Shown here in pieces: positions 1 through 64,000 of a DNA stretch of 64,000 nucleotides (positions are counted from its first letter, which is position 1; each line of letters opens with the position of its first letter). The DNA comes from an uncultured Flavobacteriaceae bacterium. GTDB lineage: Bacteria; Bacteroidota; Bacteroidia; Flavobacteriales; Flavobacteriaceae. The position numbers and the translations under genes are program-made. The notes under the pieces were generated by a model that did no database searches, was not told the DNA's origin, and worked only from the letters and a program-made list of their open reading frames with translations. The stretch is taken from assembly GCA_947502635.1 (NCBI GenBank), contig CANNAN010000001.1, positions 124,001 through 188,000 of the forward strand. Reading direction: 5' to 3'.

Positions 1-36
1 TGCCGGCCGGCAGGCAGGCAGGGAATATCAGATTTC
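1..36. repeat. GC-rich repeat plus 14-nt tRNA fragment
   Basis: Bases 1-12 form a perfect palindrome (TGCCGGCCGGCA) that runs into CAGG repeats, in sharp base contrast with the AT-rich surroundings. Bases 23-36 (GAATATCAGATTTC) are identical to bases 322-335 of the tRNA-Arg downstream, which span the 3' side of the D stem to the second anticodon base. The nuclease gene therefore lies between a tRNA fragment and a complete tRNA. The element may extend left of the window. Confidence 0.7.
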
Positions 37-46
37 ATTATATTAT

Positions 47-298
47 ATGAAAGAGTATTTTAGTTATGTTTTAAAAAGTGATAAGGACGGAAGGTTGTAC
101 AAAGGTCATACCGATGATTTAAATAAGCGTTTAATTGAACATAATAGTGGGAAAACTAAATCAACAAAAGGCTATATTCCATGGAGATTGGTATATTATG
201 AAACATTTATAACACGAGAAGAATCTATATTAAGAGAAAAATATTTTAAAACAGGAAGTGGTAGAGAATTTTTAAAAGATACATTGCAAAATAAATAA
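47..298 (+). CDS. GIY-YIG nuclease family protein (UPF0213-like)
   Basis: This 83-residue protein is a single-domain GIY-YIG endonuclease of the small UPF0213/YhbQ-like type. The first motif is YVL at residues 7-9 and the second is YKG at 18-20, where the usual form is YIG. The expected catalytic arginine is R28 in the segment LNKRLIEHN, and an acidic residue lies in the later REKYFKTGSGREF segment. The length is normal for these stand-alone domains and there is no signal peptide. The stop codon ends one base before a complete tRNA-Arg, and a tRNA fragment with a GC-rich repeat lies just upstream, so the gene may belong to a tRNA-associated mobile unit. Its substrate is unknown. The family assignment is strong; the role is inference. 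Confidence 0.88.
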   Translation: MKEYFSYVLKSDKDGRLYKGHTDDLNKRLIEHNSGKTKSTKGYIPWRLVYYETFITREESILREKYFKTGSGREFLKDTLQNK

Positions 299-299
299 T

Positions 300-373
300 G
301 GCTGCGTAGTTCAACTGGATAGAATATCAGATTTCGGCTCTGAGGGTTGGGGGTTCGAATCCCTTCGCGGTCA
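300..373 (+). tRNA. tRNA-Arg (anticodon UCG)
   Basis: A full cloverleaf can be drawn. The acceptor arm pairs 300-306 with 366-372, including two G-U wobbles. The D stem is GTTC/GAAT. The anticodon stem is TCAGA/TCTGA with loop TTTCGGC and anticodon TCG at 334-336, read as UCG for CGA-type arginine codons. The T arm carries TTCGAAT at 354-360. CCA is not encoded, since ACA follows. Both wobbles arise from the 5' acceptor strand, which reads GGCTGCG where GACCGCG would pair perfectly. A strong terminator follows at once. Confidence 0.9.
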
Positions 374-380
374 CAAATAA

Positions 381-420
381 ACAAAAGATCCAAACGTTAA
401 ACGTTTGGATCTTTTGTTTT
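381..420 (+). terminator. Intrinsic terminator after tRNA-Arg
   Basis: A perfect 17-bp stem (381-397 with 401-417) closes a 3-nt loop and is followed by T residues. It starts 8 nt after the tRNA and would end its transcript. Confidence 0.85.
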
Positions 421-500
421 CAAAGCGGAGTTTTTGAAGATCGTAGATAATTCTTCCGCACTCACTAAATTTTAAAGTTTATACTCGAAAAATAATTAAA

Positions 501-545
501 GAAAGCACTTCTATAATTTATATTATAGAGGTGCTTTTCTTTTTT
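501..545 (-). terminator. Terminator of the AidA-type operon (can work both ways)
   Basis: The stem pairs 501-517 with 522-539 with one G-U pair. T-rich flanks lie on both sides. It sits just past the stop codon of the minus-strand 157-residue gene and also faces the tRNA transcript from the other side. Confidence 0.75.
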
Positions 546-1017
546 AAACTAGAGCTTCATTCCCATACAATCTTGGGTTTAAAACACCAGCGGTAATAGT
601 GTAAATTAAGCCATCTGGTCCTTCTTGTGCAAAACCAAAAATACCATATTCTCCTTTTTGATAAATTTGATTTTCTCTCTTTTCAAAAGAGATAGCGGCC
701 CATTTTCGAACATCAGATTGTTTAACAACTATTTTTTTAGTTGGATACTTTGTATCTGTTGAACAAAATACTTCTACTTCAAAAATGGCATCTTCTCCTT
801 TAGCTGTAACAAGAAACCAACTGGGTGTTGCTGGTGCAGGTTTGTTCTCTCCTGGAGGGATTGGTAATTTTACATTTTCATTTATAGGAAAAGATCCTTG
901 GCGTAAAATTCCATTTTCTGCTTTTATAATTTTGCAAACTAATTCGCTTCCGTCTGCAGCTCCTGGATCGTTTTGACTTAGAGCTGATAATTGAAATATA
1001 TTATTTTTAGCTGACAT
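544..1017 (-). CDS. Hypothetical protein next to the AidA/PixA gene
   Basis: I do not recognise this 157-residue protein. It has no signal peptide and no membrane segment, so it is probably cytosolic. It is rich in short beta-type stretches, with a proline-rich linker around residues 50-66 and a Trp-Phe pair just after it. The C-terminal part (about 120-150) has a FGFAQEGPDG loop. It lies 40 bp downstream of the AidA/PixA-family gene on the same strand and shares its terminator, so the two are probably co-transcribed. A partner or diverged relative of the AidA/PixA protein is plausible, but this rests only on gene order, size and the similar non-secreted beta-rich character. Confidence 0.75.
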   Translation of the reverse strand: MSAKNNIFQLSALSQNDPGAADGSELVCKIIKAENGILRQGSFPINENVKLPIPPGENKPAPATPSWFLVTAKGEDAIFEVEVFCSTDTKYPTKKIVVKQSDVRKWAAISFEKRENQIYQKGEYGIFGFAQEGPDGLIYTITAGVLNPRLYGNEALV

Positions 1018-1057
1018 CTTTTTTGATTTTAATTATTTTAAATGTTTTTCTGATAAT

Positions 1058-1624
1058 CTATTGGGCAACAGAAATAGTTGGATCCCAATAATAATATCCT
1101 AACAACTCTTGGTCTTCTCCATTCTCACTTAAAGTATATAATGCAAAATCGACATAAAAGTTCTCAGTCCCTCTTTTACTAACACGAGAATCTAAGCTTG
1201 AAAAGCTTAATGCAATGTGGTTTGCTGGTAATCCATTTTCACTACCTGGATCTGGAATAACAGCTCCAGATCGAGTTATTAAATTAGGTGTAAATCTTCC
1301 AAAAACTTTATCTCCAGACCAATATCTAATACCATATATAATAATAGCATCATCAGAGTTTTGGTAAATAGATGTTCCTCTAAAGGACACGAAATCACCT
1401 GTGTTAGCTCTGAAGTTTAAATCTGCTGTTCCTTGACCACTTACTATACCTCTAGGGTCTGAAGCAATCATAAATTGACTGCTATGATTAATTCCAGTCG
1501 GGTTTCCTGGGTCTGTACTAGGGTTTGGGTAATGTTCTTTTACATATTCTGTATCAATTACAACTAGTACATCTATTGATACACTGCTACTTAAATCTTC
1601 TGTTAAATTGTTTTGTTTAGACAT
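1058..1624 (-). CDS. AidA/PixA family (inclusion body protein family)
   Basis: This 188-residue protein matches the AidA/PixA family (inclusion body protein, Pfam PF12306). Hallmarks are an N-terminal segment of the form DVLVVIDTEYVKEHYPNPS at about residues 18-36, a central YWSGDKVFG motif, and a C-terminal FYVDFALYTL ... GYYYWDP block. Family members include PixA of Xenorhabdus, which forms cytoplasmic inclusions, and AidA of Ralstonia and Burkholderia, which is quorum-controlled. Their biochemical role is not settled. There is no signal peptide. The gene heads a two-gene minus-strand unit and lies 370 bp downstream of a LytTR two-component pair on the same strand, which could control it. 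Family call strong; regulation inferred. Confidence 0.85.
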   Translation of the reverse strand: MSKQNNLTEDLSSSVSIDVLVVIDTEYVKEHYPNPSTDPGNPTGINHSSQFMIASDPRGIVSGQGTADLNFRANTGDFVSFRGTSIYQNSDDAIIIYGIRYWSGDKVFGRFTPNLITRSGAVIPDPGSENGLPANHIALSFSSLDSRVSKRGTENFYVDFALYTLSENGEDQELLGYYYWDPTISVAQ

Positions 1625-1994
1625 AATTTTAAATTTTTACATCCCTACTCATAAGGCTTTTCGGGCATCGCCTCGTTTTTTTTTGTGGGTGCTGCTCCAC
1701 AGGTTTTAAGTTATGGTAGAAATAATTTTAGCTAGCTTTTATTTCTGATTTAAAATTACTTAGGAATGAGAGAGGAAATATAAAAAATGGAATAAGACCA
1801 TGATTCTTATCCATAAAAGCGGGAAAAATTGGAATAATAAATTTGTTTAAGTAAGAAAAATAGTATTTGTTATTGCTAGGAAGAATAATGAAGTAATCTT
1901 TTTTTCCTAGAGAGATTTATAATTTATGAATTACTTTGTGTCTCGCGATGCTGGTTTTTTATTACCATAAGGAGAAGAAAGAACAAAGTATCTT
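1625..1994. other. Intergenic region upstream of the AidA-type gene
   Basis: This 370-bp stretch separates the response-regulator stop from the AidA-type start. A weak hairpin lies near 1684-1702 (TGTGG/CCACA arms). An 8-bp inverted repeat TACTTTGT/ACAAAGTA lies at 1932-1939 and 1983-1990, just after the response-regulator stop. I see no convincing TAnnTTTG box and no copy of the tandem site found at 5118-5154. Confidence 0.4.
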
Positions 1995-2741
1995 TTATTT
2001 CAGTGTGCGCACTTTTTTTAAAATGTCTTTATAGCGCTCACTTAAAGTGACTTTACGATTCCCTGTTAGTAATATTAAATTATCGGTAGGAATAATTTCT
2101 ATAATGTGTTTTGCGTTAACAATGAAATTTCGATGCGTTCTGTGAAAAATAGAATTATCTAATAATTTAAGGATTTTTGTTAATGATATAAGAATAACAA
2201 ATTTTTCATTTTCGGTGATGATATTACAATATTTTTCTTCAACATCAATATAAATAATATTAGCAATCAGTACTTTTTTTAATGATTTTCCTTTTTTTAT
2301 AAATAAATGCTCACTACTAATAACAGTATCTTCATCATCATTAAAAAAAACATCTTTTTGAGCATAAAATTGTTCAACAGCCATTTCTATAGCATATAAC
2401 ACTTCTAGTTCATTAAAAGGTTTCATTAAAAAGCTAAAAGGTTGTGTTAATTTAGCGCGTTCAAAAACTTGTCTGTTGGTAGAACTAGTTAAAAAAACAA
2501 AAGGTTTTGAAGTGTTAGGAATTGTATTAATAGTTTCGGCAAAAGTAATTCCATCAGGAACTCCATTTAAAAAGATATCAATGATTACAACATCAACTTC
2601 GGTTTTATAGAATAAAGTTAAGGCCTCTTTAAAGCTTCTGGCAACTCCAGCAATGGTATAATTATTAGCTTCTAGTACCTGTATTAAAGCATCACTTTCA
2701 GCAGATGTATCTTCAATAATTAATACATTAACATTATCCAT
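1995..2741 (-). CDS. LytTR-family response regulator
   Basis: This is a 248-residue two-component response regulator. The N-terminal receiver domain (about 1-125) has the acidic pocket in VLIIEDT, the phospho-acceptor aspartate in VVIIDIFLNG, and the conserved lysine in FLMKPF. The C-terminal LytTR DNA-binding domain (about 145-245) has the segment FHRTHRNFIVN. The start at 2741 gives a normal receiver N terminus; an upstream ATG would add nine atypical residues. Its first codons overlap the stop of the histidine kinase gene by 8 nt (ATGGATAA), so the pair is translationally coupled. LytTR proteins usually bind two direct repeats spaced about two helical turns apart, and such a pair exists at 5118-5154. 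Confidence 0.92.
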   Translation of the reverse strand: MDNVNVLIIEDTSAESDALIQVLEANNYTIAGVARSFKEALTLFYKTEVDVVIIDIFLNGVPDGITFAETINTIPNTSKPFVFLTSSTNRQVFERAKLTQPFSFLMKPFNELEVLYAIEMAVEQFYAQKDVFFNDDEDTVISSEHLFIKKGKSLKKVLIANIIYIDVEEKYCNIITENEKFVILISLTKILKLLDNSIFHRTHRNFIVNAKHIIEIIPTDNLILLTGNRKVTLSERYKDILKKVRTLK

Positions 2742-4539
2742 TGGGTTCTGTTTTAGGTAAAGATACAATCATTTTGGTACCTTTTCCTAATTCAGATTCA
2801 ATAGTGAATTTTCCTTTATTTTTTTTAATCATCGATTTGCAAAGTTGTAAACCTAAACCAGTACCAATAACATTTTCGTGCTCTTTTTTAGTTAGTAGGA
2901 CAGAATCTTCTAAAAGTTTTAAGCGCGTTTCATTGCTTATACCTAAACCATTATCTTCAACGATTAAATCACAATAATTGTCAGAGTTATTCTTTGAATA
3001 GACTTTTATAATTCCATTAGGATTAGAAAATTTAATAGCATTGTCTAATAAGTTTCGTAATATAATTTTTAAAGACTCTTGATCTGCATAAACCATATCT
3101 TTTTTAGTTACCATATTTTCAAAACCTATAGCTTTATCAAGTAATATAGGTTTGTAGTTATAAGCAACCTGTTCTACTATAAAAAACAAACGCATTGAAG
3201 TAATGTTAAAATATCCTTGTTTAGTTTGTAGTAATGCCCAGTTTAATAAGTTATCCAATAAGCTATAAGCACCATTAACAATTGCGCTATTTTTTTTGAG
3301 TAGGTTACCTAGAGCAGTAATGTTTTTTGATGCCAAGTTATCTAATAGGGAAGCATTACTAGTTTTTAAAGCATTTACAGAAGTACGTAAATCATGACTT
3401 ACAATAGAAAATAATTTATCTTTAGTAGCATTTAAAGCATCCAAATTTTCTTTTTGACTTGCTATAATTTTATTCTTTTTAACCTTATCTCTGTAAAAGT
3501 AAATACTTGTTAATAATAATACTAATAATATGATGGCTGAATACAATAAACCGTTTCTTTCAGCTACTTTGAGCTTGTTTTCAGTTTGTAGTAAGCTAAC
3601 TTCTTTTTGCTTTTCTTTAACAGCAAAATCTTTCTCTAGCTTTGCAACTGCCCAAATTTTATTTTGATCATTTAAGGAATCTTTCCATTGTTCGTATTCT
3701 TTTCTGTAGATTAATGCCTTTTTGTAGTTTTTACGATTTTCTTCTACCACAGCCATGTTTTTGGTTGTCCTTCTTTTTAAATCAAAATCCTTAATTTTTT
3801 TTGTTAATTGATAGGCTTTTTCAAAATATGGTATAGCTAAATCATCTTTGTATTGATTATAATAAAAACTAGCCATATTTCCATAAGAACCAATCAATTT
3901 AATAGTATCCTTTTCTTCTTCTTGTATTTGAATACTTTGAATAAAATAGGGCCCTGCTTTTTTATGATTTTTTTGATGAAAGTAGGAGAGCCCTAGGTTG
4001 GTTAATACAGTGCTTTTATTTATCAGGAGGTATTCTTCTTCAGGTAATTTAGATAAAGCATCAAAATAAGAAGTCGCTTTTTTAAATTCTCTTTGTTCTA
4101 AAGCTATTTGACCAAGAGTTAACTTCACTAAGTTATAAAACTTAAAATTTTCATTAACTTTTTTTAATTCATTCTTTGATTCGGAGAATATTTTCTTTCT
4201 ATAAAAGCTTATCCCTCTTATGTAATGACAAAGGTTTGCTATGTTTTTGTTTTCCTTTTTTAAATTTAGCTGTTTCATAGAGTAAAACAAGCTTGAGTCT
4301 AGGCTTTTAGACTTAAAAAATGAATAAGCTTTTTTTAAATTTACTTCTGATTTGTGCTTATTTATGGCTTTACTCAACTCAAGATAATATAGACTATCTT
4401 TTGATTTCTCTTGAGAAAAAGAAAAAAAAACTATTAAAAATGAAGTTAAGATTATTAGTATTTTAGTTTTAACCAATCTTTTGATTATATTGAAGTTAAA
4501 ACCAAATATATCAAAAAAAAATGAGCAATATTTGCTCAT
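2734..4539 (-). CDS. Sensor histidine kinase with TPR repeats
   Basis: This is the membrane-bound partner of the LytTR regulator. In order: a signal sequence, a periplasmic or outward-facing region of TPR-like helical pairs, a membrane segment (IILLVLLLTSIYF), a short coiled coil, a HisKA-type domain with the phospho-acceptor in SHDLRTSVN near residue 381, and a HATPase domain with NLLDNAIKFS (N box), EDNGLGIS (G1) and GTGLGLQLC (G2). The start is uncertain. The ATG at 4539 lies inside the terminator hairpin of the preceding gene. A TTG at 4476 would give a clean signal peptide (KTKILIILTSFLIVFF). The longer ATG at 4635 is unlikely because it overlaps the upstream gene. Confidence 0.88.
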   Translation of the reverse strand: MSKYCSFFFDIFGFNFNIIKRLVKTKILIILTSFLIVFFSFSQEKSKDSLYYLELSKAINKHKSEVNLKKAYSFFKSKSLDSSLFYSMKQLNLKKENKNIANLCHYIRGISFYRKKIFSESKNELKKVNENFKFYNLVKLTLGQIALEQREFKKATSYFDALSKLPEEEYLLINKSTVLTNLGLSYFHQKNHKKAGPYFIQSIQIQEEEKDTIKLIGSYGNMASFYYNQYKDDLAIPYFEKAYQLTKKIKDFDLKRRTTKNMAVVEENRKNYKKALIYRKEYEQWKDSLNDQNKIWAVAKLEKDFAVKEKQKEVSLLQTENKLKVAERNGLLYSAIILLVLLLTSIYFYRDKVKKNKIIASQKENLDALNATKDKLFSIVSHDLRTSVNALKTSNASLLDNLASKNITALGNLLKKNSAIVNGAYSLLDNLLNWALLQTKQGYFNITSMRLFFIVEQVAYNYKPILLDKAIGFENMVTKKDMVYADQESLKIILRNLLDNAIKFSNPNGIIKVYSKNNSDNYCDLIVEDNGLGISNETRLKLLEDSVLLTKKEHENVIGTGLGLQLCKSMIKKNKGKFTIESELGKGTKMIVSLPKTEPNG

Positions 4540-4546
4540 TTTTTTT
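4514..4546 (-). terminator. Strong hairpin after the 154-residue gene
   Basis: The perfect 15-bp stem (4514-4528 with 4532-4546) closes a 3-nt loop, with A and T runs on the two arms. It lies 30 bp past the stop of the upstream minus-strand gene and also covers one candidate start codon of the histidine kinase, so it could act as a terminator or an attenuator. Confidence 0.7.
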
Positions 4547-4576
4547 GAAGATATTAAAGTGTTGTAATTATTATAA

Positions 4577-5041
4577 TTATGGCACACTTGATTGTACAGT
4601 GGTTTCAGTACCTCTGGATTCTTCAGGATCATCATCCCATAAATAAACTTTTACTGTATTAATTGAAGTACTAATGTTTGGAAGAGTAAAACAAATTTGA
4701 TAGATATTAAATATATATGCAGGTTTTGGTGTTCGATCATATGATATGTAAAAATCTAATTGATGAGGATTGGACTGGCTAGGTTTTTTATAAACCTTAA
4801 AATCAATAGGGGGGGCATTCGTCACAAAATTAATTGTATATACATTAAGATCATGATTACCTGTTTTTGGGTTTAAAGTGCGTATAGCTTTAACCAGAGG
4901 AGGTAGCGGTTTTGTTTCTATAGGTAGTATAGGAGGGAGTATTTCAAAATTGATTGTTCCTTGGCTTAAAACTTCTTGATCATAAATTAATTCTCCAAGA
5001 GGAGTTTTAATAGTTTTACTACTTTTTTTAACTGTTTCCAT
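4577..5041 (-). CDS. Hypothetical protein upstream of the two-component pair
   Basis: I do not recognise this 154-residue protein. It has no signal peptide or membrane segment. The N-terminal third is rich in proline (PPILPIETKPLPPLV at about residues 36-50), and the rest looks beta-rich, with a C-terminal acidic loop WDDDPEESRG. Its size, cytosolic character and prolines resemble the 157-residue protein at 544-1017, although I cannot align them by eye. It is the first minus-strand gene of the AidA-LytTR locus and the gene directly downstream of the tandem operator at 5118-5154, so it is the likeliest regulated target. Function unknown. Confidence 0.72.
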   Translation of the reverse strand: METVKKSSKTIKTPLGELIYDQEVLSQGTINFEILPPILPIETKPLPPLVKAIRTLNPKTGNHDLNVYTINFVTNAPPIDFKVYKKPSQSNPHQLDFYISYDRTPKPAYIFNIYQICFTLPNISTSINTVKVYLWDDDPEESRGTETTVQSSVP

Positions 5042-5117
5042 AATAGTTTGTTTTGGGGTTATGCAGTTAAAAATACTTAATAAAAAGAATTAAGATTATT
5101 AAAAAAGAATAAACGTA

Positions 5118-5154
5118 GCAGTTTTTGGTACGAGCGTGGCAAATTTTGGTACGA
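5118..5154. promoter_or_regulatory. Tandem direct-repeat operator candidate
   Basis: Two copies of GCANWTTTTGGTACGA lie at 5118-5133 and 5139-5154, with an exact 21-bp period. That spacing suits a LytTR-type regulator bound to one face of the helix. The site lies 77-113 bp upstream of the 154-residue gene and one LytTR regulator is encoded in the same locus. Confidence 0.5.
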
Positions 5155-5240
5155 AACTTAAAATTGTAGCATTAATTTATTTAATAAGCGTAATATTTCT
5201 ACATACAACTAAATGAGAGTGATTAATAACACCAATAAGG

Positions 5241-8200
5241 TTAGTGGTCAGAACTTTTGCTCTTCCTATATTGACTTGGAGTAAACCCATAAATTTCTTT
5301 AAAATGCTTTCTAAAATATTTTAAATCGTTTATACCAACTTGAAATGAAATTTGTTCAATGGTTCGAGAGCTGCTTATTAGCATGGTCTCAGCTTTTTTT
5401 AGTCTGATATCCCTAACAAATTCAACAATAGACCGTCCTGTAGTTTCTTTAATTTTAACATACAATTTAGTTCTTCCCATTGCCATGTACCTAGAAATAA
5501 AGGTCACATTTAATGCTTCGTTTGTTAAATTACTTTCCACGAATTTTATTAACTTTTGAAGAAAAATTTCATCATCTGTTAAATTGTCTAACGAGTCAGG
5601 TGTAAAATGCAATTGTTTAGAATAGTATTCTGAAATAAACTTTCTGTTCTCTAGAATGGTAAACATTTTGGCTAATAAAATTTCAATATCAAAAGGTTTT
5701 CTTATATAATCTTCAACGCCTAATTTAAGACCTTCGAGTTCATGAGAAGTAGCAGTAAGTGCAGTTAATAGAATTATTGGAATATGGTGCAATGAATCAT
5801 TGGTCTTTATAAGCTTACAGAATTCCATTCCATTCATTTCAGGCATCATGACATCGCTTATAATAATATCTGGTTTCTCTTTCATGGCGATTTCAAAACC
5901 AATACTCCCATTTTCAGCATTTAGTACTTTAAAAAATGCTTTTAAATGTTGACCTAAATAAAGACGTATTTCTGTATTATCCTCAACAATAAGAACTTTT
6001 TTGTTGGGACTAATATGTGTGTCAATTAAATCTAAATTACTTCGGTCAAATTCAGTTATTGGTGTTTGATGCAAAACAATGGGTTCATTAAATTTTGTGT
6101 ATGAAGTCATATCCTTGATTTCATCGCTTCCTAGGTAATTTTTTCCAAGTGGGATCCGCAATGAGAATACACTCCCTTTTTTAGTCTTACTCTCTACGTC
6201 TATTTTTAAGTGATGCAAGTTGCAGATACTTTTTACCAAAGCTAATCCTATCCCGTTGCCAATTGTTTCAAAAGAAGAGTTTTCCTCAATTTGATAATAT
6301 TGATTGAAAATTTTGTCCTTTTTTTCAAATGGTATTCCCATTCCAGTATCTGTTATCGATATTTTAAGATAGTTTTCAATAGGTTCATTATAATCATTAA
6401 AAATGGTGTCCTTATTTTTATTTCCTTTAATTTCAAGTTTTAGGGTTATACTACCATTATTTGGAGTAAACTTAAAAGCATTGGATAATAAATTTATCAA
6501 TATGGTTTCGATTTTTTCTTTATCAACGTATAAGGTGATTTCTTGAGGTAACTTAATAAATTGATAGTTTATGATTTTAGAAAAAGCTTTTTCTTTAAAA
6601 AACATAAATATATCATGTACAAATTCATTTATTTTCGTAGGACTGGCCATCAAAATATCATGACCTAGATCCATTTTTCGAAAATCCAATAGCTTGTTAA
6701 CCATATTTAAAAGGCGGTTAACATGACGGCTCATTGATTTTAATATTTCTTCTTTATTTCTGGATGCATTACGATTTAGAATTAAATCATTTAAAGGGCT
6801 GGCTATTAGCGTGAGGGGAGTGCGAATCTCATGAGAAATCTTGGTGAAAAAATCTAACTTTCCTTGACTGAGCAATTGTTCTTTTTCGGCGGTTATTAAT
6901 TTTTCTTTAATTTTTTGTTTACTAATGGTATAATTGTGATACAAATAAATAAGCCCTAAAAAACAAATAAAGTAAATGAAAACAGCAAAATTTGTTTTAT
7001 ACCAATACTGCTCAATATGAATTTCTAATTTAGAATTTTTAGAGGACCAAATAGTATCTTTATTTGATGCTTGAATGTTAAAAGTATAATTACCAGCAGG
7101 TAAATTTGAATATGTGGCTCTAAAATCAGGGTAAGAACTCACAATCCAATTTTTTTGATAGGGTACTAACTTATACCTAATTTTGTTTCTCTTTGGAGCG
7201 ACAAAATTTAAAGGGGTGATATTAATACTAAACTCATTTTCTTTAGCCTTTAAGCGAATATGCGTGGTATCTGTTATTTTGGAATGTAATAAAATTCTAT
7301 TATTTATGGTGTCTCCAATTTTTATAGGGACATTAAATATCTCTATTCCTGTAATTGAAACGTCTGAAGGTACAGTGCTTGCTTTAATTAAATTTGGATC
7401 AAAGAAATTTACTCCATTTACACCTCCAAAATACATAATCCCTTCTTGAGCATCATAAAAAGAAGAACCTATTTTAAAGGAATTACTTTGTAAACCATCA
7501 TTAACATCATAATTAGTGATTTTTTTAGTTTTAAGGTCGTAAACCGAAAGACCTCGACCTCCCATCCATACCCTGTTCTGGTTGTCTAATAATACAGATT
7601 CTATATCGTTATCTGCTAAGCCCATATTTCGTGTTACATATTCAATTTTATACTCATTATTTTTGTTTAATGTTAAAATATTTAAACCACCGCCTATAGT
7701 GCCTGCAAATAGTGTATCTGAACTATTTGAATGGATACTCCAAATATAATTTGAGCTAAGTGAATTTGATGAATTGTTAGATTCAATATGAATATAATTG
7801 AAATTTGTTTTCCCGTCAAGTTGTATTACTGATATCCCTGAATCTCTACTGGAAACATACATATACTTCTTTTTTGCATCAAAAAAGAGATATGAAAGAT
7901 TATTGCTGCATATAGATTGTTTATTAAAAGGCTCATTAAACAGGTGTTGAAAAGAATCAGAGTTTTTATTATAAATGTCAAGGCCATTTAAGTAATTGGC
8001 TAGCCATATGTTACCTAAATGATCTTCGCTTATGGAAACAATATGATTACTGGATATGGAGTTAGCATTATTCAATAATTTTTTATAATGTCTTATGAGT
8101 TTTTTATTTCGATATCTATAAACGCCATTATCTATAGTCCCTACCCAAATTTGTTCTTTGGAATCTTGAAATAAAAAACGGACATGTTTATCCTTAAGTT

Positions 8201-9407
8201 CTTTTATTTGCTCTGTATAAGTGTTTGAAGTTATATCGTATAAACGAAGTCCATTTCTTGCGCCTATCCAGAGGGTGTTTGTTCCTTTTTCCTTTAATAT
8301 TGCAGAAGTGTAATTTTTAGAAAAATCACTAAAACCACTATGACTTTTCGAGTCGGATTGATATATGTGACTAAAAGGAAGTTTCTTCAGGTTACTGTAA
8401 AAAAGCCCATAACCAGAACTGGCTACCCAGAGTATGTTAAATTTATCTTTAAAGATAGAGTTCACTCTTACACTAGAAAGTAACTCGCGCTCTATAAAAA
8501 GTTTTAACCCTCCTTTTAATAATAATTTTGAAGTATATAAACCATTTTCTGTTCCTAAATAATATGTTTCACCTTCCTTATAGAGGCAGTTTAGCTCAAA
8601 ATCTTTAGAAATATTGGAACTAGATAGTATTGGAATCTTTTGTTTTGTTTTTGAGGCGCAATTCCAAAGAAAAAAGCCATCATCTAGATTAACTAATATA
8701 TTAGAGTTGTCATACGTTAATGCCGTTCGAAAGGTTCCACTATTAAAGCTGTCATAAAGTATGAGCTTATTCGCTTCTTGGGAATATTCATATAAATGAC
8801 CATCATCACTAAAGAAGTATTCTTTATCACCTACTTTTATCAATTTCTTCAACTGAGGAAATGCAATTTCTTTTTGTGCAAACGAAATTTTTTCTTTAAC
8901 GATTTGTTCTTTAAGGGGTAATTTAGATGAGTAGGGTATATCTGATAAAGATATTTTTATTAAACCAATTGTTTTATGAAACAGCCACAAGTTTTTATTT
9001 TGATCTAAATCAAGCATGAAACTCTCAGGATGGAGTTGGGGTATTTTTTTTACTAAATAAAAAGATTGCGTTAAGAGATTATAATAGAATAGCCCTTTAT
9101 TTTCTATTAAAACCCAAATTTTATCTTTAGTAGCTACTAGTTTTAAGATTCGATTACCTGGAATACTTGAAAAATCGTTAGGTTCCCATTTGTAGGTTTC
9201 AATAGAATAGCCATCGTATTTGTTAAGCCCGCTATTTGTACCAATCCAAAGGTAAGAATAGTTGTCTTGCGTTAAACAAATAGCATCGCTATGAGAAAGT
9301 CCTTCATTAACTGATAACTGAGTGAGTGTTTCTTGCTGACACAGTATATAGGATTGAGAGAAAAAAACTAGGATAAAAAATAATATGTAATTATTTGAAC
9401 GTTCCAT
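5241..9407 (-). CDS. Hybrid two-component system regulator (HTCS), first module
   Basis: This 1388-residue single-protein sensor-regulator controls glycan utilisation genes in Bacteroidota. In order: a signal peptide (about 1-23), a periplasmic ligand-binding region of Reg_prop beta-propeller repeats (LWIGTNSGLNKYDG type), a Y_Y_Y domain (about 690-790), a membrane segment near 800-822, a HisKA domain with its histidine in ISHEIRTPLT near residue 857, a HATPase domain, a receiver with its aspartate in IIISDVMMPEMNG near 1185, and a C-terminal AraC-type HTH from about 1285. All key motifs are intact. It is divergent from the GH2 gene, with 155 bp between them, so it most likely senses an oligosaccharide and activates the GH2-SusCD operon. 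Confidence 0.96.
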   Translation of the reverse strand: MERSNNYILFFILVFFSQSYILCQQETLTQLSVNEGLSHSDAICLTQDNYSYLWIGTNSGLNKYDGYSIETYKWEPNDFSSIPGNRILKLVATKDKIWVLIENKGLFYYNLLTQSFYLVKKIPQLHPESFMLDLDQNKNLWLFHKTIGLIKISLSDIPYSSKLPLKEQIVKEKISFAQKEIAFPQLKKLIKVGDKEYFFSDDGHLYEYSQEANKLILYDSFNSGTFRTALTYDNSNILVNLDDGFFLWNCASKTKQKIPILSSSNISKDFELNCLYKEGETYYLGTENGLYTSKLLLKGGLKLFIERELLSSVRVNSIFKDKFNILWVASSGYGLFYSNLKKLPFSHIYQSDSKSHSGFSDFSKNYTSAILKEKGTNTLWIGARNGLRLYDITSNTYTEQIKELKDKHVRFLFQDSKEQIWVGTIDNGVYRYRNKKLIRHYKKLLNNANSISSNHIVSISEDHLGNIWLANYLNGLDIYNKNSDSFQHLFNEPFNKQSICSNNLSYLFFDAKKKYMYVSSRDSGISVIQLDGKTNFNYIHIESNNSSNSLSSNYIWSIHSNSSDTLFAGTIGGGLNILTLNKNNEYKIEYVTRNMGLADNDIESVLLDNQNRVWMGGRGLSVYDLKTKKITNYDVNDGLQSNSFKIGSSFYDAQEGIMYFGGVNGVNFFDPNLIKASTVPSDVSITGIEIFNVPIKIGDTINNRILLHSKITDTTHIRLKAKENEFSINITPLNFVAPKRNKIRYKLVPYQKNWIVSSYPDFRATYSNLPAGNYTFNIQASNKDTIWSSKNSKLEIHIEQYWYKTNFAVFIYFICFLGLIYLYHNYTISKQKIKEKLITAEKEQLLSQGKLDFFTKISHEIRTPLTLIASPLNDLILNRNASRNKEEILKSMSRHVNRLLNMVNKLLDFRKMDLGHDILMASPTKINEFVHDIFMFFKEKAFSKIINYQFIKLPQEITLYVDKEKIETILINLLSNAFKFTPNNGSITLKLEIKGNKNKDTIFNDYNEPIENYLKISITDTGMGIPFEKKDKIFNQYYQIEENSSFETIGNGIGLALVKSICNLHHLKIDVESKTKKGSVFSLRIPLGKNYLGSDEIKDMTSYTKFNEPIVLHQTPITEFDRSNLDLIDTHISPNKKVLIVEDNTEIRLYLGQHLKAFFKVLNAENGSIGFEIAMKEKPDIIISDVMMPEMNGMEFCKLIKTNDSLHHIPIILLTALTATSHELEGLKLGVEDYIRKPFDIEILLAKMFTILENRKFISEYYSKQLHFTPDSLDNLTDDEIFLQKLIKFVESNLTNEALNVTFISRYMAMGRTKLYVKIKETTGRSIVEFVRDIRLKKAETMLISSSRTIEQISFQVGINDLKYFRKHFKEIYGFTPSQYRKSKSSDH

Positions 9408-9417
9408 ATGTCGTTAT

Positions 9418-9446
9418 CAAAATTACGTATTTTTAAGTGTTTCAAA
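9418..9446 (-). promoter_or_regulatory. Candidate Bacteroidota promoter of the HTCS gene
   Basis: On the minus strand a -33 TTTG (9443-9446) and a -7 TAATTTTG (9418-9425) are separated by 17 nt. The -7 box ends 10 nt before the ATG, so the transcript would be almost leaderless. Confidence 0.5.
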
Positions 9447-9533
9447 TCGACAATGCTATGAAAAATAAGCGTTTCGATGAATTCCCCCTCTTAATATGAC
9501 AAAATGTACCGTATTTAAATCTGATGATGTATC

Positions 9534-9541
9534 TAGTTTTG
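9534..9541 (+). promoter_or_regulatory. Possible -7 box before the GH2 gene
   Basis: TAGTTTTG fits TAnnTTTG and ends 21 nt before the GH2 start codon. I see no good -33 element, as expected for an activator-dependent promoter. Confidence 0.35.
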
Positions 9542-9562
9542 GAAGCATAAATAGATCATTAT

Positions 9563-12127
9563 ATGAAACTACTTTTAAAGTCGTCTTTATCAATTATAGT
9601 TGTATTACTTTTTTTTGTCGTTTGTCTGCAATGTGATTATAAAGGAACATATATAGATAACAATAGATATTCTCATAAAATAAATAATGATTGGTTTTTT
9701 GAATTAGGAGATAGTACAAGTTATTATAAAGAGTCGTATTCTCATGCGAACTGGAGAAAGTTAGATTTGCCTCATGACTGGGGAGTAGAAGGTGTCTATG
9801 ATACTATTTATGGAGCAGATTGGCAGAGTGGTTATTTACCAGCAGGTATTGGATGGTATAGAAAAGAATTTGTTCTTGAAGTAAACCCTAAAGACCATGA
9901 TATAGAATTACAATTTGATGGTATTTATATGAATAGTGCCGTTTATGTGAATGGTGATTTGGTTGGAACTCATAGGTACGGTTATACAAGTTTCTTTTAC
10001 AGTATTACGCCTTTTTTAAGAAAAGGAAAAAATACAATTGCGGTACGTGTTGATCATTCTAAACAAAAATCAGGAAGATGGTATGCAGGGTCTGGTATAT
10101 ATAGAAATGTATGGTTAAGAGTGCTTCCAAAAACACATTTTAAAACTTGGGAACAGTTTGTAAAGACCGATTTTATCAATGATAGTTTGGTGTCTTTGAA
10201 TACTCATGCAAAAATACTAAATAAGAATAGCGAGCATGTAACAGGAAAATGGGTTCAGAAAGTATTCAATCTAAATCTTGATTTATTGAATAGTACTGAG
10301 AAACAAATAGGTATAGCTTCAAAAGATAGCGTTGTTGTATTTGGAGAAATGGAACTCTTAAACCCCAAATTATGGTCATTAAATGATCCGAAAAGACATT
10401 TGATGGTTAACGAACTCTATAGTTTGAATAACAAATTAATTGATTCTGATACCTTGTATTTTGGAATCAGAAAGATTGAATTCAGTTCTAAATGGGGGTT
10501 CAAATTAAACGATAAAAACACGAAAATTAAAGGCGTATGCATGCATCATGCAGCAGGAATATATGGCGCAGCGGTACCAGAAAGTATATTGTTATATAGA
10601 TTACAAATGTTAAAAGATATGGGATGTAATGCTATAAGAACAGCACATAACCCATTTGCTCCAGAATTTTATACAATATGCGATACTCTAGGCATATTGG
10701 TTATGGATGAAATTTTTGACGGCTGGGAAAAAGAAAAAGCAGCGTTTGATTACGGTTTATATTTTGAGGAGGATTGGCAAAAAGATATGGAAGCATGGGT
10801 GAAAAGAGATAGGAATCATCCAAGTGTTTTTATGTATAGTATAGGAAATGAAGTGCTAAATCCATCAATAGAAACACAAAAAACGTTAATCGATTTTGTT
10901 AAGGGGATTGATAATACACGCCCCATTACACAGGGAGGTCATGACCCTACCAGAGGAATGGAAGACCATTTATCGAAAACACAACTTGATGTAAAAGGAT
11001 TTAATGGAGATGGCGAAGAAATAGGAAGGTATGAATCTTATCATGAAAACTTCCCTACGGTTCCTATTATTGGAACCGAAGTTCCTCATACCTATCAAAC
11101 AAGAGGTGTTTATAGAACGCAAACACAATGGAGGCGAAAAGACTTTCCTGCTTTTTGGGAAATTGAAGGAGGATCAGCTGGTACCATGAAAGGATTGGAA
11201 GGTAAGTGTTACCCCATTCCCAACCTTTCCAAAAGCGAAGTATTCCCTGAAGAAAAGACAGAGTATTATACAATAAAGGACAGTTTATACCCTATAGCTA
11301 ACACCAATTTTTGGAAAGAAAACCTATATTTTCAATCCTCTTATGATAATGCCACGGTGCGTACAAGTGCGAGAAAAGCATGGCAAAAAGTTGAAGAGCT
11401 GGACTATGTTATGGGACAGTTTAGATGGACAGCTTTTGACTATTTGGGAGAAACAAATCAATGGCCTTCAAGGTTTGCCAATTTTGGTGTAATAGATATT
11501 GCAAATCTTCCAAAAGACCATTATTACCTATATCAAAGCCTTTGGAAAAAAGATCCAATGGTGCATATCTTACCGCATTGGACGCACCTAGGGAAAGAAG
11601 GTACAAACATTCCAGTAGTTATTTATACCAATACTGAAGAGGTAGAACTGTTTTTAAATAATAAATCATTAGGGAAACAAGTCTACAAAGGAGAGCAGTT
11701 AATTTGGAATGTTCCTTATTCAGCAGGAACAATAACAGCAAAAGCTTATAACGAGGGTAAGTTGGTTGCTTTGAAGTCATATACTACAGCAAGCGGAGAT
11801 TTTCATTTACAAGTTAAAGCAAGCAAAAATATTTTATCATCTAAAATTAAAGAAAACGCTTTGGTGTTTATTGATGTTGTAGATAGTGATGCCAATTTAT
11901 TTCCACTAGCAGATAATTATATAACTGTAAAAGTAGAAGGAGCAGGAAAGCTAAAAGGAATAGACAATGGTAACCCAATTGATTTAACCCCAAATACGTC
12001 TTCCTCTAAAAGAGCTTTTAGAGGAAGATTAGTAGCATTTATAGAAGCAAAAGATTCAGGTAAAATAAATATAAACATAAAAATAAAAGGAGGGAATGAG
12101 AAAACGTTACAATTAACATGCAATTAA
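9563..12127 (+). CDS. Glycoside hydrolase family 2 protein (beta-galactosidase/glucuronidase type)
   Basis: This 854-residue GH2 enzyme has an N-terminal jelly-roll sugar-binding domain (about 40-190, with LPHDW), an Ig-like domain (about 190-300), a TIM barrel (about 310-600), and C-terminal DUF4982-type and GH2 C-terminal domains. The acid/base is E430 in SIGNEV and the likely nucleophile is E506 in GTEVPH. HNP in AIRTAHNPFAP is also conserved. The N terminus is hydrophobic and ends in a cysteine (C24, VCLQC), a weak lipobox, so it is exported and perhaps lipid-anchored. It is the first gene of the first operon and the only glycosidase in the window. Beta-galactosidase is the default guess; beta-glucuronidase cannot be excluded from sequence alone. 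Confidence 0.93.
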   Translation: MKLLLKSSLSIIVVLLFFVVCLQCDYKGTYIDNNRYSHKINNDWFFELGDSTSYYKESYSHANWRKLDLPHDWGVEGVYDTIYGADWQSGYLPAGIGWYRKEFVLEVNPKDHDIELQFDGIYMNSAVYVNGDLVGTHRYGYTSFFYSITPFLRKGKNTIAVRVDHSKQKSGRWYAGSGIYRNVWLRVLPKTHFKTWEQFVKTDFINDSLVSLNTHAKILNKNSEHVTGKWVQKVFNLNLDLLNSTEKQIGIASKDSVVVFGEMELLNPKLWSLNDPKRHLMVNELYSLNNKLIDSDTLYFGIRKIEFSSKWGFKLNDKNTKIKGVCMHHAAGIYGAAVPESILLYRLQMLKDMGCNAIRTAHNPFAPEFYTICDTLGILVMDEIFDGWEKEKAAFDYGLYFEEDWQKDMEAWVKRDRNHPSVFMYSIGNEVLNPSIETQKTLIDFVKGIDNTRPITQGGHDPTRGMEDHLSKTQLDVKGFNGDGEEIGRYESYHENFPTVPIIGTEVPHTYQTRGVYRTQTQWRRKDFPAFWEIEGGSAGTMKGLEGKCYPIPNLSKSEVFPEEKTEYYTIKDSLYPIANTNFWKENLYFQSSYDNATVRTSARKAWQKVEELDYVMGQFRWTAFDYLGETNQWPSRFANFGVIDIANLPKDHYYLYQSLWKKDPMVHILPHWTHLGKEGTNIPVVIYTNTEEVELFLNNKSLGKQVYKGEQLIWNVPYSAGTITAKAYNEGKLVALKSYTTASGDFHLQVKASKNILSSKIKENALVFIDVVDSDANLFPLADNYITVKVEGAGKLKGIDNGNPIDLTPNTSSSKRAFRGRLVAFIEAKDSGKININIKIKGGNEKTLQLTCN

Positions 12128-12162
12128 CAAACATAAAAATAACTAAACTAAATTTTTAAATT

Positions 12163-15159
12163 ATGAAATTAAAACTAACTATTTTTTTAGTGTACTGTTT
12201 CAGTATGGTGCCTTTGTGGTCACAAAATATTGTTTCAGGAACAGTAACAGATGAGTCTAATATGCCTTTGGCGGGTGTTAATATTATAGTAAAAGGAACA
12301 AGTATTGGAGCATCAGCCGATTTTGATGGGAATTTTAAAATTGATGTGCAGCCAGGACAAACTTTGAGATTTTCATTTATTGGGTTTAAGGATCAGGAAA
12401 TATTAATAGGTTCTCAAAGTACCATAAGTATGATGATGATAGAAGATGCATCAGCATTAGATGAAATTGTTGTTATTGGTTATGGTACTGCTAGAAAAAG
12501 CGATCTTACAGGAGCAATATCATCAGTTAGTAGCGAACAACTTACAGTTAGACCAGTTCAATCTATTGGACAAGCGTTACAAGGGCAAGCAACTGGTGTT
12601 CAGGTAAGAACTAATTCGGCTGCTCCAGGAGGCGGGACATCAATTGTTATTCGTGGACAGAATTCAGTAAATAGTGGCTCATCTCCATTGTATGTCGTCG
12701 ATGGGATACCGCTATCTAATATAGATAATATTGCTGTTGAAGATATTGAATCTCTCGAAGTATTAAAAGATGCTTCTAGTACTGCTATTTATGGTTCCAG
12801 AGGAGCAAATGGTGTCATTTTAATAACCTCCAAAAAAGGAAAAATAGGGAAACCAAAAATTTCGTATTCTACACGAATAACTTCAGAAAGAATAGGTACA
12901 GATCTTAACTTAATGAATGGAAGGGAATTCGCTGAATTTTTTACGGCCTGGGAAATTGCAAGTGGAACAGATCCTAATAATACTTTTTACAATGGCAGTT
13001 CTCCAACCAGGCCATTGCCTTCTACATTAGGAGAAGGAACAGACTGGTTTGATCAAATTACCAGAATAGGTTATATAAAAAACCATCAAATAAGTTTTTC
13101 TGCAGGAAGTGAAAGTAGTCGTACAAGCGTATCACTTAACTATCTTGATCATGATGGCGTTATAAAGAATGGTAGTTATAATAGATATGGTATACGTTTA
13201 GCGAACCAAATGAATTTAACACCATGGTTAAGTTCAGAAGTTAACTTGTTTGTTACTCATGAAGGTTTTAAGAATTCTGGAGAAAATACAAGTGGCGAAG
13301 GAGGAGGAGGAACCATTAATCAAGCAATTAAGATGTCGCCTGCTTTACCTGTTTTTAATGATGATGGTACTTATACAGCTAATAACTTACCCGGAGCTCA
13401 GGGAATAGAAAATCCTATGGCCAGAGTAAATGAAGAAATAGATGGAACAAGAAATTGGGACATTATAGGGAATGTAAGTCTAACATTTAAACCTTTTAAT
13501 AATTTTAAATTTAAAACAAGTTTAGGAGGTGATTTTAATAATTTTAAAAGAGGTGTTTATAACCCTTCAACAACCATTACAGGAGCATTGGTAAATGGAA
13601 GAGCTTTAATAGCTAATAGTAACACGTCCCACCTAGTAAATGAAAATATTTTTTCTTACAACAATACTTTTAATGATAAGCATAGGTTAGATCTAGTTGG
13701 GGGTGTAACATATGAAGAACAGACGTTTGAAAACTTTTCTGTTTCAGGAACCGATTTTTTTACAGATGTTTTTGAATTTAATAATATTGATGCTGCAGGT
13801 CAATTTGGACAGCCTTTTTCTAGCAAAAATAAATGGCAACTGTTATCTTTTTTAGGTCGTGCAAATTATTCTATGGATAGCAAATATCTACTTTCTGCCT
13901 CTGCTAGATATGATGGAAGTTCTAGGTTTGGTAAAGGGAATAAATGGGGTTTTTTTCCTGCTGTATCTGGAGCATGGGTAATATCTTCAGAAGGTTTCAT
14001 GGAAAATACAACAAACATAATCAATTCCTTAAAATTGAGAGCAGGTTGGGGTAAGACGGGAAATCAAAATATTGGACTACAAAAATCATTGGCCGTTTAT
14101 GGCTTATCAAATTATCCAGTGGGGAATGCTATTGAATCTGGAGTGTCTGCAACTAGGCTGGCTAATGGTGATTTAAAATGGGAAACCACAGAAAATATTA
14201 ATTTTGGTTTAGATGTTAAATTGTTTAACACATTAGACTTAACTTTAGATTACTATACAAAAACAACGACAGATCTTCTTTTGGATGTTGCATTGATAGA
14301 AACTTCTGGATTTAGCGAGGCATTATTAAATACAGGAGAGTTGCAAAATAAAGGGTTTGAAATTTCTGCAAATACCCGTTTAGTTAACAATGATAATTTT
14401 AAGGCAAGTATAAGAACAGAATTGTTTTTAAATAAAAATGAAATTAAAAGCTTAGTTGGTGATGCCACTCAAGCATGGAGGATAGGTGAGCCATTGGGAG
14501 TTCAAAGAGGTTATTTAAGTGATGGTATTATTAAAAACCAGGCAGAATTAGATGCTTATTCAGATGCTAATGGAAATCCAATTAATGGAGTTACCATTGG
14601 GGACGAACGAGCTATTGATTTAAACGATGATGGTGTAATAGATGGGGATGATTTGGCAATTATTTTTGATCCTAATCCAGATTTCTCATATACTATTAGC
14701 ACAAATTTTTCTTATAAAAAATTATCATTAGATCTGTTCTTTTATGGGGTTCAGGGAAATCAAATACTCAACAATACCGCTTCATACTTAATTAATACAA
14801 ATATAATTAGGACTAATTTATCTAGAGATTTAATAGATAATTACTGGACACCAACCAATCCAGATGCAAAATACCCTAGGCTTGCTGGGCCTACAGCTTT
14901 TAGTAGACAAAGGCTTCAGGTGGAAGATGGTAGTTTCTTAAGACTTCAGAACATCCGTTTAGGCTATGTATTGCCAAAATTTGGGATTTTTAGTAATGCC
15001 TCAATATACTTTAGTGCTCAAAATGTATTTACAATTACTAAGTATTCTGGTTTTGATCCAGATGTAAATTCTACCCCTGGTAATAATTCATTTGGAGTAG
15101 ATAGAAATGCTTATCCAGTTCCGAAATCATTTACACTAGGACTACAAGTTGATTTTTAA
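12163..15159 (+). CDS. SusC-type TonB-dependent outer-membrane transporter, first module
   Basis: This 998-residue SusC/RagA protein imports oligosaccharides across the outer membrane with its SusD lipoprotein. It has a signal peptide ending near SQ at residue 21, a carboxypeptidase-regulatory-like domain (about 23-100), a plug domain starting after ALDEIVVIGYG with the SusC signature LYVVDGIPL and ASSTAIYGSRGANGVILITSKKG, and a 22-strand-type barrel ending in QVDF. It starts 35 bp after the GH2 stop codon and 18 bp before SusD, so the three genes form one operon. Substrate is presumably the glycan sensed by the divergent HTCS. Confidence 0.96.
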   Translation: MKLKLTIFLVYCFSMVPLWSQNIVSGTVTDESNMPLAGVNIIVKGTSIGASADFDGNFKIDVQPGQTLRFSFIGFKDQEILIGSQSTISMMMIEDASALDEIVVIGYGTARKSDLTGAISSVSSEQLTVRPVQSIGQALQGQATGVQVRTNSAAPGGGTSIVIRGQNSVNSGSSPLYVVDGIPLSNIDNIAVEDIESLEVLKDASSTAIYGSRGANGVILITSKKGKIGKPKISYSTRITSERIGTDLNLMNGREFAEFFTAWEIASGTDPNNTFYNGSSPTRPLPSTLGEGTDWFDQITRIGYIKNHQISFSAGSESSRTSVSLNYLDHDGVIKNGSYNRYGIRLANQMNLTPWLSSEVNLFVTHEGFKNSGENTSGEGGGGTINQAIKMSPALPVFNDDGTYTANNLPGAQGIENPMARVNEEIDGTRNWDIIGNVSLTFKPFNNFKFKTSLGGDFNNFKRGVYNPSTTITGALVNGRALIANSNTSHLVNENIFSYNNTFNDKHRLDLVGGVTYEEQTFENFSVSGTDFFTDVFEFNNIDAAGQFGQPFSSKNKWQLLSFLGRANYSMDSKYLLSASARYDGSSRFGKGNKWGFFPAVSGAWVISSEGFMENTTNIINSLKLRAGWGKTGNQNIGLQKSLAVYGLSNYPVGNAIESGVSATRLANGDLKWETTENINFGLDVKLFNTLDLTLDYYTKTTTDLLLDVALIETSGFSEALLNTGELQNKGFEISANTRLVNNDNFKASIRTELFLNKNEIKSLVGDATQAWRIGEPLGVQRGYLSDGIIKNQAELDAYSDANGNPINGVTIGDERAIDLNDDGVIDGDDLAIIFDPNPDFSYTISTNFSYKKLSLDLFFYGVQGNQILNNTASYLINTNIIRTNLSRDLIDNYWTPTNPDAKYPRLAGPTAFSRQRLQVEDGSFLRLQNIRLGYVLPKFGIFSNASIYFSAQNVFTITKYSGFDPDVNSTPGNNSFGVDRNAYPVPKSFTLGLQVDF

Positions 15160-15177
15160 TTTAAAACTTTTTACACG

Positions 15178-16767
15178 ATGAAACAATTATTTTTATTATT
15201 AGTAACAGTATCATTACTATTTTCTTGTAGTGATGTATTAGACGAAGAAGTTTTTGACAGTGTAACTCCTGAGAATTTTTTTCAAACAGAAAAAGATGCA
15301 ATAGTTGGAGTCATAGGAGTATACGGTGGATTGCAAGATCATCAATATTGGTACCGACAGTTTTTAATGAGTGAAGCTCTTCCTGGTTCTATGGGGCATT
15401 TTTGGAATGAAGATTTTAACACATTAACATACACTAACAATTCCCAAAATTTATGGGTGCTTTGGACACAAAGTTATAAAATTATAGCAGATGCAAACTC
15501 TGTAATTTCAATAATAGAGTCATCTTCATTGGAAGAAGACTTGAAAAACCAATTGATAGGTGAATTGAGATATATTAGAGGTATGGTCTATTTTAATGCT
15601 GTAAGAATGTTTGGTCACATTCCATTAGTAACTTCGGTTCCAAATTCTATTCAAGATGCAGTTACACCAAAAGAAGGAGACGATGAATCTGTTTTCGAAT
15701 CTCAGTTTTTAAAACAGGTAGATAGAGGAGTCGTTTATGACTTTATAATAGAAGATCTTCAATTTGCCGAAGCTAATCTGCCCCTAGCTACCTTTACGAA
15801 TGGGGTTGAAAATGGAAGAGCTAAAAGAGGGTCGGCTACAGCTCTTTTAGCAAAAGTTTACTTAACCCAGGCAGGTCTGCAGTATAATTATGAATCAGGA
15901 GATTTAAATCAAGGAGATGCCTCAAAATGGGCTATGGCTGCACAAAAATGTGAAGAATTAATTAGCAATAGTCCGTACGCTTTAGAAGCTAATTTTACCG
16001 ATGTTTATAAAAATGAAAATGAAAATAATGAAGAGATTCTATTTTCTATTCAATATTTAGAATCTAGTGTAGCAGGTGTAGCAGGTGAAGGTACACAGGC
16101 TGTAGCAAGAACAGGTATTAGAGGCTCAGATATCACACCATTCTCTTGGAAGCAATCATTTTCCAATCTAAGTTTCTTTAATAATTGGGTGACTGCTAAT
16201 AGTGTTTCAGATAATCGATTTGAGACTACCTATTTAACTAGTTATATTGATAACGATGGGAATGAAGTAAATTATGGAGCAGGTAATTTTATCCGCCCTC
16301 ATATTTGGAAATTTGTAAGCGACGATAACAATCCAGATATAAGTGCGCTTGGAGGCACAGACTATGGAGATAATACTATTTATATGCGTTTTGCAGATGT
16401 ATTGCTCATGCACTCTGAAGCATTAAATGAAATTGGAGGAGTGCCTGATGATAATACAATCTTTGGTGTGAATCAAGTAAGGCAAAGAGCAGGAAAGGCT
16501 TTAATTACCTTACCAATTTCTAAAGACGATTTAAGAGAAGTGATTTGGGAAGAAAGAAAATGGGAGTTGGTTTACGAAGGACATTATTTTTACGATTGCC
16601 AGAGAACAGGTAGGCTTTTAGATGAAATTGCACTTAACTGGGATGACAATGGAGGAAATGTTCGAAGAATTCCGTTAAATGCTATTACCAATAAGTATTA
16701 CATTTTACCAATACATTTCAATGCACTTTCATCTAACCCTAGTTTGATTCAAAATGCAGGTTGGTAA
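15178..16767 (+). CDS. SusD/RagB family surface lipoprotein, first module
   Basis: This 529-residue lipoprotein has a signal peptide and lipobox (LLFSC, cysteine near residue 17) followed by SDVLDEE, a usual start for SusD proteins. The N-terminal SusD-like helical TPR region covers about 20-250, and the C-terminal RagB/SusD domain includes DVLLMHSEALNEIGG and WEERKWELVYEGHYFYDCQR. It would form the lid of the SusC barrel and bind the glycan at the cell surface. It directly follows SusC and is followed by a strong terminator, so it closes the GH2-SusC-SusD operon. Confidence 0.96.
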   Translation: MKQLFLLLVTVSLLFSCSDVLDEEVFDSVTPENFFQTEKDAIVGVIGVYGGLQDHQYWYRQFLMSEALPGSMGHFWNEDFNTLTYTNNSQNLWVLWTQSYKIIADANSVISIIESSSLEEDLKNQLIGELRYIRGMVYFNAVRMFGHIPLVTSVPNSIQDAVTPKEGDDESVFESQFLKQVDRGVVYDFIIEDLQFAEANLPLATFTNGVENGRAKRGSATALLAKVYLTQAGLQYNYESGDLNQGDASKWAMAAQKCEELISNSPYALEANFTDVYKNENENNEEILFSIQYLESSVAGVAGEGTQAVARTGIRGSDITPFSWKQSFSNLSFFNNWVTANSVSDNRFETTYLTSYIDNDGNEVNYGAGNFIRPHIWKFVSDDNNPDISALGGTDYGDNTIYMRFADVLLMHSEALNEIGGVPDDNTIFGVNQVRQRAGKALITLPISKDDLREVIWEERKWELVYEGHYFYDCQRTGRLLDEIALNWDDNGGNVRRIPLNAITNKYYILPIHFNALSSNPSLIQNAGW

Positions 16768-16801
16768 AAATATTTTGAATTAGTTTTAAGTTTGGTTTAA
16801 G

Positions 16802-16841
16802 GCAGCTGCTACTTACTGTTATTTTGTAGCAGTTGCTTTTT
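16802..16841 (+). terminator. Terminator after the first SusD gene
   Basis: The stem pairs 16802-16812 with 16826-16836 (11 bp with one G-U) and is followed by a T run. It separates the GH2-SusCD operon from the sulfatase gene. Confidence 0.8.
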
Positions 16842-17031
16842 ATCAATTAGTATTAATTACCACAATTGATTTATGTAATTAATTTCCTAACCATTATTAG
16901 TTGAGTACGTAAATAATGGATTAACCGATATAAATTCTAATTAATAAGAACCTTATTACTATACAATTTGTGATGAGGCAGAATTATTCTTGAAATGAAA
17001 ATCTTCAAAAAACAAACATAAAACTTAAGTT

Positions 17032-18501
17032 ATGATAAAAAGGTTTATTGGAATTGTATTAATAGGACTAAGTCTAGTGGCTTGCAAAGACCGCTCGCAA
17101 AACATTAAAAAAGATGATGTTGAAACGAATAAGAAACCAAATATTATTTATATTCTTGCTGATGACTTAGGTTATGGAGACTTAAACTGTTATGGGCAAA
17201 CAAAATTCTCTACTCCAAATATTGATAAGCTTGCTTCTCAAGGGGTATTATTTACACAGCATTATTCGGGAAGTACAGTTTGTGCTCCTTCACGCTCGTG
17301 TTTAATGACAGGGATGCATACAGGTCATACGGTAATTAGAGGGAATAAAGAAATACAACCAGAAGGGCAATATCCTATCCCCGATTCTACATATACTTTA
17401 GCCGAAATGTTTAAAACAAAAGGGTATGTAACTGGTGCTTTTGGTAAATGGGGCTTGGGGTTTCCTAATTCAGAAGGAGATCCTACCAAACAAGGATTCG
17501 ACACTTTTTTTGGATATAATTGTCAGCGTCTAGGACATAATTATTACCCCCGTCATTTATGGTCTAATAATGATTCCATTGTGTTAGAAGGGAATAAAGG
17601 GAAAGGTACAGAAACCTATGCTCCAAAACTGATACACGAAAAAACACTAGAATTTATTGAGACAAATAAGAATAATCCATTTTTTTTATGTGTTGCTTCA
17701 ATTATTCCTCACGCAGAACTTGTAGTTCCTGAGGAAGAATTAAAGGGGTTTAGAGGAGAATATTCTCCAGAGAAAATTTTTAAAGGAGTAGATGATGGTC
17801 CAGAGTATAGAAATGGACCCTATGCATCCCAAAAAGAAAGTCATGCTACTTTTGCAGCCATGATGTACATTTTAGACCGACAAGTAGGAGAAATTATGGA
17901 GAAGGTTAAGGCGTCAGGTATTGAAAAAAATACTGTGATTGTATTTACTTCCGATAACGGACCACATCAAGAAGGTGGAGCAGATCCAGTTTATTTTAAT
18001 AGCAATGGTGATCTTAAAGGTTTTAAAAGAGATTTGTATGAAGGAGGAATAAGAGTACCGATGATTGTTAAATGGCCAGGTAAAATTAAGGCAAATTCTA
18101 AAACAGACCACATTTCGGCTTTTTGGGATGTTTTGCCAACATTTAGTGATGTTTTAGAAGCAAATATTCCCAAAAATATTGATGGTATATCATTTTTGCC
18201 AACACTTCTTAACAATACTGAAAAACAAGAAAAACACGAATATTTATATTGGGAATTTCACGAAAAGGGAGGCAGACAAGCTGTGCGTAAAGATAATTGG
18301 AAAGCTGTTAAGTATGATGTACTCAAAAATCCAGACGCTCCATTAGAATTATATGATTTATCTAAAGATATAGGAGAGGAAAACAATGTGGCTAATGAAT
18401 ACCCTGAAATTGTTAAAGAAATGAAGTTAATCATACGAAGAGCAAGAACACCTTCAAGTATTTTTACCTTTAAACAGGAAACTTATTTGAATAGTAAGTA
18501 A
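17032..18501 (+). CDS. Sulfatase, family S1 (formylglycine type), lipoprotein
   Basis: This 489-residue type I sulfatase hydrolyses sulfate esters, most likely on a sulfated polysaccharide. The formylglycine signature CAPSR starts at C84, which needs oxidation by a maturase not encoded here. Metal-ligand motifs are visible: LADDLGYGD near residue 43 and FTSDNGPH near 305. The signal peptide ends in a lipobox (LSLVAC, near residue 18), so the protein is probably anchored on a membrane. It is the only sulfatase in the window and lies after the SusD terminator with 264 bp upstream, so it may have its own promoter. Its subfamily and its substrate cannot be fixed by eye. Confidence 0.94.
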   Translation: MIKRFIGIVLIGLSLVACKDRSQNIKKDDVETNKKPNIIYILADDLGYGDLNCYGQTKFSTPNIDKLASQGVLFTQHYSGSTVCAPSRSCLMTGMHTGHTVIRGNKEIQPEGQYPIPDSTYTLAEMFKTKGYVTGAFGKWGLGFPNSEGDPTKQGFDTFFGYNCQRLGHNYYPRHLWSNNDSIVLEGNKGKGTETYAPKLIHEKTLEFIETNKNNPFFLCVASIIPHAELVVPEEELKGFRGEYSPEKIFKGVDDGPEYRNGPYASQKESHATFAAMMYILDRQVGEIMEKVKASGIEKNTVIVFTSDNGPHQEGGADPVYFNSNGDLKGFKRDLYEGGIRVPMIVKWPGKIKANSKTDHISAFWDVLPTFSDVLEANIPKNIDGISFLPTLLNNTEKQEKHEYLYWEFHEKGGRQAVRKDNWKAVKYDVLKNPDAPLELYDLSKDIGEENNVANEYPEIVKEMKLIIRRARTPSSIFTFKQETYLNSK

Positions 18502-18906
18502 AAATGATACATTTTCATAAATAAAATTGGTATTGAGAATAAAATTTGTGCATTTAAGAATCTAGATTACAAATAGACATTTATCTAATGGGAAGTTAAA
18601 TATAAACTGTTTGGGAGTTCAAAGTATTGTTTGTGGAAATCTATGAAGTATTAGTTTCTTGGTAAATTTGTAAGATTAAGCTTATTGTTTAGTAGCAAAA
18701 GTTAATAATAAACTTCTACGCATTTGTTTTTTTTAAAACTTTTTTAAAATTATTATAGCTGATAACGACTTGGTTTTTAAAACGTTTTTATAGTAATTTC
18801 AGGTCAAGTACCTGTTCTTTCTGGCTTCTTGAATGATTTATGATTCTATTATTATATATTTAGATTTTCAAGATTCAATCAAATTATCAAAATATAAAAT
18901 ATTTAA
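18502..18906. other. Intergenic region between sulfatase and MFS genes
   Basis: This 405-bp stretch has no gene that I can support. Two palindromes lie in its last third (18779-18788 and 18800-18814), described separately. A TAAATTTG box at 18663-18670 fits the -7 form but lacks a well-placed -33 element. Confidence 0.5.
18779..18814. promoter_or_regulatory. Two palindromes upstream of the MFS-dehydratase unit
   Basis: AAAACGTTTT (18779-18788), with the CG centre common in LacI-family operators, is followed by CAGGTCAAGTACCTG (18800-18814) with perfect 5-bp arms. They lie about 90-130 bp before the MFS start codon. No LacI or GntR gene lies in the window, so any regulator would be encoded elsewhere. 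Confidence 0.35.
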
Positions 18907-20205
18907 ATGAGCATTAAATCAACTAAATTAGAAACTAGAAAACGATATAATATCCTTTCAATGATATTTATTACAGTGGTAATAAATTATTTAGACCGAA
19001 CCAATATATCTGTTGCTGCTTTTGCACTTCGAAAAGATTTAGGAATAGATACCGTACAAATGGGATATGTGTTTTCAGCTTTTGGTATATTTTATGCTGG
19101 TCTTCAAATTCCTGGAGGTATTGTTGCAGACAAAATAAAATCCAGAGTACTTTACTCTTTTCTTTTAGTATTTTGGTCCATTGCTACGTTGCTGCAAGGT
19201 CTTGTAAATTCTTTTACAGCATTAATCGGTTTAAGAGCGAGTATTGGTGTTTTTGAAGCGCCTTCATATCCTATTAATAATTTAGTGGTAAGCAGATGGT
19301 TTCCAGAAGACGAAAGAGCCTCGGCCATAGCAGTATATACATCTGGTCAATTTTTAGGTTTAGCCTTTTTAATACCTTTATTAACACTTATTCAAGATGC
19401 GGTAGGTTGGCGTGGGTTATTTATCATTTCAGGAATTATAGGAATTATTTGGGCTGTGATTTGGTATATATTTTATAGAGACCCAAGAGATCATAAAAGT
19501 GTTAGTGAATCTGAGTTAGCGCATATTGAAAAAGGTGGCGGATTAATTGGAGCTAAGAATAAAGAAGAAAGAGTTAAGAAAAAATTTGAATGGTCAGATT
19601 TTATACAAGCGTTTATTTATAGAAAACTTTGGGGGATATATATAGGTCAGTTTTGTTTAGGGGCAATTACCATGTTTTTTTTAACGTGGTTTCCGACTTA
19701 TTTAGTAGAGTTTAGAGGATTTGACTTTGTTAAATCGGGCTTCTATGCTTCGGTACCTTATCTAGCTGCATTCTGTGGTATTTTATTATCTGGTTTCACA
19801 TCTGATTTTTTAATTAAAAAAGGATATTCAGCAGAAATTTCTAGAAAATTACCAATCCTTGTCGGCATGTTGTTGTCAACATGCATTATTGGGGCTAACT
19901 ATACGGATGATACATTTTTTGTTATATTTTTCTTAGCCCTTGCAGGTTTTGGAATGGGATTAGCAAGTATTGCTTGGGTATTTGTATCTTTAATAGCACC
20001 TAAGGAAAACTTAGGACTAGTTGGAGGTGCTTTTAATTTTATTGGAGGTCTATCCAGTATAGTTGTGCCAACAGCTATTGGTTATTTGGTGCAAGATGGA
20101 GATTTTAGTCCTGCATTAATATTTATTGCTGCCATCGCTTTTTTAGGCTTTTTCTCCTATACATTTTTAGTAGGAAAAGTAGAGCGTATCGTTCCAAATA
20201 AATAG
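18907..20205 (+). CDS. MFS transporter, anion:cation symporter type (sugar acid carrier)
   Basis: This 432-residue major facilitator protein has about twelve membrane segments, a central cytoplasmic loop near 205-235, and the early signature INYLDRTNISVAAFALRKDL followed by GYVFSAFGIFYAGLQIPGG, as in the ACS family that carries hexuronates, glucarate and galactonate. It lies 24 bp before a galactonate-dehydratase-like gene, so it probably imports the acid that enzyme uses, across the inner membrane by proton symport. Exact substrate not determinable by sight. Confidence 0.92.
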   Translation: MSIKSTKLETRKRYNILSMIFITVVINYLDRTNISVAAFALRKDLGIDTVQMGYVFSAFGIFYAGLQIPGGIVADKIKSRVLYSFLLVFWSIATLLQGLVNSFTALIGLRASIGVFEAPSYPINNLVVSRWFPEDERASAIAVYTSGQFLGLAFLIPLLTLIQDAVGWRGLFIISGIIGIIWAVIWYIFYRDPRDHKSVSESELAHIEKGGGLIGAKNKEERVKKKFEWSDFIQAFIYRKLWGIYIGQFCLGAITMFFLTWFPTYLVEFRGFDFVKSGFYASVPYLAAFCGILLSGFTSDFLIKKGYSAEISRKLPILVGMLLSTCIIGANYTDDTFFVIFFLALAGFGMGLASIAWVFVSLIAPKENLGLVGGAFNFIGGLSSIVVPTAIGYLVQDGDFSPALIFIAAIAFLGFFSYTFLVGKVERIVPNK

Positions 20206-20229
20206 TATTTAAGACTTACTACATTATAA

Positions 20230-21387
20230 ATGAAAATAACAGCAGTTAAACCGTATCCAATAAATATTGGTACAGGAAGTCAATTAGTTGTTAAAGTAGA
20301 AACCGATTCTGGTATTTACGGCTGGGGAGCTTCTGGTTTATCTGGTAGAGAGTATGCTGTTATTGGGGCATTAAAGCACTATGCTCCCTTAATTATAGGG
20401 AGAAATCCCATGCTAATAGGTGCTATATGGCAAGATTTATACAGAGGTCAGTACTTTGAAGGAGGTCGTGTTTTAACAGCTGCTATATCTGCAATAGATA
20501 TTGCACTTCATGATATAAAAGGAAAGGCTTTGGGAGTACCTGTCTATGAATTATTAGGAGGGAAACAACGTGATTTTGTTGAATGTTTTGCATCAATTCG
20601 CTTTTCAAGTTTAGAGGCATTAATAAATCAATCTAAAAGATTAATAAGTGAAGGTTGGAATATGTTAAGACTTGCTCCAGCGGAATTTGAGAAGCAGGAA
20701 GACATGTCTCGTTTTGAACCTAGAGAATCTATTGCCATAATTGCAGAATGGATGATTGCATTAAGAAAAGAAGTTGGTACTAAAATTACTATAGGTATCG
20801 ATTATCACTCAAGGTTAAGTTTAGCTGAAACGTATTCATTTATGAAACGCATGCCAGAAGGAACTTTAGATTTTATAGAAGAGCCTATTCGTGACGAAAA
20901 CCCAGATGCCTATGAAGCCTTACGCAAAATGATAGATATTCCTTTTGCAATAGGTGAAGAATTTTCGAGTAAATGGCAGTTTTTACCATTTATAGAACGA
21001 AATATTACACAATACGCTCGTGTAGATGTATGTAATGTGGGTGGTATTACTGAAGCAATGAAGGTAGCCTCAATGGCAGAATCTCATTATATAGATTTAA
21101 TGCCACATAATCCTCTAGGGCCAATTTGTACGGCTGCCACTATTCACTTAGCAGCTGCTAGCCCTAATTTTAGTTGGTTGGAAGAATTAAATACGGGGGC
21201 TCATGGTATGACAAATGATTCAAAATTTTATCCAGTACAACCTGAATTAGACGTCTCAAGATACCCTGTTTTGGATACACCTGGTCTTGGTGTTGAGGTG
21301 AATGAAACGTTAGCTCAAAAAAGTGAATTTATTCCAGTTGAAATTCCAAGATTAAGAAAGAACGATGGTTCTTTCACCAATTGGTAA
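20230..21387 (+). CDS. Enolase-superfamily sugar acid dehydratase (galactonate dehydratase-like), copy 1
   Basis: This 385-residue mandelate racemase/muconate lactonising enzyme family protein would dehydrate an aldonic acid to its 2-keto-3-deoxy form in the cytoplasm. Metal ligands and catalytic residues of the DgoD type are visible: D191 and H193 in GIDYH, the glutamate of FIEEPIRDEN, the glutamate of AIGEEFSSKW, and the catalytic histidine of LMPHNPLGP. It ends the MFS operon. A close paralogue of 387 residues lies at 36944. Galactonate is the likeliest substrate; cycloisomerases of anhydro-galactonate belong to the same superfamily and cannot be ruled out. Confidence 0.9.
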   Translation: MKITAVKPYPINIGTGSQLVVKVETDSGIYGWGASGLSGREYAVIGALKHYAPLIIGRNPMLIGAIWQDLYRGQYFEGGRVLTAAISAIDIALHDIKGKALGVPVYELLGGKQRDFVECFASIRFSSLEALINQSKRLISEGWNMLRLAPAEFEKQEDMSRFEPRESIAIIAEWMIALRKEVGTKITIGIDYHSRLSLAETYSFMKRMPEGTLDFIEEPIRDENPDAYEALRKMIDIPFAIGEEFSSKWQFLPFIERNITQYARVDVCNVGGITEAMKVASMAESHYIDLMPHNPLGPICTAATIHLAAASPNFSWLEELNTGAHGMTNDSKFYPVQPELDVSRYPVLDTPGLGVEVNETLAQKSEFIPVEIPRLRKNDGSFTNW

Positions 21388-21620
21388 ACTTTATTTAAAA
21401 TAAAAACTATTTTTTATAGAAAACTATTAATATAAATCCCCTATTACCTTTAATTTTAATACTGCTGAATAAATATATTTTTTCGAGAAAACATTAAGTA
21501 TAGCTTATTGAAAGTTTTTTGACCAATAATTTTATAGGGTTTAGATTGCACCTGTAAATTAACAGAAAAGAAACAGATTGAGATTAAAGAGCTGAAAAAA
21601 GTTGTTTAGAAAAGAAAGAA

Positions 21621-23444
21621 TTAACTCTTTAAAACAAGTTTTCCAGTCCAAGTTTTGTTATCTAGTTTTATTTGGTAAATATAGAGACCAGCTGGGAAGT
21701 GGTGACCGTTTTGGCTTTCTCCATACCATTTTTCGGACCATTCACCTTCTGGAATGCTTTCTCTGTAAAGATTCCATACTTGAAATCCAGAAATAGAATA
21801 AATATTAATTTCTAATGATGTCTGGGAAATAGTATTGATTTTGAATTCAGTAAATAAAGAAAAGGGATTGGGAATACAAGAGAGACTTATTTCTTCAGAT
21901 TCAGGTGTCGGGGTTTCTTCACCGTTTTCTTCTTCATTTTCAGTAGCTTCATAAGTTTTTCCATCGGTCATCCCCAGACCTTCAATGAAAGTGATTTTTT
22001 GATTTTTGTCAATATCATAAACAACCTCTTTCTCACCATGAGGCCATTTAACAATGAGACTGTCTATTTTTTTAGCATCACCAAGACCAAAATGTATGGG
22101 TTTAATACTTTGCCCCATAATCGTAGCGCCATGATTAAGTCTATGGACAGCTTTGCCTTCGGAAAAAGCCGATATAATGGCACCAAAAGCGTTTCTGTTT
22201 GCTGTGACCCCTTCTAAGTTTACCTGAAGCCAAGAATTTGGGTTGGCAATTATGTTTTCATATAAATAAGGAGCGTTATTGGTGTTGCTTACCAGAATAT
22301 CGAGATCCCCATCATCATCAAAATCAAAAACTTCTGCGCCCATTCCGTTGGCAATACCATTAGCATCCGATTGATTTGACCATTCTTCAAAATTATTAGT
22401 GCCTTCACTTCTTAAATTTTTAAAGAATACATTCTTGTAGTGTAAATCGTTATCACCATTAACAACATATATATCTTGGTCTCCGTCATTATCTGCATCA
22501 AAAATTCTTGTACCCCAGCCAAAATGACCATTTCCAACTTTTTCAGCAGCAGTCTTATTTTCAAATGGTGCTCCTGGAGTTCCCATAAACAGCGGGTTGC
22601 TTTTACCTTCAGCGATGTTAGTTACGTATATATCAAAATATCCATCGTTGTTATAATCACCAATATCTGAACCCATACCGCACCCAAGATTAACCAAATT
22701 GTATGCTTCTGTTGACTCAACAAAGGATTTTCCTTCTTGACTCAGGTAAAATTTACTCAAACCAAAATCGTTTACAACATAGATGTCCATCCAACCATCA
22801 TAATTGACATCAATAGGGAGGCAAGACCATGTTCTATGAGGATCATTAAGATTAAGCGCGCCTTCTATCTCTGTAAATGTTCCATCATTATTATTAGTAA
22901 ATAGTCTATTTACAGCATCTAGATATTGCAGGTAAAGGTCTAGATCACCATCATTATCATAATCCCACCATAAACCTCCTGTGTTGCTACAGTTGCTATT
23001 ACAAGAAGTTATATTGGCTTGTGCGCTAACATCTGTAAAAGTACCATTGCCTGTATTTTTATAGAGTTGTGTGCCGTTTTGGTGAGCGAGTAATAAATCT
23101 GGATACCCATCATTATTGTAATCTCCCCAGGCAACACCGAGCTTTAAATCGGATTTATTGGCAATAGAATGCTGATTTGAAAATCCAGCAGCTTCTGTTA
23201 CATCTTCAAACCGTCCACCTCTGTTATTTAACAGTCTGCTCCAGGTTTTAGAATCATTTTTATCGAAAGAATTGTAAGCAACAATAAAAACATCTAAATC
23301 ACCATCTAAATCGTAGTCTGCTACAGCATTTCCATAATTAATATCCATTTCTGAAAAAATGGAAATATTCTTTTCTGAAAACTTCTGAGCATTTACAGTA
23401 ATGCTGAATATAAAAAAAAGTATTAGTAATTTAAAAGTCTGCAA
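21621..23444 (-). CDS. VCBS/FG-GAP and ASPIC/UnbV protein with T9SS sorting domain
   Basis: This 607-residue exported protein has a signal peptide (about 1-19), a beta-propeller of FG-GAP/VCBS repeats with calcium-binding DxDxDG loops such as DYDLDGDLD and DFDDDGDLD (about 25-390), an ASPIC/UnbV domain (about 400-490), an acidic linker rich in E and P (about 495-520), and a C-terminal type A sorting domain with PNPF near 526 and a final GKLVLKS. It should therefore leave through the type IX system and sit on the surface or be released. It lies between the two SusCD modules, opposite in direction, next to a related lipoprotein. No enzymatic motif is visible; glycan binding is a guess. Confidence 0.92.
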   Translation of the reverse strand: MQTFKLLILFFIFSITVNAQKFSEKNISIFSEMDINYGNAVADYDLDGDLDVFIVAYNSFDKNDSKTWSRLLNNRGGRFEDVTEAAGFSNQHSIANKSDLKLGVAWGDYNNDGYPDLLLAHQNGTQLYKNTGNGTFTDVSAQANITSCNSNCSNTGGLWWDYDNDGDLDLYLQYLDAVNRLFTNNNDGTFTEIEGALNLNDPHRTWSCLPIDVNYDGWMDIYVVNDFGLSKFYLSQEGKSFVESTEAYNLVNLGCGMGSDIGDYNNDGYFDIYVTNIAEGKSNPLFMGTPGAPFENKTAAEKVGNGHFGWGTRIFDADNDGDQDIYVVNGDNDLHYKNVFFKNLRSEGTNNFEEWSNQSDANGIANGMGAEVFDFDDDGDLDILVSNTNNAPYLYENIIANPNSWLQVNLEGVTANRNAFGAIISAFSEGKAVHRLNHGATIMGQSIKPIHFGLGDAKKIDSLIVKWPHGEKEVVYDIDKNQKITFIEGLGMTDGKTYEATENEEENGEETPTPESEEISLSCIPNPFSLFTEFKINTISQTSLEINIYSISGFQVWNLYRESIPEGEWSEKWYGESQNGHHFPAGLYIYQIKLDNKTWTGKLVLKS

Positions 23445-23555
23445 AATGTGTGTTTTAATTATACTAAATTAAAGTATAACAGTCTTTTAAGCGGGTAATC
23501 GCAAATCAAATAGAAGTAAATTTTAGTTTATATGCAGTGTGTAGCAAGAATAGCG

Positions 23556-26500
23556 CTAATATTTAAATGCCTGTAAGCTATCATTATTATTACCAATAAT
23601 AATAGCATTGTAGTTATTAACTTTGATTTTTACCATAGATTTTGCATTATAAGGAGTGAAAAATCCACTTTCGGTTACTGGGACGCTTTTAAATTTACCA
23701 GCTCCATTACCTTTTAAATATAAACCTATACCAGCATCATTTCTAGGAGTTTCTATTTCAGAACCATACAAGTTTCCTGATATAATAATATCTTGATTAC
23801 CATCAGTATCAAAATCGTCTACAATGATGTTGTTTATACTTGATATTTGGGCTGATTGAGGTAATGCATGTAGCTTAAAATCTTCTCCTTCAATATTTTC
23901 TACATAATATGAAGCAAAGGTATGTGCTTTAAAGTGTAAAGCATTATCTAAGTTATCACCGTAAATATCTTTTAAGTTAGAATTTCCAAAAGATTCGTAA
24001 TTTGGAAATTTATTTTCTAAAGAGGGTATTTGCTCCAGAGAACAGGATCTACCACGTACAGGATATACCTGCCCATGGTCATAATAGCTTAAAACAATAT
24101 CGTTTAAACCATTTTTATCAAAATCGTAACTATGAACTTGAAATGGCTGTTTTTCCGATGCTTTATATTTATAATTAAGGCCTAAATTACCAACAATAAG
24201 GTCGTTATCACCGTCATTATCTATGTCTGCGCTGGTAACTTGAAAGTACCATCCTTCAGTGTTTTTGAGTCCATCGAATGGTGTTTTTATAAATGAACCA
24301 TTTTTATTTATAAAAATGACGATTGGCATCCATTCTCCTACAACGACCAAATCCAAAAAGCTATCATTGTTAATATCAACCCAAGTTGCAGATGTTGTTA
24401 ATCCAAGTTTATTTAAGTCTGGTATCACGGCATTGGTTACATCTATAAATGAGCCATTTCTGTTTTCAAGTAGCTTACTGCTTGCTGGATGTGGGTATTT
24501 TTGAGGTGTTAATCTTCCTCCTATGAAAAGGTCAATATCTCCATCATTATCATAATCAGCTTGCTTAACAACAGAGCTACTAATACGATATTTTGGAACT
24601 CTTGTTTCGTCTTTTTTAAAAGTACCTGAGCCATTGTTTATGTATAATCTATCTTGAAGAAGTTTATTGTCTTCAGGGAACTCGTTGCCACCACTAGTTA
24701 CAAATAAATCTAAATCACCGTCGTTATCTACATCTAAAAAAGTACTACCAGCATCTTCAGCTTTTTTATCTTGAGTCCAGGCACCTTCATTTTGTTCTAA
24801 GAAAGTACCATCTTCTTTTTGTAGAAATAATACGCCTGAATACCCTGCAGATGCGCCAACAAAAAAGTCTTCTAAATTATCATTATTAACATCGCCAACA
24901 GAAATGCAAGGGCCAAACTGAGACATTTTATGAGGCAATAAAACTTCTTTTAAATAATCGTTGTATGCGTTCTCTTTGTGTTTGTATGAGAGCTTTGTGT
25001 CTTGAATAATGTCTTTAAAAACCAAATCAGCTTTTTTCTGTTTTAAAATAGTTGGCTTCGCTGTTGTATTTTTAGATGAAACTTGAATCGTTTGATTGCC
25101 TTTAATATTTTTTAATAATGTAGTTCTTCCATTAGGCCAATTAATTTCAACTTTTTCAACCTGATTAGCTTCTCCGATTCCAAAATGAGCAATATCTTCA
25201 CTTTTGGACATGTAACCTCTGTTATTAGAAAGTTCTACTATTTGCCATAAAGAGTCATTTTTAAATAAGTTAACTCTGGTACCATATATATTAGAGTTAT
25301 TTTCTGATTTTAATTTAAACCTGATAAAATTCCCAATACCTCTTTCGATAGTATTATTTCTGTATATAAATGCTTCTTTATCTATATTGCTAACGACAAT
25401 ATCCAGATCGCCATCTAAATCTAAATCAGCGTAACTAGCACCATTTGATAATGTTGCTAAATCGAATCCCCAATCTTCAATTTTATTTTCAAAAGTTAAA
25501 TCTCCTTTATTTTTATAGATATAGTTGTTTAGTTTGTCTTCAGGAGCCATTTGTGCGAGGCTTAAAACGTTAACAACATCTTGGAATTTTTTATTCTGTT
25601 TTTTCGCTTCAATTTCAATACTGTCTAAAATTATTTCATATTTGTTGTTTACGTCACTGTAGCGCATGTTCCTTTTAATACCGTTTGTAACAAAAATATC
25701 TTTGAGACCATCATTATCAAAATCGGCAATTAGTGGCCCCCAACTCCAGTCTGTATTAGAAACTCCAGCAATTTGAGCAAGATCACTAAAGGTATTATTA
25801 CCATTATTCTTTTGCAAAGTATTAAACATGTATTGGTAATGCCAACCTTTATCTACTATAGCCCAGAAATCTTTAGGATTCATGCCGCCCATATTTGTTT
25901 TTATACGTTTGTGGTCTTCGGCTACCATATCTACAACCATAATATCTAGATGACCATCATTGTCAAAATCGGCAATATCACTTCCCATGCTAAAATTAGA
26001 AATATGCTTAAAGAATTGGTTAGTGGTAGTTCTAAAAGTTCTATTACCATTATTTACATATAAATAATCAGGTTTATCATAGTCGTTCGTTATATATATA
26101 TCTGGCCAGCTATCATTATTAATGTCACCAATACTTGCTGACAGTCCATGGGCTAAGTTTTTTGTACCTGCCATCTGGGATACTTCTGCAAAGCCTTTGT
26201 TAGAGCCTAGGTTTAGAAAAAGTTTGTCACTGTAACGAGGGTTTTCATATTTTAAAGGGGTTTGTCCGCTAGATCTGTTTCCATAACCTGGAGGTTGGTT
26301 AACAAGGTATAAATCTACCCAGCCATCTTTGTTGAAATCAAAAAAATTGGCCTGAATTGAATGCCCAGAGTCGTTAATTCGATAAACTTTAGCGCTTTCA
26401 GTAAAGCTTAAATCACCATTGTTTATAAAAAGTAGATTGCTACTACTAGCTCCTTTTTTGTTATTCACATTTTTGCAAACGTAAATATCTTGATAACCAT

Positions 26501-26888
26501 CTGCATTCACATCAGCAAAGGTTACACCCGTTGACCAGGAATTAATATTGTTTATTCCAGATTTTAAAGAAATGTCTTCAAAAGTTAAATTGCCCTTATT
26601 TAAATATAATTTGTCTTTAACTTGATTCCCAGAAAAATAGATGTCTGGTAACCCATCATTATTAATGTCTCCAATTGCTACACCAGCACCAGTTACAAAA
26701 TTTTCATTAATAAGGTGATTCTCAGTTTCAGTTTCGGTAAGCGTATTAGAAAATATGATTCCTGTATGATTTGAGCTAATTAAACTAAAATGTTTATCCT
26801 TTTCACTCAAAGAAGGGGATTGTGTTTTTGTACAAGAACTTATACTTAAAACAATCAAAATTAAAATGACATAATTTTTTTTCAGCAT
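23556..26888 (-). CDS. Large VCBS/FG-GAP and ASPIC/UnbV lipoprotein
   Basis: This 1110-residue protein has a lipoprotein signal peptide (lipobox SISSC, cysteine at residue 19). A first propeller of FG-GAP/VCBS repeats with DxDxDG loops fills about 40-520. An ASPIC/UnbV domain follows (about 530-610, with HFGIGEANQVEKVEINWPNG), then a second propeller to the C terminus. Such proteins are frequent beside SusCD pairs in marine Bacteroidota, but their function is unknown. It is divergent from the second SusC gene, with 331 bp between, and 111 bp upstream of the T9SS-exported relative, so the two may be co-transcribed. A surface glycan-binding or scaffold role is inference. Confidence 0.92.
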   Translation of the reverse strand: MLKKNYVILILIVLSISSCTKTQSPSLSEKDKHFSLISSNHTGIIFSNTLTETETENHLINENFVTGAGVAIGDINNDGLPDIYFSGNQVKDKLYLNKGNLTFEDISLKSGINNINSWSTGVTFADVNADGYQDIYVCKNVNNKKGASSSNLLFINNGDLSFTESAKVYRINDSGHSIQANFFDFNKDGWVDLYLVNQPPGYGNRSSGQTPLKYENPRYSDKLFLNLGSNKGFAEVSQMAGTKNLAHGLSASIGDINNDSWPDIYITNDYDKPDYLYVNNGNRTFRTTTNQFFKHISNFSMGSDIADFDNDGHLDIMVVDMVAEDHKRIKTNMGGMNPKDFWAIVDKGWHYQYMFNTLQKNNGNNTFSDLAQIAGVSNTDWSWGPLIADFDNDGLKDIFVTNGIKRNMRYSDVNNKYEIILDSIEIEAKKQNKKFQDVVNVLSLAQMAPEDKLNNYIYKNKGDLTFENKIEDWGFDLATLSNGASYADLDLDGDLDIVVSNIDKEAFIYRNNTIERGIGNFIRFKLKSENNSNIYGTRVNLFKNDSLWQIVELSNNRGYMSKSEDIAHFGIGEANQVEKVEINWPNGRTTLLKNIKGNQTIQVSSKNTTAKPTILKQKKADLVFKDIIQDTKLSYKHKENAYNDYLKEVLLPHKMSQFGPCISVGDVNNDNLEDFFVGASAGYSGVLFLQKEDGTFLEQNEGAWTQDKKAEDAGSTFLDVDNDGDLDLFVTSGGNEFPEDNKLLQDRLYINNGSGTFKKDETRVPKYRISSSVVKQADYDNDGDIDLFIGGRLTPQKYPHPASSKLLENRNGSFIDVTNAVIPDLNKLGLTTSATWVDINNDSFLDLVVVGEWMPIVIFINKNGSFIKTPFDGLKNTEGWYFQVTSADIDNDGDNDLIVGNLGLNYKYKASEKQPFQVHSYDFDKNGLNDIVLSYYDHGQVYPVRGRSCSLEQIPSLENKFPNYESFGNSNLKDIYGDNLDNALHFKAHTFASYYVENIEGEDFKLHALPQSAQISSINNIIVDDFDTDGNQDIIISGNLYGSEIETPRNDAGIGLYLKGNGAGKFKSVPVTESGFFTPYNAKSMVKIKVNNYNAIIIGNNNDSLQAFKY

Positions 26889-27219
26889 GGAAAATTAGAT
26901 GTTTTTCTTTAAAAATATACTAGAGATTAATTGACCAAACAACCAGCAGTAAATAACTGTATTTAGAAATATTTAAAATACCTCTTAAAAAAAGACGAAG
27001 TTAATAATTATTTGTTCATTCATTGATAAATATGGAATCCTAAGCGGTTTTTGATTGATTTTTACTCTTAGTTGAATTCCGTTTACTCACCTGCAAGTAT
27101 GCTTAAGATGTAATTTGCATACCTATTCTAAGGCATGTGTTGTACTCCTTTTTTATTTATAGGTGTGTAGCACTTCTAAACAAGTCTTGAAAAACTAATT
27201 TATTAACTAAACTAAAATT
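26889..27219. other. Divergent intergenic region before the second SusC gene
   Basis: This 331-bp region lies between the minus-strand propeller lipoprotein and the plus-strand SusC and must hold both promoters. I see no full TAnnTTTG box for either gene and no strong palindrome, in keeping with activator-dependent promoters. Confidence 0.4.
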
Positions 27220-30200
27220 ATGAGGAAAATTTATTTTTTAAAGCACCTATTTGACAGATTTAGGTTGCTAGGGAAAAAGAAAGGACTGTTACTGTTTTTT
27301 CTTTTCAGTGCTTTTTTGTTACAAGCGCAAACAGTTACTGTAACAGGAATTATTACAGATGCATCTAATCAACCTTTAATTGGAGCGAATGTTTTGATAA
27401 AAGGAACTAGTAGAGGTGCATACACAGATTTTGACGGAAAGTATTCTATTTCTGCAGAAGCAGGAGAAGTTTTGGTAGTCTCTTATACGGGATTTGAAAC
27501 TAAAGAGGTTACGATTGGTGCTAATACAACAATTGATGTAATTTTAGCTGAAGATGCTCAATCTTTAAATGAGGTTGTTTTAATTGGATATGGGTCAAGA
27601 AAGAAAACGGATGTTGTTACTGCTATTAGTACCGTAGATAACGACTTTTTAGACCAGCAACCATCATCTGATGCTACAAGAGCTTTACAAGGTAGTGCAT
27701 CTGGGGTTACAGTTGTTGCTTCAGCAAGACCAGGTCAGCAAGCACAAGTGAGAATTCGTGGTTTGGGTAGTATTAATGGTAACAATCCATTATTTATAGT
27801 AGATGGTACTATTAGTGGTGCCGTACCTCCACCAGATCAAATTAAGAATATACAGATATTAAAAGATGCATCGTCTACTGCTATTTATGGATCTAGAGGA
27901 GCAAACGGGGTAATTTTAATTACTACAAAATCTGGACGAAAAAGCCAAGCGGCTAAACTTCAGTTCAATGTTAAAACAGGTATAGGGAAAAGTAATGCGA
28001 AGTTTGATTTAGTAACAGACCCTAATTTAATAGGTCAAATGTTATGGTTAGAGCAAACAAATGATGGTATCGTTCCAAGCCACCCGCATTTTCAGTTTGA
28101 TCCAAATGATATTGCTGGCACAAGAGTAAATGACTATTTGTTTCCTAATGGTGCATCTATTGGAGATCCTTCAACAGACCCTTCATTGTATGAAGAAAGA
28201 AATTATCCAATTACTCGTACTAATTTGAATGGTACAGATTGGTTAGAGGAACTTTATGATAGTACTGCTTTGTTGCAGGAATATGCTTTATCGGTAACAG
28301 GAGGTTCAGAAAGAACTACTTATGCCTTGAATGCTAGTTTTTATGATGAAGAAGGTATCTTTAAATATAATGGTTTTAATAGATATGCATTTAGATCTAA
28401 TATAGAGTCTGATGTAACAGATTGGTTGAAAATTGGTCAACGATTAGGTGCTAGATACACAGAAAGTAGAGGAAACACTATAGGGTTTAATGGTCTTATA
28501 GAGACTAGTCCTTTGATTCCTGTACTTGACGAAGGCGGTAATTATGCTGGAGGTGTCGTTGGAGGTAATTTAAATGATGGGCCTAACCCTTTAGGTAACA
28601 ATTTCCGTGAGCGTAAAGACTTAAGAAAAACGCTTAATTTAACAGGGAATTTTTACATTGAAATAGAGCCAGTTACTGATTTGAAATTAAAGTCTTTATT
28701 TGGTTATACCATGAACTGGTTTAGTAACCATGACCCAAGATTTGGAGATCCTGAAAATACTAATGGTTCTTTTACAAACACCTTAAGTGAAGTAAGAAAT
28801 AATAGATTGGCATGGAACTTCTCTAACACTTTAAGTTATGCTAAGACTTTTTCAGATGTTCATAACATAGATGTCTTATTAGGGATGGAGTCTTATAAGG
28901 CTACTTTCGATGAAGTAAGTGCAGGACGAGCAGGATATATATCTACCAACGATGATTTTTACTTCTTACAAGCAGGTGCAGGTGCTATTACTAATGGATC
29001 TAGAGCTAATGCAGGGACTATATTTTCTTTGTTCTCTAGATTGTATTATTCTTATGATAACAAGTACATGATTGAGGGTACTATACGTAGAGATGCCAGT
29101 TCTATATTTGCTAGTGATAAGCGAGTAGGTTATTTTCCAGCGATTTCTGCTGGTTGGGTAGTTTCAAAAGAATCTTTCATGGAAGGCACTAGTGGCTGGT
29201 TAAACCAATTAAAATTTAGAGTTGGTTGGGGTGAGTCTGGTAATGACCAGATAGGTTTTACTGATAATATATATGATACCTTTGGTTCTGGTTTAGGAAA
29301 CTCTTACTACGGTATTGGAGGAGGTGATAATACGATCTCATTAGGATACCAATCTGTTGCTTATGGTAATCCTGATGCAATATGGGAGACAACACAATCT
29401 ACCAATTTTGGAATTGATGCTAATCTTGTAGGAGGATTAAGTTTGAGTGTAGACATATGGAAAAAGAAAACAAGAGATATGTTATTTCCAGCATCTTTAC
29501 CAGATGTAGGGGGGCAAGGAAGAGCTCCTGCTATTAATATTGGTACCATGGATAATAATGGTCTAGATATAGAGCTTAATTATAGAGGTCGTGCAGGAGA
29601 AGATTTTAAATATAGTGTTGGAGCTAATATCTCTACTTATAAAAATGAGGTTACCAGATTATCATCAAATGGTGCTGATTTTGTTGTAGGTTTAAATGAC
29701 AATAATGAGAACTATAGAGGTCAAACTTATACAAGAGCAGAAAATGGTCATGCATTTCCAGAGTTTTATGGATATATCGTAGATGGTATCTTCCAAACAC
29801 AAGCTGAAGCAGATGCACATCCTGTTAATGGAACTTACAATGAGCCAGGTAACTATATAATTAAAGATGTAGATGGTGATGGAGAAATTACACCAGACGA
29901 TCGTACTTGGATAGGTAACCCGCACCCAGATTTCACTGCAGGTCTAAATCTTGGTATGGAATACAAAAACTTTGATTTAACAGCTATATGGTATGCTAGT
30001 GTAGGAAACGACATTATAAACTATTATAACCGTTTTACTCGTTTTGGTTTATTCCAAGGTCCAAAAGCAGCAGATCGTTTATTCCGTTCTTGGGGCAGTC
30101 CATACTTAGCTAATAATGCTGATGCTGTTTTACCAAAAGCATCTAGCACGACAAGCTTTGAACAAAATACAAATTCAAATATGATTGAAGACGGAACATT

Positions 30201-30435
30201 CTTACGTTTGAAATCATTACAAATTGGATATAATTTTCCTAATACATTTTTAGATAAAACAGGATTATCAAGTATGCGTTTATATGTAATGGGAACTAAC
30301 TTAATTACGCTTTTTGATGATTATTCTGGTTTAGATGTAGAAGTATCTCCTACTAATGAATTAAACAGAGGTTTTGATTTAGGTACATGGCCACAACCAA
30401 AACAGTTTGTGCTTGGTTTAAATATTGGTATTTAA
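27220..30435 (+). CDS. SusC-type TonB-dependent outer-membrane transporter, second module
   Basis: This 1071-residue SusC/RagA protein has a long basic n-region then a hydrophobic signal core ending near FLLQAQ (residue 37), a carboxypeptidase-regulatory-like domain (about 40-115), a plug domain after LNEVVLIGYG with the signature LFIVDGT and ASSTAIYGSRGANG, and a barrel ending GLNIGI. It starts the second module and is followed 16 bp later by its SusD. It is clearly a different paralogue from the first SusC. No glycosidase lies in this operon, so it may take up the same glycan or a breakdown product. Confidence 0.96.
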   Translation: MRKIYFLKHLFDRFRLLGKKKGLLLFFLFSAFLLQAQTVTVTGIITDASNQPLIGANVLIKGTSRGAYTDFDGKYSISAEAGEVLVVSYTGFETKEVTIGANTTIDVILAEDAQSLNEVVLIGYGSRKKTDVVTAISTVDNDFLDQQPSSDATRALQGSASGVTVVASARPGQQAQVRIRGLGSINGNNPLFIVDGTISGAVPPPDQIKNIQILKDASSTAIYGSRGANGVILITTKSGRKSQAAKLQFNVKTGIGKSNAKFDLVTDPNLIGQMLWLEQTNDGIVPSHPHFQFDPNDIAGTRVNDYLFPNGASIGDPSTDPSLYEERNYPITRTNLNGTDWLEELYDSTALLQEYALSVTGGSERTTYALNASFYDEEGIFKYNGFNRYAFRSNIESDVTDWLKIGQRLGARYTESRGNTIGFNGLIETSPLIPVLDEGGNYAGGVVGGNLNDGPNPLGNNFRERKDLRKTLNLTGNFYIEIEPVTDLKLKSLFGYTMNWFSNHDPRFGDPENTNGSFTNTLSEVRNNRLAWNFSNTLSYAKTFSDVHNIDVLLGMESYKATFDEVSAGRAGYISTNDDFYFLQAGAGAITNGSRANAGTIFSLFSRLYYSYDNKYMIEGTIRRDASSIFASDKRVGYFPAISAGWVVSKESFMEGTSGWLNQLKFRVGWGESGNDQIGFTDNIYDTFGSGLGNSYYGIGGGDNTISLGYQSVAYGNPDAIWETTQSTNFGIDANLVGGLSLSVDIWKKKTRDMLFPASLPDVGGQGRAPAINIGTMDNNGLDIELNYRGRAGEDFKYSVGANISTYKNEVTRLSSNGADFVVGLNDNNENYRGQTYTRAENGHAFPEFYGYIVDGIFQTQAEADAHPVNGTYNEPGNYIIKDVDGDGEITPDDRTWIGNPHPDFTAGLNLGMEYKNFDLTAIWYASVGNDIINYYNRFTRFGLFQGPKAADRLFRSWGSPYLANNADAVLPKASSTTSFEQNTNSNMIEDGTFLRLKSLQIGYNFPNTFLDKTGLSSMRLYVMGTNLITLFDDYSGLDVEVSPTNELNRGFDLGTWPQPKQFVLGLNIGI

Positions 30436-30451
30436 TAAAAAATTAAGAAAA

Positions 30452-32206
30452 ATGAAAAGATTATATTATAAAATTATGCTATTAGTAGTTCTGGGAATTG
30501 CTATTAGTTCTTGTAAAGACGAATTTTTAGAAGAATTTCCTAAAGGAGTTGTTACAATTGATACACTTTCTGATGAAGATGGGGCTAATTTATTATTGAT
30601 AGGAGCCTATTCTTTAATTGATGGATTCTCTCAAGGAGGACCAGGAGGTGCTGGTGAAGCATCTGCAACCAATTGGGTTTGGGGAGATGTACCTTCAGAT
30701 GATATGCATCGTGGAGACCAAACAGGGGGATGGAGTGCTATTAACTTAATTGAAAGATATGAAGTAGATCCAGCAAACCCATGGGTAGAAGGATTATGGG
30801 CAGCAAATTACGATGGAGTTGCTAGAGCGAATGATGTTTTAAAAGTACTTAGAAATGCTGGAGATGCTATACCAACAGAGGAAGCTAACCAAATTGAGGC
30901 AGAAGCAAGATGGCTTAGAGCATGGTTTCATTTTCAATTACAAACAAAAATTGAAAAAATACCTTATATAACAGAAGATGTTGATCCTGCAGAAGTGTCT
31001 AATACTACTGATGTATGGGATAATATAGAAGCAGATTTACAATGGGGTATAGATAATAACATGGATGAAGCGCCTTCAGAAGTAGGACGTGCTTCTCGTT
31101 GGGTAGCCAAAGCTTTAAAAGCCAGAGTGCACTTATTTCAAAATGAATTTGCTCAAGCTAAACCAATATTAGATGATATATTGAATAATGGACCATTTGT
31201 TTTAATGGATCATTTTTACGATAACCATGATGAGGAAAAGCAAAATAATGCAGAAAGTATTTTTGAGGTACAATACACTGTGAACGATGGTGCTGCTGGT
31301 GGAGAAAATGCTGGTTCAGATCACAGAACATTGTTCCCAAGAGGTGCAGACGTTGGATTATGTTGTGCTTATAGTGCTCCTAGCTTCGATTTATTTAATG
31401 CTTTTAAAGTAGATGCTAATGGACTTCCATTGTTGGATACGTTCCAAGATGACTTATTATTAGAAGATTACGGTTTATTAGATACTGAGGCTTTTACACC
31501 AACAGCTGTTGATCTTGATCCAAGAGTTGATTGGACTATCGGTAGACGTGGTATTCCATTTTTAGATTGGGGTCCAATGAGTGGTGGAGATTGGATGCTG
31601 GATCAAGCTGGTATGGGACCATTCATGAATAAAAAGATCATGTTCTATAAGAGAAACTTTCAAACAATTTCTATTAATACGCCAACTTGGTCTGCTGGTT
31701 TAAATGGTAACAACTGGAGATTGTTTAGATTGAGTCATATTATACTATGGAGAGCTGAAGTAGCTGTTGAAGAAAATGATTTAGGAACAGCCATGGCGCT
31801 TGTAAATAGAATACGTGAAAGAGCACAAGATGATATTGTTATGGGTAGAATAAGCAATACTACTTTTGGTTCTGGAGACCCAATAGTAATTGACGAAAAT
31901 CAACCTGCTGCAAATTATAACCTTGGGTTGTATACGTCATTCCCAGATCAAGACTATGCCAGAAAAGCGGTTCGTCATGAAACACGTTTGGAGTTTGCAT
32001 TAGAAGGTATGCGTTTTCAAGACTTAGTACGTTGGGGAATCGATGCAGAAACTATCAATACTTATTTAGCGTCAGAATTGTCTAACGGAAAATTGCCTTG
32101 GATACAAGGGGCCACTTATACAGCAGGTCAAAATGATCATTTCCCTATTCCTCAGACACAGTTAGATTTACAATCGGGTGTTTTAACACAAGATCCACAA
32201 TATTAG
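30452..32206 (+). CDS. SusD/RagB family surface lipoprotein, second module
   Basis: The start at 30452 gives a 584-residue protein with a good lipoprotein signal (LGIAISSC), whereas the more upstream in-frame ATG overlaps the SusC end. The N-terminal SusD-like helical region includes a tryptophan-rich stretch (ASATNWVWGDVPSDDMHRGD), and the C-terminal RagB/SusD domain includes VRHETRLEFALEGMRFQDLVRWG. It would cap the second SusC at the surface and bind its glycan. A terminator follows within 75 bp, so the SusC-SusD pair is its own transcript. Confidence 0.95.
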   Translation: MKRLYYKIMLLVVLGIAISSCKDEFLEEFPKGVVTIDTLSDEDGANLLLIGAYSLIDGFSQGGPGGAGEASATNWVWGDVPSDDMHRGDQTGGWSAINLIERYEVDPANPWVEGLWAANYDGVARANDVLKVLRNAGDAIPTEEANQIEAEARWLRAWFHFQLQTKIEKIPYITEDVDPAEVSNTTDVWDNIEADLQWGIDNNMDEAPSEVGRASRWVAKALKARVHLFQNEFAQAKPILDDILNNGPFVLMDHFYDNHDEEKQNNAESIFEVQYTVNDGAAGGENAGSDHRTLFPRGADVGLCCAYSAPSFDLFNAFKVDANGLPLLDTFQDDLLLEDYGLLDTEAFTPTAVDLDPRVDWTIGRRGIPFLDWGPMSGGDWMLDQAGMGPFMNKKIMFYKRNFQTISINTPTWSAGLNGNNWRLFRLSHIILWRAEVAVEENDLGTAMALVNRIRERAQDDIVMGRISNTTFGSGDPIVIDENQPAANYNLGLYTSFPDQDYARKAVRHETRLEFALEGMRFQDLVRWGIDAETINTYLASELSNGKLPWIQGATYTAGQNDHFPIPQTQLDLQSGVLTQDPQY

Positions 32207-32247
32207 TTTGTATTAGTCACAATTATTTTTAATTGTTTAGTTGTAAG

Positions 32248-32280
32248 CGGCGATTATTTTAAAAGATAATTGCCGTTTTA
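32248..32280 (+). terminator. Terminator after the second SusD gene
   Basis: A 10-bp stem with one G-U pair (32248-32257 with 32266-32275) is followed by TTTTA. Confidence 0.7.
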
Positions 32281-32445
32281 CTTTCTTATTTAAACGGATT
32301 AATGAGTTACATTAAGAGTAACTTCTCTAAAAGCATATTAGTTTTAGTTAAGTAAATTTTTTAACTTGTATTCTATTCGTTATTGATTTTCAATTGATCG
32401 GGCTTACTAACTCCTCTTAAAAAACAAAATTAATTTACCATTATT

Positions 32446-35400
32446 ATGGATAAAAATAATTTTTTAGGATTACCAATAAGCAAATATATATTGTTAATAC
32501 TAATCGTTTTTGGTTTTAACAGTACCAAGGTTTTCCATGCTCAAAATATAGACTTAAAGTTCGAACACTTTATTGATGAGAAAGGGTTTACCCAGAGCTC
32601 TGTGATGAAGGTTATCCAAGATTTAGATGGTTACATTTGGATAGGAACACTTAATGGGTTGTATAAGTATGATGGGCAAAGGTTTACTGTTTTTAGACAT
32701 CAATTTAATACCCCAAATAGTTTAGTAAGCAACTCAGTCTATGAGTTGGAACTTGATATAGAAGGAAATATATTAATAGGTACAGGTAAAGGTATAAGCA
32801 AATACAATAGGCTTACCCAAACTTTTTCAACATACCCAATTGTTTTACAAAATGCAAGAATTACTGCCATCTACCCTGAATTGAATGGAGGGTTATGGGT
32901 AGGTACATTGCATTCAGGTTTATATTATTTTGAAAGTGGTGATTTTGAGGGAGCTAATCCTATAAATTATATACACAAACCTAATCAGGAAAAAAGTATA
33001 AGTAGTAATCAAATACATTCTATAGTTAAGGATAAATCTGGTAGTTTATGGGTAGGAACCCTAGAAGGTTTAAATAAAGTAATTTTTAAAAATGGAATTG
33101 CTGAATTTATTCATTTTGAAAGCATAAAGGAAAGTATCAAACTACTATTTGTAGATAAAAAAGGAACACTTTGGGCATCACAAGTAGGACATAGTTTAAT
33201 AAGAATTACCAACCCAGAAAAGTTTACATCCAAAACTCAAAAAGATTTCGAAGAATACAAATTTGATACAATTAAATCTGATACGGATGAATCTGGGGGA
33301 TTACTAACTATGTTTGAGTCCCAAAATGGAAACCTATTGTTTGGAATTCACGGTTTTGGACTTTATGTCTTTAATCCCAATACACATAAGTACAGCGCAT
33401 ATATTCATGATCCTTCTAAACCAGAGAGTATTAGTAGTAATGATATAGAATCCATATTGATTGATAATACCAACGTGCTTTGGGTGGGAACTGAAGAAGG
33501 TGGTTTGAATAAATGTGATTTAAAACAAAAAGAGTTTCTCTTTTTTAATGAAAATGTTCTTTCCAAAAATTCTTTGAGTAACTCATCTGTTAATGTAATT
33601 GCTAAAGAGAATGATAATAGTTTTTGGGTAGGAACCCAAAATGGGTTGAACAAACTTACATTTAAAAATGGTAATTATAAAGATCCTATATTCGAACATT
33701 TTTATTTTAATAATAATGATTCCAAATCAAATCAAAGAGTACAAGAACACATTTGGTCTATTTTAAAAGATGATGATGCAGATTACTGGTTAGGAACTAC
33801 AGATGGCATTGTCCATATGCGTCAAGATTCTAAATCAAAGAAAATCTCTTCTCATTTAACCGAACTCGATATGCTAGAAGTTTTTTCTTCATTAGAAGAC
33901 AGAAATGGCGTTTTATGGTTTGGGTCATTAATAGATGGATTAGTTAAATGGGAAAAGAATAAAAATAATAATAAGTTCGATTTTTCTAATCGTGTACATT
34001 ATTTACCAGATAGTAATGATAAATACAGTATTAGTGCAAAAGAAGTTAGTTGTCTTTATGAAGATAGAAAAGGTAGTATATGGGTTGGGACATTACAGGG
34101 TGGTTTAAATTTAATTGTACCTGGTGTAGATAATCAACCTGATCAATTTGTATCCTTTCAACATGAGCCTAATAAGCCTAATACATTAAGTCATAATTCG
34201 GTTTTTTCAATACTAGAAGATCAAGAGGGCCATTTTTGGATAGGAACATTTGGAGGCGGTTTAAATAAAATGACCTTACCTTCTAAAGGAAATACAGATC
34301 CAGTTTTTAAACATTATACAGAGGATGATGGATTGGCAAATAATGCTGTATATGGTATTTTAGAAGATAACAACGGCGATCTATGGATAAGCACAGATGA
34401 TGGAATTTCCCATTTCAACCCTAAAACAGAGACTTTTCAAAATTTCAGTAAGGATGATGGGTTACAGAGTAATAATTTTAGAATGGCTGCTTACTATAAA
34501 AACAATGATGGCTATTTGTTTTTTGGAGGATTAAGAGGATTGAATATATTTAACCCCAGTCACTTAAAAGAAAATGATATTCCTGCACCTGTAAAATTAA
34601 CAGGTTTTAAAATAAAAAATGAAGATATTAATATAGGAGAAGAATACAATGGTAGAGTTTTGTTTGATAAAACAATATCATTAATTTCTAAACCACTAGA
34701 TTTAAAATATAACGAGAATACATTAACGTTTGAATTTGCAGCATTACATTATGCTGCACCTGAAAAAAATAGATTTAAATTTAAACTAGAAGGTTTTGAT
34801 AAAGATTGGGTGGATTCTAAAAAGTTACCCTTTGCACATTATACAAATCTATCACCAGGGAATTATACATTCAAAGTTAAGGCGTCAAATAATGATGCAT
34901 TATGGAATGAAGACTTTGCAAATATAAAATTAAGTATTCATCCACCTTTTTGGTTAACCTGGTGGGCTTACTTAATATATAGTTTTATAATTTTAGGTGT
35001 TTTATGGGGTGTTCAATCTTATCTTAATTTACGTTCTCAACAACGAGCAACACTTCAAGTACAAAAAGAAATTGAAGAAGTGAATAAATTAAAACTTCAA
35101 TTTTTTACAAATATATCTCATGAATTTAAAACCCCTATAACGCTTATACTTAATCCTATAGAAGAACTTTTAGAGTCGGTTGGAGATAATTTATCAATAC
35201 AGTCAAAATTAAAAGTAGTACAGCGAAATGCTAATTCATTATTAAGGTTAGTCCACCAACTTATGGAGTTTAGAAAAGTGGAAGTAGGAGAAACTAAATT
35301 AGGAACTACAAAAGCTAATATTATAAACTTTATTAGGGAAATTACATTTTCATTTAGAGCATCAGCAAAGAAAAATGAAATTAACCTTTCTTTTGAAAGT

Positions 35401-36705
35401 GAATTGTATTCGGCCGATGCTTGGTTTGATTGGGATAAGTTGGAGAAAATCCTCAATAATTTAATATTTAATGCCATTAAATTTACACCATCAGGCGGAC
35501 AGGTTACGGTTAGGGTAAGCAGGTCTAAAGATAATGATGAACTTTATATAGTAGATAGAGATATAAAAACACAATACTTGCAAATAGAAATTAAGGATAA
35601 TGGAGATGGTATAGGTAAAAATCAATTACCCTATGTTTTTCAACGTTTTTATCAAGTAAATAAACCTAAAAAAGGTGGTTCAGCTAATAAAGGGTCTGGT
35701 ATTGGTTTGGCAATAACCAAAGATTTAGTTGATTTACACCATGGGGTGATAGAAGTAGAGTCTGAAGAAGGTCAGGGAACTTGTTTTTTAATAAAACTAC
35801 CCTTGGGCAATTCTCATTTATTCCCAGAAGAAATAATTGAAATGACAGTACCTGAACCTTTAAGTGAAAAGGAGATGGATCTAGATTATTCGAATGAAGA
35901 TGATGAGTTGGACAAAGATCAACTGGATAGTGCCTATAAGAATACGATATTGATAGTTGATGATAATGAAGAAATAAGGGAATTGGTAAAAGAAGGTTTT
36001 ACTAAAGGCTATAATACATTTGAAGCAGAAAATGGTAAAGAGGCTTTAAATATAGCTTTAAAAGAAATGCCCGATATAATAATAAGTGATGTATTAATGC
36101 CTGAAATGGATGGTGTAGAATTTTGTCACTGCCTTAAAACAAATATTAGAACAAGTCATATTCCAATTATTTTACTTACAGCTTTAAACTCTGTAGAGCA
36201 TCGTATAAAAGGGTTGGAATCTGGAGCAGATGCATATATTCCAAAGCCTTTTAAAATGAAATTGTTAACGGTGCGAGTTGAAAAACTAATCGCTTCTAGA
36301 GACTTAATGCGTAAACGTTTCCAAACAGAAAAAGAATTAACTCCAGAAAAAATCACATTAAGCTCTATTGATGAAGAATTCCTCAAAAAAATCATGGATT
36401 TTATGGAAGCTAATATGGGAAGAGAATCTTATTGGGTTGATGAATTAGCATCAGATATGAATACAAGTCGTTCAACCTTTTTTAGAAAACTAAAGAAATT
36501 AACAGGTCAGGCTCCAAATGATTTTATGAGAATGATACGTTTAAAACGAGCTGTACAATTATTAGAACAAAATGAATTAACAATATCTCAAGTAAGTTAT
36601 ATGGTAGGTTTTAATGATCCAAATTATTTTGGGAAGTGTTTTAGAAAATTTTATGGGGATACACCTTCTAATTATATCAAAGAAAAACTCCAGCACAAAA
36701 AGTAA
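32446..36705 (+). CDS. Hybrid two-component system regulator (HTCS), second module
   Basis: This 1419-residue HTCS has a signal peptide (about 1-32), Reg_prop propeller repeats with many LWVGT-type strands, a Y_Y_Y domain (about 750-840), a membrane segment (about 845-867), HisKA with ISHEFKTPIT near residue 890, HATPase, a receiver with the aspartate in IIISDVLMPEMDG near 1213, and a C-terminal AraC HTH (about 1318-1419) ending near GDTPSNYIKEK. All catalytic motifs look intact. It lies between the second SusCD pair and the sugar-acid catabolic genes, in the same direction, and probably activates one or both. Confidence 0.96.
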   Translation: MDKNNFLGLPISKYILLILIVFGFNSTKVFHAQNIDLKFEHFIDEKGFTQSSVMKVIQDLDGYIWIGTLNGLYKYDGQRFTVFRHQFNTPNSLVSNSVYELELDIEGNILIGTGKGISKYNRLTQTFSTYPIVLQNARITAIYPELNGGLWVGTLHSGLYYFESGDFEGANPINYIHKPNQEKSISSNQIHSIVKDKSGSLWVGTLEGLNKVIFKNGIAEFIHFESIKESIKLLFVDKKGTLWASQVGHSLIRITNPEKFTSKTQKDFEEYKFDTIKSDTDESGGLLTMFESQNGNLLFGIHGFGLYVFNPNTHKYSAYIHDPSKPESISSNDIESILIDNTNVLWVGTEEGGLNKCDLKQKEFLFFNENVLSKNSLSNSSVNVIAKENDNSFWVGTQNGLNKLTFKNGNYKDPIFEHFYFNNNDSKSNQRVQEHIWSILKDDDADYWLGTTDGIVHMRQDSKSKKISSHLTELDMLEVFSSLEDRNGVLWFGSLIDGLVKWEKNKNNNKFDFSNRVHYLPDSNDKYSISAKEVSCLYEDRKGSIWVGTLQGGLNLIVPGVDNQPDQFVSFQHEPNKPNTLSHNSVFSILEDQEGHFWIGTFGGGLNKMTLPSKGNTDPVFKHYTEDDGLANNAVYGILEDNNGDLWISTDDGISHFNPKTETFQNFSKDDGLQSNNFRMAAYYKNNDGYLFFGGLRGLNIFNPSHLKENDIPAPVKLTGFKIKNEDINIGEEYNGRVLFDKTISLISKPLDLKYNENTLTFEFAALHYAAPEKNRFKFKLEGFDKDWVDSKKLPFAHYTNLSPGNYTFKVKASNNDALWNEDFANIKLSIHPPFWLTWWAYLIYSFIILGVLWGVQSYLNLRSQQRATLQVQKEIEEVNKLKLQFFTNISHEFKTPITLILNPIEELLESVGDNLSIQSKLKVVQRNANSLLRLVHQLMEFRKVEVGETKLGTTKANIINFIREITFSFRASAKKNEINLSFESELYSADAWFDWDKLEKILNNLIFNAIKFTPSGGQVTVRVSRSKDNDELYIVDRDIKTQYLQIEIKDNGDGIGKNQLPYVFQRFYQVNKPKKGGSANKGSGIGLAITKDLVDLHHGVIEVESEEGQGTCFLIKLPLGNSHLFPEEIIEMTVPEPLSEKEMDLDYSNEDDELDKDQLDSAYKNTILIVDDNEEIRELVKEGFTKGYNTFEAENGKEALNIALKEMPDIIISDVLMPEMDGVEFCHCLKTNIRTSHIPIILLTALNSVEHRIKGLESGADAYIPKPFKMKLLTVRVEKLIASRDLMRKRFQTEKELTPEKITLSSIDEEFLKKIMDFMEANMGRESYWVDELASDMNTSRSTFFRKLKKLTGQAPNDFMRMIRLKRAVQLLEQNELTISQVSYMVGFNDPNYFGKCFRKFYGDTPSNYIKEKLQHKK

Positions 36706-36943
36706 ATTACGGAAGGTTTTAATTAAATTTACTCGCATAATAACAGATACCCTATGAACCATAAGAATGTATCAAATAAAGCAATATTTGCTAAGCTGAT
36801 ATCGCTTTATTATCATATTAAATGTGTTTTCGTGTAAAATAAATGGCGATAGTTTTTATGGGAAAGGAGGTCTACAAGGCTTTATTTTCTATGCCCAGAG
36901 TTAAAAAAGTACATATTGTAATAAAAGAATAAATTTTTAAATT

Positions 36944-38107
36944 GTGAAAATAACAGATATTAAAACATATCCGATTAATATTGGTACTTCTGGTATTCAA
37001 TTGGTTATAAAAGTAGAAACAGATTCAAGTATTTATGGTTGGGGAGCTTCGGGGCTTTCAGGCAGAGAATTAGCTGTAGTTGGTTTAATAAAACATTTCA
37101 AAACATTTTTAATAGGAAAAGACCCAAGACAGATTGGAGCGATATGGCAAGAGTTATATCGTGGACAATATTTTGAAGGCGGGCGCGTTTTCACAGCAGC
37201 TATATCTGCAATAGATATTGCTCTGTATGATATAAAAGGGAAAGCACTAGGAGTGCCTGTTTATGAATTGTTAGGAGGTAAGCAAAGAGATTACGTTGAA
37301 TGTTTTGCTTCGGTACGTTTTGCTACTAAAGAAGAACTATTAGACTATTCTAAAACATGTATTAAAGAAGGTTGGACCGTTTTGAGATTGGCTCCAGCTG
37401 AATTTGAATCGCAAGAAGACACAAGTAGGTTTGAACCTAGAGAGTCTATTGCTAAATTATCTAAATGGGTTACAGAACTCAGAAAAGAAGTGGGGCCAGA
37501 TATTACTATTGGCATTGATTACCATACAAGGCTTACAGTTGCCCAAACCTATTCTTTTATGAAACGTATGCCACCAGGAACCATAGATTTTATAGAAGAA
37601 CCTATTCGTGATGAAAATCCAGAAGCATACCAAAATCTACGTAATATGATAGATGTACCTTTTGCTATAGGAGAAGAGTTTTCAAGCAAATGGCAATTCA
37701 TGCCTTATTTAGAAAAAAATATAACGCAATTTGCACGTATTGATGTATGCAATGTGGGTGGTATTACAGAATCGATGAAAGTTGCAGCCATGGCTGAAGC
37801 TCATTATATCGATTTAATGCCTCATAATCCATTAGGTCCTATTTGTACAGCTGCTAGCATCCATGTGGCTGCGGCATGTCCTAATTTTAGTTATTTGGAA
37901 GAAATAAACACACCTGCACAGTATATGGGAACCAATGCTCCCGAATTTTACCCTGTACAACCCCAATTAGAAGGTACAAGATATGCGGTTACAGACGCTC
38001 CAGGGTTGGGTGTTGAGTTCAATGAAGCATTGGCCATGGAGCGGGAGTTTATTCCATTAGACATCCCACGATTAAGAAGAAAAGATGGATCATTAACAAA
38101 TTGGTAA
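36944..38107 (+). CDS. Enolase-superfamily sugar acid dehydratase (galactonate dehydratase-like), copy 2
   Basis: This 387-residue close paralogue of the protein at 20230 starts with GTG. The same active-site set is present: D192 and H194 in GIDYH, the glutamate in FIEEPIRDEN, the glutamate in AIGEEFSSKW and the histidine in LMPHNPLGP. By eye about three quarters of residues agree, with an extra residue near position 17 and differences concentrated in the C-terminal capping part (TPAQYMG against TGAHGMT). It is followed 6 bp later by KDG kinase, so its product should be a 2-keto-3-deoxy acid. Confidence 0.9.
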   Translation: MKITDIKTYPINIGTSGIQLVIKVETDSSIYGWGASGLSGRELAVVGLIKHFKTFLIGKDPRQIGAIWQELYRGQYFEGGRVFTAAISAIDIALYDIKGKALGVPVYELLGGKQRDYVECFASVRFATKEELLDYSKTCIKEGWTVLRLAPAEFESQEDTSRFEPRESIAKLSKWVTELRKEVGPDITIGIDYHTRLTVAQTYSFMKRMPPGTIDFIEEPIRDENPEAYQNLRNMIDVPFAIGEEFSSKWQFMPYLEKNITQFARIDVCNVGGITESMKVAAMAEAHYIDLMPHNPLGPICTAASIHVAAACPNFSYLEEINTPAQYMGTNAPEFYPVQPQLEGTRYAVTDAPGLGVEFNEALAMEREFIPLDIPRLRRKDGSLTNW

Positions 38108-38113
38108 ATAGTT

Positions 38114-39121
38114 ATGAGTTTTACAACTTTTGGAGAAATTATGTTAAGGCTAACTCCAAGTGAACATGCAGGGAAAATAAATTCAACTCAAAATTTTGGA
38201 GTGCATTACGCTGGTTCAGAATCTAATGTAGCAAGTTCGCTGGCAATGCTAAAGAATCAAGTGCAATTTGTAACTAAGCTGCCTTTAAATGCGGTAGGAG
38301 ATGGTGCTTTGAGATCCTTGCAAAGCTTTGGTATTTCAACAGATAACATCGCTAGAGGAGGTCATAGAATAGGCACTTATTTTATAGAAATAGGATCATC
38401 AATAAGGCCATCTAGTGTTGTTTACGATCGTGCGCATTCTGCTATCAGCGAGATAAGTATTGGAGAATTGGATTGGGAAACGATATTGAAAAATCAAAAG
38501 TGGTTATTCATTTCAGGAATTACACCAGCCTTATCTAAATCATGTGCAGAAGAAACTTTACTTGTAGCGAAAGTAGCAAGGAAAATGGGCGTTAAAGTAA
38601 GTTTTGATATGAATTTTAGAAGAACACTTTGGAAAGATAAAAAGGATGCTAGGGATATATTCGATGCCATACTAGAAAATACAGATTTACTTTTTGGGAA
38701 TACAGGAGTGCTTAAAGATGTATACGATATCGAAGCTAGCGGAACTAATCCTATAGATAAAACAATCAATGCAATAGAAAAAGCAAAAAACACTTTCGGT
38801 TTAAAAGAGCTGGCTTTTACAGTAAGAGAACATCACTCGGCTAGTGAAAATAAATTATCTGGCGTGGCTTTTTTAAATGAAAAAACAACGATTTCTAACA
38901 GTTATAATGTTGAAATTATAGATCGTTTTGGAACAGGCGATGCTTTTGCAGCTGGATTTTTACATGGCTTAGGTCATGAATGGAATCTGGATAAAACTTT
39001 AGGTTTTGCTACGGCAGCTTTTGCATTAAAACACACCATAAAAGGAGACCAACATACTAGTACAGAAGAAGAAATTCTTTCAATTTTTAAAGGTAACATA
39101 TCAGGACACGTATTACGATGA
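38114..39121 (+). CDS. kdgK: 2-keto-3-deoxygluconate (or -galactonate) kinase, PfkB family
   Basis: This 335-residue cytoplasmic sugar kinase of the PfkB/ribokinase family would phosphorylate a 2-keto-3-deoxy acid at C6 with ATP. The N-terminal FGEIMLRLTP and HYAGSESNVASSLAML segments are typical for KDG kinases, and the C-terminal PfkB signature with the anion hole and catalytic aspartate is DRFGTGDAFAAGF. It lies 6 bp after dehydratase copy 2 and its stop overlaps the aldolase start by 4 nt, giving the order dehydratase, kinase, aldolase expected for the pathway. Whether it prefers the gluco or galacto form cannot be seen. Confidence 0.93.
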   Translation: MSFTTFGEIMLRLTPSEHAGKINSTQNFGVHYAGSESNVASSLAMLKNQVQFVTKLPLNAVGDGALRSLQSFGISTDNIARGGHRIGTYFIEIGSSIRPSSVVYDRAHSAISEISIGELDWETILKNQKWLFISGITPALSKSCAEETLLVAKVARKMGVKVSFDMNFRRTLWKDKKDARDIFDAILENTDLLFGNTGVLKDVYDIEASGTNPIDKTINAIEKAKNTFGLKELAFTVREHHSASENKLSGVAFLNEKTTISNSYNVEIIDRFGTGDAFAAGFLHGLGHEWNLDKTLGFATAAFALKHTIKGDQHTSTEEEILSIFKGNISGHVLR

Positions 39122-39747
39122 ATAGAGAAGAAATAGCAAATAGCATTAAAGCGGAAAAATTAGTTGTCATCATTCGATTGAAACAACAAAAACATGTACC
39201 AGAGGTTGTAAAGGCTTTGGTTACAGGAGGAGTGAAAGTACTGGAGATTACCTCTAATACGCCAGGGTACTTAGAAGAAATAAAACGGGTGCGTGAGATG
39301 TATCCTGACATTCTTGTAGGAGCAGGAACTATTAAAAATGCAGCATTGGCAGTAGAAGCTATTGATGCTGGAGCTCAATTTTTAGTAACGCCTAATACAA
39401 ATGTCGACGTCATTTCGGTTGCACATGAAAAAGATGCACCTGTATTGATGGGTGCCGTTACACCAACAGAAATTTGTAATGCTTTAGAAGCAGAAGCAGA
39501 TATTGTAAAACTTTTTCCTAGTGCGGCTATGGGAATTGATTATTTTAAAGCAGTAAAAGGGCCATTAGATACCGTTTCTTTCTTCGCTGTAGGTGGCATA
39601 GGAGTTGAAAGCATTCAGGAATGGAAAGATGCGGGTACCGCAGGCTTTGGTCTGGGAGGGAATTTGGTAAAACCAATACAAAATCAACAAGATTTTAATA
39701 ATATAGTAGAACTGGCAGAGCGAGTATTGGGGATAATTCATTCGTAA
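39118..39747 (+). CDS. eda: KDPG/KDPGal aldolase (class I, Eda family)
   Basis: This 209-residue class I aldolase would cleave a 2-keto-3-deoxy-6-phospho sugar acid to pyruvate and glyceraldehyde 3-phosphate. The family's active-site segments are present: LEITSNTPG near residue 41 with the catalytic glutamate, GAGTIKNA, FLVTPNTN, and the Schiff-base lysine in IVKLFPSAAMG near residue 136. Normal length. ATGA overlap with the kinase implies translational coupling. It ends the dehydratase-kinase-aldolase operon, with 130 bp before the lactonase gene. Confidence 0.94.
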   Translation: MNREEIANSIKAEKLVVIIRLKQQKHVPEVVKALVTGGVKVLEITSNTPGYLEEIKRVREMYPDILVGAGTIKNAALAVEAIDAGAQFLVTPNTNVDVISVAHEKDAPVLMGAVTPTEICNALEAEADIVKLFPSAAMGIDYFKAVKGPLDTVSFFAVGGIGVESIQEWKDAGTAGFGLGGNLVKPIQNQQDFNNIVELAERVLGIIHS

Positions 39748-39877
39748 AAGACTTATTAATATACTATCTAGCTGGCTGTTTATTAAAACTAGAACAACAG
39801 ATATTCTTCTTGAGTGATAGAGAGAATCTGTAGTTAAAGAGAAAGTAGATACAGTTGGTAAACTTTATAAATATAAC

Positions 39878-40984
39878 ATGAAACACATTTTAAGCATACT
39901 AGTTATTACAATTTTCTTTTTGACTTCTTGTAATAAAGAAAGACAATATGATACTGTAAAAGAAGAAAACACAAAGGAAGTTACTAAGAGCGTACAAGCA
40001 TTAAAAGCACAATCTGCTAAGTGGAAATTAAGAACCAGAGAAGAGATGGTGTCTATGTTTAAAATAGAAATTTTCGATGATGAAGCTCTAAATGTCATTG
40101 ATCCTAATTCTAAAATAGATGTTTTGGCAAGTGGTTTTACTTGGACAGAAGGCCCTGTCTGGGTTAAAGATGGTAATTATTTATTGTTTTCAGATATTCC
40201 GAATAATAAGGTTTATAAATTAGACGCACAAAGAGATACCATAACTTATTTACATCCTTCAGGCGTATCAAAAAGCAGCTTTACAGGCTCAGAACCAGGA
40301 TCCAATGGTTTATTAGTTAATGAAAAAGGCGAGTTAGTATTGATGCAACATGGTAGTAGAGCAGTAGGGAAAATGAAAACCCCTCTGTCTAACCCCAAAC
40401 CAGATTATGAATTGTTGATTAATAATTATGAAGGAAAGAAACTTAATAGTCCAAATGACGGTGCTTTTGATAAATCTGGCAACCTGTATTTTACAGATCC
40501 ACCATACGGATTACCGTTATTATTAGAAGACCCTAATAAAGAATTAGATTTTCAAGGCGTTTATTGTTTACTCTCAACAGGCGAATTGTTGCTATTAGAT
40601 GCTACTTTAAAATATCCAAATGGACTTTGTCTTTCACCAGATAATACGAAACTATATGTGGCTGTTTCCAATGTAGAAAACGCTGCTTGGTATGTATATG
40701 ATATTGTTGAACCTGGGAAAGTAGCAAATAAGAAAATATTTTATGATGCGAATCATTTATTACAAGAAGAAGGTTATCAAGGGCTTCCAGATGGTCTTAA
40801 AATAACAAAGAATAATTATATGTTTGCCACTGGTCCACGAGGTATATTGATATTTAACTTAAAAGGGAAGCTATTGGCTAGAATTTATACAGGACAATTA
40901 ACGGCCAATTGTGCTTTGGGAAAAGATGAGAAAAAACTATTTATGACTGCTCACAATTTTATCCTATCAGTTAATTTAAAGTAA
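39878..40984 (+). CDS. SMP-30/gluconolactonase family lipoprotein
   Basis: This 368-residue calcium-dependent lactonase-type six-bladed propeller has a lipoprotein signal (lipobox FLTSC, cysteine at residue 18), a charged helical linker to about residue 75, then the SMP-30/gluconolactonase domain with LASGFTWTEGPVW (metal-binding glutamate), LNSPNDGAFDKSGNLYFTDPPYG and PNGLCLSPDNTKLYV. It would hydrolyse a sugar lactone to the aldonic acid outside the cytoplasm, which fits the MFS sugar-acid carrier and the dehydratases. No sugar dehydrogenase to make the lactone is present in the window. Confidence 0.92.
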   Translation: MKHILSILVITIFFLTSCNKERQYDTVKEENTKEVTKSVQALKAQSAKWKLRTREEMVSMFKIEIFDDEALNVIDPNSKIDVLASGFTWTEGPVWVKDGNYLLFSDIPNNKVYKLDAQRDTITYLHPSGVSKSSFTGSEPGSNGLLVNEKGELVLMQHGSRAVGKMKTPLSNPKPDYELLINNYEGKKLNSPNDGAFDKSGNLYFTDPPYGLPLLLEDPNKELDFQGVYCLLSTGELLLLDATLKYPNGLCLSPDNTKLYVAVSNVENAAWYVYDIVEPGKVANKKIFYDANHLLQEEGYQGLPDGLKITKNNYMFATGPRGILIFNLKGKLLARIYTGQLTANCALGKDEKKLFMTAHNFILSVNLK

Positions 40985-41120
40985 TATTTTAAAGGAACTA
41001 TGTTTTTAGTGTAATAATTCTCCGATCTTTGGGTTGTGTTTTTCTATTAGCGTCTCTAAAGAAGAAGTTAAAAGAATAATCAAGGTATATTATTTTTTAA
41101 TTAAAAGCGTTAAGTAGCAT

Positions 41121-41972
41121 ATGTTTCTAATTCTCGTTGCAGAAAAATACCCTTTAGGCAGTAAAATAATTCTAGGAATTTTCTTTGTTGCTATGGCATA
41201 CATCCTTTTCAATTATGCTATTAGGATGATAGAAATGGGCTATGTACTTAAATACAAACGCCCCTTGTATAATCATTTTTATTTTCACTTAAGACGCTTA
41301 AATAAAAATCAAAAAGCCGTTTTAAAAAGCCAATTTACTTTTTATAAAAGACTCACAACCAAAGAGAAAAAATATTTTGAACACCGTGTGGCATCTTTCA
41401 TAAAGGATAAAGACTTTATCGGTAGAGACGGTATTGTAATTAGTGATGAAATAAAAGTTTTAATAGCTTCAACTGCTGTGATGCTAACCTTTGGTTTTCG
41501 TGATTTTTATATTGGAATTATTTCAAAAATTGTGATATACCCAAGTAACTTTTATTCTAATACAAATAAAGCATACCATAAAGGGGAATTTAATCCCAGA
41601 TTAAAAGCTTTGGTATTATCATGGGAAGGTTTTGTTCAAGGTTTTGATGATGCAAATGATAATTTAAATTTAGGTATCCATGAACTCACTCATGCAATTC
41701 ATATTAATAGTATGAAAGAACGCGATGTAAGTTCAATTATTTTTAGTGATACTTTTAAAGAATTATCGGCTTTATTTTCTGAAAATGAATCACTGCGAGA
41801 TGAATTAAAAGAGTCTAATTATTTCAGAAACTATGCTTTTACGAATCAGTTTGAGTTTTTAGCAGTTACTATTGAAAATTTTATTGAAACACCACAAGAA
41901 TTTAGATCTCAGTTTCCTGAAATTTATGGTAAAATTAAGCAAATGCTTAATTTTAATGTATTAGGGTATTGA
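41121..41972 (+). CDS. Zinc-dependent peptidase, MtfA-like, membrane-anchored
   Basis: This 283-residue protein has one N-terminal membrane segment (about 14-37) and an MtfA (DgsA anti-repressor)-like metallopeptidase domain. The zinc motif is HELTH near residue 191, preceded by LSWEGFVQGFDDANDNLNLG and followed by FEFLAVTIENFIETP with the third ligand region. Escherichia coli MtfA is a peptidase that also binds the Mlc repressor; here the membrane anchor differs and no Mlc homologue is visible. It is convergent with the glycosyltransferase gene after a 47-bp gap. Substrate unknown. Confidence 0.88.
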   Translation: MFLILVAEKYPLGSKIILGIFFVAMAYILFNYAIRMIEMGYVLKYKRPLYNHFYFHLRRLNKNQKAVLKSQFTFYKRLTTKEKKYFEHRVASFIKDKDFIGRDGIVISDEIKVLIASTAVMLTFGFRDFYIGIISKIVIYPSNFYSNTNKAYHKGEFNPRLKALVLSWEGFVQGFDDANDNLNLGIHELTHAIHINSMKERDVSSIIFSDTFKELSALFSENESLRDELKESNYFRNYAFTNQFEFLAVTIENFIETPQEFRSQFPEIYGKIKQMLNFNVLGY

Positions 41973-42019
41973 TTTTAGTCTTAAGACATTGTACTTTTAG
42001 AAAGGTTCATTTCTGTTGC

Positions 42020-42736
42020 TTACCTTATGTCACCATACCATTTGTTTAATAGTTTTGGAGACACTCCCCATAGATATAATTTCTTAATAGCGACCCATTG
42101 AAAACGTGTTTTATAAAAACCTGCTTTTATGTGTCGTCTTGATGATAAAACAATAGGAGGTTCTTTAATTTTAATGATTTTAAAATCTTGACGCATTCTC
42201 TTAGAAAAGTCAAAATCTTCCATTATAGGGATTTCTTTGAATCCAGTTAATGTATTAAAAACTTCATGTTTTACAAAAATGCCATTATCCCCATAAAAAA
42301 TGCCCTTATCAGACTGTTCCTTTTTACTAAAAAAGCGAAAGTTCATCCATGTGCCTAGCTTTTTTATTTTATCATTGTGTGTATCAAAAATATTAGCAAA
42401 GCCACCACCATCGTAACCAAGACTCATTTTATTTTGGATAGCAGATAGTGTGTTGTTTGCGAGTTTCATATCGGCATGAACAAAAAACAAAACATCACCA
42501 TGAGCGACCTTAGCGGCATCATTCATTTGGCAAGCTTTACCTTTACGACAAATTACCACTGAGATGCTTTCTTGTTCAGCAAGTAAAACGGTCTTATCGG
42601 TACTATTACCATCAGCTAATATAATTTCATAGTCACCAGAATAGTGCTGTTTTTTTAGTGTTGTTATAATAGATTTAATATGCTCCTCTTCGTTATATGC
42701 TACAATAATAACCGATATCATGGGTAGATTCTTCAT
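42020..42736 (-). CDS. Glycosyltransferase, TIGR04283 (arsenosugar biosynthesis-type)
   Basis: This 238-residue GT2-fold glycosyltransferase matches the TIGR04283 family, some members of which lie in arsenosugar biosynthesis clusters. It has the N-terminal SVIIVAYNEEEHI, the nucleotide-sugar motif ILADGNSTDKT, the metal motif VHADM, GGFANIF and a late EDFDFSKRMR segment. No membrane segments. The start at 42736 overlaps the stop of the upstream flavoprotein gene by 4 nt (ATGA); an ATG five codons in is the alternative. No radical SAM arsenosugar gene is nearby, so arsenic chemistry is not supported by the context. Confidence 0.87.
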   Translation of the reverse strand: MKNLPMISVIIVAYNEEEHIKSIITTLKKQHYSGDYEIILADGNSTDKTVLLAEQESISVVICRKGKACQMNDAAKVAHGDVLFFVHADMKLANNTLSAIQNKMSLGYDGGGFANIFDTHNDKIKKLGTWMNFRFFSKKEQSDKGIFYGDNGIFVKHEVFNTLTGFKEIPIMEDFDFSKRMRQDFKIIKIKEPPIVLSSRRHIKAGFYKTRFQWVAIKKLYLWGVSPKLLNKWYGDIR

Positions 42737-44106
42737 ACTGATTTTGTTCGTATATATCGACTAAAGACTTTTTTTATAATTTCAGAATAACTAGGGTATG
42801 CAAAAATGGTATCTGCCATTTGCTGTGCAGGGATTTGATTCTTAATAACTAGTGTTATAAGTTGAATCCATTCACCAGCATGAGCGCCAACAGCTTCAGC
42901 TCCGACTACGAGATCATCTTTATTGAAAATTACTTTAATAAATCCTCCAGTTTTTCTATCTGTTATAAAACGATCAATATTGGCTTCAACTTTAAAAATA
43001 CTAATATTTTTTTTACCATATTTTTTAGAAGCTTCTTTTTTTGTAAGCCCTACATGTCCAATTTCTGGTTCTGTAAAAATGGCCCAAGGTAGTATAGAAA
43101 GATCGTTTAGTTTCGTATTGTTTTCTATAATATTATCAATACATATATTCGCTTGATGCGAAGCGGTATGTGTAAATTTAAAAGGAGTCGTTACATCTCC
43201 ACAGGCATATATATTAGGAGATGTGGTTTGTAAATATTCATTGGTGGTAATACCTCGGTTGGTATAGGTTACTCCAGCTTTTTCCAATTGCATACCCGAA
43301 ATATTAGGTATACGACCAGTAGCTATAAAAAAGTAATCGGCCGTAATAGCTTTTTCTTTATCGTGTTGTGAATATGCTAATGTGTTTTTATCTATAAACT
43401 TTAAAGGTGAAGCATTTGTTATTAATTGCACACCTTCTTCTTCAATTTGCTTACTTATATAAGCACCAATTTCTTCGTCTGTTACTTTCAAAATACGTTC
43501 ATTCCTATCTAATATAGAAACATCACTATCTAACCTCGCTAGAGATTGCCCAAGTTCTACAGAAATAACACCACCGCCTATAAAGACAATTTTTAGAGGT
43601 TTTTTTCTTAGCTCCCAGAAATTCTCATTGTGTAAAATATTTACATTTTCAATACCTTCAAGATTAGGTATTCTGGGGCTAGAGCCTGTACAAATAACAA
43701 AGGACTTCGCTTTTATTGTTTCTTGTCCGATAGTTATGGTATGAGCATCTATAAATTGAGCGCCACTTTTATCAACAAATACGTCGATTCCTTGATTTTG
43801 AAAAGCTTCGGGTTGTTCATGGGAATATATATCTTGTACAATCTCATCTACTTTGTCCATAATTTTTCCAAAGTCAGGTTTAGGAAGCTTTATAGATATT
43901 CCTAAGGAACTCATTTTTTTCAGGTTATGGTAAGATTTAGAAGCATTGATTAATGCCTTGCTAGGTACACATCCATAATGGGTACATTCGCCACCAATCT
44001 TATTTTTTTCAATAAGTGCCGTTTTTAACCCTTTTCGATGTGCTGTAGTAGCAGCAACCAAACCTCCAGATCCTGCGCCAATCACTATAATATCATATTG
44101 TTTCAT
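42733..44106 (-). CDS. FAD-dependent pyridine nucleotide-disulfide oxidoreductase (mercuric reductase/lipoamide dehydrogenase-like)
   Basis: This 457-residue class I flavoprotein disulfide reductase has the FAD Rossmann motif VIGAGSGG at the N terminus, redox cysteines C41 and C46 in GGECTHYGCVPSKA, the NAD(P) motif FIGGGVISVELGQ near residue 175, and ACGDV near 300. The C-terminal dimer domain has HAGEWIQ and YPSYSE in place of the usual HPTxxE, so the His-Glu acid-base pair is atypical. It lacks the HMA domain and C-terminal cysteine pair of true MerA. It is translationally coupled to the TIGR04283 glycosyltransferase. Substrate unknown. Confidence 0.88.
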   Translation of the reverse strand: MKQYDIIVIGAGSGGLVAATTAHRKGLKTALIEKNKIGGECTHYGCVPSKALINASKSYHNLKKMSSLGISIKLPKPDFGKIMDKVDEIVQDIYSHEQPEAFQNQGIDVFVDKSGAQFIDAHTITIGQETIKAKSFVICTGSSPRIPNLEGIENVNILHNENFWELRKKPLKIVFIGGGVISVELGQSLARLDSDVSILDRNERILKVTDEEIGAYISKQIEEEGVQLITNASPLKFIDKNTLAYSQHDKEKAITADYFFIATGRIPNISGMQLEKAGVTYTNRGITTNEYLQTTSPNIYACGDVTTPFKFTHTASHQANICIDNIIENNTKLNDLSILPWAIFTEPEIGHVGLTKKEASKKYGKKNISIFKVEANIDRFITDRKTGGFIKVIFNKDDLVVGAEAVGAHAGEWIQLITLVIKNQIPAQQMADTIFAYPSYSEIIKKVFSRYIRTKSV

Positions 44107-44318
44107 TTTTTGTTTTTAAGTTAATGAACAATGAGCTATCTGCTTTATACAGTTTTATTTATGTAATGGTAAGATAATGAATTTGTTAGTTATAGTTGGA
44201 ATATGAAATTTGGTTAATATCAACATAATAATCAGCAGGTATATTTTATTAAGGTATGAAGTGAGTTATGAACTCCTTTTTATTGATGCAACTCCAGATA
44301 TATTCCGAGCTTAAAATT

Positions 44319-44921
44319 TTATTCCATATTATTCTCATGTATGATCTGCTTTAATTCTTTTATCTTTTCATATAGCGGTTTGGTTACTTCCTCAATTTGC
44401 TCTATTGTAAAACGGCGTTGAATATGTTGTCTGCAATTAGCATCCCATGCTTCCACTGTAAAAATAATGACTCTTTCAGATTTCGCATTATAATTTTCAT
44501 CAGATAAAGAGTTTATTAATTCAGGATCATTTTCGACTATTTCTGCGGTACCCCAAATTTTAATTCTAGTTTGGTTCGCGTAATCCATTAGAAAGATATA
44601 TGCTTTATTGTTTTCGCTGAGGTTTCCTATTGAGATGTATTGCTTGTTTCCAGAGAAATCTGCAAAAGCGAGCCTCTTATTATCTAATACTTTTAAAAAA
44701 CCTTTAGGACCACCCCTATGTTGAATATAGGGCTGGTTATTACTATTCGAAGTAGCGAAATAAAAAGAATCCATGTTTTTTAGTATGTGGAATAAGTTTG
44801 AATTGATTTCATGTTGCCATCCTCCCGAAATTTCCATACGTTCATAACCTTTGCGTGATCCAAATTTTTCTTGAAGTTCTTTTACAGCAGGTGTAAATGC
44901 GATATCGCTGGTGTATTTCAT
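44319..44921 (-). CDS. Pyridoxamine 5'-phosphate oxidase family flavoprotein
   Basis: This 200-residue protein has the split-barrel FMN-binding fold of PPOX-like proteins: FYFATSNSNNQPYIQHRGG (about 52-70), LAFADFSGNKQYISIGNL and IWGTAEIV. A C-terminal helical tail (about 165-200) follows, with a conserved-looking ANCRQHIQRRF segment. Members bind FMN or related cofactors; many are of unknown function and are not vitamin B6 enzymes. It is the last gene of the minus-strand TetR-led group, 79 bp after the hydrolase, with a repressor operator copy inside that hydrolase gene. Confidence 0.86.
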   Translation of the reverse strand: MKYTSDIAFTPAVKELQEKFGSRKGYERMEISGGWQHEINSNLFHILKNMDSFYFATSNSNNQPYIQHRGGPKGFLKVLDNKRLAFADFSGNKQYISIGNLSENNKAYIFLMDYANQTRIKIWGTAEIVENDPELINSLSDENYNAKSERVIIFTVEAWDANCRQHIQRRFTIEQIEEVTKPLYEKIKELKQIIHENNME

Positions 44922-45000
44922 GGTAATTGATTATTTAAATTCTATAGTCAGTTCAAGAAATTATTTCTATAAATATTAAAACCCGAACTGACTATTATAG

Positions 45001-45987
45001 TTATTTGATGTTATTTTTATTTAGAAAATTCAATATATAATTAGCTATTTCAGTTCCTTTTTCTTCCAGTGCAAAATGCCCTGTATCTAATAAGTGAGTT
45101 TCTAAGTTTTTTAAATCCCTTTTGTATGGATGTGCCCCTTCTACAGGAAAAATAACATCGTTTTTTCCCCAAACAATAAGTGTTGGTGGTTGGTAATCTC
45201 TAAAGTATTGTTGCCATTCAGGGTATAATGGTACATTGGTTCTATAGTCGTAAAACATAGCCAATTGGATCTCATTATTTTCTGTTCTTTTAAGGTGTTG
45301 TAAATCTATAATCCAATTGTCTGGATTAATTTTCGATATATCTTGTACACCATGTGTATACTGCCATTTTAATCCATCAATAGTGTGGAAGCCTTCAAGA
45401 GGTTTTCCGTTTTCAATAGTATAATTATTCCAATATTTTTTTATAGGTTCCCAGAATTCACGTAAACCTTCTTCATAAGCATTGCCATTTTGAATTATTA
45501 ATGATTCTATTCGGTTTGGATGCTTAGTAGCAATTCTAAAACCAACAGGCGCTCCATAATCCATTAAATATAAACTGTATTTTTCGACGCCAAGTTCATT
45601 TATAAATGACTCTACAATATTAGACATGTTATCGAAGGTGTAATTGAAATCTTTAATTAAAGGCTGGTCACTTTTTCCAAATCCAGGGTAATCTGGTGCC
45701 AATACATGATATTGAACAGACAAGTCTGTTAATAAATTGCGAAACATATGCGATGAGGTAGGATACCCATGTAATAATACAATTGTTGGTTTATCGATAT
45801 TTCCAGCTTCACGATAGAAAATATTTAATCCATTTATAGTGATACTTTTATGTAATGTTGGATACGAATTTGCTTTAGTGGTATTATTAGTCTCGACTTT
45901 TTCTATGTTATTGAAAGATAATGCTCCAATAGATACAATTGCTAATAAGGTTATTCCTAATACTGATTTTGAAATTTTTGTTTTCAT
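45001..45987 (-). CDS. Alpha/beta hydrolase, exported, aspartate-nucleophile type
   Basis: This 328-residue protein has an N-terminal signal sequence (about 1-26) and an epoxide hydrolase/haloalkane dehalogenase-like alpha/beta fold. The oxyanion motif HGYPTSSHMF follows LLL, and DYPGFGKSDQP is typical. The nucleophile elbow carries aspartate D143 in LMDYGAPVG, and the catalytic histidine is in LDTGHFALEE. Aspartate there suggests epoxide hydrolase or dehalogenase chemistry, not an esterase. Its coding sequence contains a perfect copy of the TetR-type operator at 45716-45729. It lies downstream of the SnoaL-like gene in the same direction. Confidence 0.88.
   Translation of the reverse strand: MKTKISKSVLGITLLAIVSIGALSFNNIEKVETNNTTKANSYPTLHKSITINGLNIFYREAGNIDKPTIVLLHGYPTSSHMFRNLLTDLSVQYHVLAPDYPGFGKSDQPLIKDFNYTFDNMSNIVESFINELGVEKYSLYLMDYGAPVGFRIATKHPNRIESLIIQNGNAYEEGLREFWEPIKKYWNNYTIENGKPLEGFHTIDGLKWQYTHGVQDISKINPDNWIIDLQHLKRTENNEIQLAMFYDYRTNVPLYPEWQQYFRDYQPPTLIVWGKNDVIFPVEGAHPYKRDLKNLETHLLDTGHFALEEKGTEIANYILNFLNKNNIK
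45716..45729. promoter_or_regulatory. TetR-type operator copy inside the hydrolase gene
   Basis: ACAGACAAGTCTGT is identical to the copies at 46555 and 47197, although here it encodes Leu-Thr-Asp-Leu-Ser-Val codons of the hydrolase. A third exact 14-bp match within 1.5 kb is unlikely by chance. Confidence 0.5.
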
Positions 45988-46133
45988 AATGTTTTATTTT
46001 ATAATTTATGTTTTTTGATACGTCACTTTTATCTATAGCGTCTTTTACTGTTCCAGATAGTAATTTTGGACGTTTTTACTGTACTTGTAATTTGATTACT
46101 GTTTAATGTTCTCATTATTTTGATTTTTATAGC

Positions 46134-46541
46134 TTATAATTTGCGTTTACTTTCGTGTATTTCTATGTCGTTGGCACTCATATCTCTTATACGCATTAAT
46201 CCATCATCGTCGAATTCCCAATGTTCGTTTCCGTGGGTTCTATACCACTGTTGTGTTTTTTCGTTTAACCATTCATATTCAAAGCGAACAGAAATTCTGT
46301 TTTCAGAAAAGCACCATAAATGTTTTTTTAATTTGTAATAAGATTCTTTTTTCCATTTCCTGCTTAAAAATTGTTCAATGGCATCTCTACCTTGGAAAAA
46401 TAAATTTCTATTTCGCCATTTTGAATTTTTAGAGTAAGCTAATGATACTCTATGTGGGTCTTTACTATTCCAAGCATCTTCTGCTGCTTGTACTTTTGCT
46501 AATGCAGTTTCCTTGTTAAAGGGAGGTGTTAATTTTTTCAT
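46134..46541 (-). CDS. SnoaL/NTF2-like protein (DUF1348 type)
   Basis: This 135-residue protein has a cone-shaped NTF2-like fold with the DUF1348 hallmarks: the [13 protein letters not shown] helix, [42 protein letters not shown] and [15 protein letters not shown]. No catalytic role is assured. The start at 46541 is chosen because the alternative ATG at 46562 lies inside a TetR-type operator (46555-46568). The gene follows the TetR gene and precedes the alpha/beta hydrolase, so all may be controlled together. Confidence 0.88.
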
Positions 46542-46554
46542 TTTTAATTTACAT

Positions 46555-46568
46555 ACAGACAAGTCTGT
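46555..46568. promoter_or_regulatory. TetR-type operator before the SnoaL-like gene
   Basis: ACAGACAAGTCTGT with 6-bp inverted arms and a 2-bp core. It ends 13 nt before the SnoaL-like ATG and lies in the 65-bp gap after the TetR stop codon. Confidence 0.7.
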
Positions 46569-46606
46569 TTTTTTAGTTTTTACAAAGACAATATTGTATT
46601 TGGTTA

Positions 46607-47167
46607 TTATTTTAATAAACTAATAGCTGCGTTTTTGGCGGCAAGAATGGGCCATTTATTTTTTTGAATTTGAGATAAAATAATGGCACCTTCAATAAGT
46701 ATTAAAACTTGATCTCCTAGTTGCCCTGCTTGTTCTACCGAATATTCAGCTTCATTTTTTAATAGGGTGTGAATATAGTTTCTAATTTGGTTTTTATGAT
46801 TTATAGCTTGATTTCTTATTTTATCATGATCGTTTGGTAAATCTGTTATTATATTTTGCCACCCACATCCTCTAAACTCTACTGCACATAACCAATCAAT
46901 TAAATAATCAAAAGAACGAATTACTTTTCCTTTGGAAGTATCTTCTGTGGATACAAAATCAAATAGATTTGTCATCCATATGGCGTGCCTTCCTAATAAA
47001 TAAGCAACTGCTATATCTTCTTTAGATCTAAAGTGTTGATACATACTTGCTTTAGCTACTCCAGCTTCTGCAATAATTTGATTGATCCCAGTTTGGTTGT
47101 AACCATTGTGGTAAAACAAATCTGATGCTGTTTCAACAATACGTTCTTTTACTCCTAATCTTTTCAT
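46607..47167 (-). CDS. TetR/AcrR family repressor
   Basis: The 186-residue form starting at 47167 begins [18 protein letters not shown], a standard TetR N terminus. The HTH lies at about residues 25-50 ([21 protein letters not shown]), and the rest is the helical ligand-binding domain with two cysteines near 83 and 90. The more upstream start would span the -7 box. A perfect operator ACAGACAAGTCTGT at 47197-47210 overlaps its own promoter and another precedes the next gene, so it probably represses itself and the SnoaL-like, hydrolase and flavoprotein genes. The inducer may be an electrophile, given the enzymes, but that is a guess. Confidence 0.92.
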
Positions 47168-47171
47168 AGTA

Positions 47172-47204
47172 CAAATGTATATCAAAAAAACCAAAAACAG
47201 ACAA
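47172..47204 (-). promoter_or_regulatory. Promoter of the TetR gene, -33 element inside the operator
   Basis: On the minus strand the -7 box TACATTTG (47172-47179) fits TAnnTTTG. The TTG at 47202-47204 lies 22 nt upstream and is the core of the operator, so repressor binding would block sigma contact. Confidence 0.6.
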
Positions 47205-47210
47205 GTCTGT
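47197..47210. promoter_or_regulatory. TetR-type operator before the TetR gene
   Basis: ACAGACAAGTCTGT, identical to the other two copies, 30 bp upstream of the TetR start codon and overlapping the -33 element. Confidence 0.75.
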
Positions 47211-47331
47211 ACGTTATTAACATGATTTTAACAATTTAATTCAGGTGTTTTTATATTAGCCCTATGATTTTTATCATACTTTATATTCATTTTCATACTT
47301 AATTTTAATATAGAATTTAAAACCTATTAAA

Positions 47332-47748
47332 ATGAGAAGAAGAATCCCAGTTTCAGAAATAATGAGCAAAGATATTATCGCTTTAAGGAGATCAGACAAT
47401 TTAGAAAGAGCTGAAATACTTTTTAAAAGGCATAATATTAGACACATTCCAGTAGTTTGTAGAGAGTCTATAATTGGTATGCTGAGTTATACAGATTTGC
47501 TTAGAATTAGCTTTGCGGATGCTACAGAAGATGACAATAATATTGATACCGTTGTTTATAATATGTTTACTATTGAACAAGTTATGACAAAAAGCTTGGT
47601 GAGCGTTACAAGTAATACAACTATTAAAGAAGTGGCAGAAATTTTAGCTAAAAACGAGTTTCATGCATTACCAGTTGTTGATGATCATATCCTTGTAGGT
47701 ATAGTAACGACTACAGATTTAATAAACTATTTGTTAAAGCAGTATTAG
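47332..47748 (+). CDS. CBS-domain pair protein
   Basis: This 138-residue stand-alone Bateman module has two CBS domains: about 5-60 (VSEIMSKDIIALRRSDNLERA ... RHIPVV) and about 75-135 (VEQ-type helix, VMTKSLVSVTSNTTIKEVAEIL ... HALPVVDD). Such modules bind adenine nucleotides and act as energy sensors, but the partner here is unknown. Its stop overlaps the end of the convergent rpe gene by 4 bp, and it is divergent from the TetR gene, sharing a 164-bp intergenic region. Confidence 0.92.
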   Translation: MRRRIPVSEIMSKDIIALRRSDNLERAEILFKRHNIRHIPVVCRESIIGMLSYTDLLRISFADATEDDNNIDTVVYNMFTIEQVMTKSLVSVTSNTTIKEVAEILAKNEFHALPVVDDHILVGIVTTTDLINYLLKQY

Positions 47749-48407
47749 GAATTAGCCAATTCTTTTAAGTCTTTAACCGTCTTAATTTGGTTGTTACTTT
47801 TAAATACATAGCTTCCTGCAACTAATACATCTGCACCAGCATCTACAAGTGCTTTTGCATTTTTATTAGTAACACCACCGTCAATTTCTATAATTGTTGA
47901 AGCACCTTTACGTGTAATTAATTCTTTTAATTGCGATACTTTATTATAGGTGTTTTCAATGAAACTTTGTCCTCCAAAACCAGGATTCACACTCATTATG
48001 CAAACCAAATCAATATCGTTTATAGTATCTTCTAAAACATTTACATTGGTATGTGGGTTTAATGCGACACCAGCTTTCATCCCTTCAGCTTTTATAGCTT
48101 GTAAGGTTCTATGTAAATGTGTGCAGGCTTCATAATGCACCGTAAGCACATCGCTACCTAAATCAGCAAAGGTTTTAATATATCTATCTGGATCGACAAT
48201 CATTAAATGAACATCTATAGTTTTTTTAGCATGTTTGGCAATGGCTTGTAAAACAGGCATTCCAAAAGAAATGTTAGGAACAAATACACCATCCATAATA
48301 TCAATGTGAAACCAATCTGCATCACTTGTATTAACCATTTCTATATCACGTTGAAGGTTTGCAAAATCTGCTGCCAGAATTGATGGTGCAATTAGTTTAG
48401 AAGCCAT
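47745..48407 (-). CDS. rpe: Ribulose-phosphate 3-epimerase
   Basis: This 220-residue TIM-barrel enzyme interconverts ribulose 5-phosphate and xylulose 5-phosphate in the pentose phosphate pathway. Signatures are complete: APSILAADFANL, HIDIMDGVFVPNISFG with metal-binding histidine and catalytic aspartate, VHLMI, MSVNPGFGGQSFI and EIDGGV near 176 with the second aspartate. Length is normal. It lies 40 bp downstream of the BLUF gene on the same strand. Confidence 0.97.
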   Translation of the reverse strand: MASKLIAPSILAADFANLQRDIEMVNTSDADWFHIDIMDGVFVPNISFGMPVLQAIAKHAKKTIDVHLMIVDPDRYIKTFADLGSDVLTVHYEACTHLHRTLQAIKAEGMKAGVALNPHTNVNVLEDTINDIDLVCIMSVNPGFGGQSFIENTYNKVSQLKELITRKGASTIIEIDGGVTNKNAKALVDAGADVLVAGSYVFKSNNQIKTVKDLKELANS

Positions 48408-48447
48408 GGAGTATTTTTTGTTTATTTGGCAAAAATAACTGTTTTAC

Positions 48448-48867
48448 TCATTGTTTAGCTATTTTTTGTGCAATAAAATTTTCAACCATATTAACCACTT
48501 TATTAGCTAGGGTATTATCCGCTTTTCTTAGCCATTCAAGATACTCATGAAGTCTATTTAACTCTTTGTTATTATTAATAATGGTGAACCCAAAATTATA
48601 ATCTTCGAAAATACGTTGTTGAATATCAATATTTATAACTTTAAAAATATTCCTGTGCCTAGTATCAGTACTAATTCTTTTAAAGGTGGCATCAACGCTT
48701 ATTTGATCGCCTTCGAGTACTTGAAGGAAATTAGCATTAGAGTATATCAAAATACCAGTTATGTTATACTTCGAATTGTTTTTTTTCGCTTTTGAATATA
48801 AAACCTTAAGGGAATTTTGTGATTCTTCTTGACATGAATCACTAATATAACATATTGTTTTTAACAT
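48448..48867 (-). CDS. BLUF-domain blue-light receptor protein
   Basis: This 139-residue protein is a short BLUF (blue light using FAD) domain with a helical C-terminal tail. The photocycle residues are present: tyrosine Y7 in ICYISDS, N35 in NITGILIY and Q49 in FLQVLEG. The RHRNIFKVI and FGFTII segments follow. There is no output domain, so signalling would need a partner protein. It lies between rpoD and rpe, transcribed in the rpe direction. Partner and response unknown. Confidence 0.9.
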   Translation of the reverse strand: MLKTICYISDSCQEESQNSLKVLYSKAKKNNSKYNITGILIYSNANFLQVLEGDQISVDATFKRISTDTRHRNIFKVINIDIQQRIFEDYNFGFTIINNNKELNRLHEYLEWLRKADNTLANKVVNMVENFIAQKIAKQ

Positions 48868-48983
48868 TAAGAAAGAGGTTGTTTTTTCTAAAATACAAAA
48901 AATAATATAATGGATTAATTAGAGAGCAATAATTTATATGAAATAAGCTTCTTGAAATTAGTTTCATGAATGGGGTAAAAAGT

Positions 48984-49010
48984 GAACCCTCGGTAATCAG
49001 CCGAGGGTTC
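48984..49010 (-). terminator. Terminator after rpoD
   Basis: A perfect 10-bp GC-containing stem (GAACCCTCGG at 48984-48993 with 49001-49010), loop 7 nt, then a T-rich stretch on the minus strand. It lies about 70 bp past the rpoD stop codon. Confidence 0.75.
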
Positions 49011-49079
49011 TTTCATCAATCAAAAAACGAACAGTTATGTGTAACTGTTTGTTATGGTAATTTAGTCGTAAAAAAAATA

Positions 49080-49943
49080 CTAACCTAAATATGTTTTTAA
49101 TATTTTACTTCTAGAAGTATGTTTAAGTCTTCTAATTGCTTTTTCTTTAATTTGTCTCACACGCTCACGTGTTAAATCAAACGTTTCTCCAATTTCTTCT
49201 AAAGTCATTGGGTGTTGATTTCCTAAACCAAAATATAAACGTATAACATCAGCCTCACGAGGAGTTAAAGTTTCTAAGGCACGTTCAATCTCAGTACGCA
49301 AAGATTCATGTAATAACTCTCTATCTGGATTTGGTGATTCACCACTATTTAGTACATCGTATAAGTTTGAATCTTCACCTTCTACTAAAGGAGCATCCAT
49401 ACTTACATGACGACCAGAGTTTTTCATAGACTCTTTAACGTCGTTAATGGTCATATCTAATTCCTTAGCAATTTCCTCTGCACTTGGCGGACGTTCATGA
49501 CTTTGCTCAAGAAAAGCAAACGTTTTATTAATCTTATTTATAGAACCAATTTTGTTTAAAGGTAAACGTACAATACGAGATTGTTCAGCCAAGGCTTGTA
49601 AAATCGATTGACGAATCCACCAAACAGCATACGATATAAATTTAAAACCACGTGTTTCATCGAAACGTTGTGCCGCTTTAATTAAACCTAAATTACCTTC
49701 ATTAATTAAATCTGGTAATGTTAAACCTTGGTTTTGGTATTGCTTAGCCACCGAAACTACGAAACGTAAGTTCGCTTTAGTTAACTTCTCTAAAGCTATT
49801 TGGTCACCAGCTTTAATACGCTGTGCTAATTCTACTTCTTCGTCAGCGGTAATTAAATCAACCTTTCCTATTTCCTGTAGATATTTATCTAACGATGCAG
49901 TTTCCCTATTGGTAACCTGCTTCGTAATTTTAAGTTGTCTCAT
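49080..49943 (-). CDS. rpoD: Primary RNA polymerase sigma factor (RpoD/SigA)
   Basis: This 287-residue group 1 sigma factor has the compact Bacteroidota form without a long region 1.1. Region 1.2 ([15 protein letters not shown]), region 2 with [17 protein letters not shown] and the -10 recognition helix in [16 protein letters not shown], region 3, and region 4 with the HTH ending [17 protein letters not shown] are all present. It recognises the -33/-7 promoters of this phylum. It is monocistronic, with a terminator after it. Confidence 0.98.
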
Positions 49944-50146
49944 CTAAAATTCTTCTGTGATTTTTAATTGAATATTGGGCATTCAGTGGTTATACGTATA
50001 TATGTCGCATTATGTTACAAAAAGTTTCAAATTATTTTTTGTATCTATTTTTTAGACCCAAAAATCTTAAGAAAGTCACATTAACTAAGAATAGGCTATT
50101 TGTTTCTCTTTTTTAAGAAATAAAATGGGGATGATATAACGGCCTT

Positions 50147-51121
50147 TTACTCAAAATCCAAAAGGTTAGTAGCTTTAATTAAATTATGTAGCGCATCAAT
50201 TTTTGAATAGATTTTATTAAAAAAAGTATTGCGCTCTTTTTCACCAGCAGTATTTAATAATTTGGAGTTTTGTAATTGTTTATTTAAAAAATTATCAGCC
50301 TCATTACATGTATGCTTATCGGCGGTTTTGTAATAAGACAATAACGTAAAAGGAACATAAAGCATTTGTGACTCTGGTGTACTAACCAGAACATTATTAT
50401 TCATTAAGTGCAACTCATTATAGTATAGTTCAAATTCAAGGTTTTTATTAATGAGTTTAATGGATATATCTTTAATTAATTGTTTTAATAGTTTACAAAA
50501 TTCTAAAGCAGTTTCCGTTTTTACCTGTCCTGCTTGGTGGTAAAAATGAATTTGTTTTAGGGTACTATTGACTGAAGTAATATCCCAGATCTCAATAGTA
50601 TTCAAATTATAATATAGGCTACCTAATTTTTTTCCAGCTTCAATTAAAGCAGGGTTTGGTGCGAAATTTTTAAAGCTTTTAGTAGCTAATTCAGGATTTA
50701 ATAATTTAAGCCAAACATAATATTTAAACTGACTGAGTTTATCACCATTTAAATTATAAAATAAAGGAATGTCTTTTGCTGAATATAAAATGCGACTTTC
50801 CTTTTGTTTTAATAAAGGATAAAGGGAGTTATAAGAATCTTCAAAGTATAATTGAAGTTCGGCTTCTGTTTCAATATGTTTTGTTTTTTCAATAGTTACA
50901 AATTCTGTATTCGTAGTTTCAAACAATCGGTCCAAGGATATGTTATAATACTTTGCTAAAACAATAGTTTCCTCAATAGAAAATTTACTTTTTAGACTCA
51001 CCCGTCTATGTGCTGCATCATAGCTAACATCTAAAGCAGTAGAAATAGCCTCAATAGTTGAAGTGCCTTTTGGTAATTCCTGTTGTAAATATTGAAGAAA
51101 AGCTGATTGATACATTTTCAA
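50147..51121 (-). CDS. Helix-turn-helix regulator with helical C-terminal domain
   Basis: This 324-residue protein has an N-terminal helix-turn-helix region (about 15-70: STIEAISTALDVSYDAAHRRVSLKSKFSIEETIVLAKYY) and a long all-helical C-terminal domain rich in leucine, lysine and tyrosine that I cannot assign. Similar regulators are frequent in Flavobacteriaceae. An ATG two codons downstream is an alternative start. It is divergent from the outer-membrane protein gene at 51232, and two related sites (51137-51151 and 51189-51202) lie between them, so it may control that gene and itself. Confidence 0.82.
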   Translation of the reverse strand: MKMYQSAFLQYLQQELPKGTSTIEAISTALDVSYDAAHRRVSLKSKFSIEETIVLAKYYNISLDRLFETTNTEFVTIEKTKHIETEAELQLYFEDSYNSLYPLLKQKESRILYSAKDIPLFYNLNGDKLSQFKYYVWLKLLNPELATKSFKNFAPNPALIEAGKKLGSLYYNLNTIEIWDITSVNSTLKQIHFYHQAGQVKTETALEFCKLLKQLIKDISIKLINKNLEFELYYNELHLMNNNVLVSTPESQMLYVPFTLLSYYKTADKHTCNEADNFLNKQLQNSKLLNTAGEKERNTFFNKIYSKIDALHNLIKATNLLDFE

Positions 51122-51136
51122 AAGTATTATTTTTTT

Positions 51137-51202
51137 TGTGATTATCGCAAAAAATAATATCTACACTTGTGTTTTAAGTCATTTTATATGTGATTATAGC
51201 AA
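51137..51202. promoter_or_regulatory. Repeated operator candidate between the HTH and outer-membrane genes
   Basis: TTGTGATTATCGCAA at 51137-51151 is near-palindromic (TTGTGA/TCGCAA). A second copy TGTGATTATAGCAA lies at 51189-51202, 51 bp further on. Both lie in the 110-bp divergent region, one near each start codon. Confidence 0.45.
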
Positions 51203-51231
51203 TAATTTTGACTGAATTTAAAACTACAATT

Positions 51232-51894
51232 ATGAAAACGAGAATAATCATTCTTATTATTTTGATATTTAGCTTTGATAAATTATTTGCTCAGCCCGAT
51301 ACACTTTCTGTAACTAATAGTAAAAGTTACTATGATGCTTACGATGATTATGTAAATAAAATAACTATTAACTTTGGAATAGGAGCGTTTATTCCTAAAG
51401 GAAATTTAAAAACCTATTTTGGAAATGCGCCTTTATTTGAAATTGACGTTAATTTTCCTCTTAAAAAAGCAAAATCTATAGATGCTGTTTTTCAAATAGT
51501 GATTCCCGACCAACAAAAGGATTTTTTATTTTTAAGAACTACCGATACAATTAATGTAAAGAGTACATCTATGTTTAATGGGTTTATAAGGTTTAAGAAG
51601 CGTATTCATAATTCGGTAAAATCTAAAGTGAATTTGGGCTTAGGTATTGGTGTTTCCTCTATTACAACTAATGCTAGAAATCCATTTTATAGTGGTAAGC
51701 AGGACGAAAGTAAATATGAGTTTATTTCAACCCTATTGTTGATTCCAGGTGCAGAATGGTCTTATACTTTTTCTGATCATGCAAAATTTACATTGGGATT
51801 GGATTTGCAATATGCTCCATATAAAATAGAAGGTGCTTTACGTGAGGACATTGGCCAGATCGCTTTGATTCCAAAGATAAGTTACAAATTTTAA
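51232..51894 (+). CDS. Outer-membrane beta-barrel protein, unknown function
   Basis: This 220-residue protein starts at 51232, where a clean signal peptide begins (MKTRIIILIILIFSFDKLFAQ). The upstream in-frame ATG adds a poor N terminus and overlaps the operator. The mature part has alternating beta strands (INFGIGAFIPKGNL, VNLGLGIGVSSI, FTLGLDLQYAPYKI) and ends SYKF, typical of a small outer-membrane barrel. No family can be named. It is divergent from the HTH regulator. Confidence 0.82.
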   Translation: MKTRIIILIILIFSFDKLFAQPDTLSVTNSKSYYDAYDDYVNKITINFGIGAFIPKGNLKTYFGNAPLFEIDVNFPLKKAKSIDAVFQIVIPDQQKDFLFLRTTDTINVKSTSMFNGFIRFKKRIHNSVKSKVNLGLGIGVSSITTNARNPFYSGKQDESKYEFISTLLLIPGAEWSYTFSDHAKFTLGLDLQYAPYKIEGALREDIGQIALIPKISYKF

Positions 51895-52139
51895 GATTGA
51901 CTAAAATGAAAACGTAATATTATTAGCAATCTCAGTTTTTTAAATTGCACTACATTTTTAAATTATAAGTTTAAAAACTAAATGATTAATTATGAGTTAT
52001 ATCTAAAATATGAGGCCTAAAAAATTATAATTTGATTTTCCCAAACAATCTGTCTAAACCGAAATTGATTATTTGAAAATTAAATATGACATTACAATTA
52101 CTTTTTAGACCTCTCTTCAACTAATAATCTAGCTTTTAA

Positions 52140-53579
52140 TTATTTTGTTTTAGGCAAATCACGTGTTAACCAACCTCTTTTGTTAGCAGTTGCAATAGCA
52201 TAAGGTGTAATCCAAAACAAACCAAATGTGTATAAAATACTGTATGTGTATGCCCAAAACGATTCTTTTGTTTCGTATCTGTTTGCATAGAATATCACAG
52301 GGAACGTTGATAATACTAAGATGCTTAAAAATGTAGAGCTCACGAATAATATAGGATGTGTACACACAAAAAATAACATGAATATTAAAAATGGGTAGGT
52401 CATTATTATTTCTAATGATTGACTTAAGAAAAGAAGGCGAGTGCCAGTTTTAGAGCCTTTTCTGAAATTTTTAAAGACATATTTAGACATTTCTATATTC
52501 TCACGAACATTGCTTCTTCCCCATCTAATAAACATTTTGTACAAACCACGATATTTTTCAGGGACATTGGTATATGCATAAGCATTTCTTTGGAATAATA
52601 CATGGTATCCTTGTTTCAGAATCATGTTTGTCATTGCTCTATCTTCACCAATATCTGAAGGTTGCCCCATAAAAGTTTGATTAATCCATTCTGGAAGGCA
52701 GGCAAAAACAGCTTCACTTCTATAAGCTGCCAAAGCTCCTGGAGTACATAATACAGAATTTAAACTACTTTCTGCTGAACGTACAAATTCAAAACTCAAA
52801 ACAAAGCTAACATCCAACATTTTAGGGAGTAGAGCTTTGTCTTTATTCAATACACGAATGTTTCCTGCAACTGCCCCACATTTTTCATTAGTAACAAATG
52901 GACTAACTAAATTTCTTAATGTATCTGGTTTTACAATAGAATCACTATCAACTGTTACAAAAATTTCTCCTGTACCTAGATTAAACCCTCTATAAAGGGC
53001 ATGACGTTTTCCTTTATTTTTAGGCTGTTGGTAAATTTCTAAGCGGTCACCTAATTGTTTTTTAGCATCTAACATCCACTCCCAGGTATCATCTAAGCTT
53101 CCATCATCAATGGCTAGTAATTGTAATTTTTTTTCAGGATAATCACTCTTTGCTAAACTCATTAAAGTATCCCAAACTTGTTTCCCTTCATTGTAGGCAG
53201 GTACAATTACGGTACAGGTTGGTAATTCATTATCTGTCACAGATGCAACAGCTTTGTATTTAAAATAACGAAATAAAGTATAAATAAAAAAACTAGCCTT
53301 AAATAAAAGTAAGGCACCTGAAACGATCATAAATGAAAATCCTAATGTAGAACTCATACGTTCTGTATTAAACTGCATGAAATCTTTTCGTAGAACGACC
53401 CCTAAATAAACAGCATCAATCATGAGTAGAAAAGTACCCATTAACACTAGAATACTCCAAATGTCTGATATTTTTATAGATGCTATATATTTGGATTGTC
53501 GCGAACTAAAAATGTTGTTTTTTGACGTTTTTAATAACTCAGAAACTATCTTTTGGATTTTCATAAATCTTTTTTTCAC
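52140..53579 (-). CDS. Membrane glycosyltransferase, family 2 (hyaluronan/chitin synthase-like)
   Basis: This 479-residue processive-type GT2 has two N-terminal membrane segments (about 38-60 and 78-102), a cytosolic catalytic domain with PTCTVIVPAYNEGKQV, IDDGSLDDT, VTVDSDS (metal-binding), a GEDRAMTN acceptor motif near 318 and FIRWGRS in place of QxxRW, then about four C-terminal membrane segments. It probably makes or extends a polysaccharide at the inner membrane. An ATG five codons downstream is another possible start. No polymer-export partner is adjacent. Confidence 0.9.
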   Translation of the reverse strand: MKKRFMKIQKIVSELLKTSKNNIFSSRQSKYIASIKISDIWSILVLMGTFLLMIDAVYLGVVLRKDFMQFNTERMSSTLGFSFMIVSGALLLFKASFFIYTLFRYFKYKAVASVTDNELPTCTVIVPAYNEGKQVWDTLMSLAKSDYPEKKLQLLAIDDGSLDDTWEWMLDAKKQLGDRLEIYQQPKNKGKRHALYRGFNLGTGEIFVTVDSDSIVKPDTLRNLVSPFVTNEKCGAVAGNIRVLNKDKALLPKMLDVSFVLSFEFVRSAESSLNSVLCTPGALAAYRSEAVFACLPEWINQTFMGQPSDIGEDRAMTNMILKQGYHVLFQRNAYAYTNVPEKYRGLYKMFIRWGRSNVRENIEMSKYVFKNFRKGSKTGTRLLFLSQSLEIIMTYPFLIFMLFFVCTHPILFVSSTFLSILVLSTFPVIFYANRYETKESFWAYTYSILYTFGLFWITPYAIATANKRGWLTRDLPKTK

Positions 53580-53725
53580 TATATGTTCTGTTACTTTTAC
53601 GTAGTAAAAATCATTTCAGATTCTTTTTAATATTTTTTTGTGAAAATGATTATAATTTTAACTTAATATTGGATGAGACATAAACCAAAATACCTTCAAA
53701 TATCTGTAGCATAATATGAAAAAAT

Positions 53726-53756
53726 AACCCCAATCAGTTATAATTGATTGAGGTTT
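53726..53756. terminator. Hairpin, possible terminator
   Basis: AACCCCAATCA pairs imperfectly with TGATTGAGGTT around an 8-nt loop; T-rich sequence follows on the plus strand. Its purpose is unclear because no plus-strand gene ends here. Confidence 0.35.
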
Positions 53757-53830
53757 GAGTTTTAATAGCGTTTGAGAAATTATTTTAATTTGTTATTTTT
53801 CAAAAGTTTTCTGTTGTTATGATGGGAAAT

Positions 53831-53866
53831 AAAAAAGTCCATCAAATTTAATTGATGGACTTTTTT
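53831..53866 (-). terminator. Terminator after pnp
   Basis: A perfect 15-bp stem (53831-53845 with 53852-53866) with a 6-nt loop and A/T runs, 20 bp past the pnp stop codon. Confidence 0.85.
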
Positions 53867-53885
53867 TATTAATAAAGATTAAAAA

Positions 53886-56144
53886 TTAATCTTCTTTTTT
53901 ATCTTCTCTAGGCTTACGATCATCACGACGGTTGTCACGACCACGATTATCTCTACCTCTGTTGTCACGTCCACGATTGTCACGACCGTTACTTTCTCTT
54001 GGTGGTCTTGCTACATAACCTTCTGGTTTTGGTAAAATAGCTTTACGAGATACTTTTTCTTTACGTGTTCTGGAATCAACTCCAAAATACTTCACATCAA
54101 AAACGTCACCCATATTTACAACGTCAGATACATTTTCTGTACGTTCCCAAGCTAATTCACTTACGTGTAATAAGACTTCATTTCCTGGAGCATCTATATA
54201 TTCTACAACGGCTCCAAAATCAAGCATTTTAATAACTTTTACTTCGTAAACGCTACCCACTTCTGGTTTGAATAATAAAGAATCTATTTTTGCCATAACA
54301 GCATCAATGCCTTTACTACCAACACCTAAAACTTCTACAACACCTTCTTCAGTAACTGGATCTTCATTAATAACAATAGTAGTCTCAGTTTCTTTTTGTA
54401 ATTCTTGAATTACTTTTCCGCCAGGACCAATTAACGCACCAATAAATTCATTAGGAATACGTCTTGTAACCATAGTAGGAGCGTGGTCCTTAACACCTGC
54501 ATTTGGTGCAGCAATAGTATCGGTTAATTTACCTAAGATATGTAAACGACCATCGCGAGCTTGTTTTAGTGCATTCACTAAAATCTCGTAGCTTAATCCT
54601 TTTACTTTAATATCCATTTGGCAAGCTGTAATACCATCGGCAGTACCAGTCACTTTAAAGTCCATATCTCCTAAATGATCTTCATCACCTAAAATATCAG
54701 ATAGAACGGCATACTTTCCAGAATCTGCATCAGAAATTAATCCCATAGCAATACCAGAAACAGGCTTTTTAAGTTGCACACCAGCATCCATAAGAGCCAT
54801 AGTACCAGAACATACTGTTGCCATAGAAGAAGAACCGTTAGATTCTAATACTTCACTTACAACACGAACGGTATAAGGACAATCCTCAGGAACCATACCT
54901 TTTAAAGCACGTTGTGCTAAGTTACCGTGTCCTACTTCACGACGTGATGTTCCTCTAATAGGTCTTGCTTCACCTGTAGAGAAAGGAGGGAAGTTATAGT
55001 GTAAATAGAAACGCTCTTCACCTTCAAATGATGGCATATCTATTTGGTTTGCTTCTCTAGATGTTCCTAAAGTAACTGTAGCTAATGCTTGAGTTTCTCC
55101 ACGAGTAAAGATTGCTGAACCATGTGTAGATGGTAAATAATCTACTTCACACCAGATTGGTCTAATTTCATCAGTCTTACGACCATCTAAACGTAAACCT
55201 TCGTTTAATGTTAAATCTCTAACAGCTGCTTTTTCAGCTTTGCTATAATATTTAGAAATTAATCCGCCTATATCTTCTAATTCTTCTTCAGAAAAAGTCG
55301 CTTTTATTTCTTCTTTAATTTCAGCAAATGAAGCACTACGTTCATGTTTTGCAGAACCTGCTTTAGCAACAGCATACACTTTATCGTATGCCATATCATG
55401 AATTTTCTTAGCTAAATCTTCATCTTCTCTTTCTGGCTCGTACTCACGTACTTCTTTTTTACCGAAAGCTTCAGCTAATGCTACCTGAGCAGCACATTGT
55501 ACTTTTATAGCTTCGTGAGCAAACTTAATTGCTTCAGTCATTTCTTCTTCCGAAATCTCATCCATTTCTCCTTCAACCATCATTACTGAGTCTGCAGAAG
55601 CTCCAATCATCATATCGATGTCAGATTCTAATAATTGCGCTCTCGTTGGGTTGATAACGAATTCGCCATTTACACGACCAACTCTGGCCTCTGAAATAGC
55701 ACATTCAAATGGGAAATCTGATAATTGAATAGCTGCCGAAGCTGCTAAACCTGCCATAGCATCTGGCATCACGTCATCATCATGAGACATTAACTGGATC
55801 ATCACTTGTGTTTCAGAATGATAATCTTTTGGGAATAACGGACGTAATACACGGTCTACTAAACGCATAGTTAAAACTTCTCCGTCACTTGGTCTTGCTT
55901 CTCTTTTAAAGAACCCTCCTGGATAGCGTCCAGCCGCAGCAAATTTTTCTCTGTAATCTACCGTTAAAGGTAAAAAGTCTACATCAGATTGTCTGTAATT
56001 GGAAACAACTGTACATAGTAACATACATTTTCCAGATTGTACAACAACGCTACCATGCGCTTGTTTTGCTAATTTTCCAGTTTCGATAGAAATTTCTCTA
56101 CCGTCACCTAGGTCTATGACCTCTTTAAAAACTTGTGGAATCAT
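53886..56144 (-). CDS. pnp: Polynucleotide phosphorylase
   Basis: This 752-residue phosphorolytic 3'-5' exoribonuclease has two RNase PH-like domains (about 10-230 and 320-540, with GNLAQRALK and the phosphate-binding [13 protein letters not shown]), a KH domain with the GPGG loop in [12 protein letters not shown] near 572, and an S1 domain (about 618-690, [11 protein letters not shown]). The C terminus is an unusual low-complexity tail of NRGRD repeats then basic-acidic residues (about 715-752), probably RNA-binding. It follows rpsO as in most bacteria, but after a terminator and a 255-bp structured leader. Confidence 0.98.
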
Positions 56145-56240
56145 AAATTTTTTTAATTCTAATTAAACAATGGTCGTTGTGTTGTTGTAGTGTTGTTGTG
56201 TATGACCAATGAAAAACTGTAATTAGCTTCTTCTAAATAG

Positions 56241-56349
56241 TATCATTACGAATCACGTTTTTTTTTCGTGATGTTATAATCTTTTAATTGTAAAGATTAT
56301 AAACATAGACTATGCTTAGCACAGATTCGTTACATTACTCGTAATGATA
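56241..56349 (-). promoter_or_regulatory. Structured leader of pnp
   Basis: Outer arms TATCATTACG (56241-56250) and CGTAATGATA (56340-56349) are perfect complements. Inside lie two more hairpins, 56252-56257 with 56267-56272, and 56276-56284 with 56292-56300. In Escherichia coli the pnp leader stem is the site of autoregulation; the same role here is inference. Confidence 0.45.
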
Positions 56350-56373
56350 TGTAACTTTTAATATTATAACAAA

Positions 56374-56397
56374 AAAAGAGGCTGATTAGCCTCTTTT
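56374..56397 (-). terminator. Terminator after rpsO
   Basis: A 10-bp stem AAAAGAGGCT/AGCCTCTTTT (56374-56383 with 56388-56397) with a 4-nt loop. Its far arm ends two bases before the rpsO stop-codon end at 56400. Confidence 0.8.
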
Positions 56398-56399
56398 AA

Positions 56400-56669
56400 T
56401 TATTTTCTTAATCCTAATTCTTTTACTATTGCACGATATCTTAAGATATCTTTCTTAGTTAAGTAATCTAGTAAAGAACGACGTTTCCCTACTAGTTTTA
56501 CTAAGGAACGCTCTGTATTAAAATCTTTACGATTATTTTTTAAGTGCTCTGTTAAGTGATTAATTCTGTAAGTAAACAAAGCGATTTGTCCTTCTGCAGA
56601 ACCTGTGTTTTTTGCATCTTTACCGTGTTTTTTAAAGATGGCTTCTTTTTCTTTTTGATCTAAATACAT
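56400..56669 (-). CDS. rpsO: 30S ribosomal protein S15
   Basis: The start at 56669 gives the standard 89-residue S15, beginning MYLDQKEKEAIFKKHG. The upstream in-frame ATG would add 19 unrelated residues. The family signature INHLTEHLKNNRKDFNTERSL-type helix and LVGKRRSLLDYL are present. It binds 16S rRNA early in 30S assembly. It precedes pnp, the usual gene order. A leader hairpin (56702-56718, CGAAAG/CTTTCG) lies between promoter and start codon. Confidence 0.98.
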   Translation of the reverse strand: MYLDQKEKEAIFKKHGKDAKNTGSAEGQIALFTYRINHLTEHLKNNRKDFNTERSLVKLVGKRRSLLDYLTKKDILRYRAIVKELGLRK

Positions 56670-56723
56670 GCTAATATTATTGTAAATAATTGTTATGTAA
56701 ACGAAAGTTTCTCTTTCGAGCGG

Positions 56724-56752
56724 CAAATATAGTAATTTTTAATGATTTGCAA
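56724..56752 (-). promoter_or_regulatory. Promoter of rpsO
   Basis: On the minus strand a -33 TTG (56750-56752) and a -7 TATATTTG (56724-56731) are separated by 18 nt, an almost ideal match to the Bacteroidota consensus. Confidence 0.75.
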
Positions 56753-56848
56753 GAGCATCTATAACAAAGAATATGTTTAAACGAGGTTTGTCATTTAATG
56801 AAACTCTATTCAACGTCCTAAAAGGATTAAAATGCTGTAGAATACTAA

Positions 56849-56882
56849 GAAGCCCATCAAATTATTTATTTAATGGGCTTCT
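56849..56882 (-). terminator. Terminator of the bicarbonate transporter operon
   Basis: Stem AGAAGCCCAT/ATGGGCTTCT (56849-56858 with 56873-56882), extended by A-T pairs, 33 bp past the stop of the 103-residue gene. Confidence 0.8.
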
Positions 56883-56915
56883 AAACTAACTAAACTAATT
56901 AAAACAAACTACTAA

Positions 56916-57227
56916 TTAATCTTCTACTTTTATTGTTACGATGCTTTCAATTTTTAATTTTTTACCATGTAATCTGGCATTTGTTAAAAATGACTTGGCA
57001 TCATGTTTTGCATCAATAAGTTCTATTATTCTACCACTGTCATATTCACAAGCATCGTTTATGTTTCCTTCAGTACGAGACAATCTTTGTATTTTGTGAA
57101 AGTTTATCTTCACATCTAAAATGTTGTTTATAATATCTGCTGCTTCTGATGATGTAAAGCAACCATCTATAAGTTTGATTTTTTGTTCTAATTTTGAATC
57201 AATCGTTGTTTTTAATGTGGTTTCCAT
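56916..57227 (-). CDS. Small hypothetical protein after the SbtA-like gene
   Basis: I do not recognise this 103-residue protein. It is cytosolic and mixed helix/strand. The middle part (about 22-55: DGCFTSSEAADIINNILDVKINFHKIQ) looks like a helix-rich interaction segment, and the C terminus ends in a strand KIESIVTIKVED. It is not a PII-like SbtB by sight, since the T-loop and nucleotide motifs are absent, but it occupies the position where SbtB is often found. It lies 31 bp after the transporter gene and shares its terminator, so an accessory or regulatory role is possible. Confidence 0.72.
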   Translation of the reverse strand: METTLKTTIDSKLEQKIKLIDGCFTSSEAADIINNILDVKINFHKIQRLSRTEGNINDACEYDSGRIIELIDAKHDAKSFLTNARLHGKKLKIESIVTIKVED

Positions 57228-57258
57228 AATGTGGTTTTTAAATTAATATTGAATTTTT

Positions 57259-58227
57259 TTAATTAAAATGTTGAATTATATAGAGGTATAGTGGCATACC
57301 TAGAGTAATATTGAAAGGAAATGTAATTGCTAATGCCATAGGTATATATAGACTAGGGCTTGCCTTAGGTACTGCTATTTTCATAGCTGCGGGAACTGCA
57401 ATGTAAGAAGCACTAGCCGCAAGAATAGTAAATAATAATCTGTTACCAGTATGAGAAATAAAAGCCCCGCTAGCCACTGCTACTAAAGAACCGTTTATGA
57501 TTGGTATTATGATGGCAAATAGTAAAGCAAAACGTCCTTTTTTTATGAATTCCGAGAGCTTTTTTCCACTAGTAATTCCCATATCTAGTAAAAAAACGGC
57601 TAAAAATCCTTTGAAAATATCTGTCGTAAATGGTTTTATACCTTCTGCTTGAGCATCACTGGCTAAAAAACCAATCATTAAACTCCCAATTATTAGTAAA
57701 ACACTCCCATTAAACAAACTATGATGTAGTGCCGTTTTTAAGGGAATATCAGATTTTCCTTTACTTCCTTTGAAAATCATAATTAATAGAAGCCCTACCA
57801 TAATTGAAGGTGCTTCCATAAGCGCCATAACAGCAACCATGTGACCGCTAAAAGGAATCTGTTCTATTTCTAAAAAAGAGATGGCTGTTACAAAAGTTAC
57901 GGCACTAACAGATCCGTAGGAAGCTGCTATGGCACCAGCGTTATCTATGCTAAATTTTTTTCTAAGAACAAAATATGTATAAATAGGGATAGCAACCGCC
58001 AAAAAGATGCCAAATAATAAGGACCAAATAATTTCTATGCTAAACGTACTGTGTGATAATTCTTGTCCGCCTTTGAACCCTATTGCTAATAATAAATAGA
58101 GTGAAATAAACTTTGATGAATTCTCTGGGATTTTAAGATCGCTCTTTAATTGAACTGCAATGACACCTAAAAAGAAGAAAAGCAGTGCTGGGTTTGTAAG
58201 ATTGTCTATTAGTAAATGTAAATCCAT
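57259..58227 (-). CDS. Sodium-dependent bicarbonate transporter, SbtA family
   Basis: This 322-residue inner-membrane protein has about ten hydrophobic segments and the SbtA-family (formerly DUF897) pattern: NPALLFFFLGVIAVQLKSDL at the N terminus, LLAIGFKGGQELS, SYGSVSAVTFVTA, and SYIAVPAAMKIAVPKASPSLY near 290. SbtA imports bicarbonate with sodium in cyanobacteria; in heterotrophic marine bacteria it probably supplies bicarbonate to carboxylases. It lies between two unknown small genes and opposite a LysR regulator at 58535. Confidence 0.9.
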   Translation of the reverse strand: MDLHLLIDNLTNPALLFFFLGVIAVQLKSDLKIPENSSKFISLYLLLAIGFKGGQELSHSTFSIEIIWSLLFGIFLAVAIPIYTYFVLRKKFSIDNAGAIAASYGSVSAVTFVTAISFLEIEQIPFSGHMVAVMALMEAPSIMVGLLLIMIFKGSKGKSDIPLKTALHHSLFNGSVLLIIGSLMIGFLASDAQAEGIKPFTTDIFKGFLAVFLLDMGITSGKKLSEFIKKGRFALLFAIIIPIINGSLVAVASGAFISHTGNRLLFTILAASASYIAVPAAMKIAVPKASPSLYIPMALAITFPFNITLGMPLYLYIIQHFN

Positions 58228-58247
58228 AAAAGATTATATTGTAACTG

Positions 58248-58451
58248 TTATTTGTTAATATATCTGTCTTTTGCACTCAATAGAGTCATACCAATGATCA
58301 AACCACATAGTAGTATCTTTTCTAGAAATAAATAGTCGTTTATTATTGATAGAGAAACGATGGTTGCATAAATTAATGTAATAATGATGTCATTAAGATA
58401 GGCTGATTTTTGATGTAATCTTTTAATGCTTTTCAATAGTTTTTCTTTCAT
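58248..58451 (-). CDS. Small membrane protein, unknown
   Basis: This 67-residue protein has a basic N terminus and two hydrophobic segments (IIITLIYATIVSLSII and KILLCGLIIGMTLLSA), so it is probably an inner-membrane protein with both ends in the cytoplasm. It is the first gene of the minus-strand SbtA operon, 20 bp upstream of the transporter, and is divergent from the LysR gene. Possibly a transporter subunit; no family recognised. Confidence 0.68.
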   Translation of the reverse strand: MKEKLLKSIKRLHQKSAYLNDIIITLIYATIVSLSIINDYLFLEKILLCGLIIGMTLLSAKDRYINK

Positions 58452-58510
58452 TGTTTTTAGATTTGATGCAAAGTTTAATTATTTTATTCATATATTTTTA
58501 TTTATATTTA

Positions 58511-58525
58511 TTATGAAATACATAA
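58511..58525. promoter_or_regulatory. LysR-type operator candidate
   Basis: TTATGAAATACATAA is a perfect 5-bp inverted repeat and contains the T-N11-A pattern of LysR sites. It lies in the 83-bp divergent region between the LysR gene and the SbtA operon. Confidence 0.55.
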
Positions 58526-58534
58526 GAATTATTT

Positions 58535-59458
58535 ATGAATTATACATTACATCAATTAGAAGTGTTTTTAAAGATAGTTGAATTACAGAGTGTTACAAGG
58601 GCTTCTGAAGCGTTATACCTTACACAACCAGCCGTTTCAATCCAACTAAAAAAGTTTCAAGAGCAGTTTAAAATTCCCTTATTTGAAGTTGTTGGTAGGA
58701 AAATATATATCACAGAATTTGGGGAAGAAGTTGCACAAGCTGGAAAAAAAATAATGGAAGAAGTCAAGGCTATAGATTATAAAGCACTATCCTTTCAAGG
58801 GGAACTTGCTGGAAAATTAAAAATTGCTATTGTATCTACTGCTAAGTATGTGATGCCTTATTTTATATCAGATTTTATTAATAAAAATAGAGGTATAGAT
58901 TTGGTTATGGATGTTACCAATAAATCTAATGTTGTTAGAGCTTTGGAGAATAACGAAGTTGACTTTGCTATGGTTTCAACGATACCTAAGAAACTTAAAA
59001 TTAATAGCATTGAACTTATGAAAAATGAGTTGTTCATGGTTGGAGGAAAAAATTATAAACATAAAGGAAAATATTTATCTAAAACCGAGTTTCAAAAATT
59101 GCCACTTATTTACAGAGAGCAAGGGTCTGCTACACGATTGGCAATGGAAAAGTTTATAGACTCCAGAAAAATATCTACTTATAAAAAAATGGAACTTACT
59201 TCTAACGAAGCATTGAAACAAGCTGTTATTTCTGGTTTAGGATATTCTATTATGCCTTTAATTGGAATAAAGAATGCTATTAGTCTTGGAGAATTACAAA
59301 TTATTCCAGTAAAAGGACTGCCTATAGTTACTACTTGGAATTTAGTTTGGTTGAGTTCAAAGAATATGTCCAATATCTCAAAAAAACTGATAGAGCATAT
59401 TAACACAAATAAACAGTTGTTAATAGACAAACACTTTGGGTGGTTGGATCAATATTAA
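58535..59458 (+). CDS. LysR-family transcriptional regulator
   Basis: This 307-residue LysR regulator has the N-terminal winged HTH (MNYTLHQLEVFLKIVELQS, then SEALYLTQPAVSIQLKKFQEQF) and a substrate-binding-like effector domain from about residue 90. It resembles the CbbR/CmpR branch in gene context: it is divergent from an SbtA-type bicarbonate transporter with a T-N11-A palindrome between. Control of that transporter by an inorganic-carbon signal is inference. Confidence 0.93.
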   Translation: MNYTLHQLEVFLKIVELQSVTRASEALYLTQPAVSIQLKKFQEQFKIPLFEVVGRKIYITEFGEEVAQAGKKIMEEVKAIDYKALSFQGELAGKLKIAIVSTAKYVMPYFISDFINKNRGIDLVMDVTNKSNVVRALENNEVDFAMVSTIPKKLKINSIELMKNELFMVGGKNYKHKGKYLSKTEFQKLPLIYREQGSATRLAMEKFIDSRKISTYKKMELTSNEALKQAVISGLGYSIMPLIGIKNAISLGELQIIPVKGLPIVTTWNLVWLSSKNMSNISKKLIEHINTNKQLLIDKHFGWLDQY

Positions 59459-59475
59459 TTTTATTCAAAAACAAT

Positions 59476-59513
59476 AAAAAAGCCTTATCAAAATTATTTG
59501 ATAAGGCTTTTTT
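59476..59513. terminator. Bidirectional terminator between LysR and accD
   Basis: A perfect 17-bp stem (59476-59492 with 59497-59513), 4-nt loop, with A and T runs on the arms. It serves the convergent LysR and accD genes. Confidence 0.85.
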
Positions 59514-59543
59514 ATAAATTATAAGAAAACTGTTTGCTTTCTT

Positions 59544-60401
59544 TTACGCTCTTAAAGGCTGATTTGTTATTAAATCAAGGTATTTATTTACTTTATTTTT
59601 TAATTCGTTTCTTACTGTGATAAAATCTAAGAAACCATGTTCTAATAAAAACTCAGAAGTTTGAAAACCTTCTGGTAATTCTTTTCCTGTAGTATCTCTT
59701 ACAATTCTTGGTCCTGCAAATCCGATTAAAGCTCCAGGTTCACTAATGTTAATATCTCCTAACATGGCAAATGAAGCTGTTGTGCCACCTGTAGTTGGGT
59801 CTGTACATAACGAAACATAAGGAATTTGTGCTTCTGCTAATTGTGCTAATTTTACAGATGTTTTAGCTAGTTGCATTAAAGATAACGCAGCTTCCATCAT
59901 TCTTGCACCTCCAGATTTTGATATAACCATTAAAGGAATTTTTTTCTTTAATGCATAATCTGCTGCTCGTGCAATTTTTTCGCCTACAACGCTTCCCATA
60001 GAACCACCAATAAAAGCAAAGTCCATACAAGCAACGACTAAATCTTTTCCTTTAGATTTTCCAACAGCTGTCCGAACGGCATCTTTTAAATTGGTCTTAT
60101 CCTGAGCAGCTTTTAAACGTTCTGGATATTTTTTTGTATCGACAAATTTAAGTGGATCTTTAGATTCTAAATTAATATCTAATTCTTTGAACTTATTGTC
60201 GTCGAATAATATTTCAAAGTATTCTTTACTTCCTATGCGCACATGATAACCATCTTCTGGGCTTACATAGAAATTTTTCTCTAATTCTTCTGCATCAACA
60301 ACTTTACCTGTGGGTGATTTATACCAAAGTCCTTTAGGAGTATCTTTTTTCTCCTCTGTTGTTGTTGTAATTCCTTTTGTTTTTCTTTTAAACCAAGACA
60401 T
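59544..60401 (-). CDS. accD: Acetyl-CoA carboxylase carboxyltransferase beta subunit
   Basis: This 285-residue subunit transfers CO2 from carboxybiotin to acetyl-CoA in fatty acid synthesis. The crotonase-type core is intact: [51 protein letters not shown] and [12 protein letters not shown]. The N-terminal zinc ribbon seen in Escherichia coli AccD has no cysteines here; the positions read KSPTGK and VSPEDG (about 29-50). The rest of that domain's sequence is kept ([11 protein letters not shown]), so the fold probably remains without metal. This appears to be normal for flavobacteria. Confidence 0.97.
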
Positions 60402-60734
60402 AATGATTTACGATTTTAGATTAACGATTGTTAGATTTTTTAATCTTAGTAAGCGTTATTCGTGTTAAGGATTATTCATCCTTTATTAGCGTTAAATACG
60501 AAATCGTGAAACATTCGTATTTAAGACATTTGTTAAGACACTTCCGTTTTCTTGGATAGCGACAGACAAAAGCCTGGGTACAAAATTAAACCTTTTTTTA
60601 ATTTTGTGGTAGCACCCTCATGATTTTATTAATTCAATGTTTGTAACTGTTTGTTTTGTAGGTTTGTAAAAGCAAAAAGACTCTGTGTAATACAGAGTCT
60701 TTAATGAATATGTTTGTAGTAAATTTACCTATGA
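60402..60734. other. Intergenic region between accD and fba
   Basis: These 333 bp hold the fba terminator (60676-60702) and the accD upstream region. A TAATTTTG box on the minus strand (60581-60588) fits the -7 form but lies 180 bp before accD and lacks a clear -33 element. No gene seen. Confidence 0.5.
60676..60702 (-). terminator. Terminator after fba
   Basis: A perfect 11-bp stem AAAGACTCTGT/ACAGAGTCTTT (60676-60686 with 60692-60702), 5-nt loop, followed by T-rich sequence on the minus strand. Confidence 0.8.
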
Positions 60735-61802
60735 TTATAAGGTGTTTACATTGTTTAAATCTTCAAAAGCCTTTTTTAAACGTTCTACAAAAGTAATTTC
60801 ACCTGCACGTAACCATACACGTGGGTCGTAAAACTTTTTATTTGGAACATCATCTCCATCAGGATTTCCTATCTGTGCTTTTAAATACTCAGATTTATCA
60901 CCCATATAGTCGCGAATACCACTCATAAATGCATATTGTAAATCAGTATCAATATTCATTTTTATAACACCATAGCTGATACCTTCACGAATTTCTTCAA
61001 CTGTTGAACCAGAACCACCGTGGAAAACAAAATCAATATGATTTTCTTCAACACCATATTTCTCAGAAATATACTCTTGAGAATTTTTTAAGATTTTTGG
61101 AGTTAATTTTACATTTCCTGGTTTGTAAACACCATGTACATTACCAAATGCTGCTGCAATAGTAAATTTAGGACTTACTTTGCTTAACTCTTCGTAAGCA
61201 TAAGCAACTTCTTCTGGTTGTGTATATAATTTAGAATCATCTACATCAGTATTATCTACACCATCTTCTTCACCACCTGTAATTCCAAGCTCTATTTCAA
61301 GAGTCATACCCATTTTGCTCATGCGCTCTAAATAGGTTTTGCATATTTCAATATTTTCTTCGATTGGTTCTTCAGAAAGATCAATCATATGCGAACTGAA
61401 AAGTGATTTTCCTGTTTCAGCAAAATGTTTTTCACTAGCATCTAACAAACCATCAATCCAAGGTAATAATTTTTTTGCACAGTGATCTGTATGTAAGATT
61501 ACTGGAACACCATAGGCTTCAGATAATGTATGTACATGTTTTGCACCTGCAACGGCACCAGCAATAGCAGCTTTTTGTCCGTCGTTGCTTAAACCTTTAC
61601 CTGCATTAAATTGTGCACCTCCATTTGAAAACTGGATAATTACCGGAGCATTTAAATCTCTAGCAGTTTCTAATACACCATTTATAGTATCAGAACCTAT
61701 AACATTAACAGCAGGTAGTGCATAGTTGTTGGCTTTAGCATGGTTAAAAATAGCTTGTACTTCATCTCCTGTTGCTACTCCTGGTTTTATATTGTGTCCC
61801 AT
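60735..61802 (-). CDS. fbaA: Class II fructose-bisphosphate aldolase
   Basis: This 355-residue zinc aldolase cleaves fructose 1,6-bisphosphate in glycolysis and works in reverse in gluconeogenesis. The zinc and active-site motifs are in place: VILHTDHCAKK near 107, GITGGEEDGVDN, the second zinc histidine in AAAFGNVHGVYKPGN near 226, and FVFHGGSGS near 265. The length is that of the FbaA (class IIA) form. It is monocistronic with a good promoter and terminator. Its triose product links it to the KDPG aldolase route. Confidence 0.98.
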   Translation of the reverse strand: MGHNIKPGVATGDEVQAIFNHAKANNYALPAVNVIGSDTINGVLETARDLNAPVIIQFSNGGAQFNAGKGLSNDGQKAAIAGAVAGAKHVHTLSEAYGVPVILHTDHCAKKLLPWIDGLLDASEKHFAETGKSLFSSHMIDLSEEPIEENIEICKTYLERMSKMGMTLEIELGITGGEEDGVDNTDVDDSKLYTQPEEVAYAYEELSKVSPKFTIAAAFGNVHGVYKPGNVKLTPKILKNSQEYISEKYGVEENHIDFVFHGGSGSTVEEIREGISYGVIKMNIDTDLQYAFMSGIRDYMGDKSEYLKAQIGNPDGDDVPNKKFYDPRVWLRAGEITFVERLKKAFEDLNNVNTL

Positions 61803-61837
61803 TGTATTGTTTTAATTGATTAATAATTTAGACTGAC

Positions 61838-61871
61838 CAAAAGTAATGATTTTTATAGATTCTGTATCAAT
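61838..61871 (-). promoter_or_regulatory. Promoter of fba
   Basis: On the minus strand TACTTTTG (61838-61845) fits TAnnTTTG, with a TTG (61868-61870) 22 nt upstream. The -7 box ends 35 nt before the start codon. Confidence 0.6.
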
Positions 61872-62078
61872 GATTTAAATTGAAAATACATTTTGAAAGC
61901 TAAAACGTTGTAGTTTGGAGGCGTCTTAAATTATTACTTAAATGTTAATGAAGCATTTAAGAGGTTTTATAATGAACCTTTTTCTTTATCTAAACAAATT
62001 ATTATATGCCTGATTAAGTTTTTATGTTTTGGGGTATAAAAAAGGATTACTTTTTAGCCTAATTGAAAAGCAATTCAT

Positions 62079-64000
62079 TTAAAAAGGATAGTTTATACCT
62101 ATGTTATAAACAGCATTTGAGAAGTTATAATCGTTAAACCACCTGTTTTTATCTCTATAAAAGGGATCGTAAGTTTTAAAGCCTATATCAAAACGAAATA
62201 TAAAAAAACTAAAATCGTAGCGTAGACCAAAGCCAGAACCTACGGCGATATCTTTTAACGAATTAAAGTTTGTAAATGTGGCGCTGTCATCTTCTACATT
62301 ATCTAAGACATTCCAAATATTTCCAGTATCAACAAAAATGGCTCCATTTAAATCTTCGAATATATTAAAACGTTGCTCAACACTTAAGGCTATTTTTAAG
62401 TTAGCTTCATTAAACTCATTGATGGTTTTAGAACTACCAGGACCTAAGCTATAAGCTGTCCAGGCACGATTGTCATTAGGGCCACCAGCAAAGAAACTTT
62501 TTGAAAATGGAATACTCGTAGAGTTTCCATAAGGGATAGCAATGCCTAAAAAACTTCTCATAGCGAATACATTCTTTTTTCCCAAATCCCAATGTTTGGT
62601 ATAATCGAATTCAGTTTTTATATATTGGGAATATGCAACATCAAAAATCTCATAACGATTATCGCTATTTTTCTTTAAACCTAGTAATTTTGATGTATTT
62701 GCTAGTAAGTTCCCTGCAAGTTCCAGTTTGAAACGAAAAATGGAAAAGTCATCATCAAACAGATTGGTACGTTCATCATTAATAAAGCTGAAGCTGGAAG
62801 AGAGAATTAAATTGTCTTCTGTTAATCGCTCTTTACGCTCATCAATACTATTTATTACAGCTAATTGGCTATTCGATATTTCGTTGGGAGTAATTGGATT
62901 TAGAGCATAATCTAAAAAATCATCTGTTTGACTGGGAATGTCTAAATCGTTATTTGCATCTATATAATTAACATCTTTTGCGATTTGATTTAGAGAATTA
63001 TAAGAGTTTTGATAGATGCCAAAATAGTTATTGACATTAAGGTTTCTAACGTATTGAGCATTAAACAAATCGAGTCTGTTGCTTACTTTTTTATTTGGAT
63101 ACCAGCTATAATTAAATGTGCCGCTAAAAGTTTGCTTATCTAACCCTATGTTAGTCTGACTCGTTGCAGATAAACTCATTCGTGTAGATGGAGACATGTA
63201 TTTCGGAATGATATTCTCTGTGTTAAAAGGAGAAAATAATCTGGGGATTGTGAGCTTAAAATCAACACCAATTTCATTAATGTCAAAAAAGGGATCGTCA
63301 ATATTGTTTTTATCTTTTGATGCACCAATAGATCCAATTGCTGAAACTTCAAGTGTTTCTGCTCCTCTAAAAATATTTCTGATTAATAAACTTGGGTTTA
63401 ATGAAAAACCAAAGGATTGAATATTACTTTGCGATACATCAGCACTAAAGCCTAAACTAAACTTTTTTAAAGGCGTTAATCTTATAGTATCTGTAAGTGT
63501 ATTGTCAGGATTCTCTATATACTCAATGTTTGGATATTTAAAGGTACGTAGCTCATTTATATGCCTATAAGTTCGTGTTCTATCCAGGTCTTTAAAAACA
63601 GAGCCAGGGCTTATAAATATAGCGTCTGTAAGTGCTTCTGGTCTGTAACGAATTTTATTATAGCTATAAAGTTTGTAACCGTTATAAGTTATGGAGTCTT
63701 GAAATGGTTTTCCTCTATTTTCAAATGTATAATCTGTAATGATATTTACATCTTTAATTTTGAATATTTTAAAAGGCTCTCGTCTAATAGAGTCTTGTGT
63801 TCTTATGGCTCTATTTTGAATTTGAATTCCAACATTCACTTTCTTATTAGTGCCTACTGTATCTATTTCGAAGGTGATATAATCCTGATCGAAATGAAAC
63901 ACCCCAGAGTTACGTAATTCATTAGAGATTCTATCACGTTCTTGCTCAAAATTAGTAGTTTTATATTGCTCGGTTGATTTTATTAAAGCGTCTCTCTTTA
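62079..64000 (-). CDS. BamA/TamA-family outer-membrane protein (TamL-like), 5' end outside window
   Basis: The reading frame stays open through the window edge at 64000, so the GTG at 63902 is not the start: residues upstream (RDALIKSTEQYKTTNFEQER) continue a POTRA-type region. The visible 640 residues hold POTRA repeats (to about 150) and then an Omp85-type barrel with DLDRTRTYRHINELR, FFAGGPNDNRAWTAYSLGPG (conserved loop), AIFVDTGNIWN, VGSGFGLRYDF and a C-terminal aromatic residue (NYPF). Members insert or export outer-membrane proteins; flavobacterial homologues of this type are lipoproteins working with TamB. Whether a lipobox is present cannot be seen. Confidence 0.88.
   Translation of the reverse strand, partial: KRDALIKSTEQYKTTNFEQERDRISNELRNSGVFHFDQDYITFEIDTVGTNKKVNVGIQIQNRAIRTQDSIRREPFKIFKIKDVNIITDYTFENRGKPFQDSITYNGYKLYSYNKIRYRPEALTDAIFISPGSVFKDLDRTRTYRHINELRTFKYPNIEYIENPDNTLTDTIRLTPLKKFSLGFSADVSQSNIQSFGFSLNPSLLIRNIFRGAETLEVSAIGSIGASKDKNNIDDPFFDINEIGVDFKLTIPRLFSPFNTENIIPKYMSPSTRMSLSATSQTNIGLDKQTFSGTFNYSWYPNKKVSNRLDLFNAQYVRNLNVNNYFGIYQNSYNSLNQIAKDVNYIDANNDLDIPSQTDDFLDYALNPITPNEISNSQLAVINSIDERKERLTEDNLILSSSFSFINDERTNLFDDDFSIFRFKLELAGNLLANTSKLLGLKKNSDNRYEIFDVAYSQYIKTEFDYTKHWDLGKKNVFAMRSFLGIAIPYGNSTSIPFSKSFFAGGPNDNRAWTAYSLGPGSSKTINEFNEANLKIALSVEQRFNIFEDLNGAIFVDTGNIWNVLDNVEDDSATFTNFNSLKDIAVGSGFGLRYDFSFFIFRFDIGFKTYDPFYRDKNRWFNDYNFSNAVYNIGINYPF

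Follow-up and report, generated by a model that had tools for sequence, protein, structure and literature searches.

The described systems nearest in kind to the element reported here are SegB of the T-even phages and the mobile ORFs of fungal mitochondria. SegB is a free-standing GIY-YIG homing endonuclease that adjoins tRNA genes. In phage T6, cutting and recombination give rise to tandem segB/tRNA repeats, and the 5' end of the tRNA shares microhomology with the 3' end of segB, according to the available part of the report (PMC13096335). The mobile ORFs form hybrid genes in the mitochondrial DNA of Glomus and Allomyces: an endonuclease element lodged in a conserved gene brings a replacement piece for that gene and leaves the displaced native piece beyond itself, and in one case (atp9) the enzyme is of the GIY-YIG type, as far as the available text describes it (PMC3630166). 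Our element resembles SegB in the logic of its arrays, for which the T6 case, as described in that part of the report, provides a tested parallel, and the mobile ORFs in that it, too, carries a replacement piece of its target and leaves a displaced piece behind. It differs from the former, which belongs to a phage genome and amplifies whole tRNAs, and for which the available part of the paper describes neither a hairpin nor a regenerated half gene (PMC13096335). It differs also from the latter, which reside in fungal mitochondria and replace the 3' ends of protein genes; the term 'palindrom' does not occur in the main text of that paper (PMC3630166). In the open-access, non-preprint literature we found no account of GIY-YIG elements that reside in bacterial tRNA genes and bear hairpins.

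Two further classes of mobile DNA invite comparison. Tyrosine-integrase islands target tRNA genes and restore the tRNA by a piece carried on the element, whereas the present unit contains no integrase; its sole gene encodes an 83-residue nuclease. In REP/RAYT systems a palindrome family is likewise tied to a small DNA enzyme gene, and some relatives of our unit are flanked by inverted palindromes. RAYT transposases are HUH (Y1) enzymes, however, whereas the present enzyme is a GIY-YIG protein and no HUH Y1 transposase, and tRNA pieces form part of the unit. The element belongs to the GIY-YIG domain family and is neither an integrase island nor a RAYT.

The window analysed is a stretch of 64,000 nucleotides from a Flavobacteriaceae genome (G000, contig C1). 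Its start cuts into a larger structure, the remaining left-flank part of which sits directly upstream on the contig. The features of the locus are:

C1:123972-123998, plus strand, outside the window: exact displaced copy of tRNA positions -4 to 22, directly before the palindrome.
G000:C1:123999-124022 (2 bases before the window and window 1-22), plus strand: 24-nt palindromic (hairpin) insert of the CAGG type, splitting the displaced tRNA at 22|23.
Window 23-36, plus strand: displaced copy of tRNA positions 23-36, an exact match ending at the second anticodon base.
Window 47-298, plus strand: GIY-YIG nuclease gene, 83 residues, single domain (PF01541), with a UPF0213/Slx1-like fold in the structure model.
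Window 300-374, plus strand: complete tRNA-Arg(UCG), anticodon TCG, from the tRNA search; read as the regenerated gene.
Window 383-420, plus strand: inverted repeat and T run downstream of the tRNA, terminator-like, read directly from the sequence.

A preliminary description of the window had correctly picked out the exact 14-nt repeat at 23-36 and the GC-rich palindromic CAGG repeat before it, but had taken the left flank for a mere scrap of the anticodon arm. In fact the displaced flank comprises positions 1-36, the tRNA's 5' half, and bears a hairpin in the D arm, between positions 22 and 23, and no tRNA base has been lost by the insertion. Because the palindrome is seated at the junction, it is not random debris. 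The nuclease ORF was also rightly said to stop one base before an intact tRNA-Arg, the end of which lies at 374 rather than 373 as first given. In a comparison with the whole genome the 27-nt upstream piece gave an E value of 1.9e-6. A whole-genome DNA search with tRNA-Arg(UCG) returned only its own gene and its own 5' fragment at E 0.001; the gene at 300-374 is the only full copy in the genome found by DNA search. The intact tRNA and the upstream fragment form direct repeats, and the displaced and regenerated halves are identical at this locus, which therefore gives no sign of a foreign origin. That no intron is involved, as proposed earlier, agrees with our finding that no intron family reaches the Rfam gathering threshold at the locus; the tRNA is intact and the nuclease ORF stands free outside it. 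Lodging in the manner of a classical intron or intein is absent here, as is destruction of the only target. Folded as single-stranded DNA, the interrupted half is modestly better than shuffled versions (z -1.9 and -1.3; palindrome alone, -2.5). The gene upstream of the unit is, judging by its protein sequence, presumably yqeY.

The association with tRNA genes was examined in relatives. Named genomes were scanned with the nuclease sequences alone, and the best 80 of 243 relatives were taken, amounting to 78 loci; at least six of these records apparently also occur among related loci fetched earlier. A tRNA gene lies within 300 bp of the nuclease at 71 of the 78 loci, on the same strand in every case (71/71), downstream of the nuclease in 52 and upstream in 19. 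Among the seven others, L157 has its tRNA at a distance of 487 bp, five stop at most about 110 nt from a contig end, and the last (L187, apparently the same record as L019) contains a hairpin-interrupted tRNA copy, for which the Rfam score in L019 is 35. The layout thus recurs beside tRNA genes and is not peculiar to this site, and the idea of a nuclease-carrying unit that is tied to tRNA genes and leaves an intact tRNA is borne out. Control regions of about 3.2 kb on the same contigs contained a tRNA in 0 of 20 cases. A second sample was drawn from the match list by taking the first 20 genomes that do not belong to the window's class, one locus each: a tRNA is present in 17, always on the same strand (17/17), and the other three (L231, L237, L241) contain tRNA pieces when read by eye. 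In L231 there are two units with tRNA-Leu pieces and no complete tRNA, the last copy breaking off soon after the tRNA start. Given the E value of 1.9e-6 and the tRNA genes within 300 bp at 71/78 and 17/20 loci as against 0/20 controls, a chance origin of the association is very unlikely.

A wider set of 89 loci (L016-L044, L063-L122) was fetched regardless of surroundings from the listed matches to about E 8e-8; three matches in frames of more than 400 residues were skipped. ARAGORN placed a tRNA within 300 bp in 40 of the 89, all on the nuclease strand (40/40), one of them being a doubtful selenocysteine call (L100). Where any tRNA or tmRNA was present, the nearest one was on the nuclease strand in 45 of 45 loci. 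The remaining 49 loci have no tRNA within 300 bp, and many of them belong to a sister clade treated below. The tRNA targets comprise Arg, Leu, Pro, Met, His, Asp, Val, Ser, Asn and Cys; tmRNA may be a further target, although of the two loci concerned L037 has no tmRNA fragment and L043 has two short matches to the 3' end. A close match to the nuclease was found in 130 of the 395 genomes sampled. The hosts in our tree with a readable phylum are 70 Bacteroidota, 2 Ignavibacteriota, 1 Chlorobiota, 1 Fidelibacterota and one each of two candidate phyla. Two assemblies assigned to candidate phyla (Daviesbacteria and Shapirobacteria; L207, L217) carry the same 20-nt palindrome and nuclease at tRNA-Asn, which reflects either transfer across phyla or a binning error. 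An origin from phages or plasmids was rejected, as the matches there are weak or distant: six phage records, all below 60% identity, two weak plasmid relatives, and two matches in viral contigs at 41-42%.

We then looked for interrupted tRNA copies, defined as two tRNA pieces parted by a short insert, at those 72 of the 78 loci where a tRNA is no more than 700 bp away. There are 62 interrupted places in 42 of these loci, not independent of each other because arrays repeat them, and 30 loci have no such pair. The junction is 22|23 in 40 places (28 loci) and 32|33 in 8 places (7 loci); the others are scattered and include 57|58 in the T arm. The earlier suggestion that the anticodon region is targeted must be revised: the commonest junction is in the D arm, and the 22|23 junction of our unit rules out the anticodon as its target. 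The end at position 36 is the truncation end of the displaced copy, which varies among loci. In a related set the junction is indeed 32|33, next to the anticodon loop. Like homing elements in general, these units occupy a defined site in a conserved gene, with 22|23 and 32|33 as the recurrent positions and clades specific to particular targets.

The flanking pieces are adjacent in the tRNA in 55 of the 62 places, and nothing has therefore been lost there. The inserts are mostly palindromes: for 52 of 62 the stem score reaches or exceeds the pooled 95th percentile of shuffled inserts. One exact 20-nt palindrome constitutes the insert in 25 places; 46 of the 78 loci contain it somewhere, and none of the 20 controls does. 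Reading by eye revealed hairpins that replace an arm, for example that of the anticodon in Arg(UCU) or the T arm in Pro, where the palindromes have other sequences, as well as several hairpins within one displaced copy (L074, L065, L081). In the window's own genome there are four CAGG palindromes, allowing one mismatch at most, and one other palindrome pattern occurs in 10 exact copies. Two of the four CAGG sites (L046, C1:325633, and L048, C4:298395) have no nuclease or tRNA nearby.

Displaced and regenerated halves differ in 18 of 75 loci of the 5' type. Acceptor-stem pairing in these 18 is better for the regenerated half in nine and equal in nine, in a comparison biased by the choice of the 3' strand that best fits the regenerated half; L021 (same record as L182), outside the 18, shows the opposite direction. 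The differences would fit decay of the displaced copy, subject to this bias and to L021, and do not demonstrate that the regenerated half is of foreign origin.

Comparison of occupied and empty sites within the genus revealed a presence/absence polymorphism. In all 12 genomes searched, tRNA-Arg(UCG) lies 39-1074 bp past the matched yqeY end; the site is empty in 10 and occupied in 2. The window's genome has one unit, and the other occupied genome (G010) has three with a period of 310 bp, each consisting of tRNA 1-22, palindrome, tRNA 23-38 and nuclease. The nucleases of the two genomes are 70% identical. Positions 1-36 of the restored tRNA equal those of 8 of the 10 empty sites. A second element of the same kind is present in the window's genome at tRNA-Leu(CAA) (L004, C9:145535-145785), and its counterparts occur in several congeneric species (L029, L031, L032, L033, L035, L041, L074).

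The repeated rounds of insertion that had been suspected are visible in relatives as tandem arrays. Two or more nuclease stretches lie on one strand in 37 of 164 loci, at least three of which (L190, L198, L208) include broken frames. One array is in G379, a one-contig genome, where five 450-bp units stand behind tRNA-Leu(CAG). Neighbouring units are identical in 442-444 of 450 positions (98-99%), the palindrome is at the border of T stem and T loop, and a hairpin-bearing half without nuclease stands in front. Tandem units of a half-tRNA and a hairpin, about 78-120 bp long and lacking the nuclease, are found beside an intact tRNA in L157, L083 and L042.

The nuclease matches PF01541 with 47.3 bits (cut-off 22.6, E 2.5e-12), and no NCBIfam model matched the 83-residue protein. 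The SegB nuclease is larger. In an alignment of 53 rows, from which L181 and L210 were excluded because of stop codons and other rows by choice, Y18, G20, R28, H32 and E64 are invariant and Y7 is nearly so; the catalytic positions of the GIY-YIG family comprise tyrosines, an arginine and a glutamate, and we take the latter two to be Arg28 and Glu64 here. The structure model has a pLDDT of 95.6. Foldseek ranks 1-8 are UPF0213 and Slx1 proteins, of which only rank 1 has an E value below 0.001. The nearest solved structure is 1zg2, a UPF0213 protein (E 7.4e-5; sequence match, E 2e-7). Slx1 chains follow with TM scores of about 0.7 by query length, and the UvrC N-domain and I-TevI ranked lower. 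The nearest solved folds are thus those of UPF0213 and of Slx1, which according to structure entry titles works with Slx4 on branched DNA. We know of no tested function of UPF0213 proteins, and neither family is, to our knowledge, a mobile element. The median dN/dS over 76 pairs is 0.138, which indicates purifying selection in the family and therefore an enzyme that was kept working.

A tree of 159 rows and 75 columns was computed with quick support values only, leaving out six duplicate loci as well as rows that contained stops or short domains. On this tree the target type changes 16 times, compared with at least 37 times in 100 label shuffles, and orientation 15 times compared with at least 26. 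As far as can be read from their sequences, nuclease lineages keep to one target type.

The nuclease stop is separated from the first tRNA base by a median of 1 nt over 54 loci (range -51 to 88). This spacing, together with the strand rule, suggests that the nuclease is translated from the transcript of the tRNA itself. A promoter test points weakly in the same direction: the motif TAnnTTTG is present upstream of 17 of 54 displaced copies and 6 of 54 intact tRNAs at the same loci, of 13 of 33 tRNAs at 3'-type loci, and in 16 of 400 random stretches; it was found at 0 of the 10 empty sites of the genus.

A clade of 32 tree rows is almost devoid of a tRNA link (one, at 481 bp). We examined 46 loci without a near tRNA, mostly from this clade, for flanking inverted repeats: 22 score above all 200 controls and 24 do not exceed the control maximum, while 9 of 40 tRNA-type loci are above all 200 controls. 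Some genes of the sister clade are flanked on both sides by inverted palindrome copies such as TCATTCCTGC..GCAGGAATC; loci of this kind are L005 (own genome, C20:45777-46624), L075, L089, L092, L098, L103, L108, L114 and L121. L005 comprises three tandem units, with the nuclease shortened in two. Another small clade consists of L023, L026, L028 and L034, with L036 similar and outside the tree. In L026, L028, L034 and L036 the nuclease is located at GGAGF|IGS, the nucleotide-binding motif of sugar-epimerase-like genes, an identity that we assume from the reading frame and general knowledge of the motif. These four loci have a displaced gene start upstream, a second start behind the nuclease, and inverted ends of the ACC-GTGAAAT type; L023, labelled with the protein-gene group on the tree although its target gene is unassigned, has the inverted ends only. 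In view of the second gene starts, target regeneration may extend beyond tRNA genes.

Taking these observations together, we infer homing: the unit is probably one copy of a homing-like mobile element of about 0.3 kb that resides in tRNA genes and restores the gene it targets. The small nuclease would cut its own type of tRNA gene at a boundary of loop and stem, here 22|23, and the break would be repaired by copying from a unit-bearing chromosome. The unit would start with the palindrome at the cut point and end with a tRNA copy running from the 5' flank to position 22. This piece would join the host's remaining 3' part to give a complete tRNA, while the old 5' half of the host would stay upstream as a pseudogene. 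The palindrome would guard the displaced copy against recutting. As the restored tRNA is again a target, it could be cut anew, and repair from the sister chromatid would add units and let arrays grow. Lying inside the transcription unit of the tRNA, the nuclease gene could not easily be silenced by the host. The chief objection to this model is that the nuclease should also cut the intact tRNA of its own host, since positions 1-36 are those of most empty sites in the genus (8/10); a regulated or structure-dependent activity of the nuclease must be assumed.

A broader form of this reading is tentative, and in full we think it somewhat more likely wrong than right. It regards the units as autonomous elements of about 0.3 kb made up of a structure-specific GIY-YIG nuclease and its cognate palindrome, acting on hairpin arms. 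The enzyme would cut tRNA arms as natural hairpins, place the palindrome there and, by carrying the missing part of the gene, allow the host to survive. Lone palindromes and half-tRNAs without nuclease would be non-autonomous offspring, and the sister clade would spread dispersed palindromes of Bacteroidota.

An alternative, which we consider unlikely, is that the palindrome itself is mobile. A structure-specific nuclease of the Slx1 kind would cut hairpins, palindromes would enter or replace the hairpin arms of tRNAs in a REP/RAYT-like manner, and the tRNA duplication would be a by-product of repair. The fold, nearest to UPF0213 and Slx1, agrees with such an enzyme. The exact 20-nt palindrome is found at D-, anticodon- and T-arm positions (e.g. 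L160, L197, L207, L217), in tRNAs for Arg and Asn, and in Bacteroidota and two candidate phyla. The displaced copies with several hairpins, the two of four own-genome CAGG palindromes that stand alone, and the inverted repeats above the control maximum at 22 of 46 loci without a tRNA and at 9 of 40 tRNA-type loci are also in keeping with it. However, 24 of the 46 do not exceed that maximum, CAGG palindromes are few in the own genome (four sites), and the palindrome sequence varies between nuclease groups. In the tRNA units that we read, moreover, it is the displaced side that carries the palindrome, a position that speaks for selection around a single cut point and against free insertion.

It is improbable that the unit is an RNA-controlled toxin or regulator, in which the displaced half and the hairpin would be transcribed into an RNA able to bind or control the nuclease, much as in type III toxin-antitoxin systems. 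The strand shared with the tRNA at 71/71 loci and the repeated half-tRNA units without nuclease beside some tRNAs (L157, L083, L042) would suit this proposal, but the fold is that of a DNA nuclease, and in 3'-type units (19/71) those hairpin pieces we read are found downstream of the nuclease. That a tRNA gene next to an unrelated small gene merely underwent tandem duplication and later decay is scarcely credible: the direct repeats and the more decayed look of differing displaced halves (in a biased comparison) speak for this explanation, yet it leaves unexplained the 71/78 and 17/20 loci in unrelated genera with different tRNAs, the palindrome between adjacent tRNA bases (55/62) and the target-specific nuclease clades, and chance or simple duplication is ruled out by these loci, the 62 interrupted places and the 0/20 controls.

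If the homing-like reading with a regenerated target is correct, many single-domain GIY-YIG genes of Bacteroidota would be selfish elements in tRNA genes and would count among the smallest mobile elements that are autonomous. Their presence would account for the pseudo-tRNA pieces, the tandem arrays and the palindromes in the neighbourhood of tRNA genes. Such elements would furthermore represent a natural, very small homing system that restores its target and the specificity of which (which tRNA, which loop) could be read from genomes.

Elsewhere in the window, an Rfam DUF805 RNA (RF03081, 61.6 bits) is located at 1637-1705 on the minus strand, just upstream of a 188-residue ORF at 1058-1624.
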